Of a DNA stretch of 64,000 nt, positions 1-64,000 are shown in pieces. Position numbers and translations under genes: made by a program. The notes under the pieces are model-generated. The model was not told the DNA's origin and ran no database searches. It saw nothing but the letters and a program-made list of their open reading frames with translations. Origin of the DNA: Nonomuraea gerenzanensis (lineage in GTDB: Bacteria; Actinomycetota; Actinomycetes; Streptosporangiales; Streptosporangiaceae). The stretch is from the NCBI RefSeq assembly GCF_020215645.1, contig NZ_CP084058.1:6944001-7008000 (forward strand), given 5' to 3'. Within the stretch, counting starts at the first letter, position 1. Every line of letters starts with the position of its first letter.

Positions 1-2
1 TC

Positions 3-1205
3 GGCGAATGCCTCGACCCGCTCGTCGAGCTCGTCACGGCGCTGGCCGACCGGGGCCGGGCCACCGCGCGGCGGCTCTACGGCGCCCGCGGCTGGGTGGC
101 CCACCACAACACCGACGCCTGGGCGTTCACCTCACCCGTCGGCAGGGGGCACGCGGACCCGGCGTGGGCGTGCTGGCCGATGGGCGGGGTGTGGCTGAGC
201 TGGCTCCTGGCCGAGCGGCTGCGTTTCGGCGCGGACGAGCGCTTCGCCCGCGAGCGGGCCTGGCCGGTGTTGCGCGAGGCCGCCGCGTTCTGCCTGGACT
301 GGCTCGTCGAGCTGCCCGACGGGACGCTCGGCACCTCGCCCTCGACCTCACCGGAGAACCACCACCTCACCCCGGACGGGCGGCGCGTCGCGGTCGGCCG
401 CTCGGCCACGATGGACCTGACGCTCATCTCCGGGCTGTTCACCAGGCTGTCCGGCCTGGCGGAGCGCCTGCGCCTCACCGGTGACCCGGTCGCCGTGGCG
501 GCGCGGGCCGCGCTCCCCCGCATCCCGGCGCCGTCGGCGGGCCGTGACGGTCTCGTCCGCGAATGGCTCGACGATCCGCCGCAGGCCGAGCGCGGGCACC
601 GGCACCTCAGCCATCTGGTCTTCGCCTATCCAGGGGACACGCCACGGGACGCGCAGCTCAGGGCCGCCGTGGCCAGGAGCCTGGACGACCGGCAGGACGA
701 CTCGACCGGCTGGTCGCTCGCCTGGAAACTGGCGCTGCGGGCCAGGCTCAGGGAGCCCGCCAGGGTGTCGCGGCTGCTCTCCCTGGTGCTGCGCCCGGCG
801 CCGGTGGACGGTGCCGGCGAGCGCGGCGGGCTGTACCCGAACCTGTTCGCGGCGCACCCGCCGTTCCAGATCGACGGCAACCTCGGGTATGTCGCCGCGG
901 TGGCGGAGATGCTGGTGCAGAGCCACGACGACACGATCACCGTGCTGCCCGCCGTGCCCGCCGAGTGGCGCAGCGGGTGGGTGCGCGGGCTCGTGGCCCG
1001 GCCGGGGGTCTCGGTGGACGTCGCCTGGGACACCGTGGCCGGTCGGATCACGGCGACGGAGCTCGCGCTGACCGCGCGGCGGCCCGCCGGGCGTACCCGG
1101 GTCGTCGTGCGGGCCGGTGACCGGGAGGGGCTGATCGACCTCAGCGCGGGCGGGCGCGTCGTGGTCGATCCTGGGACGCTGACGGCGCGTGGCTCCCGTG
1201 CTTGA
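3..1205 (+). CDS. Glycoside hydrolase family 95 (alpha-L-fucosidase), 3' part
   Basis: The gene enters from the left edge, so only the last 400 residues are visible. The start of the visible part carries WVAHHNTDAW (residues 31-40), and about residue 280 there is NLFAAHPPFQIDGNLG. Both segments are hallmarks of the (alpha/alpha)6-barrel of GH95 enzymes, which remove alpha-1,2-linked (sometimes alpha-1,3/4) L-fucose from glycans by inversion; the FQIDGN segment carries an active-site aspartate in characterised members. The tail after about residue 330 fits the beta-rich C-terminal domain. The stop lies 17 bases inside the next gene, which points to one mRNA and translational coupling with the GH110-like enzyme. 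A signal peptide cannot be assessed because the N-terminus is missing. GH95 also contains L-galactosidases, so substrate is inferred. Confidence 0.88.
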   Translation, partial: GECLDPLVELVTALADRGRATARRLYGARGWVAHHNTDAWAFTSPVGRGHADPAWACWPMGGVWLSWLLAERLRFGADERFARERAWPVLREAAAFCLDWLVELPDGTLGTSPSTSPENHHLTPDGRRVAVGRSATMDLTLISGLFTRLSGLAERLRLTGDPVAVAARAALPRIPAPSAGRDGLVREWLDDPPQAERGHRHLSHLVFAYPGDTPRDAQLRAAVARSLDDRQDDSTGWSLAWKLALRARLREPARVSRLLSLVLRPAPVDGAGERGGLYPNLFAAHPPFQIDGNLGYVAAVAEMLVQSHDDTITVLPAVPAEWRSGWVRGLVARPGVSVDVAWDTVAGRITATELALTARRPAGRTRVVVRAGDREGLIDLSAGGRVVVDPGTLTARGSRA

Positions 1206-3015
1206 CGTGACCGGATTCGGCGCGGTCCCCGGCACGCGGACCGACGCGGCACCCGCCGTCGCGGCGGCCCTGCGCGCCGCGACGGCCCGGCCGGGGCCGG
1301 TGACGCTCCGGTTCCCGCCCGGCGACTACCACCTCTGGCCGGAACGGGCGGAGCGTCGTGAGCTGTACGTCTCCAACACCGTGGGGGACGACCAGCGCCA
1401 CCGCGACAAGACGATCGCCCTGCTCGTCGAGGCGGCCGAGGAGCTGGTGATCTCCGGTGCGGGCGCCCGCCTGATCCTGCACGGGCTGCAGACGACGTTC
1501 GCCGTGCTCGACTCCCGCCGGGTGCGGATCGAAGGGCTCGCCTTCGACTTCGCCGTGCCGACCGTCGTGGACGCGACCGTGGTGGCCGCCGGGGTGGCGG
1601 CGGGGCGGGCGTACCGGCTGATCAGTGTGCCGGAGGCCACGCTCTTCGAGGTCGAGGGCCGGTCCGTGCGCTGGCACGGGGAGCGGCTCGGCACGGGCGC
1701 GTACGCCTGGGAGGGGCGTGACGCGCTGGAGTACACGCAGGTGCACGATCCCGCGAGGGGGCGCACGCGCCGCGCCCCCAACCCGCTCTTCGAGCGGGTC
1801 AGGCGGGTCGAGGCGGTGGGGCGGAGGGAGATCCGCATCGAGTACGACCACGGCGACGCGCCCGCCGACGCCGGCCTCGTCTACCAGATGCGGCCGACGA
1901 CCAGGGACCATCCGGGCGGGCTCGTGCTCGACAGCGCCGAGGTGACGCTGTCCGGCCTGCGCTTCGGGTTCCTGCACGGCTTCGGCGTGGTCGCGCAGGC
2001 CGCCCAGGACGTCACCGTCGAGGGCTGTGAGTTCCGGGCGCCGCCGGGCACCGGCCGGTACAGCGCGGGGTACGCCGACTTCGTGCAGTTCTCCGGCTGC
2101 TGGGGGCGGGCCGTCGTGCGCGACTGCCTCTTCGACGGGCCGCACGACGATCCGGTCAACGTGCACGGCACCTACCTGCGCGTGGCCGGCCAGCCCGGCC
2201 CCCGTACGCTGGAGCTGGAGTACGCGCACCCGGAGACCGCGGGCATGCCCCAGTTCACGCCCGGCGACCAGGTGGAGATCGTCGACCGCGAGACGCTGCG
2301 CCCGATCACCGCGGCGACGGTGCGGCGGGTGCGCCAGCCCAGCGGCCGGGACCACCACGCGCCGCTCAGGCGCATCGTCCTGACGGTCGGCGCCGCGCTC
2401 CCCGGCGGGCTGGCCGGGCGGGCCGCGGTGGAGAACCTCACCAGGACCCCCGCCGTGCACCTGGCCCGCAACGTCTTCCGCAACGTGCCGACGCGCGGCG
2501 TGCTCGTGACCACCCGCCGGCCGGTGCTCATCGAGGGGAACCGGTTCGAGCGGACGGGGATGGCGGCGGTCTACGTCTCGGGGGACGCCGCCGAATGGTG
2601 GGAGTCGGGACCGGTGCGCGACCTGACCGTGCGAGGTAACGAGATCATCGAGCCGGGTGGGCCGGGGGTGTTCGTCGATCCCCGCAACAGCCGGTCCGAT
2701 CCTGCTTGTCCGGTGCATCGGGGGGTCGTGGTCGAGGGGAATCGCTTCGTGCTGGACGGCGTGCCCGCGCTCGACGCCAAGGACACTGCGGGGCTTCGCT
2801 TCCGGGGCAACACCGTCGTCCGGGTGGGCGAGCCGGCTTCGGACGTCGTGCTGCGCTCATGCCCGGACGCGGACGTCGAGCCGCGCTCTTGCCCGGACGC
2901 GGACGTCGACGCGCGCTCTTGCCCGGACGCGGACGCCGAGTCGGTGCAGGTCGGGCCCGTTATCGGCGCGCCAGGAGGTGAGGGGCCGGACACCCGGCCG
3001 CATGCGGCAAGCTGA
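1189..3015 (+). CDS. GH110-like alpha-1,3-galactosidase (right-handed beta-helix)
   Basis: A 608-residue protein beginning at a GTG that overlaps the end of the GH95 gene; a second GTG three codons later is also possible. The N-terminus (VLDVTGFGAVPGTRTDAAPA) is the typical opening of pectate-lyase-like beta-helix proteins. It is followed by segments resembling GH110 exo-alpha-1,3-galactosidases (ELYVSNT near 60, FDFAVPTVVDATVV near 120, FDGPHDDPVNVHGTY near 318). GH110 enzymes cleave terminal alpha-1,3-galactose, including that of blood-group-B-type glycans. No signal peptide is visible, so a cytoplasmic role on imported oligosaccharides is likely. The last 55 residues leave the fold and contain three 10-residue repeats. 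Family assignment is by recognised motifs only; another beta-helix glycosidase is the main alternative. Confidence 0.72.
   Translation: MAPVLDVTGFGAVPGTRTDAAPAVAAALRAATARPGPVTLRFPPGDYHLWPERAERRELYVSNTVGDDQRHRDKTIALLVEAAEELVISGAGARLILHGLQTTFAVLDSRRVRIEGLAFDFAVPTVVDATVVAAGVAAGRAYRLISVPEATLFEVEGRSVRWHGERLGTGAYAWEGRDALEYTQVHDPARGRTRRAPNPLFERVRRVEAVGRREIRIEYDHGDAPADAGLVYQMRPTTRDHPGGLVLDSAEVTLSGLRFGFLHGFGVVAQAAQDVTVEGCEFRAPPGTGRYSAGYADFVQFSGCWGRAVVRDCLFDGPHDDPVNVHGTYLRVAGQPGPRTLELEYAHPETAGMPQFTPGDQVEIVDRETLRPITAATVRRVRQPSGRDHHAPLRRIVLTVGAALPGGLAGRAAVENLTRTPAVHLARNVFRNVPTRGVLVTTRRPVLIEGNRFERTGMAAVYVSGDAAEWWESGPVRDLTVRGNEIIEPGGPGVFVDPRNSRSDPACPVHRGVVVEGNRFVLDGVPALDAKDTAGLRFRGNTVVRVGEPASDVVLRSCPDADVEPRSCPDADVDARSCPDADAESVQVGPVIGAPGGEGPDTRPHAAS
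2851..2940 (+). repeat. 30-bp tandem repeat x3 inside the GH110 gene
   Basis: Three consecutive 30-base units (2851-2880, 2881-2910, 2911-2940) differ at only a few positions. Each encodes ten residues around the core RSCPDADV. The unit length is a multiple of three, so the frame is kept. The repeat lies beyond the beta-helix core near the C-terminus, where expansion is tolerated. Confidence 0.95.
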
Positions 3016-3020
3016 GAGGC

Positions 3021-4142
3021 ATGCTGCGCATCGAGTCGCCGGACGTGGACGCGCTGGAGCGGGGCGTGGCCGTGCTGGGCTCCGGAGGCGGCGGCGACAG
3101 CCGGACCGCGGCCACGCTGCTGCGCCGGCGGCTGGCCGACGGCCTGGACGTCGCCGTGCACCCGCTCGGCGAGCTGCCGCCCGGCGCGCGGGTCGTCCCG
3201 GTGGGCGTCGTCGGCGCGACCGCCGTCTTCGCCGAGAAGCTGCCCGGCGGGCACGAGGTCGCCGCCGCGGTGGAGGCCATCCAGCGGTGGACGGGCGAGC
3301 GCGCCGACGCGCTGGTCTCCATCGAGATCGGCGGGCTGAACGGTGTCCTGCCGCTGGTCGCCGCCTGCGACCTCGGCCTGTCCGCGGTGGACGCCGACCT
3401 GTCGGGGCGCGGGCTGCCGCGGCTGGACCAGCTCTCCCTGGCCGCCGCCGGGCGCCCGCTCACCCCTGCCGCGCTGGCCGAGCCGAGCGGGCAGGTGCTC
3501 GTCCAGGGCAGCGGCGTACCCGCCGACCTGGAGCGCACCGCCCGCACCTTCCTGCCCGCCGCCGGCGGCTGGGCGGCGCTCGCGCTCGCGCCCGTGCCCG
3601 CGCGCGAGCTGGCCGCCTGCTGCGTGACCGGCTCCGTGTCCGGCGCGGTACGGCTGGGGCGGCGCATCCTCGACCTCGGCGAGTCACCCGACCCCGCCCG
3701 GCTCGCCGCCGCCACCGGAGGGCGGGTGCTGTCGGTGGGACGCGTGGTGGAGGTCACCCGGCGGCCCGGCCCCGAGTTGCACGGGCGGCCCGGGTTCGCG
3801 CGGGGCAGCGTCACGCTGGCCGGGCACGGGTCGGGTGAGCTGCTGCGGGTGGAGATGGAGAACGAGTACCTGCTGGCGCTGCGCGACGGGCTGGTGGTGG
3901 CGTCCACGCCGGACGTGATCGCGGTGCTGGATCGGCGGACGGGGGTGCCCATCGCGGGCGACACGGTGCGGGTGGGGATGGAGGTCATGGTGCTGCAGGT
4001 GGCGATCTCACCGTTCTGGACCGACCCGGGCCGGATCGGCGTGCTGGCGCCGCGCGCGTACGGGCTGGACTCCGATCCGGTGTTGCTGGAGGGGGGCGGG
4101 CGGGTGAGTGGCGCGCGGGGGTTTTCGGGGGTGGGGCGATGA
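3021..4142 (+). CDS. DUF917 family protein
   Basis: A 373-residue protein with the glycine-rich opening LGSGGGGDS (residues 19-27) typical of DUF917, a family whose C-terminal half is annotated as an S-methyl-thiohydantoin desulfurase-like domain. DUF917 genes often occur beside hydantoinases or amidohydrolases, but none is present here. It starts with ATG six bases after the GH110 stop and overlaps the following PucR gene by ATGA, so the three are probably co-transcribed. The true substrate is unknown; a role in cyclic amide or nucleobase-like metabolism is only inferred from the family and from the PucR partner. Confidence 0.75.
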   Translation: MLRIESPDVDALERGVAVLGSGGGGDSRTAATLLRRRLADGLDVAVHPLGELPPGARVVPVGVVGATAVFAEKLPGGHEVAAAVEAIQRWTGERADALVSIEIGGLNGVLPLVAACDLGLSAVDADLSGRGLPRLDQLSLAAAGRPLTPAALAEPSGQVLVQGSGVPADLERTARTFLPAAGGWAALALAPVPARELAACCVTGSVSGAVRLGRRILDLGESPDPARLAAATGGRVLSVGRVVEVTRRPGPELHGRPGFARGSVTLAGHGSGELLRVEMENEYLLALRDGLVVASTPDVIAVLDRRTGVPIAGDTVRVGMEVMVLQVAISPFWTDPGRIGVLAPRAYGLDSDPVLLEGGGRVSGARGFSGVGR

Positions 4143-5725
4143 CCAGCGTGCGTCGGCTGCTGACGCTGCCCGGGTGGAGCGGCGTGGTGCGGGTGCTCGC
4201 CGGGGCGGCTGGGCTCGACGCGCCTGTACGTGCGGTGCGGCCCGTCGCCGATCCCGGGGCGGTCCATGATGTCGCCACTGGTGAGCTCATCGTCGTCACC
4301 GGCCCGCCGCTGGCCGCCGACTGGCGCTTGGACGCGCTTCTGCGCCGCGTGGTGGACGCGGGCGGCGCGGGCGTCGTCGTACCGGTGCGCGCGACGTGCG
4401 CGGACGCGGCGGACGGGGCGGACGCGAGCACAGGCACGGCAGGGGCGGGCGGCGGCGAGATGGCGCGGGCGACGTTGTTGCTGGCCGGCCGCCTCGGGTT
4501 GCCGTTGCTCGCAGCCGTGGCCGGCGACGCGCTGGAGCTGGTGGTAGCGGCGCGGCTGATGCTGGCCGAGCCCGAGATCGACCGCGCCCGTCTCGTGCTG
4601 GCCGCGCACCGGGCGTTCGACAACCGCACCAGCCCGCCCGAGGACGTGGCGCGCAGGCTGGGAGACCTGCTCGGGGTGCCGGTGGCGCTGCTGGACGACC
4701 GGGGGCAGCCGCTGGCCGGGGAGATCGCCGAGGCCGGGGCCGTGCGGGTGGACGAGTTCGTCGCGCAGCGGGTGACGCTGGCCGACGGGCTGCTGCTGGC
4801 GCAGCCGGTGTTGTTGCCGCAGCCGGCGCGGCCGACGCTCTGGCTGGTGGCCGAGCTGCGCGGGACGGCGGCGGCGCGGGCCGAGATCGTGCCGCCCGCC
4901 CTGGCCGTGGCGACCGCCGCCGTGCAGCGCTGGTTGCTGGCCCACCGCCTGGAGCTGGAGCGCGACGCGCGGGCCCGTACCGCGTTGCTGGGCGACCTGC
5001 TGCGGCTGGACGGCGAGCCCTCGGCGCAGCTGCGCAGGCGGGTGGCCGACGCGGGCTGGCAGCTCGGCGGCTGGCACGTCGGGCTGCGCATCGGCGCGGT
5101 GCCCACGCTCGACCTGGTGCCGTGGACGGCCGAGATCACGCGCGTCCTGCGCGCTGAGGGTGTCGAGGCCGTGGTGGTCGAGCACGGCGACGGCTGGACG
5201 GGCTGGACCACGTTCGGGCAGGAGCCGACCCCCGCGCGGGTGCGCACGCTGGCGTCCCGGCTGCGCGCCGCGCACCGGAAGCTGCGCGGCTCGATCGCCG
5301 ACCACATGGGGGTCGGCCGCCCGCACCCCTGGCCGGAGGGGCTGGCCGGCACGGTGGCGGAGGCCACGGACGCGGCCAGGCTGGCGGCGACCCGGCCCGA
5401 GGCGGGCTTCTTCCTGCAGGTGGACCAGCTCGGCATGGCGCAGCTCCTGCTGGAGTGGACCAGGACCGACACCTTCGAGCCCGCCGCCCGCGCGCTGCTC
5501 GCGCCCCTGCGCGAGCAGCCGGGCGACCTCGTGCGCACGTTGTCCACCTACCTGGACGCGGAGTCGTCGATCGCGGAGACCGCCGCCGTGCTGGGGGTGC
5601 ACCGCAACACCGTGGCCGCCCGCGTGGACCGGATCGAACGGCTGCTGGGGGTGGACCTCGGGCATCGGGACGAGCGGCTCGCCCTCCACCTGGCCTGCCG
5701 CACGGTCACCCTCCCCGGCCGCTGA
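4139..5725 (+). CDS. PucR family transcriptional regulator
   Basis: A 528-residue protein with the PucR layout. An N-terminal sensory domain (about 1-130, with the LIVVTGPPL strand) is followed by a central GGDEF-like region. The C-terminal helix-turn-helix lies at about 455-520 and includes VLGVHRNTVAARVDRIERLL. PucR-type activators control purine, gamma-aminobutyrate or related catabolic genes. The start overlaps the DUF917 stop (ATGA), so it is likely to control that operon in response to its substrate. The last codons lie within an array of 13-bp tandem repeats that continues past the stop. Confidence 0.85.
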   Translation: MTSVRRLLTLPGWSGVVRVLAGAAGLDAPVRAVRPVADPGAVHDVATGELIVVTGPPLAADWRLDALLRRVVDAGGAGVVVPVRATCADAADGADASTGTAGAGGGEMARATLLLAGRLGLPLLAAVAGDALELVVAARLMLAEPEIDRARLVLAAHRAFDNRTSPPEDVARRLGDLLGVPVALLDDRGQPLAGEIAEAGAVRVDEFVAQRVTLADGLLLAQPVLLPQPARPTLWLVAELRGTAAARAEIVPPALAVATAAVQRWLLAHRLELERDARARTALLGDLLRLDGEPSAQLRRRVADAGWQLGGWHVGLRIGAVPTLDLVPWTAEITRVLRAEGVEAVVVEHGDGWTGWTTFGQEPTPARVRTLASRLRAAHRKLRGSIADHMGVGRPHPWPEGLAGTVAEATDAARLAATRPEAGFFLQVDQLGMAQLLLEWTRTDTFEPAARALLAPLREQPGDLVRTLSTYLDAESSIAETAAVLGVHRNTVAARVDRIERLLGVDLGHRDERLALHLACRTVTLPGR

Positions 5726-5820
5726 GACCGGCCGCTGAGACCGGCCGCTGGAACCGGCCCGTCAGGTCGGCCCGTCAGATCGGCCCGTCAGATCGGCCCG
5801 TCAGATCGGCCCGTCAGATC
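5717..5820 (+). repeat. 13-bp tandem array, eight units, across the PucR stop codon
   Basis: Eight head-to-tail 13-base units. The first three are variants of ggccgctgagacc and the last five are variants of ggcccgtcagatc; a partial unit follows. The PucR stop (5723-5725) lies in the first unit and its TGA is copied in the second. The array fills the space between the convergent PucR and LacI genes. Thirteen is not a multiple of three, so the array is not coding. Confidence 0.93.
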
Positions 5821-5855
5821 GGTCAGGGAGAACGGCCGGGAAGGGACCGGGCCGG

Positions 5856-6944
5856 TCAGGTCAGGGGTGGGCCGACCGAGGAGCGCTGGATCAGGCGGGA
5901 GCGCAGCGTGTGCATCTCGCGGGCGGGCTCGCCCCCGCCCAGGATGTCGAGCAGCACCTGCGCCGCCTTGGCGCCCAGCTCGTGCACCGGCTGCGCGATC
6001 ATCGTCAGCGGCGGCTCCATCACCGCCGCCCACGCGCTGTCGTCGAACCCGATCAGCGCCACGTCGTCCGGATACGACAGCCCCGCCTTGCGCAGGGCAC
6101 GCAGCGAGCCCGTCATACCGTCGGTCTCGGAGCAGAACACGGCCGTGACCCGGTCGGGCAGCGCGAGCATGCGGCCGACCTCGGTGACGACCCGCTCCTC
6201 CGTCTTCGGCCCGACCATCACGAGCTGCGGGTCGAACGGAATGTGCGCGTCGTCCAGGGCGTCGAGGTAGCCGCGCAACCGCTCGCCGTCGGTCCACAGG
6301 TTGCGCGAGGCCGCCGTCAGCAGCTCCCGCCTGGTGGCGGGCGCCTCGGCCACCGGCGGCCCCCAGACGAAGCCGATGCGCCGGTGCCCGGCGGCGATGA
6401 GCACCTCCACCGCCTCGCGGGCCGCGTCGCGGTTGTCGATGACGACGGAGTCGAGGTCGAGCGCGGAGACGGCGCGGTCGACCAGCACGACCGGGATGCC
6501 CCGGTCGATGGCGGCCTGGAGGTGGGCGACCTGGTCGCGGCCGAGCGCGGCCGAGGCCACGATGACGCCGTCCACGCGCTTGTCGATGAGCACGTTGGTG
6601 GCCGCCACCTCCTCCTGGAGGTTCTCGTACGTGCTCAGCACGATCACGTCGAACCCCCGGGCCCGCGAGGTGTCGGAGACCCCCCGCAGCAGCCCGGCGA
6701 AGAACGGGTTGCCGATGTCGGCCACGATCACGCCCAGCGTGTGGCTGACCCCGGTGGACATGCTGCGCGCGATCGCGTTGGCGCGGTAGCCGAGCTTCTC
6801 GGCCGCCGCGAGCACCCGCGCGCGCAGCTCGGGGCTGACGTAGCCGTAGCCGCCCAGCGTGCGCGCGGCCGTGGCCCTGCCCACGCCGGCCTCCGCCGCC
6901 ACTTCGGAGATCGTCGGCCCCGCCTGGCCGCGGTCAGTCGGCAT
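5856..6944 (-). CDS. LacI family transcriptional regulator of the Amadori-compound locus
   Basis: A 362-residue LacI/GalR repressor. The N-terminal helix-turn-helix is at about residues 10-32 (TISEVAAEAGVGRATAARTL). A hinge and a periplasmic-binding-protein-like ligand domain from about 65 to 350 follow (LGVIVADIGNPFFAGLLRG; VDGVIVASA; LIGFDDS). It is read in the same direction as the kinase and deglycase genes upstream of it, 32 bases after the kinase stop, so it may be autoregulated in that operon. Two CG-centred palindromes at 8885-8898 and 9031-9050 are its likely operators. The effector is inferred to be a fructosylamine or its phosphate. Confidence 0.9.
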   Translation of the reverse strand: MPTDRGQAGPTISEVAAEAGVGRATAARTLGGYGYVSPELRARVLAAAEKLGYRANAIARSMSTGVSHTLGVIVADIGNPFFAGLLRGVSDTSRARGFDVIVLSTYENLQEEVAATNVLIDKRVDGVIVASAALGRDQVAHLQAAIDRGIPVVLVDRAVSALDLDSVVIDNRDAAREAVEVLIAAGHRRIGFVWGPPVAEAPATRRELLTAASRNLWTDGERLRGYLDALDDAHIPFDPQLVMVGPKTEERVVTEVGRMLALPDRVTAVFCSETDGMTGSLRALRKAGLSYPDDVALIGFDDSAWAAVMEPPLTMIAQPVHELGAKAAQVLLDILGGGEPAREMHTLRSRLIQRSSVGPPLT

Positions 6945-6976
6945 GGGTCCCGTCCCTTGTCACTGAATCATGCTAA

Positions 6977-7834
6977 CTACGCGCGGGTACGGCCGTGCCC
7001 GAAGGCGCCTTCGACGAAGCACTGCGCGTGCGCCGCCTCCGCGCCCCGGTGCAGCGCCCGCTCGATCGCGGCGGATGCCGGCGGGCGGCCGGTGGCCCAG
7101 CCGTCGCGCAGCAGCGAGACGGCGAACCCGGCGAGGAAGGCGTCGCCGCAGCCCATGGTGTCCACGATGTCCGCGGCGAGCCAGGCCGGGGCCGAGACGG
7201 TGACGTTGCCGTCGGCGGCCACGGCGCCGGCCACGCCGCGGGTGCCGAGCGCGAGCCCGGCCCCCCGGCGTACGGCATCGGCGAGCAGGTCGGCGGTGGC
7301 GCCCTCGTCGAGGTGGGAGCAGGACAGCAGCACCAGGTCGGCGTGCGGGCAGACCCGGTCGAGGTAGGCCGGGTCGCGGTACTCCTGCTCGCTGGACAGG
7401 TCGAAGCTGACCAGCGGGCCGAGCCCGGCCAGCTTGGGCAGCTCGGGCTCGCTGCGCGAATAGACGCTGGAGTGCACCAGGTCGAAGCCGCGCACGTAGC
7501 CGAGCAGGTCCTCGTCGAGCTCCAGCGGCTCCCGTACGGTGACGCCGCCGCCGTTCCAGCCCAGGAAGACGCGCTCGCCGTCGTCCACCCGCAGGCGGGA
7601 GACGCCGCTCTCGCCCGCGCGGACGACGCAGCGGTCCACCGCCACGCCTTCGGCGGCGATCGAGTCGCGCAGGAACGCGCCGAGCCCGTCGTCGCCGAAG
7701 ACCCCGAGGTAGGCGGACTCGACGCCCAGCCTGCGGGCGTAGACGGCGACGTTGACGCTGTTGCCGCCGGGGTAGTCGATGCCCCGGTCGACGAACCGGT
7801 CGACGATGTTGTCGCCGAAGCCGAGCACTCTCAT
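6977..7834 (-). CDS. frlD: PfkB-family sugar kinase, fructoselysine-6-kinase-like
   Basis: A 285-residue ribokinase/PfkB-fold kinase. The N-terminal LGFGDNIVDRFVDRG and GGNSVNVAVYARRLG (about 23-37) closely resemble FrlD, which phosphorylates fructoselysine at O6. The catalytic-base motif is DTMGCGD, with Asp231 in the usual GAGD position and Cys replacing Ala. It begins four bases after the stop of the SIS deglycase-like gene, so the pair is translated together. Kinase plus deglycase would convert a fructosyl-amino acid to glucose-6-phosphate and the free amine. Substrate could be another Amadori product than fructoselysine. Confidence 0.8.
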   Translation of the reverse strand: MRVLGFGDNIVDRFVDRGIDYPGGNSVNVAVYARRLGVESAYLGVFGDDGLGAFLRDSIAAEGVAVDRCVVRAGESGVSRLRVDDGERVFLGWNGGGVTVREPLELDEDLLGYVRGFDLVHSSVYSRSEPELPKLAGLGPLVSFDLSSEQEYRDPAYLDRVCPHADLVLLSCSHLDEGATADLLADAVRRGAGLALGTRGVAGAVAADGNVTVSAPAWLAADIVDTMGCGDAFLAGFAVSLLRDGWATGRPPASAAIERALHRGAEAAHAQCFVEGAFGHGRTRA

Positions 7835-7838
7835 CGTT

Positions 7839-8840
7839 TCAGTAGTCCATGACCCGGTAGTAGCGGCGCAGGTCGAGCGAGTGGTCGCGGACCCGCTCCA
7901 GGTGCTTGCTGACCCGGCTCATCACGGTGTCGAGCACGAGCGGCGCGAGCAGGCCGCGGAACTCGGGGCTGATGCCGGTGAGCGGGTAGTCGCGGGTGTC
8001 GAAGACCGTGACGTCCTTGGAGACGCGCTTGGCGAAGGCCTCGGCGCGGTCGGTCAGGGCGCGGGTCTCGTCCTCGCCCTGGAAGATGATCACGCTGGTG
8101 TCCTCCTCCAGCAGCTCCAGCGAGCCGTGGAAGAACTCGGCGCTGTGCACGCGGGTGGTGCGCAGCCACTGCATCTCCTCGAGGATGCACATGGAGTAGA
8201 GGTAGGTGAAGCCCCAGAGGTTGCCGCCGCCGATGAGGAAGTAGTAGTCGCTGTCCTTGTGGGCGTCGGCGAACGCGGCGGCCACCGGCTCGGCCTGCCT
8301 GGCCACCTCGACCAGGATCTGCGGGATGCCGGCCAGCTCATCGGCGAGCTGGTCGTAGCCGTCGAACTCGCCGCGGCGCGCCAGCAGCCGGCCCATGAAC
8401 AGCAGCAGCTGGAAGTCGAACGGCCAGGTCTTGGGCTGGGAGACGAGCGCCGTGTCCACCTTCGTGGCCACGGGCGAGTCGGGGTGGCCGGTGAAGGAGA
8501 TCGTGTACGCGCCCTTGGACTTGCAGTACTCGATGGCCCGCACGCTGTCGTCGGTGGTGCCCGAGACCGAGGTGAACAGCGCCACCGTGCGCTCCCCCAG
8601 CCGGGCGTCACCGGATTCGATCAGCTCGGCGGCGATCACGGCGCGCACGTCGAGCGCCGAGGTGCGCCGGGCGAGCTGCTCGTACGGCCACATCTGCGCG
8701 TACGTGCCGCCGGCGCCGACCAGGAGCAGGGTGTCGAACCCCTCGTCCACGAGCCGGTCGACCAGCTCCTCGATCTGAGGGCGCAGGGCCACCGCACTCG
8801 ACACCTGGGAGAGAAATTCCGGCTCGTCGAATCCGAGCAT
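7839..8840 (-). CDS. frlB: SIS-domain fructosamine-6-phosphate deglycase-like protein
   Basis: A 333-residue double-SIS protein related to FrlB and the isomerase half of GlmS. Visible landmarks are LLLVGAGGTYAQ (about 38-49), the phosphate-binding FTSVSGTTDDSVRAI (about 90-104) and HSAEFFHGSLELLEEDT (about 222-238), which aligns with the ESGEFRHGPLE region of FrlB. The C-terminal LRRYYRVMDY also matches. FrlB splits fructoselysine-6-phosphate into lysine and glucose-6-phosphate. It is the first gene of the minus-strand arm and shares its promoter region, with two palindromes, with the ABC importer. Confidence 0.82.
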   Translation of the reverse strand: MLGFDEPEFLSQVSSAVALRPQIEELVDRLVDEGFDTLLLVGAGGTYAQMWPYEQLARRTSALDVRAVIAAELIESGDARLGERTVALFTSVSGTTDDSVRAIEYCKSKGAYTISFTGHPDSPVATKVDTALVSQPKTWPFDFQLLLFMGRLLARRGEFDGYDQLADELAGIPQILVEVARQAEPVAAAFADAHKDSDYYFLIGGGNLWGFTYLYSMCILEEMQWLRTTRVHSAEFFHGSLELLEEDTSVIIFQGEDETRALTDRAEAFAKRVSKDVTVFDTRDYPLTGISPEFRGLLAPLVLDTVMSRVSKHLERVRDHSLDLRRYYRVMDY

Positions 8841-8884
8841 CGTCGCATCCTTTCGCAGAACCCGGCGCCCGCCTGATCGGGACC

Positions 8885-8898
8885 TGATACCGGTATCA
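8885..8898. promoter_or_regulatory. LacI-type operator 1 (perfect 14-bp palindrome)
   Basis: The sequence tgataccggtatca is a perfect palindrome with the central CG expected for LacI/GalR operators. It lies 45 bases upstream of the deglycase start in the 258-base divergent region and shares its core ATACCGGTAT with operator 2, about 150 bases away. Confidence 0.78.
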
Positions 8899-9030
8899 CG
8901 CGGGGGTCACGTTGGCACAGGCTGCCGGGCGGCGTCAACCACCGGACTCACAGAAAGCAATCTGAGCTGCGAGAACATCGGCCGTTACCAGGTCACGCCA
9001 GGCTAACGAATGAAAGATCTTGGCGAACGG

Positions 9031-9050
9031 GTCTGGTACCGGTATCAGAC
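9031..9050. promoter_or_regulatory. LacI-type operator 2 (20-bp palindrome, one mismatch pair)
   Basis: A 20-base palindrome centred on ccgg, with the outer arms gtctg and cagac and one mismatched pair. It lies 49 bases before the solute-binding-protein start and carries the same core as operator 1, so one repressor could control both arms, possibly by looping. Confidence 0.78.
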
Positions 9051-9098
9051 GAGCTGTAAGGTCGGCCAACACCACGCACCGGTGGAGAAAGGAAGCCC

Positions 9099-10415
9099 AT
9101 GCGCCCTCGCGCCCTGCCGACGTTCGCGGCACTCCTCGGGACACTCACGCTGGCCGCCTGCTCCGGCGGCGGCACCACCGCCCAGGCACCCAAGGCCGAC
9201 GCCGCCGCCACGCCGGAGTTCTCCGGCACGCTGAGCATCCTCACCAAGTTCGCCGGCGACCCGACGGGCCCCTACTTCGAGAACCTCGCCGCCGCCTACA
9301 CCAAGCAGCATCCGCAGGTGAAGTTCGAGCTGATCCAGGAGACCGACCAGAGCGTCAAGGACAAGCTCAAGACGCTCACCGCCTCCGACGCGCTGCCCGA
9401 CATCTACTTCACCTGGACGGGCAACTGGGCCGACAACTACATCCGCGGCGGCCGGGCGGCCGACCTGACCGCGGTGATCGGCCCGGACACCGAGTGGGGC
9501 AAGACCTTCAGCCCCGGCTCGCTGGCCGCCTTCGCCCGCGACGGCAAGAACTACGGCATCCCGCTGTACGGCAACGGCAAGTTCATGGGCTACAGCAAGA
9601 GCGCCTTCGACAAGGCGGGCGTCGCGGTGCCCAAGACGTTCGAGGAGCTGATCGCCGCCTGCGGGCCGCTGCGCAAGGCCGGCTACGAGCCCATCGCCTT
9701 CGGCAACAAGGACGGCTGGCCGGCCCTGCACTACCTGCAGCAGCTCTTCGCCTACAACGTGCCCGACGCCACGCTGCAGGCCGACTTCGACCCGGCCACC
9801 GCCAAGCTCGACGACCCCGGCTACGTCACCGCGCTCACCCAGTTCAAGACCCTGGTCGACCAGTGCACCGACACCCGGGAGGGCACCAACGGCGTGCTCT
9901 ACAGCTCCGCGCAGGAGGCGTTCGCCGGGGGCAAGGCCGCCATGTACTACCAGGAGATCCTGGAGTTCGACAACGCGACCTCCGACAAGGTCAAGCCTGA
10001 CGACTTCGGCATCTTCCAGCTCCCCGTGCCGCAGAACGCGCCCGGCGACGGCGCGGTGCTGGAGGGCTCGCCCGAGGGATACCTGATCAACGCCAAGTCG
10101 CCCAGGGTCGCGCTCGCGGTGGACTTCATGAAGTTCGCCACCAGCCTGGAGAACGCCAAGACGTTGTCGGCGCCGCCGTACGGGCAGCCCAGCACCGTCG
10201 TCGGCGCGGTCACCGAGGACACCTCCAGCAAGGCCGTCTTCGAGGGCGTGCAGCTCGTCAACAAGGCGCCCAAGCTGGCCATCTGGCTCGACACCGTGAC
10301 CGTCCCCGAGGTGGCCGACGCCTGGCTGGCCGGTGGTGAGGCGCTCATCAGCGGCGGCTCGACGCCGGACAAGGTACTCGAAAGTGTCCGCCAAGCCTCG
10401 AACTCCGCCAAGTAG
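9099..10415 (+). CDS. ABC importer solute-binding lipoprotein (family 1)
   Basis: A 438-residue extracellular binding protein. The signal peptide ends in a lipobox (LTLAAC, Cys21), so the mature protein is membrane anchored. The body has the features of family-1 sugar-binding proteins (LSILTKFAGDPTGPYFENL; ITFTWTG-like strand LPDIYFTWTG near 103; AGGKAAMYYQ near 270). The ribosome-binding site gaaagga precedes the ATG. It is the first gene of the plus-strand arm and is followed by two permeases and an epimerase-like gene. Together with the kinase/deglycase arm, it is the likely receptor for fructosyl-amino acids (role of FrlO in Bacillus). Confidence 0.88.
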   Translation: MRPRALPTFAALLGTLTLAACSGGGTTAQAPKADAAATPEFSGTLSILTKFAGDPTGPYFENLAAAYTKQHPQVKFELIQETDQSVKDKLKTLTASDALPDIYFTWTGNWADNYIRGGRAADLTAVIGPDTEWGKTFSPGSLAAFARDGKNYGIPLYGNGKFMGYSKSAFDKAGVAVPKTFEELIAACGPLRKAGYEPIAFGNKDGWPALHYLQQLFAYNVPDATLQADFDPATAKLDDPGYVTALTQFKTLVDQCTDTREGTNGVLYSSAQEAFAGGKAAMYYQEILEFDNATSDKVKPDDFGIFQLPVPQNAPGDGAVLEGSPEGYLINAKSPRVALAVDFMKFATSLENAKTLSAPPYGQPSTVVGAVTEDTSSKAVFEGVQLVNKAPKLAIWLDTVTVPEVADAWLAGGEALISGGSTPDKVLESVRQASNSAK

Positions 10416-10425
10416 GAGCCCACGC

Positions 10426-11313
10426 GTGCGCGCCACCCTGCGAAGGACACTCGGGCTCGCGTGGGTCGTCCCCGCCCTCGTGCTGGTCGGAGTGTTCGTC
10501 TACCTCCCCCTCGTACAGAACCTGCAGTTCAGCACGCTGAAGTGGGACATCTACAGCGGCGCCCAGGAGTACGTCGGCCTCGGCAACTACACCAAGCTGG
10601 TCGAGGACCCGGTCTTCTGGTCGTCGCTGGGCAACAACGTGCTGTACGCGGCGGTCTCCATCGTCTTCCAGGTGTTCGGCGCGCTCCTGCTCGCTGCGCT
10701 CATCGAGGGCGTGCGGAGCGAGCGGTGGCAGCGCGCGCTGCGGGCGATCTACTTCATCCCGTCGGCGATCTCGCTGACCGTCGCCGGCCTGCTGTTCTAC
10801 TTCATCTACGAGCCGAACCTGGGCCCGCTCAACCACGCGCTGCGCGCCACCGGGCTCGGCGAGCTGGCACAGGCGTGGCTGGGGCAGGAGAGCACGGCCA
10901 TGTCGTCGATCATCGCGATGAGCCAGTGGCAGGGCTTCGGCTACTCGACGCTGCTGTTCGCGGTGGCCATCCAGCGCATCCCCGCCGAGATCTACGGCGC
11001 CGCCGCCATCGACGGCGTCGGCGCGGTGGGCCGCTTCTTCCGCATCACGGTGCCGCTGGTGCGGGAGATGACCGGGCTGATGGCGATCGTCACGCTGTCG
11101 GGCGCGTTCCAGGTGTTCAACGAGGTCATGGTGATGACGGCCGGCGGCCCCAACAACTCGACCCAGGTGCTGGGCACCTGGCTGTACCGCAGCGGGTTCG
11201 TGCGCAACAACTTCGGGTACGCCGCCGCGATCGCGACCGTCCTGTTCGTGATCACGCTCGGCGTGGCGGTGGCGCAGCTCTGGGTCACCCGCAGGAGAAG
11301 GGTGGAATGGTGA
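10426..11313 (+). CDS. ABC importer permease 1 (MalF/UgpA type)
   Basis: A 295-residue inner-membrane permease with six predicted membrane segments and the EAA-like loop GAAAIDGVGAVGRFFRITVP (about 186-205) that docks the ATPase. I chose GTG 10426, preceded by taggag overlapping the stop of the binding-protein gene; longer starts would run back into that gene. Its end overlaps the start of permease 2. No ATPase gene is present in the locus. Confidence 0.88.
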   Translation: MRATLRRTLGLAWVVPALVLVGVFVYLPLVQNLQFSTLKWDIYSGAQEYVGLGNYTKLVEDPVFWSSLGNNVLYAAVSIVFQVFGALLLAALIEGVRSERWQRALRAIYFIPSAISLTVAGLLFYFIYEPNLGPLNHALRATGLGELAQAWLGQESTAMSSIIAMSQWQGFGYSTLLFAVAIQRIPAEIYGAAAIDGVGAVGRFFRITVPLVREMTGLMAIVTLSGAFQVFNEVMVMTAGGPNNSTQVLGTWLYRSGFVRNNFGYAAAIATVLFVITLGVAVAQLWVTRRRRVEW

Positions 11314-12143
11314 GGCGGCTGAGCTTCCTCGGGGTGATCGCCCGCGTGTTCATGTGGGCGTTCCTGCTGGCCCTGGCCGTGGTCGTGCTCTACCCGCTGC
11401 TGTGGATGACGCTCAACGGGTTCAAGACGAACGCGGAGCTGTTCGGCGACCCGTTCGCGCTGCCGCTCGACTGGAGTTTCGCCAACTACGCCAAGGCGTG
11501 GAACCGCGGCGTCAGCGACTACCTGACCACCAGCGTGCTCGTCACGGTGACCTCGACGATCGCCACCGTCTTCATCAGCGCGTGGGCCGCCTACGGGCTG
11601 ACCCGCGTGGACATCCCGCTGAACAGGACGCTCACCGCCGCCATTCTCGGCGGGCTGATGCTCGCGCCGACCGTGGCGCTGGTGCCGCTGGTGAAGCTGT
11701 TCCAGGCGATGGGGCTGTACAACACGTTCTGGGCGTTGCTCATCCTCTACACGGCCTTCCGCATCCCGTTCACCACGTTCCTCATCCGCGCGTACATGAT
11801 CGACCTGCCGCGCGAGGTGGACGAGGCCGCCGAGATGGACGGCGCGGGCCGGTGGACGGCGTTCTGGCGGGTCATCCTGCCGATGTGCAAGCCCATCCTC
11901 ACCTCGACGGTGCTGCTGCACATCCTGTTCACCTGGAACGAGTACCTGTTCGCGATGATCTTCACCAGCGGCTCCGGCGTGCAGACGCTGCCGGTCGGGC
12001 TGACGAGCCTGATGAGCAAGCACGGCACCGAGTACCCGGTGGTGTTCGCCGGGATGGTGATCGCCGCGCTGCCGGTGGTGCTGCTGTTCTTCCTCGGCCA
12101 GCGCTACATCGTCAAGGGCCTCGCAGACGGGATCGGAAAATGA
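11307..12143 (+). CDS. ABC importer permease 2 (MalG/UgpE type)
   Basis: A 278-residue membrane permease with six hydrophobic segments and the loop EVDEAAEMDGAGRWTAFWRV (about 171-190) typical of MalG-type subunits. ATG 11307 overlaps the preceding permease stop by seven bases, and its own stop overlaps the next gene by ATGA. It should pair with permease 1 and borrow a shared MsiK/MsmX-type ATPase encoded elsewhere. Confidence 0.88.
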   Translation: MVRRLSFLGVIARVFMWAFLLALAVVVLYPLLWMTLNGFKTNAELFGDPFALPLDWSFANYAKAWNRGVSDYLTTSVLVTVTSTIATVFISAWAAYGLTRVDIPLNRTLTAAILGGLMLAPTVALVPLVKLFQAMGLYNTFWALLILYTAFRIPFTTFLIRAYMIDLPREVDEAAEMDGAGRWTAFWRVILPMCKPILTSTVLLHILFTWNEYLFAMIFTSGSGVQTLPVGLTSLMSKHGTEYPVVFAGMVIAALPVVLLFFLGQRYIVKGLADGIGK

Positions 12144-12961
12144 TCGAGCTTGCCCGCTTCACCGGATCCAACTTCGCCTACCAGCACCTGCCGTTCGACC
12201 GTTTCCTCGACGACATGGCCGCGCTCGGCCGGGAGCGGCTGGAGCTGTGGGGCATCGCGCCGCACCTCCACGTCCCCGAGCTGAGCGACGCCGGCGCGCG
12301 CGCCATCCGCCGCCGCGCCGCCGCGCGCGGCCTGAGCGTCGCCTGCCTCACGCCCGAGCAGGTGATGTACCCGGTCAACCTGGCCTCCCCCGACACGGCG
12401 CTGCGGGCGCGCAGCGTCGCGATGTTCCGGCGCGCCGCCCAGCTGTGCGCGGAGCTGGAGGCGGAGCTGCTGCTGCTCACGCCGGGACGCGGCTTCGAGG
12501 ACGAGCCGGTGGCAGCCGCCTGGCGCCGCTCCGCCGACGCGATCGCCGAGATCACCGCGTACGCGGCGACGCTCGGCGTGACGTGCGTGCTGGAGGCGCT
12601 GCAACGTGTCGAGTCGAACCTGGTCAACGACTCGCGGGCGCTGGCCCGGATGATCGGCGAGATCGGCGCGCCGAACCTGGACGCCGTGCTGGACACCGTG
12701 GCCATGGCCGTGGCCGGGGAGAGCGTGGACGACTACTTCGACGCCCTCGGCGACCGCGTCCGGCACGTGCACCTCATCGACGGCCGGCCCGCCGGGCACC
12801 TGGCGTGGGGCGATGGGGAGCTGCCGCTGGCCGAGTACCTGGAGGCGCTGGAGCGGCGGGGGTATCGGGGGGTGATGACGTTCGAGCTGTTCGGGGACGG
12901 CACGTACGCGATGGCGCCGCGCGGCGCGGTGGAGCGCTGCCTGGAGGCGTGCTCCGTCTGA
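12140..12961 (+). CDS. frlC: Sugar epimerase/isomerase, FrlC-like TIM barrel
   Basis: A 273-residue xylose-isomerase-like TIM-barrel protein. The order of motifs follows E. coli FrlC, which interconverts psicoselysine and fructoselysine: LPFDRFLDDMAALGRERLEL, LTPEQVMYPVNL (about 75-86), ALQRVESNLV, VRHVHLIDGRPAG and VMTFELFGDG. Candidate metal ligands are the Glu/Asp/His/Glu residues in these strands. It overlaps permease 2 by ATGA and closes the importer operon, so it would widen the range of Amadori isomers that reach the kinase. A generic sugar-phosphate epimerase is the alternative. Confidence 0.72.
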   Translation: MIELARFTGSNFAYQHLPFDRFLDDMAALGRERLELWGIAPHLHVPELSDAGARAIRRRAAARGLSVACLTPEQVMYPVNLASPDTALRARSVAMFRRAAQLCAELEAELLLLTPGRGFEDEPVAAAWRRSADAIAEITAYAATLGVTCVLEALQRVESNLVNDSRALARMIGEIGAPNLDAVLDTVAMAVAGESVDDYFDALGDRVRHVHLIDGRPAGHLAWGDGELPLAEYLEALERRGYRGVMTFELFGDGTYAMAPRGAVERCLEACSV

Positions 12962-13127
12962 GGCCGGCCGACGATGAGGTGAGACCGATCAACGCTGTCA
13001 CAGGTCGGGGCTCCCTCACGCGCATGGCCTAGGGAGCGCCCGCAGCAGGCACGGCGCCGCCGCCGCACCTCGTCCCCTGATCCTGACGGGCCAAGGCGGC
13101 GGGCAGCACAAGCAGGCCCCCGGCATC

Positions 13128-13700
13128 GTGGCCCGCGCGCGCCGCTTCGTCACCGAGGGCGGTTTCGCGGTGGTCGCGCTCGACGCGCCCCACCACGGTG
13201 ACCGGCCGAGGACCGAGGAGTTCGGCCGGGTCGTGGCCGAACTGCGGGCCGGCATGGCCGCAGGCGGGGACGACGGCGCCCCGCTGGCCGCCATGCACAC
13301 GTTCCTGGCCGGGCAGGCCGTGCCGGAATGGCAGGCGGTGCTGACCGCTGTCCAGGAGCTCGACCTCGTCGGCGCGGGGCCGGTGGGCTACTGGGGCCTG
13401 TCGATGGGGTGCGGGCTCGGCATCCCGTTCGTCGCGGCGGAGCCCCGGGTCCGCGCGGCGGTGCTGGGCCTGCTCGGCGCGTACAGGCTGACGGGGACCG
13501 CCGCCCGGATCACCGTCCCGGTGCGGTTCCTGCTCCAGTGGGACGACGACATGGTGCCTCGGGACCAGGGGCTGGCGCTGTTCGACGCGCTGGGGCCGGT
13601 CGTCAAGACGTTGAGTGCCCATCCCGGCAAGCACGGGGAGGTCCCCGAGTCCGAGACGGACGAGTCGCTGCGGTTCTTCACGCGGCACCTCGGGCGTTGA
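13128..13700 (+). CDS. Alpha/beta hydrolase without a convincing start codon
   Basis: The reading frame shows a dienelactone-hydrolase-like alpha/beta hydrolase: FAVVALDAPHHGDRP, then the nucleophile elbow GYWGLSMGCGLG, then FLLQWDDDMVPRDQG and a C-terminal HPGKHGEVPESE. The family-like sequence begins upstream of the only normal start (GTG 13128): bases 13068-13127 in the same frame encode PRPLILTGQGGGQHKQAP, the usual first strand and oxyanion region. The frame is open back to 12978 but contains no ATG, GTG or TTG there, only CTG codons at 13077 and 13083. The gene is therefore either 5'-damaged or started unusually. Function as an esterase is generic. Confidence 0.6.
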   Translation: MARARRFVTEGGFAVVALDAPHHGDRPRTEEFGRVVAELRAGMAAGGDDGAPLAAMHTFLAGQAVPEWQAVLTAVQELDLVGAGPVGYWGLSMGCGLGIPFVAAEPRVRAAVLGLLGAYRLTGTAARITVPVRFLLQWDDDMVPRDQGLALFDALGPVVKTLSAHPGKHGEVPESETDESLRFFTRHLGR

Positions 13701-13701
13701 G

Positions 13702-13974
13702 GTGGAGCGTGCCGGTCTTGCCAGGCGGATCGGCTGCCTGGCCTGGCTGCTGGTGCCGTTCGTGCTGCCCTGGGCGGTGGCCGAGACGCCGGCCTGGGTC
13801 AACGACTTCGAGCCGTCGCGCATGGTGGAACGCGCCCAGGAGTGTCCGCGGCTCAACGTGCACCCGTCTGTGGAGCGAGTGACGAGGCTGCGGAGACCTC
13901 CTCCCCCGGGGACGTCGATCATCGACCTGGACGGCACGTTCAGCGGCGGATTGCTGGACCTGCGCTGCCACTGA
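13702..13974 (+). CDS. Small hypothetical protein, possibly secreted
   Basis: A 90-codon frame starting at GTG 13702, just after the hydrolase stop. It opens with two arginines and a hydrophobic stretch (IGCLAWLLVPFVLPWAVA) ending in an Ala-x-Ala site. A polar mature part with two cysteines follows. This looks like a signal peptide plus a short exported domain, but I recognise no family and the frame on the opposite strand is also open. Treat as tentative. Confidence 0.4.
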   Translation: MERAGLARRIGCLAWLLVPFVLPWAVAETPAWVNDFEPSRMVERAQECPRLNVHPSVERVTRLRRPPPPGTSIIDLDGTFSGGLLDLRCH

Positions 13975-14012
13975 GCGCCAGGCACCGGCCTACCCACGCA
14001 GGAGAAGCAGCG

Positions 14013-15851
14013 TCACCGGCCAGCCAGCCACGCCCGCCACCCTCCGTACTTCGTGATGTCCTCCCCCGCGGACACCGCCTCCTGCGTGCACCCGAACCCC
14101 ACGACCCACCGCCCATCGGACAGCTCCACCCGTCCCAACGTCATGGGCGCGGGCAGCCTGGCCAGGAAGCGGCCGAGCGCCCCCTCCGGGAGCAGCCAGA
14201 CCTCGCCCTCGACAGCCGAGCCACCCGCGCCGACCCGCGTCAGCCCCGGCTTCGGCGGCACGGTGTCCAGCGCGTGCAGGGTGTAGGCGGCGCAGGTGCG
14301 GGCGGCCCTGTCCCAACGGGCGCCCAGGGCGCGCAGTTCGGGTTCCAGCGGTTGCCCGGCCAGATGGGCGCCGACCACGAAGAGCTCGACGGCCGGGACG
14401 CCGCCGCCGTCCGCGATCGCCGCCGGCCACGGCAGCCGGTCGGCGGGCAGCGGCGGGGCGCCTCCGGCGAACTCCGCAGGGGGTTCGGGGCGGACGGCGA
14501 TCAGGCGGGCCAGGTCGAACGCGACCGCGTCGTGGAACGGCCGGGCCACGACGGTGACGCCGAACTGGGCGATCCCCCTGTCAGGGCCCTCGTCCACCGT
14601 GCCGGCCGGCACCGCGACCGCGCACAGGTCGAACAGGTTGCAGAAGTTCGTGTACGTGCCGACGCGCGAGTTGACCGCCACCGGCTCGGCGGCGACCTCG
14701 GCCACGGTGGGATGGCAGGGAGCGGTCGGGACGAGCAGCGCGTCGAAGCCGTCGAGCAGGTCCATGCACTCCTCCCGCAGCCGTTCCAGCCGTGCGAGGT
14801 CGCGCACCAGGTCCGAGCCGGAGACCCGCCCGGCCCGGCTGATGATCGCGCCGACCGTGGGATCGACCTCGCCGGGATGGGCATCGACGAACGCGCCGAC
14901 GGCCGCGTGCCGCTCGGCGACGAGCGCGCCGTCGTAGAGGAGCCGGGCGGCGGCCAGGAACGGCTCGATCCTGATCGGCTGTACGACGGCTCCCGTGGCC
15001 CGCAGCCGCTCCACCACAGCCGTGAAGGCCTCGGCCCACCCGGGGTCCATCGCGGGCAGCTCGTCAGGAACGGCCACGCGCGGGGCGGCGGGCGCGGCCA
15101 GGGGCGCGGCCGGCGGCCAGGGCCGGGTGCCGGGGCCGCCGGCCATCACGGCCATGGCGGATCCGGCGGTGTCGAGGTCACGCGCCATGATCGTGACGGC
15201 GTCGTACGAGCGGCACGCCGGCACGACGCCGGCCACGGAGACCGTGCCGAGCGTCGGCTTGATGCCGGTGATGCCCTGGAGCGCGGCCGGCACCCGTCCC
15301 GAACCCGCGGTGTCGGTGCCGATCGCCAGGTCGGCCAGGCCGAGCGCCACCGCCACCGCCGAGCCGGAGCTGGAACCGCCCGACACGAACTGCGGGCGGC
15401 GGGCGTCGCGCACCCCTCCGTACGGGCTGCGCTGGCCGACCAGGCCGGTGGCGAACTGGTCGAGGTTCGTGACGCCGACCACCGTTGCGCCGGCGGCCCT
15501 CAGCCGTGCCACGGCCTGCGCGTCGGCCGTCGGCGGGGCCGGGGCGAAGGCGGGGCAGGCGGCGGTCGTGGGGAAGCCGGCCACGTCCACGTTGTTCTTC
15601 ACGGCCAGCCTGAGCCCGGCCAGCGGCCCGGACGCCGCCGCCAGGTCTGCCGCCACCTGGGCGTCGTCCCGGTGGGAGATGAAGATCTCCGGCCGCCGCT
15701 CGCGAAGGGCGGCGGACGCCTCCGACGGCTCGCGTGGCGAGGAAGGCTTCTCCGGCCGCTCCCGTGGGATGGCGGACGCCTCCGGCTGCCGCCCGTGCAA
15801 GGAAGCGGACGCCTCCGGCCGCTCGCGGGGCGGCTCGTGGATGGCGCTCAT
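14013..15851 (-). CDS. atzF: Allophanate hydrolase
   Basis: A 612-residue amidase-signature hydrolase that splits allophanate into ammonia and carbon dioxide. The catalytic Lys lies in LAVKNNVDVAGFPTTAACPAF, and the glycine/serine motif GGSSSGSAVAVALGLADLAIG is followed by TDTAGSGRVPAA. The C-terminal extra domain of AtzF-type enzymes is present (VELFVVGAHLAGQPLEPELR to YGGWRAWLAG). ATG 15851 overlaps the carboxylase stop by ATGA. The first about 50 residues are an odd low-complexity segment of repeated RPEASA-like units encoded by repeated DNA, absent from typical family members. It completes the carboxylase pathway. Confidence 0.9.
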   Translation of the reverse strand: MSAIHEPPRERPEASASLHGRQPEASAIPRERPEKPSSPREPSEASAALRERRPEIFISHRDDAQVAADLAAASGPLAGLRLAVKNNVDVAGFPTTAACPAFAPAPPTADAQAVARLRAAGATVVGVTNLDQFATGLVGQRSPYGGVRDARRPQFVSGGSSSGSAVAVALGLADLAIGTDTAGSGRVPAALQGITGIKPTLGTVSVAGVVPACRSYDAVTIMARDLDTAGSAMAVMAGGPGTRPWPPAAPLAAPAAPRVAVPDELPAMDPGWAEAFTAVVERLRATGAVVQPIRIEPFLAAARLLYDGALVAERHAAVGAFVDAHPGEVDPTVGAIISRAGRVSGSDLVRDLARLERLREECMDLLDGFDALLVPTAPCHPTVAEVAAEPVAVNSRVGTYTNFCNLFDLCAVAVPAGTVDEGPDRGIAQFGVTVVARPFHDAVAFDLARLIAVRPEPPAEFAGGAPPLPADRLPWPAAIADGGGVPAVELFVVGAHLAGQPLEPELRALGARWDRAARTCAAYTLHALDTVPPKPGLTRVGAGGSAVEGEVWLLPEGALGRFLARLPAPMTLGRVELSDGRWVVGFGCTQEAVSAGEDITKYGGWRAWLAGR

Positions 15852-18800
15852 GCGAGCGGCCCCAGCACCACCAGGCAGTCCCCGGGCGCGACCTGGCTCC
15901 CCGCCGCGGCGCGGACCTCGACCACGACCCCGGCGGCAGGCGCCCCCAGGTAGGTCTCCATCTTCATGGCCTCGAGCGCCACCAGCGTCTGCCCCTCCTC
16001 CACCACGTCGCCCACGGCGACCTCCACCTTCCACACGTTCGCCACGAACGGCGCGTCCAGCCGCGCCCCGCCCTCCGGCACGACGACCTCGGCCACCCCG
16101 CCGGGCGTGGCGGTCTCGACGGCCGCGGCCTGTTCGGCGCGGGTGAACTCGCCCGCCTCCTCCCACGCCCGCCGCTCGGCCGCGAACGCCGCCGCCTGCG
16201 TGGCCCGGAACGCGGCGATGGACGCGGCGTTCGCGGCGAGGAACCGCTCGTGCTCGGCCAGCGAGAAGGAGCCGTCGGTCGCGTCGATGGCCGTGCGGCC
16301 GGCGGCGAGGTCGGCGCGCAGGTCGAGCAGTTCCTCCGGCGAGACCGGGTACCAGCGGATGCGGTCGAAGAAGCGCAGCAGCCACGGGTCCTGGCCGGGC
16401 GCCGGATGGGTGCGCCACACCTGGGTGGTGCGGCCGACGAACTGGTAGCCGCCCGGCCCCTCCATGCCGTAGACGCACAGGTAGGCGCCGCCGATGCCGA
16501 CGGAGTTCTCCGCCGTCCAGGTGCGGGCCGGGTTGTACTTGGTGGTGACGAGCCGGTGCCGCGGGTCGAGCGGCGTCGCCACCGGGGCGCCCAGGTAGAC
16601 GTCGCCCAGGCCGAGCACGAGGTACTCGGCGTCGAACACGGTGCGGTAGACGTCGTCCACGCTGCCGAGCCCGTTGATGCGGCGGATGAACTCGATGTTC
16701 CACGGGCACCACGGGGCGTCGTCGCGGACGCCGGCCATGTAACGCTCGATCGCCTCCCTCGTCGCGGGGTCGTCCCAGCTCAGCGGCAGCCGTACCGTGC
16801 GGCTGGGGACGACCAGCTCGGCGGTGGGCGGCAGTGTGGACTCCAGCTCCACGAGCAGGCCGAGCAGGCGCGGCACTGGCAGCACCTGCGGATCGACGTG
16901 CACTTGGAGGGAGCGGATGCCGGGCGTCAGGTCGAGGACCCCGGCTGGGGAGAGGCCGGCCAGCGCCATGTGCAGGGCGTGGACGCGGGCGCGGAGGGCG
17001 AGGTCGAGGACGAGGTCGCCGTACTCGATCAGGATGCTGTCGTCGCCCTGCCGCCGGTATGTCACCGCCGGCCCGTCGTGGCCGTCGAGGCGGCGCAGCA
17101 CGCCGTCGTCGCCGTCGCCGCCGGCCGCCGCGAGGGCGGGCAGGTGGAGGGTGCGTGGTGGTGGGGCGTCGGTGGAGCTGATCGGGACGAACGAGACTGT
17201 GTCGCCCGGTCTGAGCTGGCCCAGCTTCCACCGCTCCGCCGACACCACCGTGACAGGGCAGACGAAGCCGCCGAGACTGGGGCCGTCGGGGCCGAGCAGG
17301 ATCGGGGTGTCGCCGGTGAAGTCGAGCGCGCCGACCGAGTAGGGCGTGTCATGGATGTTGGACGGGTGCAGGCCCGCCTCGCCGCCGTCGCGCCTGGCCC
17401 AGGCCGGTTTCGGGCCGATCAGGCGGACGCCGGTGCGGGCGGAGTTGAAGTGCACGCCGTAGCGGGTGGAGTAGAGCTGGTCGATGTCGGCGCGGGTGAA
17501 GAACTCGGGCGCGGCGTGCGGCCCTTCGGTGACGCCGAGCTCCCAGTGCCGTCCGAAACGGGGCCGGCGCTCGACGGGGACGGGGCCGGGGAGGGTCCCG
17601 GCAGGTGCGTCGGCCGGGGTGATGGCGGACGTTCCGGCCGGGGTGCGGGTGCGGAGGACGTCGCCGGGCCGCAACGCGCGCCCGCCGTGCCCACCGAAAC
17701 GGCCCAGAGTGAAGGTGGCGGCGCTGCCGAGGTAGTGCGGCACGTCCAGCCCACCGGCGAAGGCGATATACGTACGCAGCCCCGCCGTAGCATCACCGAC
17801 GTGCAGGGTGGCGCCGGCCGGCACGCGCACCGGCTCCCACATCGGCACGGCGACCCCGTTCACAGTGACCGGCGCGGGCGCCCCGGCGACGCAGACGACG
17901 GTGTCATGGCTGACCACGAGGTCGGGCCCGGTCGCGGTGCACTCCAGGCCCGCCGCGTTCTCGTCGTTGCCGAGGGCGAGGTTGGCCAGCCGCAGCGAGC
18001 GGTCGTCCATCGCCCCGCTCGGCGGCACCCCGACCTGCCAGTACCCGACGCGCCCCGCGGCGTCCTGGACGGTGGTGAGCAGGCCGGAGCGCACCACCGT
18101 GATGCGCGGCTCCGGGTCGCCGACGCCGGCGAGGGTGCCTGTGGTGTGCGTCGCGGCTGCGAAGTCCGGGATGCCGACCGCGGCCCGCAGCAGGCCGAGG
18201 TTGACCTCGATGCCGTCGAACCGGGTCGCGGCCAGGGCCCGTCCGAGGCGGTCGAGGGCCTCCTCGCGGCTGCCTCCGGTGGCGATCACCTTGGCCAGCA
18301 TCGGGTCGTAGGCGGTGGAGACCTCGGTGCCGGTCTCGGCCCAGCCGTCGGTCCTGATGCCGTCCCCGGCCGACAGCTCCACCCGGGTGAGCACGCCGGC
18401 GCTGGGGCGGAAGCCGGCGGCCGGGTCCTCGGCGTACACGCGTGCCTCGACGGCGTGCCCGGACACCGGCACCTCCCCGGCGGCCAGGTACGGCGCCAGG
18501 AAGGAGCGGTCGCCCCCGGCCAGGCGCAGCATCCACGCGACCAGGTCCACGCCGGTCACCTGCTCGGTGACGGGGTGCTCCACCTGGAGGCGGGCGTTGA
18601 CCTCCAGGAAGGACAGCTCCTCGCGCTCGGCGTCGTAGACGAACTCGACCGTGCCGGCCGAGCGGTAGCGGATCGAGGCGGCCAGGTCGCGTGAGGTGCG
18701 GTGCAGCCGTTCGCGTACGTGGGCGGGCAGGGCCGGCGCGGGCGCCTCCTCGACGACCTTCTGGTTGCGCCGCTGCAGCGAGCAGTCGCGGTCGCCCAGG

Positions 18801-19483
18801 GTGACGACGCCGCCCAGGCCGTCGCCGAAGAGCTGCACCTCGACGTGGCGGGCGCGCTCGACGTACCGCTCGGCGAAGACGCCGGCGGTGCCGAAGCTGC
18901 GCAGCGCGAGGCCGGTCACCCGGTCGTAGGCGGCGCGCAGCTCCTGCGGGGTGCGGCACACGGTCATGCCGATGCCGCCGCCACCGCCGGTGGCCTTGAG
19001 CATGACGGGGTAGCCGATGGCCGCGACCTCGGCGACCGCGTGGTCGGCGTCCGTCAGCAGGCCGGTGCCGGGGAAGACCGGCACCCCGGCCGCCACCGCC
19101 ACCGCGCGGGCGGTGTGCTTGTCGCCGAAGGTCCGCAGGTGCTCGGGGGTCGGGCCGACGAACGCCAGCCCCGCGCCCTCGACCAGCTCCGCGAAGCCGG
19201 CGTCCTCGGCCAGGAAGCCGTAGCCGGGGTGGACGGCGTCGGCGCCGCTCTCCTTGGCCGCGCGCAGGACCGCCTGCGCGTCGAGGTAGGACTCGGCGGG
19301 TGAGGCGGGGCCCAGCAGGACGGCCTCGTCGGCGAGCCGGACGTGCGCGGCGGCGCGGTCGATCTCGGAGAACACCGCGACCGTGCGCAGCCCGAGCTCC
19401 CGCGCGGTGCGGATGATCCGGCAGGCGATCTCACCGCGGTTGGCGACCAGCAGCGTGGCGGGGGTCCGCGTAGGTTCAGGCAC
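15848..19483 (-). CDS. Biotin-dependent urea/guanidine carboxylase
   Basis: A 1211-residue multidomain enzyme. The biotin carboxylase domain (1 to about 450) has LLVANRGEIACRIIRTARE and the ATP-grasp loop LKATGGGGGIGM. Next come a KipA/AHS2-like domain (from about 460, GYWQVGVPPSGAMDDRSLRL) and a KipI/AHS1-like domain. The C-terminal biotinyl domain has Lys1174 in LEAMKMET. I chose GTG 19483, which overlaps the preceding DUF1989 stop; an upstream extension is only the shadow of that gene. With AtzF this gives two-step nitrogen release. The two DUF1989 partners suggest that guanidine rather than urea may be the substrate, since those proteins act as carboxyguanidine deiminases in characterised bacteria. 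Confidence 0.88.
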   Translation of the reverse strand: MPEPTRTPATLLVANRGEIACRIIRTARELGLRTVAVFSEIDRAAAHVRLADEAVLLGPASPAESYLDAQAVLRAAKESGADAVHPGYGFLAEDAGFAELVEGAGLAFVGPTPEHLRTFGDKHTARAVAVAAGVPVFPGTGLLTDADHAVAEVAAIGYPVMLKATGGGGGIGMTVCRTPQELRAAYDRVTGLALRSFGTAGVFAERYVERARHVEVQLFGDGLGGVVTLGDRDCSLQRRNQKVVEEAPAPALPAHVRERLHRTSRDLAASIRYRSAGTVEFVYDAEREELSFLEVNARLQVEHPVTEQVTGVDLVAWMLRLAGGDRSFLAPYLAAGEVPVSGHAVEARVYAEDPAAGFRPSAGVLTRVELSAGDGIRTDGWAETGTEVSTAYDPMLAKVIATGGSREEALDRLGRALAATRFDGIEVNLGLLRAAVGIPDFAAATHTTGTLAGVGDPEPRITVVRSGLLTTVQDAAGRVGYWQVGVPPSGAMDDRSLRLANLALGNDENAAGLECTATGPDLVVSHDTVVCVAGAPAPVTVNGVAVPMWEPVRVPAGATLHVGDATAGLRTYIAFAGGLDVPHYLGSAATFTLGRFGGHGGRALRPGDVLRTRTPAGTSAITPADAPAGTLPGPVPVERRPRFGRHWELGVTEGPHAAPEFFTRADIDQLYSTRYGVHFNSARTGVRLIGPKPAWARRDGGEAGLHPSNIHDTPYSVGALDFTGDTPILLGPDGPSLGGFVCPVTVVSAERWKLGQLRPGDTVSFVPISSTDAPPPRTLHLPALAAAGGDGDDGVLRRLDGHDGPAVTYRRQGDDSILIEYGDLVLDLALRARVHALHMALAGLSPAGVLDLTPGIRSLQVHVDPQVLPVPRLLGLLVELESTLPPTAELVVPSRTVRLPLSWDDPATREAIERYMAGVRDDAPWCPWNIEFIRRINGLGSVDDVYRTVFDAEYLVLGLGDVYLGAPVATPLDPRHRLVTTKYNPARTWTAENSVGIGGAYLCVYGMEGPGGYQFVGRTTQVWRTHPAPGQDPWLLRFFDRIRWYPVSPEELLDLRADLAAGRTAIDATDGSFSLAEHERFLAANAASIAAFRATQAAAFAAERRAWEEAGEFTRAEQAAAVETATPGGVAEVVVPEGGARLDAPFVANVWKVEVAVGDVVEEGQTLVALEAMKMETYLGAPAAGVVVEVRAAAGSQVAPGDCLVVLGPLA

Positions 19484-20102
19484 CGGCGTACACCACCATC
19501 CGGGCCCGGCTGGGGTCGAAGCCGTTGCACGGGTTGTTGATCTGGGGGCAGTTGGAGACGACGACGAGGGTGTCCTTCTCCGCGCGCAACATGAGGGACA
19601 GCCCAGGGGCGGAGATGCCGTCCACGATGCCGAGCGCACCGTCGGGATCGACGGGAACGTTCATGAACCAGTTCACGTTGGAAACCTGATCCCGCTTGCC
19701 CATGCCGTACTTGGACAACTCGGCCAGGAAGTTGTCGGCGCAGGCGTGCTGGGAGTAGGTGTGGTGCCCGTAGCGCAACGTGTTCGACTCCCGGGAGCAC
19801 GCACCGCCCAGCGTGTCGTGCCGGCCGACCTCGTCGGCGACCACGGTGAGCAGCGGCTCGGACTCGTTGTCGCGCAGCACGCTGCCCGTGGTGAGGAAGA
19901 TCGTCTCCTGTTCCTGCAGGGTGGTCTGGGCGCTGTAGGCGCGCCAGGACCGGTGGGCGTCGTAGGCGAGGAAGTCGACGGCCTGGTTGCCGTCGAGGTC
20001 CACGATGGCGAGCACCTGCCCGCGCTGGAGCACCCACGACCAGGGGGCGCGGGGCGGGACGGTCTCCCGGTGCAGCTCGGCCCCGAAGGCGTCCGTCGTC
20101 AC
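19476..20102 (-). CDS. DUF1989 protein, urea-carboxylase-associated protein 2 / carboxyguanidine deiminase subunit
   Basis: A 208-residue DUF1989 protein matching urea-carboxylase-associated protein 2: WSWVLQRGQVLAIVDLDGNQ (about 21-40), CSRESNTLRYGHHTY and NVNWFMNVPVDPDGALGI, and a cysteine in SNCPQINNPCNGFDPSRARM. GTG 20102 overlaps the stop of the partner gene (GTGA). Family knowledge: the two DUF1989 proteins form a heteromeric deiminase converting carboxyguanidine to allophanate. That places it between the carboxylase and allophanate hydrolase. Confidence 0.88.
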   Translation of the reverse strand: MTTDAFGAELHRETVPPRAPWSWVLQRGQVLAIVDLDGNQAVDFLAYDAHRSWRAYSAQTTLQEQETIFLTTGSVLRDNESEPLLTVVADEVGRHDTLGGACSRESNTLRYGHHTYSQHACADNFLAELSKYGMGKRDQVSNVNWFMNVPVDPDGALGIVDGISAPGLSLMLRAEKDTLVVVSNCPQINNPCNGFDPSRARMVVYAGA

Positions 20103-20941
20103 AGTCCTCTGCCCTTCCGGTGGTCGGCGGTGTTCTCGAAGGCGCGCCGCCCCTCGGGGGTGGCGCTCCACTGGGGGTCCTCGGGCGTCGTCACGCGGTC
20201 GCGCCAGGCGAGGATCTCCAGCGGGGTGACGGTGTAGCCGGGGCGCGGGTCGAGCGGGTGGGCGGCGTTCGCGAGCAGGACGACGACCGGCAGCTCGGTG
20301 CGCAGGGTGACGCTCGTGCCCGCCCCGGCCGAGCCCTGCCACTCGGGCCGCCCGTCGGCGTCGATCCGCACGCCCTGGAAGAAGGAGATGGACGGGGGCA
20401 GGTCGCGCCGTTCCAGGCCGTTCTTGGCGCCGGCGAGAGCGAGCAGCTCCCGTCCGGCGGGGCTGGGGCCCTGGGGGGAGCCGTCGCCGTAGCGCCGCTC
20501 GTTCCTGGCCCTGGTCGAGGTGCCGTACAGGGTGTCGTGGCGTCCCGATCCGTCGTGCAGGACGGTGGCCAGGACCCGGGCCTGGTCGCTGAGCAGCAGG
20601 TACGACGCTCCCGCGTACACCTGCCACTGCACCTTGACCGTGTCGGCGACGTTGAGCCGCTCCCACGGCATGCTCGCGTGGTACAGCAGCAGCGACGCGC
20701 AGGCGTCGCCGTCGGGGTCGGTGAGCCGGATGGCGGTGCCGGGCGCGAGCACGCGGTGGGCGTAGCCGCCCGCCGGGATGCGGTCCGCCCAGACGACGTC
20801 GCCGGCGTCGACCCCTGCGGGCAGGTCCGCCCAGCGCGAGGCCGGCACGGTCGGCGCGGTGTGGACCGCGGTGCCCTCCTGGGCGCGGGCATGGGCGCGC
20901 GCACCTGCGGTGGTGGCGGTGCCGTTCTGGACTGTCGTCAC
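20099..20941 (-). CDS. DUF1989 protein, urea-carboxylase-associated protein 1 / carboxyguanidine deiminase subunit
   Basis: A 280-residue DUF1989 protein, the larger partner (urea-carboxylase-associated protein 1), with LAPGTAIRLTDPDGDACASL, ERLNVADTVKVQWQVY and ISFFQGVRIDADGRPEWQG. The chosen GTG at 20941 is preceded by gaggag at a good distance; a longer frame upstream has no such site and would run through the operator. It is the first gene of the nitrogen operon, which runs UAAP1, UAAP2, carboxylase, allophanate hydrolase with three overlapping junctions. Confidence 0.87.
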   Translation of the reverse strand: MTTVQNGTATTAGARAHARAQEGTAVHTAPTVPASRWADLPAGVDAGDVVWADRIPAGGYAHRVLAPGTAIRLTDPDGDACASLLLYHASMPWERLNVADTVKVQWQVYAGASYLLLSDQARVLATVLHDGSGRHDTLYGTSTRARNERRYGDGSPQGPSPAGRELLALAGAKNGLERRDLPPSISFFQGVRIDADGRPEWQGSAGAGTSVTLRTELPVVVLLANAAHPLDPRPGYTVTPLEILAWRDRVTTPEDPQWSATPEGRRAFENTADHRKGRGL

Positions 20942-20954
20942 GACGCTCCTCGTA

Positions 20955-20976
20955 ATATCTGTCGCTTGACAGAAAT
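20955..20976. promoter_or_regulatory. Operator-like site 1 of the urea/guanidine operon
   Basis: A 22-base element: ATATCTGTC, four bases, GACAGAAAT. It contains the inverted repeat TCTGTC/GACAGA and recurs almost unchanged at 21136-21157. It lies 13 bases before the UAAP1 start, where a repressor would block transcription. The nearby TetR gene is the best candidate binder. Confidence 0.72.
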
Positions 20977-21135
20977 GCTGGGCGGCCCCGCGAACGCCCA
21001 TGGGTCAGGGGCGTAAATCCCGTGTTAAGCGGTGCTCACGATGGAATCGCGGCCGAAGTGATCAGGCTGCGCGGTGAGTTTTGCGTTACGGCAGATGAAC
21101 GTCGGCGTCACGAGGCGGAAACGACCGGCCCGTAC

Positions 21136-21157
21136 ATATCGGTCAACCGACAGAAAT
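21136..21157. promoter_or_regulatory. Operator-like site 2 of the urea/guanidine permease
   Basis: Same element as site 1: ATATCGGTC, four bases, GACAGAAAT, in the same orientation and 181 bases away. It ends 19 bases before the permease start. Seventeen of 22 positions match site 1; differences are one arm base and the spacer. Confidence 0.72.
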
Positions 21158-22655
21158 TCGATCGCCCGGAGACCCGATGGACGTCACCGCCACTCCCCCG
21201 CCACCCACGGACGAAGCCGCGCTGCGGACCTTCGGCTACCGCCAGGAGCTGCACCGCAGCATGGGCAGGTACGCCTCCTTCGCCGCCGGCTTCTCCTTCA
21301 TCTCCGTGCTGACCACGGTCTTCCAGTTCTTCGCCATCGGATACTCCTTCGGCGGTCCCGCGTTCTTCTGGACCTGGCCCATCGTGCTGGGCGGGCAGAT
21401 CCTGGTCGCGCTCTGCTTCGCCGAGCTGGCCGCCCGCTACCCGATCTCCGGCTCCATCTACCAGTGGTCCACCCGGCTCAGCACGCCGACGTTCGGCTGG
21501 TTCGCGGGCTGGATCATGATCCTCGGGCAGATCGTCGTCATCGCCGCCGCGGCCCTGGCGCTGCAGGTGGTGCTGCCCTCGATCTGGCCCGGCTTCCAGC
21601 TCGTCGGCGGCGACCCCGCGCCTACCACCGCCACGGGCGCGGCCAACGCCGCGATACTCGGCCTGATCCTGCTCGCGCTCACCACGGCCGTGAACGTCAT
21701 CGACAACCGCGTCCTGGCCAGGGTCAACAGCATCGGCGTGACCACGGAGATCATCGGCGCGGTGCTCATCGTGGTGCTGCTGTTCACCCACGCCGAGCAC
21801 GGCCCCGGCATCACCTTCAGCACCGGCGGGCAGGGCGGGGCCATCGGCGCGCTGCTCGTCGGCTCCTTCACCGCCGCGTACGTGCTCATCGGCTTCGACA
21901 GCGCGGGCGAGCTGAGCGAGGAGACCCGCAACCCCCGGCGCGTCGCGCCGCGCACCATCCTGACCGCGCTCACGGCGGCCGGGCTGCTCGGCGGCCTGAT
22001 CATCTTCGCCGGCCTGCTCGCCGCCCCCAGCCTGACCGACGGGCGGCTGGCCACCGAGGGCCTGTCGTACGTGCTCACCAGCAGCCTGGGCGACTGGGTG
22101 GGCAAGCTGCTGCTGGCCGACGTGGCGGTGGCGATCGCGGTGGCCACGATGGCGATCCAGACCGCCGCCACCCGGATGTTGTTCTCCATGGCCCGCGACG
22201 GCGTGGTGCCCTGCTCCGGCGCCCTGTCCAGGGTGTCGCCCCGCACCGGCATGCCGACCGGCCCCGCCCTGGTCACCGGGGTGCTCGCGGCGGCGATCCT
22301 GCTGCTCAACTTCGCCTCCCCCGAGGCGTTCCTGGCCATCGGCACCACCTGCATCGTGCTGCTCTACCTGGCCTACGCGATGGTGACGGGACCGCTGCTG
22401 GTCCAGCGCCTGCGCGGCGGCTGGCGGGGCGGGGCGCCGGGCGGGCTCGCGGAGGACGGGACGCCGCTGTTCAGCATGGGACGCTGGGGGCTGCCGGTCA
22501 ACGCGGTGGCCGTCTGCTACGGCCTGGCGATGACGGTGAACCTGGCCTGGCCGAGGGCCGAGGTGTACGCCCCGATCACCGGCCACTGGTTCTTCCAGTG
22601 GTTCACCGTGATCTTCCTCGCGGCGGTGGTGGCCCTGGGCCTGGTCTACCGGCGG

Positions 22656-24949
<2,294 letters not shown>

Positions 24950-24967
24950 TCACCGCCGGGGCCTGAC

Positions 24968-24995
24968 TGTCACGCATCCCCCCGGCTACCCGGTC
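24968..24995 (+). promoter_or_regulatory. Possible ECF-type promoter of the P450 gene
   Basis: TGTCACG at 24968-24974 is followed after 17 bases by GGTC. This resembles the TGTCACA/CGTC type of ECF41 promoters and the better matched sites at 32002-32028 and 42044-42070. It lies 48 bases before the P450 start. Weak evidence on its own. Confidence 0.3.
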
Positions 24996-25043
24996 AACGT
25001 CTCCAGAGCCCGTTTCGCCGACGCGGAATGAAGGAGACGACCC

Positions 25044-26273
25044 GTGTCCCAGCCCCGCCCCTTCGTCATCGATCCCACCGGCGCCGACCGCCACGCCGAG
25101 TACCAGGCCCTGCGGGCGCGCGGCCCCGCCACGCCCGTGGACGTCCTGGGCCTGCGCGCCTGGGCGGTGTCCGACCCCGTCCTGCTCAAGACCCTGCTGA
25201 CCAGCCCCGACGTGTCCAAGAACGGCCGCGCCCACTACCCGCGCTTCCAGGAGACGATCCGGACGTGGCCGCTGGCCCTGTGGATCGAGGTGCAGAGCAT
25301 GCTCACCGCGTACGGCGCCGAGCACCGCAGGCTGAGGCGGATGGTCGCGCCCGCCTTCAGCGCGCGCCGCATCGCCGAGCTGAAGCCGACCGTGCAGGCC
25401 CTGGTCACCGAGCTGATGGACGAGCTCGCCGCGGTGCCTGACGGGCAGGTGGTGGACCTGCGCGAGCGGCTGGCCTACCCGCTGCCCATCGCGGTGATCG
25501 GCCACCTGATGGGCGTGCCGCAGGACCAGCGGAGCGACTTCCGCGAGATCGTCGACAACGTCTTCGACAGCACGCTCACGCCCGAGCAGGCCCAGGCGAA
25601 CAACCTGCGGCTCTTCGAGCACATCGAGGAGCTGATCGCCACCAAGCGCGCCGAGCCGGGCGACGACATGACCTCCCTGCTCATCGCGGCCCGCGACGAG
25701 GAGCACGACGGCTCCGGCCTCACCGGCGTCGAGCTGCGCGACACGATGATCCTGATGATCAGCGCCGGGTACGAGACGACTGTCAACGTCATCGACCAGG
25801 CCGTCCACGCCATGCTGACGTCCCCCGAGCAGCTGCGCCTCGTGCGGGACGGCCAGGTGGCGTGGGAGGAGGTGGTGGAGGAGACGCTGCGCGCCGAGCC
25901 CGCCATCAAGTACCTGCCGCTGCGCTTCGCGGTGACGGACCTCCAGCTGCCCGACGGGCAGGTCATCGCCGCCGGGGAGCCGATCCTGGCGGCGTACGGG
26001 GCCGCCAACCGCCACCCCGGCTGGCACGGGGCTGAGGCCGACACCTTCGACGTCACCCGCAGGATGAAGGACCATCTGGCGTTCGGCTACGGCGTGCACT
26101 TCTGCCTCGGCGCTCCCCTGGCCCGCCTGGAGGTCGCCGAGGCCCTGCGCCAGCTCTTCGAGCGGTTCCCCGACCTGTCGCTCGCGGTGCCGGCCGAGTC
26201 GTTGCGGCCGATACCCACCCTCATCAGCAACGGTCACCAGGCACTGCCCGTGCGGCTGCACGCCGCCGGGTGA
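25044..26273 (+). CDS. Cytochrome P450
   Basis: A 409-residue soluble bacterial P450. I-helix AGYETT (241-246) has Glu in place of the usual acidic Asp. The K-helix is EETLR with E280 and R283, and the heme-binding loop FGYGVHFCLG has Cys354 as heme ligand. GTG 25044 is preceded by gaaggaga. It diverges from rox across 259 bases and is followed by a cupin gene. It needs ferredoxin and reductase partners, which are not seen nearby. Substrate unknown; no biosynthetic cluster surrounds it. Confidence 0.95.
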   Translation: MSQPRPFVIDPTGADRHAEYQALRARGPATPVDVLGLRAWAVSDPVLLKTLLTSPDVSKNGRAHYPRFQETIRTWPLALWIEVQSMLTAYGAEHRRLRRMVAPAFSARRIAELKPTVQALVTELMDELAAVPDGQVVDLRERLAYPLPIAVIGHLMGVPQDQRSDFREIVDNVFDSTLTPEQAQANNLRLFEHIEELIATKRAEPGDDMTSLLIAARDEEHDGSGLTGVELRDTMILMISAGYETTVNVIDQAVHAMLTSPEQLRLVRDGQVAWEEVVEETLRAEPAIKYLPLRFAVTDLQLPDGQVIAAGEPILAAYGAANRHPGWHGAEADTFDVTRRMKDHLAFGYGVHFCLGAPLARLEVAEALRQLFERFPDLSLAVPAESLRPIPTLISNGHQALPVRLHAAG

Positions 26274-26290
26274 CACGCCGCCAGGGGAGC

Positions 26291-26318
26291 TGTCACGTGC
26301 CGGGGGTGCTGTCTTGTC
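26291..26318 (+). promoter_or_regulatory. Possible ECF-type promoter of the cupin gene
   Basis: TGTCACG at 26291-26297, then after 17 bases TGTC. Same type of element as upstream of operons A and B but with one base more in the spacer; 50 bases before the cupin start. Tentative. Confidence 0.3.
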
Positions 26319-26368
26319 TGAGCTGTACACGGCCGGACCCGCCGGCCGCTGAACGCGAAGGATGCCTG

Positions 26369-26809
26369 ATGAGCACCGACCACGCCCACGGCCACCACCT
26401 CGACAACCCCGACAAGAGCGGCCCGCCGCCGAGGATCGACGTGGTCGCCACCGTGCCGGGGGCGCCGCCCGCGCCCGAGGGCGCCGAGGCGATGACGCTC
26501 CTGGTCACGTTGCCGCCGAAGAGCCCAGGCGCGCCGCCGCACCGGCACTCGGGACCCGCCTACGGGTACGTGGTCAAGGGGGCCGTCAACTTCGAGCTCG
26601 AAGGCGACCCGGTGCGGGTCGTCCGGGCCGGTGAGGCGTTCTGGGAGCCCGGTGGCGACGTGATCCACTACCAGGACGGCAACCACCTGGAGGACGAGGA
26701 GTCGGCCTTCGTGGTGACGATGTTCTGCGCGCCGGGGCAGCCGATGCTGATCCCGGTCAGCGCGGAGGAGCTGGAAGCCCGCAGGGACCGCCGCGCGCCG
26801 CGGTCATGA
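26369..26809 (+). CDS. Cupin-domain protein
   Basis: A 146-residue single-domain cupin. The metal-binding motif 1 is PPHRHSGPAYGYVVKGAVNFE (about 57-76), with His ligands and a Tyr where many cupins have Glu. Motif 2 is GEAFWEPGGDVIHYQDG, with the last His. ATG 26369 follows gaaggatg. It has a His-rich N-terminus (HAHGHH, about 5-10). It lies 95 bases after the P450 gene in the same direction and is followed by a strong terminator. Enzymatic or sensory role unknown. Confidence 0.85.
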   Translation: MSTDHAHGHHLDNPDKSGPPPRIDVVATVPGAPPAPEGAEAMTLLVTLPPKSPGAPPHRHSGPAYGYVVKGAVNFELEGDPVRVVRAGEAFWEPGGDVIHYQDGNHLEDEESAFVVTMFCAPGQPMLIPVSAEELEARRDRRAPRS

Positions 26810-26834
26810 CCGCGGTGCGCTCGTCCTGAGACAA

Positions 26835-26870
26835 GGCCACCGGCCACCCCGCGAGGGGTGACCGGTGGCC
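26835..26870. terminator. Strong hairpin terminator between convergent cupin and operon A
   Basis: A 16-base stem (ggccaccggccacccc with its near-perfect complement) and the loop gcga, followed by tttc on the plus strand and preceded by aa on it, so it can work in both directions. It lies between the cupin stop and the last gene of operon A. Confidence 0.88.
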
Positions 26871-26909
26871 TTTCGCAGGTCCGCCCCGCACGTTTCGGGG
26901 CGGGGGCGG

Positions 26910-27137
26910 TCATTCGACCAGTACGGGACGCAGCCGGGCCGAGATCGCGAAGGCGGCGGCGACCGCCAGCATGCCGAGGCCGGCCCACAGGTTGGCGTTC
27001 ACGTCGCCGGTCCTGGCCCGGTCGGCGGCCGTGTCGGCGACGATCCCCATGACGGTCAGCACGGCGCCGTAGAAGCCGATCAGGCCGGCGATGACGATGC
27101 GGATGTCGAACGCGCCGGCCTTGCGCGGTGTGGTCAT
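26910..27137 (-). CDS. Small membrane protein downstream of the symporter
   Basis: A 75-residue protein with two predicted membrane helices (IVIAGLIGFYGAVLTVMGIV and LWAGLGMLAVAAAFAISA) joined by a polar loop. It begins 16 bases after the sodium:solute symporter stop and is the last gene of operon A before the terminator. Small hydrophobic partners next to SSF transporters are common in actinomycetes, so an accessory subunit is plausible. I recognise no named family. Confidence 0.72.
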   Translation of the reverse strand: MTTPRKAGAFDIRIVIAGLIGFYGAVLTVMGIVADTAADRARTGDVNANLWAGLGMLAVAAAFAISARLRPVLVE

Positions 27138-27153
27138 GTCCGGGCTCCTGGTT

Positions 27154-28812
27154 CTATCGGAAGATCACGTTGAGGGTGGTGACGAGCAGCAGGGACAGGC
27201 CCGCGAGCTTGACCGGCGTGCGGTACCAGGGCAGCCGGGCCCCGGCGGGGTCGGTGCGGGCGGCCTCGGGCGTCCCGGAGAAGACCAGCCCGGCCAGCTC
27301 GCCGGCCGGTTTCGGCTTGGTGGCCAGGCTGACCAGCACGCTGACCACGAGGTCCACCACGAACGCCACCCCGGCGGAGACGAACGCGGCGCCCTGCCCG
27401 GGCAGGGAGACCAGGCCGGTCTCGTTGGCCAGCCAGACGGCGATCGCGCCCAGCGTGCCGGAGACCAGGCCGATCCAGCCGGCGGCGGGGGTCATGCGCT
27501 TCCAGCAGATGCCGAGGATGAAGGTGGCGAACAGCGGGGCGTTGAAGAAGCCGAACAGGGTCTGCAGGTAGGTCATCAGGTTGCCGTAGCCGGCGGCGAT
27601 GAACGCGGTGCCGATGGCCAGCAGGGTGGCGCCGACGGTGGCCCAGCGGCCGACCTTGAGGTAGTAGCCGTCGGAGCGGCCCCTGCGCACGTACTGCTGC
27701 CACAGGTCGTAGCTGAAGACGGTGTTGAAGGCGGAGATGTTGGCCGCCATGCCGGCCATGAACGCGGCCAGCAGGCCGGTCAGCGCGAGGCCGAGCAGCC
27801 CGGTGGGCAGCGTGTCGCGGATCAGCAGCAGGATCGAGTCGTTGTAGGTGACCCCGGCCGCCGGGTCGCCGGCCTTCAGCCGGACCACCTCCGGCACCAG
27901 CACCCCGGCGATCATGCCGGGGATCACCACGATGAACGGGATGAACATCTTCGGGAACGAGGCGATGATCGGGGTGTTGCGCGCGGCCGTCATCGAGCTG
28001 GTCGCCATGGCCCGCTGGACCTCCACGAAGTTGGTGGTCCAGTAGCCGAAGGAGAGCACGAAGCCCAGGCCGAAGACGATGCCGACCACGGACAGGACCG
28101 GGCTGCCGAAGCCGGCCAGCGCGGTGCCCGGCCACGAGCGCAGCTCCTCGCTGTCCTGGATGCGGTCGATCAGGCCGCCGACGCCGCCGACCCGGTGCAG
28201 CCCGATGAGGGTGAGGGGCAGCAGCGCGGCGACGATGACGAAGAACTGCAGCACCTCGTTGTAGATGGCGGCCGACAGCCCGCCCAGCGTGATGTAGCTG
28301 AGCACGATCGCGGCGGCCAGGATCAGCGCCACCCACAGCGGCCAGCCGAGCAGGCTGTTGACCACGGTGGCCAGCAGGAACAGGTTGATCCCCGCGATCA
28401 GCACCTGCGCCAGGGCGAAGGTGATCGCGTTCACCAGGTGCGCGCCCGGGCCGAAGCGGCGGCGCATGAACTCCGGCACGCTGCGCACCTTGGAGCCGTA
28501 GTAGAACGGCATCATCACCACGCCGAGGAACAGCATGGCCGGCACCGCGCCGATCCAGTAGTAGTGCATGGTCGGCATGCCGTACTCGGCACCGTTGGCC
28601 GACATGCCGATGACCTCGACGGCGCCGAGGTTGGCCGAGATGAACGCCAGCCCGGTGATCCAGGCCGGCAGCGACCGCCCCGACAGCAGGAAGTCCAGGC
28701 TGCTGGAGATCCGCCGGCGGGCGGCGAACCCGACCAGCAGGACGACGGCGAAATAGACGAGGATCAGCGCGTAGTCGATGAGCTCCGCGCCGATCCTCAG
28801 CGGGTTGTCCAC
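27154..28812 (-). CDS. Sodium:solute symporter (SSF family)
   Basis: A 552-residue transporter with about thirteen or fourteen membrane segments, similar to the vSGLT/SSF sugar-type symporters: DFLLSGRSLPAWITGLAFIS (about 39-58), SANLGAVEVIGMSANGAEYG and YWTTNFVEVQRAMATSSM (sodium site and central region). GTG 28812 is preceded by gaaagga. It lies 22 bases after the ferritin-like gene in operon A. The cargo could be a sugar or a small metabolite; nothing in the operon fixes it. Confidence 0.9.
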   Translation of the reverse strand: MDNPLRIGAELIDYALILVYFAVVLLVGFAARRRISSSLDFLLSGRSLPAWITGLAFISANLGAVEVIGMSANGAEYGMPTMHYYWIGAVPAMLFLGVVMMPFYYGSKVRSVPEFMRRRFGPGAHLVNAITFALAQVLIAGINLFLLATVVNSLLGWPLWVALILAAAIVLSYITLGGLSAAIYNEVLQFFVIVAALLPLTLIGLHRVGGVGGLIDRIQDSEELRSWPGTALAGFGSPVLSVVGIVFGLGFVLSFGYWTTNFVEVQRAMATSSMTAARNTPIIASFPKMFIPFIVVIPGMIAGVLVPEVVRLKAGDPAAGVTYNDSILLLIRDTLPTGLLGLALTGLLAAFMAGMAANISAFNTVFSYDLWQQYVRRGRSDGYYLKVGRWATVGATLLAIGTAFIAAGYGNLMTYLQTLFGFFNAPLFATFILGICWKRMTPAAGWIGLVSGTLGAIAVWLANETGLVSLPGQGAAFVSAGVAFVVDLVVSVLVSLATKPKPAGELAGLVFSGTPEAARTDPAGARLPWYRTPVKLAGLSLLLVTTLNVIFR

Positions 28813-28834
28813 GGGGATCAGTCCTTTCCGGCGG

Positions 28835-29911
28835 CTACGCGCGTGACTCCGGTGGCACGTAGTCGAAGGTGGGCCCGGCCACCGTGCCCTCCTTCGTGCC
28901 GTCCTCGTCGGGCATCGCCATCAGGGCGACGGCCTGGCCCTTGAGCCCGTACATGGTGCCGACGGCGGCGCCGAGCAGCTTGGGGTCGCCGTCGAAGGCC
29001 TGCTCGAGCTGGTTCAGCAGCGTGCAGTAGGTGCGGTTGAACTGCTCCTGCGCGACGCGGACGGCGCTGCCAGGGGCGTGGTCGGACAGCTTCGGGTCGG
29101 GCCGCATCGGCCGGACGGCGGCCAGGTTCACCTGGACCGGCTCGCCGGTGGGGCCGGACTGCGGGGTGTCGCCGCGCCGGTAGCGGCGGCCGAGCTTGAG
29201 CTCCATGAGGCGGTAGTAGTGGGCGACCTCGTCCCGGTCGGGGTGGAAGATGTCCTGGTCGCCGTCCCAGACCTCGCCCCTGGCGGTGCCCTCGCCCTGC
29301 TCGACGATCTCCTCCAGCGCGCCCAGCGCCGACTCCAGGTCCTCCACCGCGAACAGCGAGCCGGCGGTGTGCCGGAAGTGGGTGCCGCTCACCTGGCGGG
29401 CGGGGTCGCCGCTGAAGACGGCCTGCTCGCCGAGCTGCTCGCGCAGGTGCCGCAGCCCCTGCTCGACGGCGTCGTAGAACTGGCCGATCGTCTCGTAGCC
29501 GTCGCCCTCCGCCGGCGCGCCGGGGGGCGCCGGCTGCTCCAGGCGCAGGAACATCTCCAGCGCCCGCGGGCCGAACGGCAGCAGCGACAGCTCCAGGGAG
29601 CTGTGCGGCAGCCGCCGGGGGTAGGGCGGCAGCATCCGCGGCGTGTCGAGGCGCGGCCTGCCGCCCACGGCGTTGAGCAGGTTCGCGGCCAGGGCCAGGT
29701 GCAGCATCTCCTCGGCGAAGACGCTGCCCACGACCTCCACCGCGTCGGGGTTGCGCTCCGGGTCCAGCGAGTACAGCGCGCACAGGTACGAGGGCAGCGT
29801 CGCCTGCTCCAGCTCGATCGCCCACTGCAGGTGCTCGCGCAGGCTGTCGAGGGTGTCGATCGGGGCGGGCCCGGGAGCGGTGACGCTCTGCCCCGGTTCC
29901 AGGTTCTTCAT
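28835..29911 (-). CDS. Ferritin-like di-iron protein (VioB/RebD-type domain), paralogue A
   Basis: A 358-residue protein of the ferritin-like family that includes the C-terminal domain of the iminophenyl-pyruvate dimer synthase VioB. The ligand pattern of a di-iron four-helix bundle is visible: Glu in LQWAIELEQATLP (about 29-41), ExxH in FAEEMLHLALAANLL, Glu in LEEIVEQGEG, and ExxH in RDEVAHYYRLMELKLGRRY. It lacks the rest of VioB and there is no indole-oxidising partner nearby. It lies between WhiB and the symporter in operon A. The first about 325 residues are very similar to the first part of the protein at 36477-38222, so one arose by duplication. Reaction unknown. Confidence 0.82.
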   Translation of the reverse strand: MKNLEPGQSVTAPGPAPIDTLDSLREHLQWAIELEQATLPSYLCALYSLDPERNPDAVEVVGSVFAEEMLHLALAANLLNAVGGRPRLDTPRMLPPYPRRLPHSSLELSLLPFGPRALEMFLRLEQPAPPGAPAEGDGYETIGQFYDAVEQGLRHLREQLGEQAVFSGDPARQVSGTHFRHTAGSLFAVEDLESALGALEEIVEQGEGTARGEVWDGDQDIFHPDRDEVAHYYRLMELKLGRRYRRGDTPQSGPTGEPVQVNLAAVRPMRPDPKLSDHAPGSAVRVAQEQFNRTYCTLLNQLEQAFDGDPKLLGAAVGTMYGLKGQAVALMAMPDEDGTKEGTVAGPTFDYVPPESRA

Positions 29912-29944
29912 CGGTGTCCTTCGGTTCTTGTCGGAAGTGCCGGC

Positions 29945-30223
29945 TCAGGCCGTGGCCAGTCGCCGGCGGTTGCGGATGCGGCGGCGCTCCTCGGGGGTGG
30001 TGCCGCCCCACATGCCGTCCGGTTCGCCGGTCGCCAGGGCCCAGTCGAGGCAGACGGCCCGCACCGGGCAGCTCTGGCAGATGCGCCGGGCCTGCTCCTG
30101 GCCGCGGCCCGGATGCTCGTCCCAGGTGATCGGGAAGAACAGGCCGGGGTCGGCGTCCTGGCAGGCGGCGTGATCGGTCCACCGCAGGGGTGAGCGGGGC
30201 TCACGAGCCGGCCGGCCGGTCAT
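29945..30223 (-). CDS. WhiB-family iron-sulfur regulator
   Basis: A 92-residue WhiB-like protein. The four cluster cysteines are Cys21, Cys49, Cys52 and Cys58 (CQSCPVRAVCLDWAL), followed by the GMWGGTTPEERR turn and a basic tail (RRIRNRRR) for DNA contact. ATG 30223 is preceded by ggaga and lies within the last 23 bases of the hydrolase gene, so it is coupled to it. The [4Fe-4S] cluster senses oxygen, NO or redox state and the protein usually acts with a sigma factor. Its place in an operon with a di-iron protein fits a redox theme. Confidence 0.95.
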   Translation of the reverse strand: MTGRPAREPRSPLRWTDHAACQDADPGLFFPITWDEHPGRGQEQARRICQSCPVRAVCLDWALATGEPDGMWGGTTPEERRRIRNRRRLATA

Positions 30224-30971
30224 GATCTCCGCCTGGTGACGGTGAGTGGCGCCGCCAGTGCTCTTCGAGCGCCGCCGCCACCCGCTCGGGCTGCTGCAGC
30301 AGCGGCCAGTGGTTGCAGTCGACGAGCTTGATCACGTGTTCCGCCCCGATGGCCCGGCCCAGCTCGTCGGCGAACTCCACCGGGCAGGCCGGGTCGCGCG
30401 AGCCCCAGATCACCAGGGCGGGCGCGGTCAGCTTGGCCAGGTCCGGCTCCCACTCGGCGCCCATGCGCACCGCCGAGCGGTAGAGCTTGAGTACGCTGTC
30501 CCTCATCGGCGCGTCCACGTGCCGCGCCATCTCCCTGGCCGGGCCGCCGGGCACCTCGAAGCCGCTGATGAGGTCCGCGGCGAAGCCCTCGGGCGTCAGC
30601 TCGGCCATGAAGCGGTCGCCCTCGACCGGGTCCTGCCAGATCCTGGCCAGCGGGTGCCACGGGTAGCGGGCGCTGATCGGGCCGTTGCCGCCGGCCCAGG
30701 TGCGTACCAGGTCGGGGCGCAGGCAGGCGGCGCGGGCGGTGAGGATGCAGCCCCAGTCGTGGCCGACCAGGTCCACCGGCTCGCCGACCTGCTCCAGCCG
30801 GCCGATCAGCCAGTCGGCGTACTCCTCCTTGGTGCTGCCGAAGCCGAGCGGGCGCGGGGCGCCGAAGCCCGGCAGGTCCCACGCCTCCACGTCCGTACGC
30901 GTCAGGTGCCGGCGGACGCCCGCCCAGACGCGGTGGGTGTCGGGAACGCCGTGAATGAGGATCGCAGGCAC
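30201..30971 (-). CDS. Alpha/beta hydrolase
   Basis: A 256-residue hydrolase. The oxyanion motif HGVPDTHRVW is at the very start, the nucleophile region is LVGHDWGCILTARA (Asp in the haloalkane-dehalogenase/epoxide-hydrolase-type elbow), and the distal part has VIWGSRDPACPVEF and a His in VDCNHWPLLQQP. GTG 30971, seven bases after the esterase stop, gives the short N-terminus seen in close relatives; a longer frame would overlap that gene. Second gene of operon A. Asp as nucleophile suggests a dehalogenase or epoxide hydrolase more than an esterase, but the substrate is unknown. Confidence 0.83.
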   Translation of the reverse strand: MPAILIHGVPDTHRVWAGVRRHLTRTDVEAWDLPGFGAPRPLGFGSTKEEYADWLIGRLEQVGEPVDLVGHDWGCILTARAACLRPDLVRTWAGGNGPISARYPWHPLARIWQDPVEGDRFMAELTPEGFAADLISGFEVPGGPAREMARHVDAPMRDSVLKLYRSAVRMGAEWEPDLAKLTAPALVIWGSRDPACPVEFADELGRAIGAEHVIKLVDCNHWPLLQQPERVAAALEEHWRRHSPSPGGDHDRPAGS

Positions 30972-30978
30972 GCCGGCG

Positions 30979-31947
30979 TCACCCGCGCACGAGGTCGTCG
31001 GCGGAGCCCAGCGCGGCCCTGAGCACGGCGACGGCCTGGGCGGTGGCGGCCCGCGCGGCACGCGTGTCGCGCACGGGGTTGAGCATCATGAAGTCGTGCA
31101 GCGTGCCGTTGTAGCGGACGCTGGTCGTCGGCACGCCGGCCGCCGTCAGCTTGCGGGCGTAGGCCTCGCCCTCGTCGCGCAGCACGTCGTTCTCGTCCAC
31201 GATGACGAACGCCGGCGGCAGCCCCGCCAGGTCCTCCAGCGTGGCGCGCAGCGGGGAGGCGGTGATCTCGGCGCGCTGCGCGGGGTCGGTGGTGTAGGCG
31301 TCCCAGAACCAGGCCATGGCCTTGGCGGTCAGGTGGGGGCCGTCGGCGAACTCGCGGTAGCTGCCGGTGTCCTGGCCGGCGTCGGTGACCGGGTAGTACA
31401 GCGACTGGTGCGTGAAGCGGACGTCGCCGCGCCGCTTGGCCATGATCGTCAGCGCCGCCGTCATGTTGCCGCCGACCGAGTCGCCCGCCACGGCCAGCCT
31501 GGAGGCGTCCAGGCCCTCGGCCGCGCCGTCCTTGGTGATCCACTGGGCGGTGGCGTACGCCTGCTCGATCGCCACCGGGTAACGCGCCTCCGGCGAGCGG
31601 TCGTACTCCACGAACACCACCGCCGCCTGCGCGCCCACGGACAGCTCGCGGACGAGCCGGTCGTGGGTGCCCGCGTTGCCCAGCACCCAGCCGCCGCCGT
31701 GCACGTACAGGACGGTGGGCAGCGCCCCCGTGGCGCCCACCGGCTTGACGATCCGCACCCGCACGTCACCGGCCCCGGCGGGCACGACGATCCACTTCTC
31801 GTCCACCTCCGGCTTGGCCACCTCGCCGGCCTGCACGCCGTCCAGCAGCTTGCGGGCACCCTGCGTGCCAAGCTCGTACACGAACGGCGGTTCGGCCGTC
31901 GCGTCGGCGAACTCCTGCGCCGCCGGCTCCAGGACGATCTCGGTCAT
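30979..31947 (-). CDS. Alpha/beta hydrolase, HSL-type esterase/lipase
   Basis: A 322-residue hormone-sensitive-lipase-type esterase. It shows the oxyanion motif YVHGGGWVLGN (about 82-92), the nucleophile elbow VAGDSVGGNMTAAL with catalytic Ser, an Asp in FVIVDENDVLRDEGE and the catalytic His in NGTLHDFMML. ATG 31947 follows agggaga. First gene of operon A; an ECF-like promoter element lies 55-81 bases upstream. A hairpin (31971-31987) is in its leader. Confidence 0.87.
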   Translation of the reverse strand: MTEIVLEPAAQEFADATAEPPFVYELGTQGARKLLDGVQAGEVAKPEVDEKWIVVPAGAGDVRVRIVKPVGATGALPTVLYVHGGGWVLGNAGTHDRLVRELSVGAQAAVVFVEYDRSPEARYPVAIEQAYATAQWITKDGAAEGLDASRLAVAGDSVGGNMTAALTIMAKRRGDVRFTHQSLYYPVTDAGQDTGSYREFADGPHLTAKAMAWFWDAYTTDPAQRAEITASPLRATLEDLAGLPPAFVIVDENDVLRDEGEAYARKLTAAGVPTTSVRYNGTLHDFMMLNPVRDTRAARAATAQAVAVLRAALGSADDLVRG

Positions 31948-32001
31948 GGGGATCTCCCTCTCACTGGTGACCGGCCTTCGCGGCCGGCCTTCACCCCCTT
32001 G

Positions 32002-32028
32002 GACCGGGCGGCGTCCCGGCTCGTGACA
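32002..32028 (-). promoter_or_regulatory. ECF-like promoter of operon A
   Basis: Read on the minus strand: TGTCACG (32028-32022), 16 bases, GGTC (32005-32002). ECF41-type promoters are reported as TGTCACA and CGTC. The same spacing and first half occur upstream of operon B. The nearby ECF sigma gene at 35012 is a natural candidate. Confidence 0.45.
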
Positions 32029-32051
32029 GCGGGCGGAGAGGGAGGGAGCCG

Positions 32052-34820
32052 TCAGGCGGTGGCGGCGGCGCCTCCGGGCAGCGCCTCGCGCAGCTGCCTG
32101 CGGGAGGCGATGCCGAGCTTGACGAAGATCTTGCGCAGGTGCCATTCGACGGTGTGCGGGCTGATGTAGAGCTGCGCGCCGATCTCGGAGTTCGTCAGCC
32201 CGTCGGCGGCCAGGCGGGCGACCTGCGCCTCGTGCGCGGTCAGCGTGGCACGCGCCTCGACGGGGCGTCTGCGTACGGTCTCGCCGGTGGCCTGCAGCTC
32301 GCGCCTGGCGCGTTCGGCGAACGCCTCGGCGCCCATCCGGCCGAGCAGCTCGTGGGCCAGGCCGAGCTGCTCGCGCGCGTCGACGCGGCGGTTCTCGCGG
32401 CGCAGCCACTCGCCGTAGAGCAGGTGGGTGCGGGCGAGCGTCATCCTGACGCCGGTACGGCCGAGCCGCTCGATCGCCTCCCGGTAGCGGGCGTCGGCGG
32501 CCTGCCCGTCGCTCACCTGGGCCCGCGCGCTCGCCGCGGTGCCGAGCGCCCAGTCGGTGCCGCTGGCCCCGGCCATCTCGTCGAGCCGCCGGGCGGCCTC
32601 GGCGGCGCGGGCCCGTCTGCCGCTCCTGGCCGCGGCCTCGACCAGCTCGATCGTGGACCAGGTGGACAGCCCCAGCTCCCGGGGGTGCTCGGCGCCGCGT
32701 TCCGCCGCGGCGAACGCCTCCTCGTAGCGGCCGTGGGCGTTGTACAGCACCGCGCGGGCCCACTGGGTGGCGGTGGCCACCTTGCCCTCGCCCTGCAGCG
32801 CCGTGTCGCGGGTGATCGTCTCGATGACCTGGAGGGTCGCGGCCTCGCTGCCTCGCCAAGGCTCCAGCACCAGGGCTCCGTACTGGGCCATGAAGCGGCT
32901 GCCCGTCACCTCGCCGATCGTCATCGCCTCGGCGACCAGCGCGCCCGCGGCGTCCAGCTCGCCGGCCAGGACCTGGGCCGACAGGTGCAGCAGCAGCGCC
33001 GACGGCAGCACGGACAGCGCGCCCGTCTCGCGGGCCAGGTCCACCAGCCGGGCGGACAGGGCCGCGTAGCTGTCGAAGTCCCAGACGTTGTGGGCCATGC
33101 GGCAGGCGAGCGGGAGCCAGCCCAGGCCCTCCTGCCTGGAGACGCCGTCGGTGCGGAAGGCGTCCAGGGCGCGCAGCACCATGGGCGTGCCCGCCGTGTA
33201 CCCCTCGATGGCCGCCGTCGCCGTGCCGTTCAGGAGCAGGTCGTTGCGCTCGGGGGGCGGGCCGGGCGGGGCGGCGAGCGCCGCCCTGGCGACGTCCGCC
33301 ACCTGGGCGCCGTTCGCCAGGCGGCCGGCGGTGAGTGCCGCGTACAGCGCGTCGCGGTAGGTCTCGCGGGCCAGCGCGGGGTCCAGCGGTTCGAGGTGCC
33401 TGCCTGCCTTGAGCAGCAGCGGCAGGGCGGCGCCCGCGCTGGTGGAGGCGAACGTGATCCGGCCGCGCAGCAGGCTGGCCTCGGCGAGCCGGTGCTCGTC
33501 GAGGGGGCTGAGCTCGGCCGCGTCGAGCAGTTCGAGCGCGGCGTCGTACCCGCCGGCCTGGTACTTGTCGCGGGCCGCCGCCAGCGCCCTGGCGCCGCGC
33601 AGAGCGGCGTCGGGGGTCAGCTCGGCCGCCCGTTCGAGGAACGCGGCGGCGGCCGCGACCCCGCCACGGGCCTGGGCCCGGCCGGCGGAGCGGACCAGCT
33701 CGGCGGCCACCGTCTCGTCGGGGCCCGGCGTGGCGTTGGCCAGGTGCCAGGCCCGCCGGTCGGGATCGGCCCGCGCGTCGGTCGCGTCGGCCAGCGCGCG
33801 GTGCACGGCCTGCCGCTCCTGCGGCGCCGCGACCCGGTAGGCCGCGGAGCGGACCAGGGGGTGGCGGAACCGAACCCGGGTCCCGATCGTGATCAGGCCC
33901 GCCGCCTCAGCCGGCCCCGCGGCGGCGGGCTCGATGCCCAGCAGGCCCGCGGCCCGCGCCAGCAATGTCACGTCGCCCACCGGCTCGGCCGCCGCGACCA
34001 GCAGCAGCCGCTGGGTGCGCGGGGGCAGGGACTGCACGCGCCGCAGGAAGCTCTGCTCGATCTGGCTGGCCAGCGGCCGCGCGTCGGGCCGGCCGAAGCC
34101 GCCCGCCAGCTCGGCCGGGGTCAGCCCCCTGGGCAGCTCCAGCAGGGCCAGCGGGTTGCCCTGCGCCTCGGCCACGATGCGGTCCCTGACCTGCTCGTCC
34201 AGCCGCCCGGGGGTCGCGGAGTCCAGCAGGGCACGGGCGTCGCCGTCACCCAGGCGGCCCAGGTCGAGCTGCGGCAGGCCGGCCAGCTCGGTCTCCAGGT
34301 GGTGGTCGCGGACCGCGATGACCAGCCCGATCCGTTCGGCGAGCAGGCGCCGCACGACGAAGGCGATGGTCTGCGCGGAGACGGTGTCGAGCCACTGGGC
34401 GTCGTCGACGAGGCAGATCAGCGGCTCCTTCTCGGCCACGTCGGCGAGCAGGCTGAGCACCGCCAGCCCGACCAGGAACCGGTCCGGCGGCGTGCCCGCG
34501 CTCAGGCCGAACGCCGTGCTCAGCGCCTCGCGCTGCGGCTCGGGCAGGTGCGGGAGGTGGTCGAGGAACGGCGCGCAGAGCTGGTGCAGGCCGCCGAAGG
34601 CCAGCTCCATCTCGGATTCGACGCCCGCCGCCCTGGTCAGCCTGCATCCGGTGGCGCTGTCGCGGGTGTGCTCCAGCAGTGCGCTCTTGCCGATGCCCGG
34701 CTCACCGCGCAAGATGAGCACCGAGCTGCGGCCGCCCTGCACGGTGGCCACCAGCCGGTCCAGCCTCTCGCACTCGGCCTGCCGCCCGCGAAGGCGCGGC
34801 CCAGGGCCTCTGCTTGCCAC
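32052..34820 (-). CDS. Large ATP-binding LuxR-family (LAL) regulator
   Basis: A 922-residue LAL regulator. The N-terminal NTPase domain has Walker A GEPGIGKSAL (about 39-48) and Walker B LICLVDDAQWLD. A long alpha-helical, TPR-like middle follows, then the C-terminal LuxR helix-turn-helix LTAHEAQVARLAADGLTNSE and YISPHTVEWHLRKIFVKLGI (about 860-910). It starts with GTG 34820. It is divergent from the ECF sigma factor, with 191 bases between, and convergent in orientation with neither operon; it precedes operon A by 104 bases on the same strand. Such proteins act as ligand- and ATP-dependent activators. Confidence 0.92.
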   Translation of the reverse strand: MASRGPGPRLRGRQAECERLDRLVATVQGGRSSVLILRGEPGIGKSALLEHTRDSATGCRLTRAAGVESEMELAFGGLHQLCAPFLDHLPHLPEPQREALSTAFGLSAGTPPDRFLVGLAVLSLLADVAEKEPLICLVDDAQWLDTVSAQTIAFVVRRLLAERIGLVIAVRDHHLETELAGLPQLDLGRLGDGDARALLDSATPGRLDEQVRDRIVAEAQGNPLALLELPRGLTPAELAGGFGRPDARPLASQIEQSFLRRVQSLPPRTQRLLLVAAAEPVGDVTLLARAAGLLGIEPAAAGPAEAAGLITIGTRVRFRHPLVRSAAYRVAAPQERQAVHRALADATDARADPDRRAWHLANATPGPDETVAAELVRSAGRAQARGGVAAAAAFLERAAELTPDAALRGARALAAARDKYQAGGYDAALELLDAAELSPLDEHRLAEASLLRGRITFASTSAGAALPLLLKAGRHLEPLDPALARETYRDALYAALTAGRLANGAQVADVARAALAAPPGPPPERNDLLLNGTATAAIEGYTAGTPMVLRALDAFRTDGVSRQEGLGWLPLACRMAHNVWDFDSYAALSARLVDLARETGALSVLPSALLLHLSAQVLAGELDAAGALVAEAMTIGEVTGSRFMAQYGALVLEPWRGSEAATLQVIETITRDTALQGEGKVATATQWARAVLYNAHGRYEEAFAAAERGAEHPRELGLSTWSTIELVEAAARSGRRARAAEAARRLDEMAGASGTDWALGTAASARAQVSDGQAADARYREAIERLGRTGVRMTLARTHLLYGEWLRRENRRVDAREQLGLAHELLGRMGAEAFAERARRELQATGETVRRRPVEARATLTAHEAQVARLAADGLTNSEIGAQLYISPHTVEWHLRKIFVKLGIASRRQLREALPGGAAATA

Positions 34821-34966
34821 CGAGCCTCCGTCCTGCTCCGATCACCGGCGATGCGCGGCGGCCCCCGTGACCCCCGGGGGTCCTGGGGCCCCCAGGGTAC
34901 CCGGGCCAGGGTATCGACCACGGTGTTCCCGGGGCGCGATGGAGGGGTCCCGACGACGACCGTGAT

Positions 34967-34996
34967 CACAGTGGCATCCGCCGGATGCCGGCTGTG
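34967..34996. promoter_or_regulatory. Inverted repeat in the ECF sigma leader
   Basis: The nested inverted repeat has outer arms cacag and ctgtg and inner arms ggcatcc and ggatgcc around gcc. It lies just upstream of the ribosome-binding site (ggag, 35000-35003) of the sigma gene in the LuxR/ECF divergent region. It could be an operator or an mRNA hairpin that affects translation. Confidence 0.5.
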
Positions 34997-35011
34997 AACG
35001 GAGTTGAGACC

Positions 35012-35671
35012 GTGAGTTTGCTGGAGTCGTACGCGAACCGCGTCGAGCAGACCGACGACCGCCCGATCAGCGGGTGGGACGGCGCCGCCGCCACGTTCGT
35101 CAGCGCCGCGCCCCGGCTCTACGCGATCGGCCTGCGCGTTCTGCAGGACGTCGGGGAGGCCGAGGACGTGGTGCAGGAGACGTGGCTGCGCTGGGCCAGG
35201 GCCAACCGCTCGATCGTGGCCAGCCCGGCCGCGTTCCTGGCGCTGACCACCACGAGGCTGGCCATCAATGTCACCCAGTCGGCGCGCAAACGCCGCGAGA
35301 CCTCGGCGGGGCCGTGGTTGCCGGAGACGCCTGACCCGTCCGTCAGCCCTGAGACGGCGGCCGAGCGGCATGAGGCCGTGGACGGCGCGATCCGGTTGAT
35401 GTTGCAGCGGCTGACCCCGGCGGAGCGGGCCGTCTACCTTCTGCGTACGGCCTTCGAGTATCCGTATCGGCAGATCGGCGAGGTGCTCCACCTGAGCGAG
35501 GAGCACACGCGGCAGCTCCTGCGGCGGGCCCGCCACCACCTCGCCACCGGACGGGTGCATCCGGTGAGCCGCGCCGCGCACCAGCGCCTCGTGCGCACCT
35601 TCCTCACCGCCGCCCGCACCGGGGACCTGGCCGCGCTGGAGAGCCTGCTCGCCGCCGACGTCGCGCGCTGA
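35012..35671 (+). CDS. ECF sigma factor, SigJ/ECF41-like, lacking most of the SnoaL-like domain
   Basis: A 219-residue sigma factor. Region 2 is about 20-85 (RLYAIGLRVLQDVGEAEDVV, WLRWARAN) and region 4 about 125-175 (LTPAERAVYLLRTAFEYPYR, LRRARHHLA). The linker GPWLPETPDPS is characteristic of SigJ/ECF41 proteins. Those normally continue with a SnoaL-like C-terminal domain of about 110 residues that controls activity. Here the protein ends in FLTAARTGDLAALESLLAAD plus three residues, after the first helix of that domain. I chose GTG 35012 because ggag lies 8 bases upstream; ATG 34985 is in the inverted repeat. It could recognise the TGTCACG-type elements of both operons. Confidence 0.83.
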   Translation: MSLLESYANRVEQTDDRPISGWDGAAATFVSAAPRLYAIGLRVLQDVGEAEDVVQETWLRWARANRSIVASPAAFLALTTTRLAINVTQSARKRRETSAGPWLPETPDPSVSPETAAERHEAVDGAIRLMLQRLTPAERAVYLLRTAFEYPYRQIGEVLHLSEEHTRQLLRRARHHLATGRVHPVSRAAHQRLVRTFLTAARTGDLAALESLLAADVAR

Positions 35672-35706
35672 GCGTTCTGCCGGGGGGCAGGGGGCGGCAT
35701 CGGAAA

Positions 35707-35741
35707 GGCCCGCGACGGGAGCCGGGCTCCCACCGCGGGCC
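35707..35741 (-). terminator. Hairpin terminator at the end of operon B
   Basis: Outer stem ggcccgcg/cgcgggcc and inner stem gggagcc/ggctccc. On the minus strand the stem is followed by tttcc. It lies between the convergent ECF sigma gene and the last gene of operon B. Confidence 0.75.
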
Positions 35742-35760
35742 ACTGCGGACCGTCCGGCGT

Positions 35761-36480
35761 TCAGCCGTCCGTGGCGCGGACGGCCTCGACGATGGTGGCG
35801 GTCACGGCGTCGGGCTCGGAGACGGCCAGCGCGTGCGAGGCGCCGGGGACCTCGCGGGTGCCGCGCGAGCCGGCCCGCTCGGCCATGAAACGCAACGCCG
35901 CGGCGGGGATGTTCAGATCACGCTCACCGTGCACGAACCACGACGGGATGCCGCGCCAGGCCGGCTCGGCCACCGTCGGCTCGTCCCGCAGCGCCCGCTC
36001 GGTGACCGGCCGCTGGGTCGCGGCCATCAGCGCGGCCTCACCGGCGTCCACGTCGGCACAGAACTGGTGGTGGAACTTCGCGGGGTCGATGCGGAACTCG
36101 TTCCCCCCGGACGCCACCGGGTAGGCGATCAGCGCCTCCCCCAGCGTGCTGCCCTCGAACTTGGCCGACAGCAGCAAGGCGCTCTCGCCCGGCTCGGGCG
36201 CGAAGGCGCCGACGTACACCAGGGCCCGCACGGCCGGGTCGCCGGCCGCCGCCTGGGTGATCACCATGCCGCCGTAGGAGTGGCCGGCCAGGACGACCGG
36301 CCGGCCGAGGCCGGCGATCACGTCGCGCACGTACGCGGCGTCCCCCTCGACGTCGCGCAGCGGGTTCGCCACCGCGACCGCCGACAGCCCATGGCCGTGC
36401 AGGCGCTTGATGACCCGGTTCCAAGAGGCCGACTCGGCGAAGGCGCCGTGCACCAGCACGACGACGGGCTGTTCGGTCAT
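35761..36480 (-). CDS. Alpha/beta hydrolase
   Basis: A 239-residue hydrolase of the esterase/aromatic-hydrolase type. It shows VVLVHGAFAESASW (oxyanion strand), the elbow LAGHSYGGMVITQA with catalytic Ser, WFVHGERDLNIP (Asp) and GASHALAVSEPD (His). ATG 36480 overlaps the stop of the ferritin-CDGSH fusion gene by ATGA. Last gene of operon B, ahead of a terminator hairpin. The substrate is not evident. Confidence 0.85.
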   Translation of the reverse strand: MTEQPVVVLVHGAFAESASWNRVIKRLHGHGLSAVAVANPLRDVEGDAAYVRDVIAGLGRPVVLAGHSYGGMVITQAAAGDPAVRALVYVGAFAPEPGESALLLSAKFEGSTLGEALIAYPVASGGNEFRIDPAKFHHQFCADVDAGEAALMAATQRPVTERALRDEPTVAEPAWRGIPSWFVHGERDLNIPAAALRFMAERAGSRGTREVPGASHALAVSEPDAVTATIVEAVRATDG

Positions 36481-38222
36481 GACGTCATTCCTTCTCTCGT
36501 GGTGAGTTGCTGATCGGCGGGTTGTTCCTCGTGGAAGCCGATCTCCCGGTGGGTGCCGTCGCACAGCGGCTTGTTGCCGGAGTGGCCGCAGCGGCACAGC
36601 GTCATCCGGTTGCGGGTCTCCAGCGGCACGCCGTCCGAGCGGACGACCGGCACCCCGCCCGTGACCCACAGCGCGCTGGCCAGCCCGTCCTCCTCCTCCA
36701 GGACCGAGATGGCCTGCGGCAGGTCGACCTCGACGCTCTCGCCGCCGCGCTCGATCGCGTAGCTGTAGGAGCCGGACGGGCAGTGGTCGATACGGCCCAT
36801 GACAGCCGAGCGCACGTCGCTGTCTTCGGTGTCGGCGAGCATCGCGGCGATCGGCCTGGTGCGGCCGATGCAGAAGGCGGCGTGGATGCACAGCTCCCCC
36901 ACCCGCTGCGCCGAGATGCCGACCCCGTCGTGCACGTGCTGCAACTCCCGGTACGGGCGCATGACCGCGGCCTCGGTGCCGTCGAAGCCGATCACGGCGT
37001 GCGTGCCGTCGCAGAACGGCTTGCTGCCCGAGTGGCCGCAGCGGCACAGCGCGTAGGTGTCCTCGGTCTCCAGCGGCTCGCCGGTCTGCCAGGTCAGCGC
37101 GTCGTCGCCGGAGGAGACGAGCTTGCGTTTGCGCCGGAGCGGGACGCTGCCGTACACCACGTACGGGCCGTCGCGCAGGACGACGACGCGCCGCTCGTCG
37201 CCGACGCTCCACCTGCGGCGCTCCGGCGCCACGTAGCGGAACGTGGGGCCGGCGCCCTGCTCCATCAGGGCCAGGGCCTGGGCCTTGAGCGCGTACATGG
37301 TGCCGGTGGCGACCGCGAGCAGCCTCGGGTTGCCGTCGAACGCCCGCTCCAGCAGGTGCAGGACGGCACCGTAGGTGTGGTCGAACTCGTCCTGGGCCTT
37401 GCGGACGGCGCTGCCCGGCTCGGCAGGGCGCGGGTTGACCGGCATCGGGCGCACCCCGGCCGGGTCCACCCGGACCGGCTCGCCGGTGGGGCCGGAGCCC
37501 GGGGTGTCGCCGCGCCGGTAGCGCCGGCCGAGCTTGAGCTCCTGGAACCGGTAGTAGTGGGCGACCTCGTCCCGCTCGGGGTGCAGGACGTCCTTGTCGC
37601 CGTCCCAGACCTCGCCGTGGGAGTTGCCCTCGCCCTGCTCGACGATCTCCTCCAGCGCCGCCAGCGCCGACTTCAGGTCGTGGACGGCGACGAGCCGGCC
37701 TGCGGTGTGCCGGAAGTGACCGGCGTGCACCTGGCGGGCCGGGTCGCCGGAGAAGACCACCTGCTCGCCGAGCCGGTCGCACAGCTCACGCAGCCCCAGC
37801 TCGATCGCGGCGTAGAACTGGCCGATCGTCTCGTAGTCGTCGCCCTCCGGCGCGGCCCCGGCGGGCGCCGGCCGTTCCAGCCGCAGGAACATCTCCAGCG
37901 CCTGCGCTCCGAAGGGCGCCAGGGACAGCTCCAGGGACCGGTCGCCGTGCGGCAGGCGCCGCGGATGCGGCGGGAGCATCCGCGGCGTGTCCAGGCGGGG
38001 CCGGCCGCCGACGGCGTTGAGCAGGTTCGCGGCCAGCGCCAGGTGCAGCATCTCCTCGGCGAAGACGCTGCCCACGATCGCGGCGGCCTCCGGGTTGCGC
38101 TCCCGGTCCAGCGAGTACAGCGCGCACAGGTACGGCGGGAGCGTCGCGTGCTCCAGCTCGATCGCCCACTGAAGGTGCTCACGCAGGCTGTCGAGCGTGC
38201 CGATCCGCGCCTCACGCGACAT
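36477..38222 (-). CDS. Ferritin-like di-iron protein fused to CDGSH, divergent 4Fe-4S and CDGSH domains (paralogue B)
   Basis: A 581-residue fusion. Residues 1 to about 320 are a VioB-type ferritin-like domain with the full ligand pattern (Glu in WAIELEHATLP, ExxH in EEMLH, Glu in LEEIVEQGEG, ExxH in DEVAHYYR), close to paralogue A. From about 355 a CDGSH iron-sulfur motif CRCGHSGSKPFCDGTH appears. A divergent 4Fe-4S single-cluster domain follows, with cysteines in ELCIHAAFCIGR and DHCPSGSYSYAIERGGE. A second CDGSH motif CRCGHSGNKPLCDGTH is near the end. So one chain could carry a di-iron site and three Fe-S clusters, suggesting an internally wired oxidoreductase. It overlaps the upstream acidic-protein gene by 11 bases and the downstream hydrolase by 4. 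I know of no characterised example. Confidence 0.85.
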   Translation of the reverse strand: MSREARIGTLDSLREHLQWAIELEHATLPPYLCALYSLDRERNPEAAAIVGSVFAEEMLHLALAANLLNAVGGRPRLDTPRMLPPHPRRLPHGDRSLELSLAPFGAQALEMFLRLERPAPAGAAPEGDDYETIGQFYAAIELGLRELCDRLGEQVVFSGDPARQVHAGHFRHTAGRLVAVHDLKSALAALEEIVEQGEGNSHGEVWDGDKDVLHPERDEVAHYYRFQELKLGRRYRRGDTPGSGPTGEPVRVDPAGVRPMPVNPRPAEPGSAVRKAQDEFDHTYGAVLHLLERAFDGNPRLLAVATGTMYALKAQALALMEQGAGPTFRYVAPERRRWSVGDERRVVVLRDGPYVVYGSVPLRRKRKLVSSGDDALTWQTGEPLETEDTYALCRCGHSGSKPFCDGTHAVIGFDGTEAAVMRPYRELQHVHDGVGISAQRVGELCIHAAFCIGRTRPIAAMLADTEDSDVRSAVMGRIDHCPSGSYSYAIERGGESVEVDLPQAISVLEEEDGLASALWVTGGVPVVRSDGVPLETRNRMTLCRCGHSGNKPLCDGTHREIGFHEEQPADQQLTTREGMTS

Positions 38223-38442
38223 GGTCGTCCGGCCGCGAGCCGTCCTCCAGCACCTCGACGGCGTCGAGCAGGCCGCGCAGCTCGATCTCCTCGCGTTCGG
38301 CGTCCGTCGGGTCGAACAGCCACTCGGTGACCGGCAGCTCGGCGACCTCTGCGGGACGGCTGGCCTCGGCCAGCGTCACCTCCGCCTCGATCTCGATCTC
38401 GAGCTCGTGCAGGAAGTCGTTCTCGTCCCTCGGAGCGCTCAT
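38212..38442 (-). CDS. Small acidic protein coupled to the ferritin-CDGSH fusion
   Basis: A 76-residue, strongly acidic protein starting at ATG 38442 (MSAPRDENDFLHELEIEIEA); five further upstream codons are possible. It has no cysteine and no membrane segment, and Asp plus Glu make up about a third of residues. A central TEWLFDPTDAEREEIELR separates two helix-like halves. Its stop lies 11 bases inside the fusion gene, so the two are translationally coupled, which suggests equal amounts and perhaps a complex. A RiPP-like precursor acted on by the iron enzyme is another idea. No known family. Confidence 0.65.
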   Translation of the reverse strand: MSAPRDENDFLHELEIEIEAEVTLAEASRPAEVAELPVTEWLFDPTDAEREEIELRGLLDAVEVLEDGSRPDDHVA

Positions 38443-38479
38443 CGTTCCTCCATCCATGACGTGCTTGGTGCCCGGCCGA

Positions 38480-38502
38480 CGGCGTGCGGCGGCCGCACGC
38501 CG
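38480..38502. other. GC-rich perfect hairpin in operon B
   Basis: A 10-base perfect stem (cggcgtgcgg/ccgcacgccg) with the loop cgg, in the 129-base gap between the NmrA-like gene and the acidic-protein gene. No T-run follows on either strand, so it is more likely a partial attenuator or mRNA-processing site than a full terminator. Confidence 0.5.
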
Positions 38503-38571
38503 ATCCGGCCGGACGCGAACAGGCGGGTGCAGCGCTCACCCTGGCGGGCCGCCGCCGGTGCCGTGATGGGC

Positions 38572-39333
38572 CTACTTGCCCGTGCCGGTGCGGTCGAGCC
38601 ACTCGCGGTAGGTGATCGTGCCCAGCACGGCGGCGGCGTCGTCGAGCGGGACCAGCGACCGCTCGACCAGCTCGCTGCCGAAGTAGCGGGCGTGCGGGTC
38701 GGTGACCACCTCGCGCGGGTCGCCCCAGACCGCCAGCGCCTTGCGGAAGAACTCGTCCATCCGGTACTGCTGCGGCCCGGCGATCTCGACCCTGCCGTTC
38801 AGCGGCGTCCCCACCGCGGTCCTGCCGACCGCCGCGGCCACGTCGTCGCCCGCGATCGGCTGGAAGAGCACCGGCGCGACGTGCACCTTGCCGTCGCGGG
38901 TGGCCTCGTCGGCGATGCCGCGGGCGAACTCGAAGAACTGCGTCGAGTGCACCAGCGAGAACGGGACGCCCGACTTCTCGATCAGCCCCTCCTGGGCGAT
39001 CTTCGCCGCGAAGTAGCCGTTGTCCGGCATGCGCTCGGTGCCCACGATCGACACCGCGACGTGGTGGCCCACGCCCGCCGCCTTCTCCGCCTCCAGCAGG
39101 TTGCCCGTGGAGGTCTCGAAGAACTTCAGCACGGCCTCCCGCTCGAACGACGGTGAGTTCGACACGTCGACCACGACCTGCGCCCCGGTGAGCGCCTCGG
39201 CCAGGCCCTCCCCGGTGAGGGTGTTCACGCCGGTGTTCGGCGAGGCCGCCACCGCCTCGTGACCGTGCTCAGCCAGCTTGGCCACCAGCTTCGACCCGAT
39301 CAGACCGGTCCCTCCGATCACCACGATCTTCAT
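38572..39333 (-). CDS. NmrA-like NAD(P)-binding protein (atypical SDR)
   Basis: A 253-residue Rossmann-fold protein with the dinucleotide loop VVIGGTGLIGSKLVAKL (4-20), VVVDVSNSPSFEREAV and YFAAKIAQEGLIEKSGVPFS. This is the layout of NmrA/NAD(P)-binding proteins. The usual YxxxK catalytic pair is only partly kept (YFAAK). It lies 49 bases after the universal stress protein gene in operon B. Such proteins act as quinone or redox sensors or reductases; the role here is inferred. Confidence 0.87.
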   Translation of the reverse strand: MKIVVIGGTGLIGSKLVAKLAEHGHEAVAASPNTGVNTLTGEGLAEALTGAQVVVDVSNSPSFEREAVLKFFETSTGNLLEAEKAAGVGHHVAVSIVGTERMPDNGYFAAKIAQEGLIEKSGVPFSLVHSTQFFEFARGIADEATRDGKVHVAPVLFQPIAGDDVAAAVGRTAVGTPLNGRVEIAGPQQYRMDEFFRKALAVWGDPREVVTDPHARYFGSELVERSLVPLDDAAAVLGTITYREWLDRTGTGK

Positions 39334-39382
39334 GCGGATTCCTCTCTCGTCCGCCGGGCCGCGCCTCGTCGCCGCCCGGTCA

Positions 39383-40237
39383 TCAGCTATGACCGGACAG
39401 CCCCTCGGGCTCGTGACGGCTGCCGGAGAATTCCTGCGCGGTGAGCGGGACGATCGCCACCGGGCAGGCGGCGTGGTGCAGGACGTTCCGGCTGACCGAG
39501 CCGTGCAGCAGCGCGCTGAACTCGTGGCGGTGGTGGGAGCCGACGACGAGCAGGGACGCCCGGGCCGCGGCGTCCGTCAGCGCCTTGCCCGGGCGCCCGG
39601 TCAGGCTCTCCTGGTCGATCGTGACCGTGGGGAAGCGCTCCTGCCAGCGCGCCAGCTCCGGCTCCGCCAGGGGCGGGCCGCCGCGGTCGGCCACGTGCGC
39701 CAGCATCAGGGGATCGGCGGTGCGGGCGGCATGCGCGCAGGCGAAGTCGAGGACGGCCTCGCTCTCGCCGGGGTCGCCGATGCCCGCCACGACGGGCCCG
39801 TCCGGCCGGGCGGAGCCGCGTACGACCACGACGGGGCAGGCGGCCTCGGCGCCCAGCTTGGCGCCCACCGAGCCCAGCAGCAGACCGCCGACCTCGCCCA
39901 GCCCGCGGCTGCCCACGACGAGCAGCTCCGCCTGGCGCGAGTGGCGCAGCAGCACGGCGAACGCCTCGCCTTCCGGCAGCTCGGTCGTGATCCCGACCTC
40001 GGGCGCGACCATCCGCGCGCGGTCGCGGGCGGTCTCCAGGATGCGCTCGGCGGCGTGCCGGAGCCCGCCCTCCGGCGGTGCTCCCGGCGCCGGCCCCAGG
40101 GGTACGTTCATCAGGGGCCAGATGAAGGCGTGCACGATCAGCAGCGGCCGGCGGCGGCGTCCGGCCTCGGCGGCGGCCCACTCCACGGCCCGCAGGCTGT
40201 CCTCGGAGTCGTCCACGCCCACGGTTACAGGGCTCAT
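39383..40237 (-). CDS. Universal stress protein, two UspA domains
   Basis: A 284-residue tandem USP. Domain 1 has VTVGVDDSEDSLRAVEWA and the ATP-binding VVGSRGLGEVGGLLLGSVG; domain 2 has VVGSHHRHEFSALLHGSVS, with a changed loop. ATG 40237 lies 32 bases after the flavoprotein stop. Family proteins bind ATP and help survival in dormancy, hypoxia or oxidative stress. It is the second gene of operon B. Confidence 0.93.
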   Translation of the reverse strand: MSPVTVGVDDSEDSLRAVEWAAAEAGRRRRPLLIVHAFIWPLMNVPLGPAPGAPPEGGLRHAAERILETARDRARMVAPEVGITTELPEGEAFAVLLRHSRQAELLVVGSRGLGEVGGLLLGSVGAKLGAEAACPVVVVRGSARPDGPVVAGIGDPGESEAVLDFACAHAARTADPLMLAHVADRGGPPLAEPELARWQERFPTVTIDQESLTGRPGKALTDAAARASLLVVGSHHRHEFSALLHGSVSRNVLHHAACPVAIVPLTAQEFSGSRHEPEGLSGHS

Positions 40238-40269
40238 TGTCGTCCTTTCATGGTGGTGCCCGTCACCGG

Positions 40270-42000
40270 CTACTCGACGAGCTTGCCGGCGGTCGAGACC
40301 TCGCGCATGAGCGCCGCGATCTCGGCGGGGACCGGCGGGACGGCCTCGCGGGCCACGGCGCCGGGGCCGGACCACACGAGGTTGACCTGCAGCTCGGGGT
40401 CGAGGTCCGGATGGTCGGAGCGGTTGTGGCAGCCGCGGGTCTCGCGGCGTTCGAGCGCGGCCTCCATCGTCGCGCGGGCGGCGAGCGCCGCGGACTTCAG
40501 GTCGAAGGCGTGCGCCAGGTCCTGGAAACCGGCCAGGTCGGGGTGCACGCCCACCTCGCCCATCCGCGCCTCCAAGGCGGCGAGCTCGCCGAGCCCCGTC
40601 AGCAGGCCGTCCTCGTCGCGGACCACGCCGGCGTGCTCGGTCATGATGTCGCGCAGGGCGCGCTGCAGCGCCCGCACGTTCTCGGGGCCGTCGGCGGCGA
40701 GCAGCTCGTCCACCTCGGCCCTGGCCGCGCCGAGCGCGTCGGCCGAACGGCGCTGGGCCTCCAGGCCCGCGGAGTGCTCGGCCGCCGCCTGGCCGACGAT
40801 GCGGCCGTAGACGAGCAGCTCGATGAGCGAGTTGCCGCCCAGGCGGTTGGCGCCGTGCAGGCCGCTGGCCGCCTCGCCGATCGCGTACAGGCCGTCCACC
40901 CCGGTGCCGTGGTCCTCGGGGCGCACCCAGACGCCGCCCATCGAGTAGTGCGCGGTCGGCGCGATCTCGATCGGCTCCCTGGTGATGTCGAGCATCTGCA
41001 GCTCCAGCAGCGTCTGGTAGACGCGCGGCAGCCGCGTCATGATCGTCTCGCGCGGCAGGTGCGACACGTCCAGCCAGACGCCGCCCGCCGGGGTGCCGCG
41101 GCCCTGCTTGATCTCCGTGTACGCGGCCAGCGCGACCCTGTCTCTGGTGGACAGCTCCATCCGCTCCGGGTCGTAGCGCGCCATGAACCGCTCCCCCGCC
41201 GCGTTGCGCAGGATCCCGCCCTCGCCCCGCGCCGCCTCCGAGACGAGCGTGCCGGCCGCGTTCTCCGGCGCGATCAGCCCGGACGGGTGGAACTGCACCA
41301 GCTCGGGGTCGCGGATCCGGCAGCCGGCCAGGACCGCCAGGCGGAAGGAGTCGCCGGTGTTCTCGTCGCGCCGCGAGGAGGTGCGCCGCCAGATGCGGGT
41401 GTGTCCCCCGGTGGCCAGGATCACCGCGTCGGCGTGGATGACGTACCGGCTGCCGTCGGTGAGGTCGAACCCGTACGCGCCGAAGACCGCGTTGTCGCGG
41501 ACCAGCAGGCGCGTGACGTACACGGTGTCCAGGACGGGGATCGCGAGCTGCGCCGCGCGGTTGATCAGCGTGCGCTGGATCTCCAGCCCGGTGTAGTCGC
41601 CGGCGTAGGCGGTGCGCCGGTAGGTGTGCGCGCCGAAGAAGCGCAGCGAGATCCGGCCGTCCTGCTCGCGGGCGAACGGCATCCCGTACCGCTCCAGGTC
41701 CTGGATGCCGCGCGCCGCCCCCTCCGCGACTATCCGCACCGTCTCGGGATGGGCGAGCAGGTAGCTCTCCTTGAGGGTGTCCGCCGCGTGCTGCTGCCAG
41801 GTGTCCTCGGGGTCCATCGTCGCCAGCGCCGCGTTGATGCCGCCCGCCGCGAGCGTGGTGTGCGCGTCGGCCTTCGGCCGCTTGCCCACGGCCAGGACGT
41901 CCACGCCGCGCTCGGCCAGCTCGATCGCGGCCCGCAGCCCGGCTCCTCCCGTGCCGATGACCAGGACTGATGTGGCGATCCGCTGCTCCTGCGCGTGCAT
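40270..42000 (-). CDS. SdhA/FrdA-like FAD flavoprotein without SdhB/C partners
   Basis: A 576-residue flavoprotein of the succinate dehydrogenase/fumarate reductase/aspartate oxidase group. FAD binding is VLVIGTGGAGLRAAIELAER (13-32), followed by the HTTLAAGGINAAL loop that carries the covalent-FAD His in SdhA. Substrate-site segments are FFGAHTYRRTAYAGD and TAHYSMGGVWV, then GEAASGLHGANRLGGNSLIE. No iron-sulfur or membrane subunit gene is next to it. It heads operon B and is preceded by an ECF-like promoter. It may be a soluble fumarate-reductase-like or oxidase enzyme, perhaps with the Fe-S fusion protein of the same operon as electron partner (inference). Confidence 0.85.
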   Translation of the reverse strand: MHAQEQRIATSVLVIGTGGAGLRAAIELAERGVDVLAVGKRPKADAHTTLAAGGINAALATMDPEDTWQQHAADTLKESYLLAHPETVRIVAEGAARGIQDLERYGMPFAREQDGRISLRFFGAHTYRRTAYAGDYTGLEIQRTLINRAAQLAIPVLDTVYVTRLLVRDNAVFGAYGFDLTDGSRYVIHADAVILATGGHTRIWRRTSSRRDENTGDSFRLAVLAGCRIRDPELVQFHPSGLIAPENAAGTLVSEAARGEGGILRNAAGERFMARYDPERMELSTRDRVALAAYTEIKQGRGTPAGGVWLDVSHLPRETIMTRLPRVYQTLLELQMLDITREPIEIAPTAHYSMGGVWVRPEDHGTGVDGLYAIGEAASGLHGANRLGGNSLIELLVYGRIVGQAAAEHSAGLEAQRRSADALGAARAEVDELLAADGPENVRALQRALRDIMTEHAGVVRDEDGLLTGLGELAALEARMGEVGVHPDLAGFQDLAHAFDLKSAALAARATMEAALERRETRGCHNRSDHPDLDPELQVNLVWSGPGAVAREAVPPVPAEIAALMREVSTAGKLVE

Positions 42001-42043
42001 GGTGCTCCCTTTGACCCCGTCGGCGAACGCACTTCACCATCAA

Positions 42044-42070
42044 GACAGGACAGGGGCGGAAATCGTGACA
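42044..42070 (-). promoter_or_regulatory. ECF-like promoter of operon B
   Basis: On the minus strand: TGTCACG (42070-42064), 16 bases, TGTC (42047-42044), 44 bases ahead of the flavoprotein start. Identical first half and spacing to the site before operon A. Confidence 0.45.
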
Positions 42071-42148
42071 TGCCGGTTGCCGCGGCCGAGGAACAGCGCG
42101 GCCGTCACTGAGATCGGCTCGGCCTCGACGGCGGCAGGGCACTGCCCG

Positions 42149-42547
42149 TCAGGCGTCGGTGCGCCGCCGGTCAGCTCCCTCCGCGCGGACGAGGCCGAGC
42201 ATGTCCATGCTGCGCCAGGCTTCCACGATCTTGCCTGCCTCGAACCTGTCTATGGTGATTCCCGCCACGCTACGGAGCGTTCCGTCGCGGGTCATGGCGG
42301 CGACCCAGCGCGTGGCGACCCGGTCGCCTTCGGCGATCTGATCCTCGACGCGGATGTCGAGATCCGGATAGAGCCGACGGCTGCTCTCGATGGCCTTCTT
42401 CAGCCCGGCCAGCCCTTCGCCGCCGTGTGGGTCGTACGGGTCGTGATGCACCGCGTCCGGCGCGATGATCTCATCGAGCCTGCCGAGATCACCGGTGTTC
42501 CAGACGCTGAACACCGTACGCGCGGCCGCCTTGTTCCGTTCGGACAC
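42149..42547 (-). CDS. SnoaL-like polyketide cyclase/ester cyclase family protein
   Basis: A 132-residue NTF2-fold protein: FSVWNTGDLGRLDEIIAPDA, then HHDPYDPHGGEGLAGLKKAI, and IAEGDRVATRWVAAMTRDG with a terminal IVEAWRSMDMLGLV. It starts with GTG 42547. It stands alone upstream of operon B and diverges from the integrase gene. Interestingly, the nearby ECF sigma factor lacks its own SnoaL-like domain, but this protein is of the ester-cyclase subtype, so a replacement role is speculative. Confidence 0.85.
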   Translation of the reverse strand: MSERNKAAARTVFSVWNTGDLGRLDEIIAPDAVHHDPYDPHGGEGLAGLKKAIESSRRLYPDLDIRVEDQIAEGDRVATRWVAAMTRDGTLRSVAGITIDRFEAGKIVEAWRSMDMLGLVRAEGADRRRTDA

Positions 42548-42709
42548 CAGTCTGCTTCCTCACGAGAGTCAGGGACCCGATCAGTTCACGAGCAAGCCTC
42601 CTCTCCGGGCCGCGCCCGGGCAAGTATCTCGTCGAGGACGACCTCCGGCCAGGGCCCTTCTGAGCGGCGGCCTGGGCGGGTCGGCGCTGGCCCTTCTAAG
42701 ATCGTTCGG

Positions 42710-43681
42710 GTGAGCCTGCCTGCCCTTTCCGTGCCGGGGGCGCCGCCGGTCGAGCCGGCGCGTGACCCGTACCACGTCTATCTCGACTCCCTGACCAGCC
42801 CCGAGTCGCGGCGCACGATGCGTGGCTGTCTCGACCGGCTGGCCCGGCTGCTGACCGGCGACGAGAGCGCGACGGGGGCGGGCCAGCCGTGGCACCTGCT
42901 GCGTTACGAGCACACCGTACGGATCCGGACGATGCTCACCGATCAGGGCTGGTCGGCGGCGTACGTGAACAAGCATCTGGTGGCGTTGCGGCGGGTGCTG
43001 AAGGAGGCGTGGCGGCTGGGGCAGACCAGCGCCGAGGACCTCGCCCGCGCCTCCGACCTGGCCCCCGTACGCCAGAGCCGCCTGCCCACCGGGCACCACG
43101 TGCCGCCCGAGGTGGTGGGTGCGGCGCTGTCGGCGTGCGACGACTCGCCCGCCGGCGTGCGCGACGCGGCGCTGATCGCCGTCCTGTACTCGACCGGGTG
43201 CCGCCGTGCCGAGCTCGGCGGGCTGACGCTGGCCGACTACGATCCGGGGTCGCGGTCGTTGCGGGTGCGGGGCAAGCGTGACAAGGAGCGGCTGGTCTAC
43301 CTGACGACCGATGCGATCGGGCTGGTGGAGCGGTGGCTGGCGGTGCGCGGGCCGGGGGCTGGGGCGCTGTTCAGCCCGATCAGCAAGGCGGGGCGGCTGC
43401 GTACGCGTGACGGGCGGCCCGTGGGGCTGACGGGGCAGGGCATCGCGGACATTTTGGCCCGGAGGTTCGGGGAGGCGGGGGCGGCGCGGCGGACCGCGCA
43501 TGACTTCCGGCGGACGTTCATCGGAGAGCTGCTGGACGCGGGGGTGGACCTGGCGACGGCGCAGGCTCTGGTGGGGCACGCCTCGCCGGCCACCACGGCG
43601 CGCTACGATCGGCGGCCCGAGCGGACGCGCCGCGAAGCCGTCGACCGCCTGCGCCTCCCGGCCGCCCGGCCCCTGGCCTGA
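42710..43681 (+). CDS. Tyrosine recombinase / integrase (XerC/D-like)
   Basis: A 323-residue site-specific recombinase. An N-terminal SAM-like domain (about 15-110) is followed by the catalytic domain. All catalytic residues are visible: Arg165 (TGCRRAELGGL), His264 and Arg267 (HDFRR), His290 (LVGHASPATTARYD) and Tyr299. GTG 42710 is the likely start. There are no phage or transposon genes around it. A 13-bp tandem array begins ten bases after the stop. It may be a remnant of a mobile element or a XerC-like resident protein; no att site pair was found. Confidence 0.92.
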   Translation: MSLPALSVPGAPPVEPARDPYHVYLDSLTSPESRRTMRGCLDRLARLLTGDESATGAGQPWHLLRYEHTVRIRTMLTDQGWSAAYVNKHLVALRRVLKEAWRLGQTSAEDLARASDLAPVRQSRLPTGHHVPPEVVGAALSACDDSPAGVRDAALIAVLYSTGCRRAELGGLTLADYDPGSRSLRVRGKRDKERLVYLTTDAIGLVERWLAVRGPGAGALFSPISKAGRLRTRDGRPVGLTGQGIADILARRFGEAGAARRTAHDFRRTFIGELLDAGVDLATAQALVGHASPATTARYDRRPERTRREAVDRLRLPAARPLA

Positions 43682-43691
43682 CCGCTTCGGC

Positions 43692-43795
43692 GCACCGACT
43701 CGCCGCACCGGCTCACCGCACCGGCTCACCGCACCGGCTCACCACACCGGCTCACCACACCGGCTCACCACACCGACTCACCACACCGACTCACC
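43692..43795 (+). repeat. 13-bp tandem array, eight units, downstream of the integrase
   Basis: Eight head-to-tail units of 13 bases. The consensus is gcaccggctcacc, drifting to acaccgactcacc at the right, with a partial ninth. It fills the gap between the convergent integrase and SulP genes. There are no spacers, so it is not a CRISPR. The unit length and copy number equal those of the array at 5717-5820, though the unit sequence differs. Confidence 0.93.
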
Positions 43796-43923
43796 ACACC
43801 GAGGTGCGTGCCTTCGGTTGCACCGCCTGGCTGGGGCCGTGTCCATGGGCGCCGCCTCCGTGAGCGCCGAGGCCGCTCCGACGCGGGCGGGGTGTGCCGG
43901 TCGGAGCGGTCGCGTACGGGCGA

Positions 43924-45621
43924 TCAGCCCGCCAGGCGAGGCACGATGCCGGAGCTGTGCAGCCGCTCCCGGGCAGCCGCGATGGCCTCATCGGTGGTGG
44001 CGAACACCTGACCGGCCTTGTCCAGCCCCGCGAACACCCCCAGAGCATCCAGCGGCTGATGATGCTGCGCGTCCAGGATCCCCGACACGTACACCATGAT
44101 CCCCCGCCGTTCGAGCCGTTCGATCGTGTCGGCCAGCACCATCGCCCCGCTGGCGTCGATGGTGGTGACCAGGCGCATGCGCAGCACCACCACGGACACA
44201 TCGGTCACCTCAGACAGGTCCGTCCGCAGCCGATGGGCGGCGGCGAAGAACAGCGGCCCGTCCACCCGGTAGGTGACGATGTGCTCGGCGAGCAGCGCGT
44301 GCTCGTCCTCGGTGTGCTGCGGCTGCAGGTCGTGACGCAGCGGCTCCCGGTAGAAGCGCACGTTGTGCGCGATGGCGCGCAACGCCAGCGCCCCCGCCAC
44401 CACGAGGCCGAGGATGACGGCCAGCACGGTGTCGAGGGTCAGGGTGGCGACGGCGGTGAGCGTGAGCACCACCGCGTCGCTCCTGGTGGAGCGCCACATG
44501 GCACGTACGGAGTCACGCTCCACCATGCGTACGGCGGTCGCCAGCAGCACCCCCGCCAGCGCAGCGAGCGGGATCTTGGAGACGAGCCCGGCGGCGGTGT
44601 AGACGATGGCGCCCAGGATCAGCGCGTGGGACAGCGCCGCCAGCCGGGAGGTCGCCCCGGAGCGCACGTTGACGGCTGTCCTGACGATGGCCCCGGTGCC
44701 GGGCATGCCGCCGAACAGCGGGGTGACGAGGTTGGCGATGCCCTGGCCGAACAGCTCCCTGTCGGGGTCGTGGCGGTGCCGTCCGGTCATGTTGTCGGCC
44801 ACGGCGGCCGACAGCAGCGACTCCAGGGAGGCCAGCGCCGCCACCGCGATGGCGGGGGCGAGCAGCGACGGCAGCACCTCCAGGTCGAGGAAGCCCAGCG
44901 AGGGCGCGGGCAGCCCCTGCGGCAGGTGGCCGATCCTGGCCAGCGGCAGCTCGGCCACCTCCGCGACGACGGTGACGACGACCACGGCCAGCAGCGAGAA
45001 CGGCACGCTGGGCCGCAGGCTGGCCCCGACCACCAGGGCCGCCGCCACGACGAAGGTGACCGACATGGCCCACCAGTGCGGCCTGGCCAGGAAGTCGAGG
45101 ACGGCGTGCCAGGCCACGACGGCGACCTTGTCGCTGACGTGCGCGGGGACGCCGAGCGCGTGCGGGAACTGCTGCAGGCCGATCACGCAGGCCATGCCGA
45201 CGGTGAAGCCGGCCACGACGGGCGCGGGGACGAGGGACATGTAACGTCCGGCCCGCGCCAGGGCCAGGATGACGAGCAGCAGCCCGGCCATCAGCCCGAC
45301 GGTGAGCACCCCGGTGGCGCCGTGGTCGCTCATGATGGGCATGAGCACGACGGTCATCGCGCCGCTGGTGCCCGACACCTGCAGCGCCGAGCCGCCGAAG
45401 AGCGCGGCCAGCGATCCGGCGACGACCGCGGTGGCCAGGCCGGCGGCGGCGCCGAGGCCGGAGGAGACGCCGAACCCGAGCGCCAGCGGCAGCGCGACGA
45501 TCGCCACCGTGAGCCCGGCCAGCAGGTTGTTGCGGGGCTGGTGCCGCATGGCGGCCAGGGCCGCCCGTTCAGGCAGTACGGACCGTACGCGTTCCCAGCC
45601 CGCGACGACCACCCCGATCAC
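43924..45621 (-). CDS. SulP-family anion transporter with STAS domain
   Basis: A 565-residue transporter. It has about 12-14 membrane segments with the SulP signature region (LLAGLTVAIVALPLALGFGV, 34-53; FGGMPGTGAIVRTAVNVRSG, about 304-323). A cytoplasmic STAS domain lies at about 440-550 with TTIDASGAMVLADTIERLER. Substrate could be sulfate, bicarbonate or another anion; no carbonic anhydrase or sulfate genes adjoin. The GTG 45621 start has no clear ribosome-binding site; Met25 (MRHQPRN) is an alternative. It is preceded by an AT-rich, palindrome-rich region. Confidence 0.9.
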   Translation of the reverse strand: MIGVVVAGWERVRSVLPERAALAAMRHQPRNNLLAGLTVAIVALPLALGFGVSSGLGAAAGLATAVVAGSLAALFGGSALQVSGTSGAMTVVLMPIMSDHGATGVLTVGLMAGLLLVILALARAGRYMSLVPAPVVAGFTVGMACVIGLQQFPHALGVPAHVSDKVAVVAWHAVLDFLARPHWWAMSVTFVVAAALVVGASLRPSVPFSLLAVVVVTVVAEVAELPLARIGHLPQGLPAPSLGFLDLEVLPSLLAPAIAVAALASLESLLSAAVADNMTGRHRHDPDRELFGQGIANLVTPLFGGMPGTGAIVRTAVNVRSGATSRLAALSHALILGAIVYTAAGLVSKIPLAALAGVLLATAVRMVERDSVRAMWRSTRSDAVVLTLTAVATLTLDTVLAVILGLVVAGALALRAIAHNVRFYREPLRHDLQPQHTEDEHALLAEHIVTYRVDGPLFFAAAHRLRTDLSEVTDVSVVVLRMRLVTTIDASGAMVLADTIERLERRGIMVYVSGILDAQHHQPLDALGVFAGLDKAGQVFATTDEAIAAARERLHSSGIVPRLAG

Positions 45622-45855
45622 GTTGTGTCACCGATCGAATCGGTACGGTGACCGTGCATGCACATGAAAGGTCCGTTCACCACCACTCCTTCCGCGTAAA
45701 GACAACCCCGGCTTGTCCCAAATTGCATAAATTTGCAATTCGTGAAGAGGTTGTCAGGATAACAATTTCACCCCCTCCTACCTGGCTAAACTCTCTCGAT
45801 CTTGCGATATTCACCAGGCGTGAAATGGTGGCAAGGGTTGAAAAGCACGGTGGAA
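45622..45855. promoter_or_regulatory. AT-rich intergenic region with several palindromes
   Basis: This 234-base stretch is far lower in GC than its surroundings. It contains accgat/cga/atcggt (45630-45644) inside the wider arms gtcaccg/cggtgac (45627-45652), the 10-base palindrome gtgcatgcac (45654-45663), and an inverted repeat aattgca/tgcaatt with a 6-base spacer (45721-45740). An open frame that crosses part of it has no family features, and I call no gene. It probably holds the SulP promoter and the end of the TetR transcript. Confidence 0.6.
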
Positions 45856-46458
45856 TCAGGCGGGCAACATCGCGAAACCCTGCCGGGCCGCGCGCACCGC
45901 CTCGGCCTCGACCTCCGCCATCGGCCGCCCTTCGGCCAGGAGCTGCCAGTTGCGCCGGGCCAGCACCCGCTGCGTGGCGACCACCTGGCCCGCCAGCAGC
46001 CGCGCCGTCAGCTCGTCGGCCGTCTCCGCGAGCGCCTCAGCTAGGGCCTCCTCGTCGCGTGCCATGTGCTGGTGGAGCCGCCCCAGCAGACTCGGCGCCT
46101 CGAAGAACACCATCCGGTGATAGGCCACGACCTCGGGCTCGTCGTTGAGGCCGGTGATCGGGTCGTGCCTGGCCAGCCCGTCGAGGAAGTGGCGGCGCAG
46201 CGCCGCCACCGGCCGCTCCCCCTCGGCCCGCTCGCGCACCACCCGGGCCGACTCGCCGAGATGGTCGGCGATGCGGTGCAGGACGAGGTCCTCCTTGGAG
46301 GCGAAGTACTTGAACAGTGTCGGCTTGGACACCCCCGCCGCCGCCGCGACCTCCGCCACGGACACCTCGTCGAAGCCGCGATCGAGGAAGAGCGTGATGG
46401 CCGCCGTGGAGATGGCCTCGTGCACGCGCCGCCGCTGCAGCTCCCGCAGTCCCGTCAT
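45856..46458 (-). CDS. TetR family repressor divergent from helD
   Basis: A 200-residue TetR protein. The DNA-binding domain at about 10-55 reads HEAISTAAITLFLDRGFDEV then VAAAAGVSKPTLFKYFASKE. The C-terminal ligand domain has AYHRMVFFEAPSLLGRLHQH. I chose ATG 46458 (MTGLRELQRRR); two upstream codons also allow a start. A 38-base palindrome lies in the 67 bases between it and the helicase gene, so it very probably represses itself and helD. The ligand is unknown. Confidence 0.9.
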   Translation of the reverse strand: MTGLRELQRRRVHEAISTAAITLFLDRGFDEVSVAEVAAAAGVSKPTLFKYFASKEDLVLHRIADHLGESARVVRERAEGERPVAALRRHFLDGLARHDPITGLNDEPEVVAYHRMVFFEAPSLLGRLHQHMARDEEALAEALAETADELTARLLAGQVVATQRVLARRNWQLLAEGRPMAEVEAEAVRAARQGFAMLPA

Positions 46459-46474
46459 GAGCACACTCTAGCAA

Positions 46475-46512
46475 AGTGTTAACCTGGTTAATATCTTAAC
46501 CGAGTTAACACT
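46475..46512. promoter_or_regulatory. 38-bp palindromic operator between tetR and helD
   Basis: Perfect outer arms agtgttaac/gttaacact and inner arms ggttaa/ttaacc are separated by a 4-base centre, with only three mismatched pairs in 38 bases. The GTTAA half-sites repeat, so two TetR dimers could bind. It ends 13 bases before the helD start codon. Confidence 0.88.
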
Positions 46513-46525
46513 ACTGGGAGGTGTG

Positions 46526-48499
46526 ATGGCCACGCTCGACGACGAGCGGGAGTACGTCGAACGCTGCAAGGCCGGCCTGCGCAGGATGCTGGAGGGCGCG
46601 CGGAACAACGTCATCGTCGGCGAGACCGTGGCCGGCGACCGCTACAGCGCCGAACGCCTGGGCCGGCACCTCAAGAGCCTGGCCAAGGAGCTGAGCGAGG
46701 AGCCCGAGGGCCCGCCGTTCTTCGGGCGGCTCGACTTCGGCCCCGGCTCCGCCGAGCACGCGGGCCGGGCGTACCACATCGGGCGCAGGCACATCAGCGG
46801 CGAGCACGGCGGCCCGCCCGTGGTGATCGACTGGCGCGCGCCGGTCTCGCGGGTCTTCTACCGGGCCAGCGCCCGCGACCCGCAGGACGTCGAGGTACGC
46901 CGCCGCTTCGGCTGGTCGGGCACCACCCTGACCGGCTTCGAGGACGAGCGGCTGGCCCGCGGCGAGGAGGGCGAGAGCAAGATCCTCGCGGCCGAGATCG
47001 AGCGCCCGCGCGTCGGCCCCATGCGTGACATCGTCGCCACCATCCAGCCCGAGCAGGACGACCTGGTCCGCGCCGGGCTGGACACCACGATCTGCGTGCA
47101 GGGCGCCCCCGGCACCGGCAAGACGGCGGTCGGCCTGCACCGGGCCGCGTACCTGCTCTACGCCCACCGCCAGCGCCTCGACCGCGCCGGCGTGCTGGTG
47201 CTCGGCCCCAACCGGGCCTTCCTCGGCTACATCTCGGCGGTGCTGCCGGCGCTCGGCGAGATGGACGTCGAGCAGACGACGCTGGAACGGCTGCTGGCCA
47301 CCGTCCCCGTCACGGCGACGGACGACGAGGCGACCGCCGTGGTCAAGCACGACGCGCGGATGGCGCGGGTGCTGCGCAGGGCCCTGTACGGACGGATCGC
47401 CAAGCCGGCCGAGCCCGTCGCGGTGCCGGACGGCTCCTACCGGTGGCGGGTGTACGAGGACGAGCTGCGCCGCATCGTGGACGACACCAGGCGCGAGTCC
47501 CTCCCCTACGGCCCAGGCCGCGAGCGTGTCAGGGCACGAGTGGTCGAGTCCATCCGCCGCCAGGCCGAGAACCGCGGCCAGAGCGCCACCACGCCCTGGC
47601 TGCGCAAGATCGGCCGCGGCGTCACGCCCTGGCTCGACCAGGTCTGGCCGTCCGTCAAACCGGCGGACGTCCTGTACGAGCTGCTGCGCGGCCCCGCCCC
47701 CGGCGGCCGTGACCCGGCGAGCGGCGTGCTCACGGACGCCGAGCGCGCGGCCCTGACCTGGCGCCGGCCGCCGCGCGGCGTCAGGAGCGCGCAGTGGTCG
47801 GCGGCCGACCTGGTGCTGCTGGACGAGCTGGGCGCGCTGATCGAACGCCCGCGCGGCTACGGCCACGTGATCGTGGACGAGGCCCAGGACCTGTCGCCCA
47901 TGGAGTGCCGGGCGGTCGCCAGGCGCAGCGAGCACGGCTCGCTGACCGTGCTGGGCGACCTCGCGCAGGGCACCACGCCGTGGGCGGCCACGTCCTGGCC
48001 GCAGCGTCTGGAGCTGCTCGGCAAGCCGGACGGCCGGGTCGTCGCGCTCACGACCGGCTTCCGCGTCCCGGCGGCCGTAGTGGAGCTGGCCAACACGCTG
48101 CTGGCGGCGCTGGAGGTGGAGGTGCCGGCGACGCGCTCGTACCGCTCCGACGGGCGGCTGCGGGTGACGCGGGTGCCTGAGCTGGACAAGGGGGTGGTCG
48201 AGGTGGTGCGCGAGGCGTACGCGTTCGAGGGGTCGATCGGGGTGATCGCGGCGGACGCCGCGACGGAGGCGATCACCGCCGCGCTCTGGAACGAGGGCCT
48301 GGACGTGCGCGGCCGGCTCAGCGTGACGCCCGCGTCGTTGTGCAAGGGGCTGGAGTACGACCACGTCGTGGTGTGCGAGCCGGCGGCCATCGCCGAGGCG
48401 GAGCGGCGCGGGCTGAACCGGTTGTACGTCGCGCTCACCCGGGCCGTCTCCCGCCTCGACGTCGTGCACACCCGGCCCCTTCCGCCGCAGCTCGGGTGA
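46526..48499 (+). CDS. helD: HelD-like UvrD/Rep-family helicase (RNA polymerase-associated)
   Basis: A 657-residue superfamily-1 ATPase of the HelD type. The N-terminal helical arm is EREYVERCKAGLRRMLEGAR. DWRAPVSRVFYRAS (about 97-110) is the family-specific strand. Walker A is GAPGTGKT (193-200), Walker B is VDEAQD (450-455), and motif VI is LYVALTRAVSRL. HelD frees stalled RNA polymerase, and actinobacterial HelR displaces rifamycin from it. At 657 residues it is a little shorter than mycobacterial HelD. It is controlled by a divergent TetR rather than an RAE. ATG 46526 follows ggtgt in a gggaggt context. Confidence 0.88.
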   Translation: MATLDDEREYVERCKAGLRRMLEGARNNVIVGETVAGDRYSAERLGRHLKSLAKELSEEPEGPPFFGRLDFGPGSAEHAGRAYHIGRRHISGEHGGPPVVIDWRAPVSRVFYRASARDPQDVEVRRRFGWSGTTLTGFEDERLARGEEGESKILAAEIERPRVGPMRDIVATIQPEQDDLVRAGLDTTICVQGAPGTGKTAVGLHRAAYLLYAHRQRLDRAGVLVLGPNRAFLGYISAVLPALGEMDVEQTTLERLLATVPVTATDDEATAVVKHDARMARVLRRALYGRIAKPAEPVAVPDGSYRWRVYEDELRRIVDDTRRESLPYGPGRERVRARVVESIRRQAENRGQSATTPWLRKIGRGVTPWLDQVWPSVKPADVLYELLRGPAPGGRDPASGVLTDAERAALTWRRPPRGVRSAQWSAADLVLLDELGALIERPRGYGHVIVDEAQDLSPMECRAVARRSEHGSLTVLGDLAQGTTPWAATSWPQRLELLGKPDGRVVALTTGFRVPAAVVELANTLLAALEVEVPATRSYRSDGRLRVTRVPELDKGVVEVVREAYAFEGSIGVIAADAATEAITAALWNEGLDVRGRLSVTPASLCKGLEYDHVVVCEPAAIAEAERRGLNRLYVALTRAVSRLDVVHTRPLPPQLG

Positions 48500-48570
48500 G
48501 ATGGGCATGCTCCTCGACAGGGGCCCGCCGTTCGGTGTGTGATGGACGCACCGCCCGAGAGGAGCCGCGC

Positions 48571-48900
48571 GTGTCCTCACCGCCCGAGCGGCCGGCGCGG
48601 CCGGAGCCGCCCGAGCGGCCCGACCGGCCTGAGCTGCCGGAGCCGCCCGAGCCATTCGTGCGGCCGGAATCGCCCGAACGGCGGCCACCTCGGGTGCTTG
48701 ACCAGGTGCCGTCGGTCATCGGGCTGGTCTGCGGCGCGGTGGCCGTGCTCTACCTGCCGGTCCTGTTCGGCCTGGCGGGGGTCGTGCTGGGCGTCGTGGG
48801 TCACGCCCGCGGCGAGCCCCTCGGCCGGTGGGCCGCCATCGCCGCGGGCGCGGGGATGCTGCTCGGCACGCTGCTCAGCATCCTGCTCACCCCACGGTGA
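48571..48900 (+). CDS. Proline-rich membrane protein (DUF4190-like)
   Basis: A 109-residue protein. The N-terminal half is rich in Pro, Glu and Arg (PERPARPEPPERPDRPELPE). Two membrane helices follow (VIGLVCGAVAVLYLPVLFGL and WAAIAAGAGMLLGTLLSILL), separated by GHARGEPLGR. This layout is typical of DUF4190 proteins in actinomycetes. GTG 48571 follows gagagga. Its stop (48898-48900) abuts a 30-bp tandem array whose units end in the same ggtga. Confidence 0.75.
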   Translation: MSSPPERPARPEPPERPDRPELPEPPEPFVRPESPERRPPRVLDQVPSVIGLVCGAVAVLYLPVLFGLAGVVLGVVGHARGEPLGRWAAIAAGAGMLLGTLLSILLTPR

Positions 48901-49020
48901 GCTGTCAGGCGGCGGCCGGCGCCACGGTGAGCTGTCAAGTGGCGGCCGGCGCCATGGTGAGCTGTCAAGTGGCGGCCGGCGCCACGGTGAGCTGTCAAGT
49001 GGCGGCCAGCGCCACGGTGG
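48901..49020. repeat. 30-bp tandem repeat x4 at the 3' end of the MacB-like permease gene
   Basis: Four exact-length 30-base units (48901-48930 and so on) with few differences. The rightmost unit encodes, on the minus strand, the last residues and stop of the ABC permease (TVALAAT). The other three repeat that end, including the TGA, downstream of the gene. On the plus strand each unit ends in ggtga, matching the preceding gene's stop. Confidence 0.95.
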
Positions 49021-50245
49021 GCGACAGGCGGGCGGCGCGCATGGCCGGGTAGATGCCCGCCACCGTGCCGATCACCAGCGTCGCGACCACCGCCCCGCCC
49101 AGCGCCCACGGCGGCACGACGGCCGGCCACCCCCGCGACGCCGCGTACCCGACCGTGGCCAGCGCGCCCAGCACCGCGCCCGCCATCCCGCCCAGCGCCG
49201 ACAGCAGCAGCGACTCCGCCAGGAACTGCACCCGCACCTGCCCCCTGGTCGCCCCCAGCGAGCGCCGCAACCCGATCTCACGCCGGCGCTCCAGCACCGA
49301 GATCACCATCGTGTTGGCCACCCCCACACCACCGACCAGCAGCGCGACCGCGCCCAGCCCGAGCAGCAGGTTCGTGAACGCGCCCGCCGCGGCGGCCTTG
49401 GCCGCCAGCGCGTCCGACGGCCTGCTCACCGTGACCTCGTCCGGGTTCTCCGGGTTCACGGTACGCGGCAGCGCCGCGCGCACCTCCTCCACCGTCGCGT
49501 CCGACGAGCGCTCGTAGATGCTCGTGGGGTACCCGTCGAAGCCGAGCAGCTCCCGCGCCGCCGGGAAGCCGACCAGGGCGGAGCGCTCGATCTCCGGAGC
49601 CAGCGGCATCGGCCCGAGTATCCCGATCACCGTGAACCACCGCCCGCCCATCCACACCTGCACACCGGTCCTGGCCAGGCCGAGCCGTTCGGCCGCCGCC
49701 GAGCCGAGCACGACGGCGGGCTGCGTGGCCGTGGCGTCGTTCAGCCAGGCGCCCTTGACCACCGCGCCCTCCAGCGTGGTCAGCAGGCCGGTGCTGGCCG
49801 CCTGGACGGCGATGCCGCCGGTGACGGACTCGGAGATGCGGTCGTTGCGGCGCACGGTGGCCTCGACGGTGCCGGTGGCGGCGGCCGTGCGGACCGGGCG
49901 GATGCGCTGCACCATGGCCAGCGCGCCGGTGGGCAGCTTGGCGTCCGCGCCGAACATCGTGCGGCCGGGGGTGACGATGAGCAGGTTGGTGCCGAGGCGG
50001 TCGAGCTGGCGCAGGAGCTGCTCGCGGGAGGATGACGAGATGCCGATCACGGCGATCATCGTCGCGATGCCGATGGCGATGCCGAGCGCGGACAGCACGA
50101 CCCGCGTGGGCCTGGCGCGCAGCCCGGCCGCCCCGACGCGCAGCACGTCGGCCGGGCCGAGCCTGCCCGGCGACAGGCGTTCCGGTGCCGGTGGCGGCTC
50201 GGGGACGGCCGCGGTGCCGAGCCAGTCCTGGTGATCGCCCGTCAT
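48995..50245 (-). CDS. MacB/FtsX-type ABC transporter permease
   Basis: A 416-residue permease. It has an N-terminal membrane helix (LRARPTRVVLSALGIAIGIA, about 43-62), a large extracytoplasmic MacB_PCD domain, and three C-terminal membrane helices (FTNLLLGLGAVALLVGGVGV; ESLLLSALGGMAGAVLGALA; VVATLVIGTVAGIYPAM). ERRREIGLRRSLGATRG is the family loop. It follows the ATPase gene, but a 16-codon ORF sits between them. It pairs with the ATPase and the adaptor for export of an antibiotic, peptide or lipid. Confidence 0.92.
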   Translation of the reverse strand: MTGDHQDWLGTAAVPEPPPAPERLSPGRLGPADVLRVGAAGLRARPTRVVLSALGIAIGIATMIAVIGISSSSREQLLRQLDRLGTNLLIVTPGRTMFGADAKLPTGALAMVQRIRPVRTAAATGTVEATVRRNDRISESVTGGIAVQAASTGLLTTLEGAVVKGAWLNDATATQPAVVLGSAAAERLGLARTGVQVWMGGRWFTVIGILGPMPLAPEIERSALVGFPAARELLGFDGYPTSIYERSSDATVEEVRAALPRTVNPENPDEVTVSRPSDALAAKAAAAGAFTNLLLGLGAVALLVGGVGVANTMVISVLERRREIGLRRSLGATRGQVRVQFLAESLLLSALGGMAGAVLGALATVGYAASRGWPAVVPPWALGGAVVATLVIGTVAGIYPAMRAARLSPTVALAAT

Positions 50246-50288
50246 CGGCCGGCTCCCTTCGACAAGGTCACGAGGCTGCGGTCGCCCG

Positions 50289-50292
<4 letters not shown>
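50242..50292 (-). CDS. 16-codon ORF bridging ATPase and permease (47-bp duplication)
   Basis: ATG 50292 overlaps the ATPase stop by ATGA. The frame ([16 protein letters not shown]) stops at 50242, again overlapping the permease start (50245) by ATGA. Its start region, with the ribosome-binding site and the first four codons (ATGACGGGCGA), is a near copy of the permease start region 47 bases away. It looks like a tandem duplication of the translation start that now couples the two genes. Probably not a functional peptide. Confidence 0.5.
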
Positions 50293-51073
<781 letters not shown>

Positions 51074-51077
<4 letters not shown>

Positions 51078-52132
51078 GAGACCGGCACCCCCACCTTCAT
51101 CCCCTCGGCCAGCCCCTGCCCCTCCACCTCGACCAGCCCTCCACCGAACGCCCCCGTCTCCACCGCCACGATCCGGGACGCACCCCCCTCGACGATCTCC
51201 ACCCCGTACCCACCCTCACGCAACGCCAGCAACGCCTCCACCGGCACGGCCAGCACGTCCTCGTGCCGCTCGCTCTGCATCTCCACCTCCACCGGCGCCT
51301 GGTCCAGCCGGGTCCTGGGCGGCTCGGCCAGCGTGATGTCCACGTCGATGGTGGTGCTGGTGTCCTGCTCCTCGCCGGAGCTCTCGGCGACCGTGCCGAC
51401 CGAGGTGATCGTGCCCTCGGCGCGCTCGCCGCCGGGCAGCGTCACGGTCACCGCCGCCCCCTTGCGGGCCAGCGCCTGGTCGCCGGTGTCCAGGTCCACG
51501 TGGACGAGGCGGCGCATGCCGCTGACGGTGAGTGCCTGCCGCCCCGGCGCGGTCCTGGCGCCCAGCTCGGCCTGGACGCCGGTCACGCGGACGGCGGCCG
51601 GCTGGAAGACGACCTGGGAGGCGTCCACCCGCCCGCTCTCGGGCAGCCCGCGATCGTCCTGCCACTCCTTGACGGCCTGCTCGGTGGCGTGGCTGAAGTG
51701 GTCGTCCACGGTCAGGTAGGCGCCGTGACCGAGCGCCTTGAGGTTGCGTTCGAGCTGCTCGACGTCGGGGCCGTCGGACACGCCGCGCTCCAGGGTGCGG
51801 TACAGCGGCAGCTTGCCGTACATGAGCACCAGCGGCTTCCTGTCCACCTTCAGCAGCGGGCGCCCCCGGCGGATCACCGTGCCCTGCGCGGGCGCCCACG
51901 TGACGGTGCCGGTGGCGCCCGAGGCGATCCGCCGCTCCCCCGCGTACGTCAGCGAGCCGGCCACCGTCTTGGTCTCCACCAGGTCCTGCCTGGTGACGTC
52001 GGCGGTGGCCGGGACGGGCGGCCTGGTGGGGGCGAGGGCGCCGGTGCCGCCGTCGTTCAGGGCCGCGACCGCCGTCCACGTGGCGGCGGCTGCCAGGACG
52101 GTGCTGCCGCCCAGCAGGAGTCCCTTCCTCAT
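51074..52132 (-). CDS. Efflux adaptor protein with peptidoglycan-binding domain
   Basis: A 352-residue MacA/HlyD-like adaptor. It has an N-terminal membrane anchor ([20 protein letters not shown], about 5-24), a barrel-sandwich region, and an inserted peptidoglycan-binding module ([20 protein letters not shown], about 116-135, through [18 protein letters not shown]). Beta-barrel strands follow, including [20 protein letters not shown]. This domain mix is usual for adaptors of MacB-type exporters in Gram-positive actinomycetes. It overlaps both neighbours by ATGA. Confidence 0.9.
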
Positions 52133-52647
52133 GGGGCGTCCTTCTTCGGGGCCCCGGGGGCGTACTGCTCGCAGGCCCGCTGCGCGGCCTCGGCCTTCTC
52201 CTTCGGCACGCCGCGCAGGTCCATCCGCAGCGGCCGGCCGGGCTGCGGGTCGGCCAGGTCGACGCCCTGCTCGCGCATGCACCGCGCGAACTTGACGAGC
52301 TGGTCGTGATCGGCAGCGTCCGGGCCCTCGCCCTCGCCGACGGCCGCCTCCATGATGGGGTGGCACGCCTGCTGCGCCTCCTCCAGCTTCTTCTTGTCCG
52401 CCCCCTCGGGCACCGTGAGCCGGACCCGGCCCTCCTTGGGGTCGGGCATGTCCACCCCGTACTCGCGCATGCACTGCGCGAACTTCAGCGCGGCGTCCTC
52501 CGGGTCCAGCGACGCCGACGCGCTGGCGGCGGGCTCGGCGGAGGCCGTCCCGCCGCCGGCGCTGACGACGCCGTCCTCCCGCGCGGCCGGGGCTCCGCAC
52601 CCGGCCAGCGCCAGCGCGACCGCGGTCAGCAGCAGCCGTACCTTCAT
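52129..52647 (-). CDS. Lipoprotein with duplicated CMRE motif
   Basis: A 172-residue predicted lipoprotein: the signal ends in LALAGC with Cys17. Two similar modules carry FAQCMREYGVDMPDP (about 56-70) and FARCMREQGVDLADP (about 117-131), each followed by a second cysteine (QQACHPIM; QRACEQYA). This suggests two small disulfide- or metal-linked domains. It is the first gene of the exporter operon and overlaps the adaptor by ATGA. It probably acts as an envelope sensor or substrate-handling partner; function is not established. Confidence 0.82.
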   Translation of the reverse strand: MKVRLLLTAVALALAGCGAPAAREDGVVSAGGGTASAEPAASASASLDPEDAALKFAQCMREYGVDMPDPKEGRVRLTVPEGADKKKLEEAQQACHPIMEAAVGEGEGPDAADHDQLVKFARCMREQGVDLADPQPGRPLRMDLRGVPKEKAEAAQRACEQYAPGAPKKDAP

Positions 52648-52706
52648 CACTCTCGCTCCTTCTGTCTGAGGTGCGGCCCCACTTCAGACCATGGGGTGCT
52701 AGAACC

Positions 52707-52722
52707 GGATAAGCCCTTATCC
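52707..52722. promoter_or_regulatory. Palindrome in the exporter/two-component divergent region
   Basis: A perfect 16-base inverted repeat (ggataag, cc, cttatcc) lies in the 107 bases between the lipoprotein gene and the response regulator gene. It is a plausible binding site for the response regulator controlling both directions. Confidence 0.6.
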
Positions 52723-52754
52723 GCGGCTAACACGTGATCCGCCACGCTCGGGGC

Positions 52755-53408
52755 ATGCGAGTGCTGGTCGTCGAGGACGAAGAGCGGTTGGCGGACGCGG
52801 TCGCGCACGGGCTGAGGCTGCACGCGATCGCCGTGGACGTCGCCTACGACGGGCAGGAGGCGCTGGAGCTGGCGGCGTACGTGGACTACGACGTCGTGGT
52901 GCTCGACCGCGACCTGCCCGGGGTGCACGGCGACGACGTGTGCCGGCGGCTGCGCGCGGGCGGCGAGGGGCGGCGGGTGCTCATGCTGACCGCCGCAGGC
53001 CAGCTGCGTGACAAGGTGGGCGGGCTGGCGCTGGGGGCGGACGACTACCTGGTCAAGCCGTTCGCGTTCGCCGAGCTGGTGGCGCGGGTCAGGGCGCTGG
53101 CCAGGCGCTCGGCCCGCTCGGCGGTTCCCCTGCTCGAACGGGGCGGCATCGCCCTCGACCCGGCCCGGCGCACCGTCGTCAGGGACGGGCGTCCCGTCTC
53201 GCTCAACCGCAAGGAGTTCGACGTGCTGCGGGTGCTGCTCGGCGCGGACGGCGAGCTGGTCACCTCCGGCGAGCTGCGCAGGAGCGTCTGGGATGAGCAC
53301 GCCGAGCCCGGCACGGGCGCGCTGCGCGTGACGATCACGTCGCTGCGCAAGAAGCTCGGCCTGCCGCCGGCGATCCACAACGTGCCCGGCAAGGGCTACC
53401 GGCTGTGA
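52755..53408 (+). CDS. OmpR/PhoB-family response regulator
   Basis: A 217-residue regulator. The receiver domain has the acidic pocket VVEDEE (5-10), phospho-acceptor Asp51 (VVLDRDLPG), MLTAAG and LVKPF. The winged-helix domain begins near 130 (LNRKEFDVLRVLLGADGELV) and ends in VPGKGYRL. I chose ATG 52755 (MRVLVVEDE); the upstream seven codons are not conserved in the family. It overlaps the kinase gene by GTGA and probably controls the divergent exporter operon. Confidence 0.93.
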   Translation: MRVLVVEDEERLADAVAHGLRLHAIAVDVAYDGQEALELAAYVDYDVVVLDRDLPGVHGDDVCRRLRAGGEGRRVLMLTAAGQLRDKVGGLALGADDYLVKPFAFAELVARVRALARRSARSAVPLLERGGIALDPARRTVVRDGRPVSLNRKEFDVLRVLLGADGELVTSGELRRSVWDEHAEPGTGALRVTITSLRKKLGLPPAIHNVPGKGYRL

Positions 53409-54592
53409 ATCCGGCCCCGCCCGCCCGCGCGCGGCTGTGGTGGAACAGCAGGCGCTTACGGCTGCGGCTGACTCTGCTGTACGGCGGGCTGTTCTTCGTC
53501 TCCGGCTCGATCCTGCTCGGCCTCACGTACCTGATCACGGCACGCGCGCTCGACCAGCAGTTCGTCACGGGCCCCGTCAAGATCACCGGCGGTGCGCCCC
53601 TCGCCCAGGCGCCACCGCCGCCCGAGGCCGCCGGTGACGTGATCTTCCGCCGCGACGTCCAGAGCAGGGCCGACGGCGTGCTGAGCGAGATGGTGAGCTG
53701 GTCGCTGGTGGTGATGATCCTGGTCGGGATCATCGCGCTGCTGCTCGGGTACGTGGTGGCCGACCGCGCGCTGCGGCCGCTGGACCGGGTGACGGAGACG
53801 GCGCAGCGGCTGTCGGAGAGCACGCTGCACGAGCGGATCGGGCTGCGCGGCCCGCCCGACGAGGTCAAGCGGCTGGCCGACACGTTCGACGCGATGCTCG
53901 ACCGGCTGCGCCGGGTGTTCGACGCGCAGCGCCGCTTCATCGCCAACGCCTCCCACGAGCTGCGTACGCCGCTGGCGGTCAACCGTACGGTGCTGGAGGT
54001 GTCGCTGGAGGAGCCGGCGGCCTCGGCGGACCTCAAGGCGCTGGCCAGGGCGCTGCTGGGCACCAACGCCCGCTACGAGCGGCTGATCGAGGGGCTGCTC
54101 CTGCTCGCGCAGTCCGAGCAGGAGCTCACCGTGCGCAAGCCGGTGGACGTGGAGCAGGTCGCGCGCACCGTGCTGGAGCAGCTCGACCCCGGCTCGCGCA
54201 AGCGGCCCGTCACCCTGCACCAGGACCTGCGGCCCGCGCTGGTGGAGGGCGATCCGCTGTTCCTGGAGCGGTGCGTGTTCAACCTGCTGGAGAACGCGAT
54301 CAAGTACAACGTGCGCGGCGGGCACATCTGGCTCACCGTGGCCGGGCAGCCGGAGGGCGCCTCGATCACGGTGGAGAACACCGGGCCGCTGGTGCCCGCG
54401 TACGAGGTGGAGGACCTGTTCGAGCCGTTCAGCCGGATGCAGGGCGAACGCGTGCGGTCCTTCCAGGGGGCAGGGCTGGGGCTGTCGATCGTGCGGGCCA
54501 TCGTGGTCGCGCACGGCGGGTCCGTGACGGCGCTGGCGCGGCCCGAGGGCGGGCTGCGGGTGGAGGTACGGCTGCCGCGCACGCCTTCGTGA
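53405..54592 (+). CDS. Sensor histidine kinase
   Basis: A 395-residue kinase. Two membrane helices (about 20-42 and 98-120) flank an extracellular loop. Then come a HAMP domain (ADRALRPLDRVTETAQRLSE), the phosphoacceptor His184 in FIANASHELRTPL, N-box NLLENAIKYN and GAGLGLSIVRAI. It starts at GTG 53405 overlapping the regulator stop. The arrangement beside a MacB-type exporter resembles systems that sense cell-envelope antibiotics. Confidence 0.93.
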   Translation: MNPAPPARARLWWNSRRLRLRLTLLYGGLFFVSGSILLGLTYLITARALDQQFVTGPVKITGGAPLAQAPPPPEAAGDVIFRRDVQSRADGVLSEMVSWSLVVMILVGIIALLLGYVVADRALRPLDRVTETAQRLSESTLHERIGLRGPPDEVKRLADTFDAMLDRLRRVFDAQRRFIANASHELRTPLAVNRTVLEVSLEEPAASADLKALARALLGTNARYERLIEGLLLLAQSEQELTVRKPVDVEQVARTVLEQLDPGSRKRPVTLHQDLRPALVEGDPLFLERCVFNLLENAIKYNVRGGHIWLTVAGQPEGASITVENTGPLVPAYEVEDLFEPFSRMQGERVRSFQGAGLGLSIVRAIVVAHGGSVTALARPEGGLRVEVRLPRTPS

Positions 54593-54604
54593 GATCCTGG
54601 AGGG

Positions 54605-55201
54605 ATGCTGACGCCGATCGACACGCTGCGCGAGCAGGTCACCGCCCGGCTGGCCGCCTTCGAGCGCAGGCAGGTCCCGCCGGTCGGCGGGGTGCGCAGG
54701 GCCGGCGTCACCGTGTGCGTGCTGGAGGACCCGACGGGCCGCCCGTACGTCGTGGTGATCAGGCGGGCCGCCCGGGGCCGCAACCCGGGGCAGTGGGCGC
54801 TGCCCGGCGGGCGGGCCGACGACGGGGAGCGGCCGGAGGAGGCGGCGCTGCGCGAGCTGGCCGAGGAGACCGGCATCACGGGCGTCGAGGTGGCGGGGCT
54901 GCTCGACGACTTCGTCACCGACTCGGGGTTCGTGATCACGCCGGTGGTGGCGTTCGGCGGCCGTCAGGAGCCGGTGCCGGATCCGCGCGAGGTGGCCTCG
55001 GTGCACGCGGTGCCGCTGGAGCGGTTCCTGGCGCCGGGGGTGCCGCGGTGGCGGGGGGAGCTGCTGCAGATGCCGCTGGGGCCGTCCATCGTGATCCACG
55101 CGCCGACGGGGGCCATTCTGTGGCAGTTCGCCGAGGTGGCGTTGCGGGGGCGTGAGCAGCGGGTCTTCGACGTGGCGCAGCCCCACTGGACGCGCACCTG
55201 A
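54605..55201 (+). CDS. Nudix hydrolase
   Basis: A 198-residue Nudix protein. The Nudix box is complete: GGRADDGERPEEAALREL followed by AEETGI (about 76-99), with the Glu residues that bind magnesium. The spacing and the C-terminal part resemble CoA-pyrophosphatase-type Nudix enzymes, but the substrate is not certain. It starts 12 bases after the kinase stop, probably on the same mRNA. Confidence 0.88.
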   Translation: MLTPIDTLREQVTARLAAFERRQVPPVGGVRRAGVTVCVLEDPTGRPYVVVIRRAARGRNPGQWALPGGRADDGERPEEAALRELAEETGITGVEVAGLLDDFVTDSGFVITPVVAFGGRQEPVPDPREVASVHAVPLERFLAPGVPRWRGELLQMPLGPSIVIHAPTGAILWQFAEVALRGREQRVFDVAQPHWTRT

Positions 55202-55270
55202 CCGGCTGGGAGCGGCCGATGGGGAAGGCGCGATTACCTCCAGGGGCGGCCGGTGTGCTTAACTCAAGAT

Positions 55271-55379
55271 TGCCGATGTGGTTAGTGTCCCCCGGGCCGC
55301 AAATTACCGCCTTCACGGAATACCGTTCGGCTGGAGCCGTGTTGTGCACCTCGCCGAGGAGGCGACCGCCACATCGGCC
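55271..55379 (+). ncRNA. Candidate structured leader RNA upstream of plsC
   Basis: A long-range perfect helix can close this segment: gccgatgtgg (55271-55280) with ccacatcggc (55370-55379). Inside are smaller possible hairpins (cggc/gccg near 55328-55339; tcgcc/ggcga near 55351-55365). The region is lower in GC than its neighbours and is followed directly by a terminator-like hairpin before plsC. This layout resembles a riboswitch or attenuator, but I could not match it to a known class. Could also be a remnant of a small element with inverted ends. Confidence 0.35.
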
Positions 55380-55392
55380 TAACAGCTTTTCC

Positions 55393-55421
55393 CAGGCGTC
55401 CCGCCGCACCGGCGGGGCGCC
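55393..55421 (+). terminator. Terminator-like hairpin before plsC
   Basis: Stem aggcgtcccgccg with cggcggggcgcct (one G-T pair) and a 3-base loop, followed by gcctta. It could end the Nudix transcript or act as the expression platform of the candidate leader. Confidence 0.6.
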
Positions 55422-55467
55422 TGCCTTATGGTGGGGTGGCCGCAGGCCCGACGATCAGGAGAGCTCG

Positions 55468-56127
55468 TTGCTGTACGAAGTGGTCAAGTTCGCCGCCGCA
55501 CCTCTCACGCACGCGGTGTGCAGGCCGCACATCTCGGGCGCGGCTCACGTGCCGAGGAGCGGGCCCGCGATCCTGGCCGCCAACCACCTGTCGGTGCTCG
55601 ACTCGTTCCTGCTCCCCGCGCTGCTGCCCCGGCACGTGACGTTCACCGCCAAGAACGAGTACTTCGACGGCAACCCGGTCTCCGGCTTCTTCATGCGGCT
55701 GGGCGGCAGCCTGCCGATCGACCGGGAGAGCGCGCACGCCGCCCAGGCCATGCTCGACGACGCCGCCGCGCTGCTGGAGCGGGGCGAGCTGTTCGGCATC
55801 CACCCCGAGGGCACCCGCTCCCCCGACGGCCGCCTCTACCGCGGCAAGATCGGGGTGGCCTGGCTGGCGCTGAAGACCGGCGCCCCGGTGCTGCCGGTGG
55901 CGCTCAGCGGCACCGACAAGGTGCTGCCCTACGGGGCCAAGGTGCCCAGGCCCGCGCGGATCGGCATCACCATCGGGGCGCCGATGACGTTCGAGGGCGA
56001 CCACGCCAACGCGCGTGACCGGCGGCGGGTGACCGACGAGATCATGGCGGCCATCCAGAAGCTGTCCGGGCAGGAGTACGTCCCGACCTATGCCACCAGT
56101 TACAAGGCTTCGAATGGAATGCCCTGA
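55468..56127 (+). CDS. plsC: 1-acyl-glycerol-3-phosphate acyltransferase family protein
   Basis: A 219-residue acyltransferase. The catalytic motif is NHLSVLD (about 44-50). It is followed by FMRLGGSLPIDRES, the phosphate-binding motif HPEGTRSPDGR and VLPVALSGTDKVLP. I chose TTG 55468 because caggaga lies at the right distance; the frame upstream runs into the hairpin and does not resemble the family. PlsC-type enzymes acylate lysophosphatidate at the membrane. Confidence 0.88.
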   Translation: MLYEVVKFAAAPLTHAVCRPHISGAAHVPRSGPAILAANHLSVLDSFLLPALLPRHVTFTAKNEYFDGNPVSGFFMRLGGSLPIDRESAHAAQAMLDDAAALLERGELFGIHPEGTRSPDGRLYRGKIGVAWLALKTGAPVLPVALSGTDKVLPYGAKVPRPARIGITIGAPMTFEGDHANARDRRRVTDEIMAAIQKLSGQEYVPTYATSYKASNGMP

Positions 56128-56177
56128 TTCGGACGCTAGGCTCGGACACCTGTCGTCGAGATGCGGGGGGCTGATCA

Positions 56178-57779
56178 GTGGCGCGGGGTCGTACGATCGC
56201 GATCGTGTCCGGAGCCACCGTGCTCGTGGTGGGGGCCGCGGCCGGTGGGGCGTACTACGTGCTGCACACCAGGGGCACACCGGCTGAGACCGCGCAGCGC
56301 TTCGCCGCGGCGTGGCAGGCGGGCGACAAGAACGCCATGGCGGCCGAGCTGGCCGCCCAGCAGCCGCTCACCGCGTACGACCAGCAGCGCACCGCGCTCG
56401 CCGTGGAGTCGGCCGCGATCAAGCTGGGCCGGGTCACCGAGGGCGACGACCGGGCCAGCGTCCCCTACACCGCCACGCTGAACCTGAAGAACATCGGCGC
56501 GTGGACCTACCAGGGCAAGATCGACCTGGTGGTGGCCGACCGCACCTGGAAGGTCGACTGGAAGCCCGCCACGCTGCACCCGTCGCTGACCGGGGGCGCC
56601 GCGTTCTCGCTCAAGACCAAGTGGCCGGAGCGGGCCGAGATCACCGACGCGAACGGCGACCGCATCGACACCGGCACGGTCGGCGGCTCGGTGCAGCAGC
56701 TCGTCGGCTACCTCGCCAAGGCCACCAAGAAGGACGTCGCCAGGCTCGGCTCCTCCTACAAGGTCGGGCAGGCCGTCGGGTACGACGGGCTGCAGAAGTC
56801 CTTCCAGGAGCAGCTCGCCGGCACCCCGGCGACCGAGATCAAGCTCGGCGACCAGACGCTGGAGACCATCGAGGGCACCGAGGGCGAGCCCGTCCAGACC
56901 TCGCTCGACCCGCGGACGCAGGCCGCCGCCGTGACCGCGGTCAAGGACATGAAGAAGCCCACCTCCCTGGTCGCGATCAAGCCTTCGACGGGCGAGATCC
57001 TGGCCGTGGTGAACAACGTGGGCGGCTTCAACCGGGCACTCGACGGCCGCTACCCGCCCGGCTCGACCTTCAAGGCCGTCACCGCTATCGGGCTGCTGGC
57101 GAACGGGGTGTCCCCGCAGGAAACGGTGACCTGCCCGAAGAACGTCAACGTCGGCGGGCTGTCGATCCGCAACTCCGACGAGGAGTCGTTCGGGTCGATC
57201 TCGTTCCTCGACTCCTTCGCCCACTCGTGCAACACGACGTTCGCGCCGCTGGCGAAGTCGAAACTGGGCGCCGCCAAGCTGATGGACGTGGCCCAGGACG
57301 TGGGCTTCAACCAGCCGCTGAACATCGGGGTACCGGCCACCAAGGCCAGCTTCCCGAGGGCCGAGTCCGACGCCGAGCTGGCCGCCGAGTCGTTCGGCCA
57401 GGCCAGGATCACGGCCAGCCCGCTGTCGATCGCCTCGGTGGCCGCGGCCATCGCCGACGGCACGTGGCGCCCGCCGACGCTGGTGCCCTCGATCAAGCAG
57501 AAGGCCGAGGAGCGGGAGCTGCCCGAGGGGGTCAAGTCCGCGCTGCACACGATGATGGCGGCGGTGGTGACCAAGGGCACCGCCAAGTCGGCGGGGCTGC
57601 CGGCCGGCACGCACGGCAAGACCGGCACCGCCGAGTACGGCACGGGCGAGAAGCTGGACTCCCACGCCTGGTTCATGGGGTTCAAGGGGGATGTCGCGTT
57701 CGCCGTGGTCGTCGAGGGCGGGGGCGGCGGCGGTGCGGTGGCCGCCCCCGTCGCGGCGACGTTCCTCAAGAACCTGTAG
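56178..57779 (+). CDS. Class B penicillin-binding protein (MecA-N-like + transpeptidase)
   Basis: A 533-residue peptidoglycan transpeptidase. An N-terminal membrane anchor (IAIVSGATVLVVGAAAGGAY, about 7-26) is followed by an NTF2-like MecA-N domain (about 30-140). The transpeptidase domain has Ser296 and Lys299 (GSTFK), Ser350-Cys-Asn352 (HSCN) and Lys481-Thr-Gly. It starts with GTG 56178 and is monocistronic; the next gene converges eight bases later. Such PBPs with MecA-N domains are often low-affinity beta-lactam targets; that property is not shown here. Confidence 0.93.
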   Translation: MARGRTIAIVSGATVLVVGAAAGGAYYVLHTRGTPAETAQRFAAAWQAGDKNAMAAELAAQQPLTAYDQQRTALAVESAAIKLGRVTEGDDRASVPYTATLNLKNIGAWTYQGKIDLVVADRTWKVDWKPATLHPSLTGGAAFSLKTKWPERAEITDANGDRIDTGTVGGSVQQLVGYLAKATKKDVARLGSSYKVGQAVGYDGLQKSFQEQLAGTPATEIKLGDQTLETIEGTEGEPVQTSLDPRTQAAAVTAVKDMKKPTSLVAIKPSTGEILAVVNNVGGFNRALDGRYPPGSTFKAVTAIGLLANGVSPQETVTCPKNVNVGGLSIRNSDEESFGSISFLDSFAHSCNTTFAPLAKSKLGAAKLMDVAQDVGFNQPLNIGVPATKASFPRAESDAELAAESFGQARITASPLSIASVAAAIADGTWRPPTLVPSIKQKAEERELPEGVKSALHTMMAAVVTKGTAKSAGLPAGTHGKTGTAEYGTGEKLDSHAWFMGFKGDVAFAVVVEGGGGGGAVAAPVAATFLKNL

Positions 57780-57786
57780 CCGCTAC

Positions 57787-58656
57787 TCAGGAGTCTTCGG
57801 CCAGGAAGCGCCGGATCTCCTCGGCCACCCGCTCGGGGCGCCCGCGCTGGGCGGCGTTCTGCGTGGCGCCGTGGTCGAGGCCCTCCATCACCACGCGCCG
57901 GGCGCGCGGCAGGACGCGCTCCAGCTCGGCGAGCGCCGAGCGCAGGTAGCCCTGGCTCCTGCTGCCACCGAGCAGCAGCGTCCGCACCTCGACCGTCCGG
58001 TACGCCGCGAAGTCCGCCGGGGCCTCGGCCACGAGCTGCATGTCCTGGCGCTGGGTCGGGGCCAGCTCCCTGAACGTCGGCTGCTCCCCCGCCGTCCCGT
58101 CCTGGCTGTTGAGCATCAGGCCCGTCAGCCACTCCTGCACGCGGCGGGGCAGCGCGTTGAACAGCGGCGGGCCGAGCCGCGCGGCCCGCATGCCGGTGAC
58201 GAGCGCGGCGGGGATCCGGCCCTCGGCCAGCTCGCGGTCGAAGCGCTCCAGGGCGGCGCGCACGTCGTCGGCGTCGAGGCCGAGCGGCGGCTCGAAGAGC
58301 ACGGCCTTGCTCAGCGCCGCCGGGCGGGTGAGCGCGGTGTGCAGGGTGATGACGGCGCCCGAGCTGACGCCGACGGCGTACCGGGCGCCGGTGGCCCGCA
58401 GCACGGCGTCGAGGTCCTCGCTCTCGCGGGCGAGCCCGTAGCCTGCGCCCACGGGGCCGCTGCCGCCCCGGCCCCGGCGGTCGGGCAGGTAGCAGGTGAA
58501 GCCGGCGGCCAGGGCCGTGGCCAGCTCTGACTGGCTGTGCCCTGTCTGCATGGCGCCGTGCACGATCACCAGGCCGGGCCCCCGCCCGAGCCGGCGGTAG
58601 CTGATCGTGGTGCCGTCGGCGGAGGTCGCGGTGCCGGTGGCGGTCGTCGTGGACAT
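57787..58656 (-). CDS. Alpha/beta hydrolase controlled with PadR
   Basis: A 289-residue hydrolase. LVIVHGAMQTGHSQ (oxyanion), then YLPDRRGRGGSG, the elbow AVGVSSGAVITLHT with Ser, and a late His in MEGLDHGATQNAA. The Thr/Ala-rich opening is MSTTTATGTATSADGT. It starts 20 bases after the PadR stop, in the same operon. Substrate unknown; close relatives are annotated as generic esterases. Confidence 0.85.
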   Translation of the reverse strand: MSTTTATGTATSADGTTISYRRLGRGPGLVIVHGAMQTGHSQSELATALAAGFTCYLPDRRGRGGSGPVGAGYGLARESEDLDAVLRATGARYAVGVSSGAVITLHTALTRPAALSKAVLFEPPLGLDADDVRAALERFDRELAEGRIPAALVTGMRAARLGPPLFNALPRRVQEWLTGLMLNSQDGTAGEQPTFRELAPTQRQDMQLVAEAPADFAAYRTVEVRTLLLGGSRSQGYLRSALAELERVLPRARRVVMEGLDHGATQNAAQRGRPERVAEEIRRFLAEDS

Positions 58657-58676
58657 GGTGGCTCCCCTTCTTGCCC

Positions 58677-59324
58677 TCAGTCGGTGGGGCGGCCCCGGTC
58701 CGCGAGGTCCGCCACGTCGGGCGGCAGCTCGCCCGTACGGTGATATGCCTGCCATCGCGCCAGGCCGGGGAAGGTGCCCCCGTCCAGCTCCGCCAGCAGC
58801 GAGCGCACCCAGGCGGCCTGGGCCTCCCGCATCGCCAGCGCGTACTCCGACTCGACGAGGAACAGCCGGGGCACCTCGGCCCGCTCCTCCTCCATCGCCC
58901 GCCGATCGGCCTCGATCTGCTGCTCCAGCAGCTCCAGCCGCTGCCGGAGCAGCGGCGCGACCTCGCCGGGGCCGAGACCGCCCATCACCGACAGGCCCGA
59001 CTCGAACGCCGACGGCTCGTGGCGCGGGGTGGACAGCAGCTCCCTGGTCCAGTCGTCGGCCTCGGCGCGGCCCGCCTCGGTGATGCGGTAGACGGTCCGC
59101 TCGGGACGGGCGCCCTGGCGGTTGCTCTCCACCGCCTCCAGCAGGCCGTGTTTCTCCAGGTTGCGCACGACGGTGTAGAGGGAGCCCCATTTGATCGGCA
59201 TGTCCTGGTCCTTGCCGCGAGCGCGCAGGACGGAGGCCATCTCGTAGGGGTGCATCGGGCGCTGGACGACGACGGTCAGCACGGCCAGGGCCAGCAGGTT
59301 GCTCACCGGACGCCGTCGGGGCAT
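58677..59324 (-). CDS. PadR family transcriptional regulator
   Basis: A 215-residue PadR protein. The winged helix covers about 8-85: LLALAVLTVVVQRPMHPYEM and GSLYTVVRNLEKHGLLEAVE. The C-terminal part is a long coiled coil (LLRQRLELLEQQIEADRRAM). ATG 59324 is chosen; GTG 59333 three codons upstream is also possible. A 30-base inverted repeat lies 16 bases upstream. It probably represses its own operon with the hydrolase. Confidence 0.9.
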   Translation of the reverse strand: MPRRRPVSNLLALAVLTVVVQRPMHPYEMASVLRARGKDQDMPIKWGSLYTVVRNLEKHGLLEAVESNRQGARPERTVYRITEAGRAEADDWTRELLSTPRHEPSAFESGLSVMGGLGPGEVAPLLRQRLELLEQQIEADRRAMEEERAEVPRLFLVESEYALAMREAQAAWVRSLLAELDGGTFPGLARWQAYHRTGELPPDVADLADRGRPTD

Positions 59325-59340
59325 CGCCCTCACCGCCTTC

Positions 59341-59370
59341 TACTCGTCTGCGAATATACGCGGACGAGTA
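59341..59370. promoter_or_regulatory. PadR operator-like inverted repeat
   Basis: Twelve-base arms (tactcgtctgcg and cgcggacgagta, one mismatch) are separated by aatata. It lies directly upstream of the padR start. Size and AT-rich centre fit a dimeric winged-helix regulator. Confidence 0.75.
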
Positions 59371-59479
59371 TTCAGGAGGCAAGGGTTGAGCTCCAGCGGC
59401 GTGCCCCGCCCGCGGCGTCGGCTCCGGGGGCGCGCACGATAGCGTGCGAGGGCAGACACCAGCCGGAGGAGGGCCACCG

Positions 59480-59950
59480 ATGAGCCGCGAGCACAGCTAC
59501 CAGACCGTCGTCACCTGGACGGGCAACAAGGGCACCGGCACCAGCGGCTACCGCGACTTCGGCCGTGAGCACGAGCTGTCCGCCGAGGGCCCGCCGGTCA
59601 TCGCGGGCAGCTCCGACCCCGCCTTCCGCGGCGACCCGGCACGCTGGAACCCCGAGCAGCTCCTGGTCGGCTCGCTGTCGCAGTGTCACATGCTGTGGTA
59701 CCTGCACAAGTGCGCCATGGCGGGCGTGATCGTCACCGAGTACACCGACACCGCGACCGGCACCATGGCGGAGACGGCCGACGGCGGCCACTTCACCGAG
59801 GTGGTGCTGCACCCGGCGGTCACCGTCGCCGCCCAGGAGATGGCCGAGACCGCGCTCGCGTTGCACGCCGACGCGCACAAGTCGTGCTTCATCGCCGCCT
59901 CGGTCAACTTCCCCGTCCGCCACGAGCCGACCGTCCGCGTGGCCGGCTGA
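59480..59950 (+). CDS. OsmC family peroxiredoxin-like protein
   Basis: A 156-residue OsmC-fold protein with the two conserved cysteine regions: SLSQCHMLWYLHKCAMAG (about 70-87) and HKSCFIAASVNFPV (about 133-146). OsmC/Ohr proteins reduce organic hydroperoxides with this Cys pair. ATG 59480 follows ggagga. Its final codons lie in a 29-bp tandem repeat that copies the stop codon. Confidence 0.88.
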   Translation: MSREHSYQTVVTWTGNKGTGTSGYRDFGREHELSAEGPPVIAGSSDPAFRGDPARWNPEQLLVGSLSQCHMLWYLHKCAMAGVIVTEYTDTATGTMAETADGGHFTEVVLHPAVTVAAQEMAETALALHADAHKSCFIAASVNFPVRHEPTVRVAG

Positions 59951-60029
59951 CGCGAGCAGCCGGCCGTGTGGCCGGCTGAGGCGAGCAGCCGTCCGCGTCT
60001 CCGGCTGAGCTGATCAGCCGGAGGCGGCG
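59943..60029. repeat. 29-bp tandem repeat x3 between osmC and tetR
   Basis: Three 29-base units start at 59943, 59972 and 60001, each opening with ccggctga. The first unit contains the OsmC stop; the third runs into the end of the convergent TetR gene (stop at 60014). The units diverge more at the right. Confidence 0.88.
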
Positions 60030-60733
60030 TCGTAGTCGAGGCCGAGCCTGGGCGCGATCTCCCGCAGGCACTCCTCGAACACCGGCTCCATGTCCGAATA
60101 GACGAAGTCGAGCTGGTTCAGCACCTCCATGCAGAGCAGGCCGTACAGCCTGATCCAGCACGACATGAAGACGTGGATCGCCGCCACGGGCAGCCCGGTG
60201 CCGCCGGCGGCCGCGTACGCCCGCAACTGCTCCCTGATGGAGGCGTCCAGCTCCTCAGCGGCGGGCACCGGGAAGGGCCTGCTCTTCCACAGCTCGGCGA
60301 CCTCCTCCAGGAAGACCTGCTCGAAGTCGCGCCCGGCCAGCTCACGCGGCGAGTCGGGCCGCCGCTCCGCCGTGATCGGGCTGGCGAACACCCAGCCGAA
60401 CTCCGCCCGGTGCTCGACGGCCCAGCGCCGCATCGCCCGGCAGGCCGCCAGCAACCGCCGGGCGTGCTCCCCCGGCGGGCACGCGTCGCGGGCGGACTCG
60501 ATGGCCTGCGTCAGCTCGCGGAAGAAGTCGGCCGTGACCGCGCCGACCAGCTCGTCGTGCCCCGCGAAGTAGTGGTAGAGCGCCGGGCCGCTCATGCCCA
60601 TCTCCCTGGCCACCGCGTTGATCGTGACGGCCTGCGGCCCCTGCTCGATCAGCAGCCTGCGCGCGACCGCGCGGATCTCCGCCAGCGTGGCCTGCCGTAC
60701 CCGTTCGCGCCTGCTGACGCCCTGTGCGGTCAT
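60014..60733 (-). CDS. TetR family regulator with WHG-type ligand domain
   Basis: A 239-residue TetR protein. DNA-binding domain at about 15-62: TLAEIRAVARRLLIEQGPQA and MGMSGPALYHYFAGHDELVG. The C-terminal part has the WHG-like layout (HVFMSCWIRLYGLLCMEVLN). It diverges from the siderophore-interacting-protein gene; a 25-base inverted repeat lies between them. Confidence 0.9.
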   Translation of the reverse strand: MTAQGVSRRERVRQATLAEIRAVARRLLIEQGPQAVTINAVAREMGMSGPALYHYFAGHDELVGAVTADFFRELTQAIESARDACPPGEHARRLLAACRAMRRWAVEHRAEFGWVFASPITAERRPDSPRELAGRDFEQVFLEEVAELWKSRPFPVPAAEELDASIREQLRAYAAAGGTGLPVAAIHVFMSCWIRLYGLLCMEVLNQLDFVYSDMEPVFEECLREIAPRLGLDYDAASG

Positions 60734-60776
60734 CCGCCCACCCTTCTCGCGCTCGTTGACATCCTAGGGCATCTAT

Positions 60777-60801
60777 GTTTGCTTAATGCCTCTAAGGAAA
60801 C
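60777..60801. promoter_or_regulatory. TetR operator-like inverted repeat upstream of the SIP gene
   Basis: Nine-base arms gtttgctta and taaggaaac (one mismatch) are separated by 7 bases, in the 90-base divergent region. A second, wider repeat cttaatg/cattaag overlaps it. Confidence 0.65.
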
Positions 60802-60823
60802 TTACCGTCATTAAGGAGCCGTC

Positions 60824-61570
60824 GTGGCACGCAACCCGCTGGCGAACGCCTTCGCCAAGTACGTCATGGAGGCCAGGGTCACCGACACGGGCCTCGTCAC
60901 GCCCACCATGCGGCGCATCCGGCTGGCGACCGAGGTGCCGATCGCGTTCCCGTACCGGCCCGGGCAGCACATCCGGGTCCAGATCAACGATCCGCTGTCG
61001 GTCTACGGGATCCTGCGCCCGGCCGAGACGCTGCGCACGTACACCGTGTGGGAGCTCGACCCCGACCGGCGAGGGCTGGAGCTGCGCGCGCACCTGTACG
61101 GCGGCGACGGCATCGGGCTGCGCTGGGCGGAGGAGGCGGCGCCGGGGGACGCGGTGACGTTCTGGTGGCCGCAGGGCGACTTCTTCACCTCCGACGACGC
61201 CCCGTTCCACCTGTTCGCGGGGGACGAGACGGCGAGCGCGGCGTTCGGCCCGATGCTGCGCGGGCTCGGGGCGGACGCGCGGGTGCACGGCGTGCTGGAG
61301 AGCGAGTCCGCCGAGCACGACCCGCCCATGCCGGGCCCGCACGAGCTGCGCCGCGTGCACCGCATGGGCGCGCCGGCCGCGTCCTCGAAGACCCTGCTCG
61401 CCGCGGTGGCGGGCCTGGAGCTGCCCGGCAACACCGGTGCCGCCTACCTCGCGGGCGAGGCGCGCACGTGCCAGATGATCCGCGACTATCTCGTACGCGA
61501 GCGCAACTGGCCCCGCAGGGCCATCAAGGTCAAGCCGTTCTGGACGCCCGGCAAGCGGGGCCTGCATTGA
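60824..61570 (+). CDS. Siderophore-interacting FAD-binding protein
   Basis: A 248-residue flavoprotein of the ViuB/SIP family. An N-terminal FAD-binding barrel (PYRPGQHIRVQIND, LRTYTVWELDPDRRGLELR) is followed by a SIP NAD(P)H domain (HLFAGDETASAAFGPMLRGL, AAYLAGEARTCQMIRDYLVR, RRAIKVKPFWTPGKRG). It reduces ferric siderophores to release iron in the cytoplasm. GTG 60824 follows aaggag. Control by the divergent TetR is likely. Confidence 0.92.
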   Translation: MARNPLANAFAKYVMEARVTDTGLVTPTMRRIRLATEVPIAFPYRPGQHIRVQINDPLSVYGILRPAETLRTYTVWELDPDRRGLELRAHLYGGDGIGLRWAEEAAPGDAVTFWWPQGDFFTSDDAPFHLFAGDETASAAFGPMLRGLGADARVHGVLESESAEHDPPMPGPHELRRVHRMGAPAASSKTLLAAVAGLELPGNTGAAYLAGEARTCQMIRDYLVRERNWPRRAIKVKPFWTPGKRGLH

Positions 61571-61586
61571 GACCTCGAATTATTCC

Positions 61587-61616
61587 TTGACACGAATATT
61601 CTTCATGGCGAATACT
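61587..61616 (+). promoter_or_regulatory. Promoter of the ArsR-AHSA1 gene (leaderless type)
   Basis: A -35 box TTGACA (61587-61592) and a -10 box AATACT (61611-61616) are 18 bases apart. Transcription would then begin at or next to the ATG at 61624, giving a leaderless mRNA. The palindrome gaatattc (61594-61601) lies between the boxes and could be the ArsR operator. Confidence 0.65.
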
Positions 61617-61623
61617 TCTACCC

Positions 61624-62463
61624 ATGGAGGCACTCCTCACCGCACTGGCCGACCCGGCCCGATGGCGGCTCGTGAGCCTGCTGGCCGAGCGGCCCCGCCC
61701 GGTCGGCGTCCTCGCCGAGCTCGCCGGGGCGCGTCAGCCGCAGACGACCAAGCACTTGCAGGCCCTGGAGCGCGCCGGGCTCGTCACGGCTCAGCGCACC
61801 GGCCAGCGCCGCATCTACGCGCTCAGGCCAGGCCCGCTGCGCGACCTGGCGGCCGAGCTGCACCGGCTCGCCGACACCGCCGACAGGAAGGGCGGCCCCG
61901 GCGAGACGTTCGACCGCTACGGGCTCAGCCTCGACGCGGCGCGCGCGGAGGCGGCGGAGCCGGGGTGGGCGGACGGCCGCTCGTTCACCTTCCAGCGGTC
62001 GCTCGCCGGCGGGCCTGAGCTGGTCTGGCGGCACCTGACCGAGCCCTCGCTGCTCGCCGGCTGGTGGACGCCCGACGACCTGCGCGTCTCGGAGCTGGTG
62101 TTCGAGGCGCGGCCGGGCGGGCGGATCGTCCAGGAGTACCGCGACGCCGACGACACCACCGGCGCCGACCTGGTCGCCGGCCGGGCGGAGGGAGTCGTGG
62201 ACGAGGTGCGGCCCGCCGAGCACCTGTCGTACCGGCTCTCCCCGCAGCTTCCCGGCGGCGGCGCGGCCTTCACCGCCCACGTCCGCCTCGCCCTGCGCCC
62301 CTCCGGCGCGGGCACGGACCTCGACGTCGACTACCGGGTCACCGGCAGCACGGTCGAGTCCGCCGACTTCGTCGCGGGCATCGAGCTCGGCTTCGGCCAG
62401 AGCCTCGACCGGCTCGCGACCATCCTCACCGCAACCGACGCAGAGATCAGGAGCACCCGATGA
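61624..62463 (+). CDS. ArsR-type regulator fused to an AHSA1/SRPBCC domain
   Basis: A 279-residue fusion. Residues 1 to about 85 are an ArsR winged helix (LADPARWRLVSLLAERPRPV, QPQTTKHLQALERAGLVTAQ). From about 118 an AHSA1-type SRPBCC domain follows (FTFQRSLAGGPELVWRHLTE, LLAGWWTPDDLRVSELVF, GGRIVQEYRD). Such fusions act as one-component sensors that bind a hydrophobic ligand. No ribosome-binding site is seen, matching the leaderless promoter. It overlaps the next gene by ATGA. Confidence 0.88.
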   Translation: MEALLTALADPARWRLVSLLAERPRPVGVLAELAGARQPQTTKHLQALERAGLVTAQRTGQRRIYALRPGPLRDLAAELHRLADTADRKGGPGETFDRYGLSLDAARAEAAEPGWADGRSFTFQRSLAGGPELVWRHLTEPSLLAGWWTPDDLRVSELVFEARPGGRIVQEYRDADDTTGADLVAGRAEGVVDEVRPAEHLSYRLSPQLPGGGAAFTAHVRLALRPSGAGTDLDVDYRVTGSTVESADFVAGIELGFGQSLDRLATILTATDAEIRSTR

Positions 62464-63059
62464 CGCAGCACGCCGGCCGCAGGGTCGTCACCAACATGGC
62501 CCTCTCCCTCGACGGCCGCTACGCCCAGCCGGACAATCCGGTGGACATGGGCTGGGTCATGCCGTACGCCGTCACCGACGTCGCCCGCGACCACCTGACC
62601 GGCCTCTGGGAGCCGGCGACGACGGCGCTGCTCGGGCGGGTGAACGCCGAGGGGTTCCTCGGGTTCTGGCCCACCGTCATCGGCATGGAGGGCGCCGACC
62701 CGCGTGACGAGGGGTTCGCCAAGTGGCTGGTGGACGCCGACAAGGTGGTGCTCTCCTCCACTCTGCGCGAGGCGCCGTGGGAGCGCACGACGGTCCTCGA
62801 CCGGCCGGCCGCCGAGGTGGTCGAGGAGCTGAGGGCGGCCGAGGGCGGCGACATCCTCGTGCTCTCCAGCGCCAGCGTCATCAAGGCGCTACTGGCCGCC
62901 GACCAGGTGGACCGGCTCGCGATCACGGTCTTCCCCGTCTTCCTCGGCGGCGGGCCGCGCCTGTTCGACGACGGCCTGCCCGCGGGCCGGTGGGCGCCGG
63001 TCAGGCAGGTCGCGGGCGAGCACGGCACGTTGTCGCTGGTCTACGACCGGGTGCGGTGA
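62460..63059 (+). CDS. Dihydrofolate reductase-like (RibD C-terminal) protein
   Basis: A 199-residue protein of the RibD_C/DHFR-fold family: RVVTNMALSLDGRYAQPDN (8-26), LLGRVNAEGFLGFWP, VVLSSTLREAPWERTTVLDR, then ITVFPVFLGGGPRLFDDGLP. Similar small reductases often accompany ArsR-AHSA1 genes; the true substrate is unknown and it is unlikely to be the housekeeping folate enzyme. It overlaps the ArsR-AHSA1 gene by ATGA. Confidence 0.88.
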   Translation: MTQHAGRRVVTNMALSLDGRYAQPDNPVDMGWVMPYAVTDVARDHLTGLWEPATTALLGRVNAEGFLGFWPTVIGMEGADPRDEGFAKWLVDADKVVLSSTLREAPWERTTVLDRPAAEVVEELRAAEGGDILVLSSASVIKALLAADQVDRLAITVFPVFLGGGPRLFDDGLPAGRWAPVRQVAGEHGTLSLVYDRVR

Positions 63060-63060
63060 G

Positions 63061-64000
63061 CTACCTGGGCCGGACGTTGTGGTTGTGCGCGAACAGGTTC
63101 GCGGCGTCGTAGCGGCGCTTGACCTGCGCGAGCCGGTCGTAAGTCGGCGCCGGATAGACCGCCGCGACGTCCGCCTCGGTGGCGGAGGCGAGGAAGTTGG
63201 CGTACGCGCCGTCCGTGTGCGGCGCCAGCCTGTCCCAGAGCGCGTCCAGGGCGGGGCGGGCGGCCTCGACGACCGGCTCCGGGCCCGCGACGCTGGTCAC
63301 GATCATCAGCTCCGCCCGGCGGTGCGCGAAGGCCGTGGCGTCGTCCGGGACGCGGGACACCGCGCCGCCGAGGCTGCGCACGGACAGGAGCGGCGACCCC
63401 GGTGACGTCCCGGCCTCGGCGAGCAGGTCCAGCACCGCCGCCACCGACCCCTCGCCGACGAACGCGCTCCGGGTGACGAACCGGATGCCGGGCGGCGGCG
63501 TCACCCCCTCCACCAGGACGTCCGCGTACGGCCGCAGCTCCACGTCGTCACCGATCACCGTGCCGAGGCGGCGGATCGGGTCGATGGCCAGGGCGGCGAG
63601 CTGCGGGTCGTCGCCGTCGAAGGTGACGAGGATCTCGACCGGGGCGTCGGGGCCGCCTGCGAAGGGGTTGGCGGCGTTCAGGATGGAGGTCAGCTCCGCC
63701 GGTGCGGTGCGCAGGTGGTCGGCCCACCCTCGCAGCACGGTGGCCGCCTCCTGCGCCGGGAAGGTGATCCTGCCGTGGAAGACGTCCGTGGTCGGGTGTG
63801 CCGCGAACTCGAAGGCGGTCACCACGCCGAAGTTCCCGCCGCCGCCGCGGATCGCCCAGAACAGGTCCGGGTTCTCCTCCGCACTGGCCCGCACGACCGC
63901 TCCGTCCGCCGTGACCAGGTCGGCGGCCACCAGGCTGTCCAGGGCCAGGCCGTACTTGCGTACCTTCCAGCCGATGCCGCCGCTCAACGTCAGCCCGCCG
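63061..64000 (-). CDS. FAD-linked oxidase (BBE-type), 3' part
   Basis: The gene runs off the right edge; about 312 C-terminal residues are visible. It begins in the FAD-binding domain (LTLSGGIGWKVRKYGLALDS, then WAIRGGGGNFGVVTAFEF) and ends with the berberine-bridge motif YDAANLFAHNHNVRP. Enzymes of this group oxidise sugars, alcohols or secondary metabolites using FAD that can be doubly linked. It converges with the DHFR-like gene with one base between stops. Confidence 0.9.
   Translation of the reverse strand, partial: GGLTLSGGIGWKVRKYGLALDSLVAADLVTADGAVVRASAEENPDLFWAIRGGGGNFGVVTAFEFAAHPTTDVFHGRITFPAQEAATVLRGWADHLRTAPAELTSILNAANPFAGGPDAPVEILVTFDGDDPQLAALAIDPIRRLGTVIGDDVELRPYADVLVEGVTPPPGIRFVTRSAFVGEGSVAAVLDLLAEAGTSPGSPLLSVRSLGGAVSRVPDDATAFAHRRAELMIVTSVAGPEPVVEAARPALDALWDRLAPHTDGAYANFLASATEADVAAVYPAPTYDRLAQVKRRYDAANLFAHNHNVRPR

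Follow-up and report, generated by a model that had tools for sequence, protein, structure and literature searches.

Proteins with the order CDGSH-DUF1271-CDGSH, which is also found in the protein studied here, have been described as type 7 CISDs, subtype CDC (Lin et al. 2011, PMC3174974), and bacterial CDGSH domains occur both with Fer4_19 and with ferritin-like domains (Sci Rep 2018, PMC5859297). For the type 7 CISDs, the accessible portions of these two papers give a domain plan but say nothing of a function; the word ferritin is absent from the main text of the first, and the text of the second only names CDGSH together with ferritin-like domains, giving no function, while its Figure 2 may draw the four-part order. 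Rubrerythrin, like our protein, unites a ferritin-fold di-iron domain with a fused electron-transfer iron domain, and according to the available part of the source its reduced di-iron site, with the fused one-electron carrier, reduces H2O2 (PMC12288474). The rubrerythrin carrier is a rubredoxin [Fe(SCys)4] domain, whereas the protein described here has two CISDs and a three-cysteine module. VioB and other PF12902 proteins, among them CC_0557 (structure 3hl1), have the ferritin-like domain in common with it; VioB is described, in the accessible text, as a biosynthetic enzyme with heme b and catalase activity that acts downstream of the flavin oxidase VioA (PMC9705886).

The window analysed here, a 64,000-nucleotide stretch of the Nonomuraea gerenzanensis genome (NZ_CP084058.1, positions 6,944,001 to 7,008,000), encodes a protein in which a ferritin-like domain is fused to such a CDGSH-containing part (Table 1). 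This architecture is real and conserved. The single 581-residue chain claimed by the earlier note was recovered as an ATG-start open reading frame with the Pfam domains in the claimed order: PF12902 scored 221 bits (cut-off 22.3), zf-CDGSH matched two stretches (E 2.6e-33) and Fer4_19 reached 19.6 bits where the cut-off is 24. Two CDGSH modules flank this sub-threshold Fer4_19 match, as in subtype CDC of the type 7 CISDs, DUF1271 being presumably the same domain as Fer4_19. The matching part of the fusion is 31-46% identical to 57 other CDGSH-module loci (L030-L088, minus L041 and L049), in which, unlike in the fusion, a ferritin-like part was not found (no match at E 1e-4); as a rule the CDGSH module thus acts on its own, which speaks against a general link between the two parts. 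Parts of the architecture are already known, as type 7 CISD since 2011 and as CDGSH with a ferritin-like domain since 2018. The open-licence literature yielded no characterised enzyme with this domain order, in agreement with the earlier note, and no functional study of the architecture; nor did it yield reports on CDGSH together with VioB, on CDGSH with Streptomyces and biosynthetic gene clusters, or on GMC oxidoreductase with a ferritin-like protein and hydrogen peroxide.

Table 1. Features of the fusion locus, with positions in the window.
Feature	Positions	Strand	Basis or remark
Ferritin-like-only paralogue (PF12902, 358 aa)	28835..29911	-	76% identical to fusion residues 5-337
ECF sigma factor	34985..35671	+	SigX4/SigJ models nearest, below cut-offs
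Alpha/beta hydrolase (PF12697)	35761..36480	-	start codon overlaps fusion stop as ATGA
Fusion protein: ferritin-like (PF12902) + CDGSH + Fer4_19 + CDGSH	36477..38222	-	581 aa, ATG start
CDGSH module 2, about residues 504-565; C543, C545, C554, H558	36528..36713	-	Pfam stretch, residues, strands; boundary approximate
Fer4_19 module, residues 442-489; C445, C451, C481 (CxxAxxC...CP)	36756..36899	-	sub-threshold Pfam and alignment
CDGSH module 1, residues 351-409; C393, C395, C404, H408	36996..37172	-	Pfam and alignment
PF12902 ferritin-like domain, residues 17-230	37533..38174	-	Pfam, E 2.3e-65
Small acidic protein, 75-81 aa, most constant neighbour	38212..38457	-	comparison of loci, alignments
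NmrA-like NAD(P)-binding protein	38572..39333	-	Pfam
Universal stress protein (PF00582)	39383..40237	-	Pfam
SdhA/FrdA-like flavoprotein	40270..42000	-	family scans, alignment with SdhA
SnoaL-like	42149-42547	-	family scan

After removal of loci with the same DNA, the ferritin-like part was followed directly by the CDGSH part in 26 of 46 loci; together with L049 these make a fusion set of 27, window included and close relatives counted separately. Our script found one open frame over both parts in 23 of the 27 distinct loci. L151 is the 24th: the script scored it as containing stops, since the matched stretch runs past the stop codon of the gene, but it reads as one open frame. Across the compared stretch its DNA is identical to that of L010. 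A frameshift joining two genes, or chance motifs, which the earlier note had named as the case against the fusion, can therefore be rejected, given the one-frame loci (24 of 27) and the invariant cysteines described below. L018, L090 and L091 have two overlapping open frames instead of one: in the three Streptomyces the ferritin frame ends at the TGA of a GTGA, the GTG of which starts the CDGSH frame. A tree of 100 CDGSH-module rows, which contained two of the three split records, places them inside the fused group (20 rows, 99/96; 18 rows, 95/80), and the split genes therefore look like products of fission of the fusion. The rows of L049, L025 and G230 have long branches and an unsure placement in this tree.

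Outside the window's family, the full order as one open frame was present in three loci of the genome collection, from Nocardioides (L016, 62%), Aliiroseovarius (L025, 47%) and a Ktedonobacteraceae MAG (L049, 28%). Near full-length matches were found in 16 of 200 family genomes, own genome included (best 6 candidates per genome), and among 396 phylum genomes in the own genome only (best 3 candidates per genome). Genome G230, from another class of the phylum, shows the reverse of the fusion order: a CDGSH-Fer4_19-CDGSH gene (L143, 5376-7129, minus strand) with a PF12902 gene, 30% identical to the paralogue of the window, two bases downstream on the same strand. The CDGSH row of G230 sits beside the fused group in the tree (97/78), so this linkage need not be an independent event. 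The split version and the reverse-ordered neighbouring pair offer natural controls for the fusion.

The iron-sulfur alignment comprised the window and 46 of 52 screened loci, drawn from a set of 80, the six with a stop in the matched stretch being left out. Of its 47 rows, 8 come from ferritin-only loci, and the other 39 were scored for cysteines. Both CDGSH motifs (Cys-x-Cys...Cys...His) are complete, as had been claimed, with C393, C395, C404 and H408 of the first and C543, C545, C554 and H558 of the second invariant in 39/39 rows, as are C445, C451 and C481 of the Fer4_19 module. Fer4_19 exceeds the cut-off in three of five other ferritin-CDGSH loci scanned (L016, 25.9; L025, 37.2; L049, 73.8 bits) and falls below it in two (L009, 19.3; L018, 22.6 bits); because of these three loci and the invariant cysteines we take the module as real. 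The divergent mid-chain domain of the earlier note is thus present, but the [4Fe-4S] cluster assigned to it is less likely than a [3Fe-4S] one. The module reads C445-I-H-A-A-F-C451 ... C481-P482, which agrees with the [3Fe-4S] motif CXXA/GXXC(X)nCP; the four-cysteine pattern CXXCXXC(X)nCP was not found, since only three cysteines are invariant among the 39 rows. The variable motif position is occupied by Thr in L019 and L021 and by Ser in L049. In the available part of a ferredoxin study (PMC6237146), the four-cysteine pattern marks [4Fe-4S] and the Ala/Gly pattern [3Fe-4S] ferredoxins, and all the CXX?XXC(X)nCP variants examined there carried [3Fe-4S] clusters, although a variant from Pyrococcus with Asp can hold a [4Fe-4S] cluster when oxygen is absent. 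Those ferredoxins share the three cysteines and the Ala at the variable position with our module, but are free-standing P450 partners, whereas the fusion's module sits between two CISDs. It is on the three-cysteine motif and on the clusters stated there that the predicted [3Fe-4S] cluster is based.

The ferritin-like domain has a candidate di-iron site of four Glu and two His, which bears out the earlier statement that a VioB-type domain keeps all the ligands. Among aligned PF12902 family members, many of them close relatives, E24, E57, H60, E116 and E198 are invariant in 32/32 rows and H222 in 31/31, the 3hl1 fragment ending short of H222. The structure 3hl1 is the sole match to the fusion model at Foldseek E <= 0.001, aligning with residues 3-329 at 27% identity; its chain has 317 residues and leaves the CDGSH part of the fusion unmatched. 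All fold matches listed for the model come from the ferritin domain and are thus uninformative on the CDGSH part. No rubredoxin or rubrerythrin family matched the fusion in the Pfam scan (E <= 0.01).

A ferritin fold next to CDGSH domains could also indicate iron or cluster handling, in which the ferritin-like domain would oxidise and park iron and the CDGSH domains donate labile clusters. The predicted ferritin fold of the model is in line with this, and CISDs can transfer electrons or whole clusters, labile-cluster donation being stated for human CISD1 and CISD2 in the accessible text (PMC5859297). We nevertheless regard this role as improbable, as no cluster-assembly family occurs among the neighbours scanned and the only structural match is 3hl1. 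To our knowledge, moreover, PF12902 is not a cage-forming ferritin.

As a tentative best explanation, somewhat short of an even chance, we propose that the fusion is a self-contained di-iron enzyme, either a peroxidase or an oxygen reductase, in which the iron-sulfur clusters form an internal relay, by analogy with rubrerythrin, which fuses a di-iron site to a one-electron carrier. Established in this explanation are the conserved chain, the invariance of the candidate ligands and the fold prediction, whereas we infer iron in the site, the cluster types, the direction of electron flow, the substrate and the role of the small protein. An external reductant would load the CDGSH [2Fe-2S] and the [3Fe-4S]-type clusters, these would hand electrons singly, within the same chain, to the ferritin-fold di-iron site, and the latter would reduce H2O2 or, with less likelihood, O2. 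A likely partner is the small acidic helical protein encoded directly ahead of the fusion, which may serve in docking, in stability or in recruiting a reductase. Whether a CISD can pass electrons to a di-iron site could be tested here within one chain. Several facts count against the peroxidase reading: the characterised relative VioB is biosynthetic, with heme b and catalase activity; the 57 other CDGSH-module loci lack a ferritin-like match; and no reductase is constant in the fusion neighbourhood.

The surroundings of other PF12902 genes bear on the substrate. We viewed 13 annotated plasmid loci, from 172 and 164 matched records, the 13 being a hand-picked part of the 164 and largely from related Alphaproteobacteria; the records label the PF12902 genes just 'ferritin-like protein' or 'ferritin-like domain-containing protein'. 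A GMC oxidoreductase gene lies directly before the PF12902 gene in seven of them (in Bradyrhizobium a short fragment only), a LodA/GoxA oxidase gene directly after it in one, and in another single locus a tyrosinase gene is separated from it by about 0.8 kb and one intervening gene. GMC oxidases yield H2O2. Fungal lodA loci also contain PF12902 genes, according to the available part of the source (PMC4417212). Because PF12902 genes and VioB accompany oxidases that yield H2O2, a peroxide-facing role of the ferritin-like domain is favoured; the four of 13 loci with no named oxidase, and the one with only a tyrosinase, count against the peroxidase reading. In Azospirillum and Mycetohabitans, large hypothetical genes (611-675 aa; L156, L158, L161, L164) stand directly before PF12902 genes, and the three scanned (L156, L161, L164) gave no Pfam match.

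The GMC or LodA oxidases beside related PF12902 genes in 8/13 plasmid loci would also suit the main rival, a VioB/StaD-like biosynthetic enzyme whose ferritin-like domain oxidises or couples the reactive intermediate of a flavin oxidase, while the fused clusters supply or remove electrons and the remaining steps of the pathway fall to the hydrolases and the NmrA protein. In NCBIfam the fusion matches TIGR04492 (VioB) alone (residues 36-201), and the SdhA-like flavoprotein, NmrA and alpha/beta hydrolase genes are close by; the adjoining hydrolases suit small-molecule metabolism as well as detoxification, which counts against the peroxidase reading. The VioB profile, however, has 1003 positions and a cut-off of 1250, of which the fusion reaches 29 bits, so it is not VioB; most fusion loci have no flavoprotein gene in the flank available for comparison, and no NRPS, PKS or terpene synthase family occurs among the cluster genes scanned. 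We therefore consider a biosynthetic role rather unlikely, while keeping it as the main competitor.

The flavoprotein aligns with SdhA across the FAD and active-site motifs. That it lacks an iron-sulfur partner, as the earlier note stated, agrees with our scan, in which no SdhB-like gene was found among the neighbouring genes. The electron-transfer pair suggested on that basis would be a soluble dicarboxylate:oxygen oxidoreductase in which the fusion clusters replace SdhB and the di-iron site replaces the quinone. SdhB carries three clusters, as does the predicted fusion, and both genes lie on the same strand of the same gene row, with three genes between. The pairing is weak at best, though: counted upstream, on the fusion's strand and within 8 kb, an intact flavoprotein gene occurs in 4 of the 24 loci with at least 5 kb, window included. 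Searched as whole genomes, 8 of the 17 that carry the fusion have a flavoprotein match at E <= 1e-100, with no such match in the other 9. An any-orientation view of the flanks adds only flavoprotein pieces in L017. These numbers rule out an obligate partner. The flavoprotein also lies near ferritin-like genes without a CDGSH part in 3 of 9 such loci (L023, L027, L029), and it therefore seems to be tied to the ferritin-like domain and not to the iron-sulfur wiring, leaving the pair very unlikely. The flavoprotein matches upstream of the fusion in L017 (about 6.3-6.8 kb) and L107 are short pieces in several frames. Elsewhere (G122:C1:4499112-4502082), about 70 bases separate a flavoprotein gene from a second ferritin-like match behind it (56%, query 3-410), which seems to retain the first CDGSH module only.

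The earlier note had overlooked both the most constant neighbour, the small acidic protein, and the ferritin-only paralogue. The stop of the small frame overlaps the fusion start by 11 bases, and the protein is present in 18 of the 25 loci that offer 1.4 kb or more of upstream DNA and in 17 of the 24 that offer at least 5 kb, window included in both; the 7/25 loci where it was not found include the most distant fusions. It is not quite exclusive to the fusion, as the ferritin-only locus L022 has a copy (75%; 5610-5834), about 2.2 kb ahead of the ferritin-only gene. It has no Pfam or NCBIfam match above cut-off, and is modelled as a helical hairpin (residues 12-32 and 50-72; pLDDT 77, pTM 0.59) with no useful fold match (best PDB match E 1.9). 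Its constancy, the overlap with the fusion start in the window and the invariant P42, W46, D49 and P50 might suggest a ribosomal peptide that the fusion oxidises and the adjoining hydrolases trim. Such a substrate is extremely unlikely, since conservation covers the greater part of the protein and leaves no variable core, the predicted fold is a helical hairpin, no peptidase family was found among the neighbours scanned, and several fusion loci lack it. A broader possibility, which we put forward with less confidence than the peroxidase reading, is a new class of Fe-S-wired di-iron oxidoreductase, with the type 7 CISD as the built-in reductase arm of the PF12902 site and the 75-residue helical protein as a dedicated subunit. 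If true, it would give type 7 CISDs, here joined to PF12902, and many uncharacterised PF12902 proteins their first biochemical role.

The remaining neighbours are less constant. On the minus strand the order is SnoaL-like, flavoprotein, universal stress, NmrA-like, small acidic, fusion and alpha/beta hydrolase. A near full-length NmrA homologue lies upstream in 10 of the 24 loci with at least 5 kb, window included, whereas the universal stress gene recurs, among the loci compared, in L009 and L011 only, which counts against the peroxidase reading. In the available part of the literature the ECF41 pattern includes an NmrA-type neighbour (PMC3426412), and ECF factors with a SnoaL_2 domain lie downstream of the fusion in L010 and L144. 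The ECF factor of the window has 228 aa, against 281-293 for the SigX4/SigJ models. The ECF41 site TGTCACA-N15-18-CGTC does not occur in the whole window, where TGTCACA alone is found twice (12996, 59684) against 3.65 expected by chance, and in the window and nine loci the 5.5 kb ahead of the fusion contain no relaxed form of the motif either. Control of the operon by a SigJ-like sigma factor is thus unsupported, and the missing motif also counts against the peroxidase reading. The paralogue adjoins a sodium:solute symporter gene, a pair that recurs in L009, L019 and L021. Just past the operon head, an open frame at 41771-43681 (plus strand) resembles a tyrosine recombinase by eye over about 42600-43681, and a predicted rifampin monooxygenase of the public record (about 23348-24796, minus strand) matches Streptomyces venezuelae rox at 70%.
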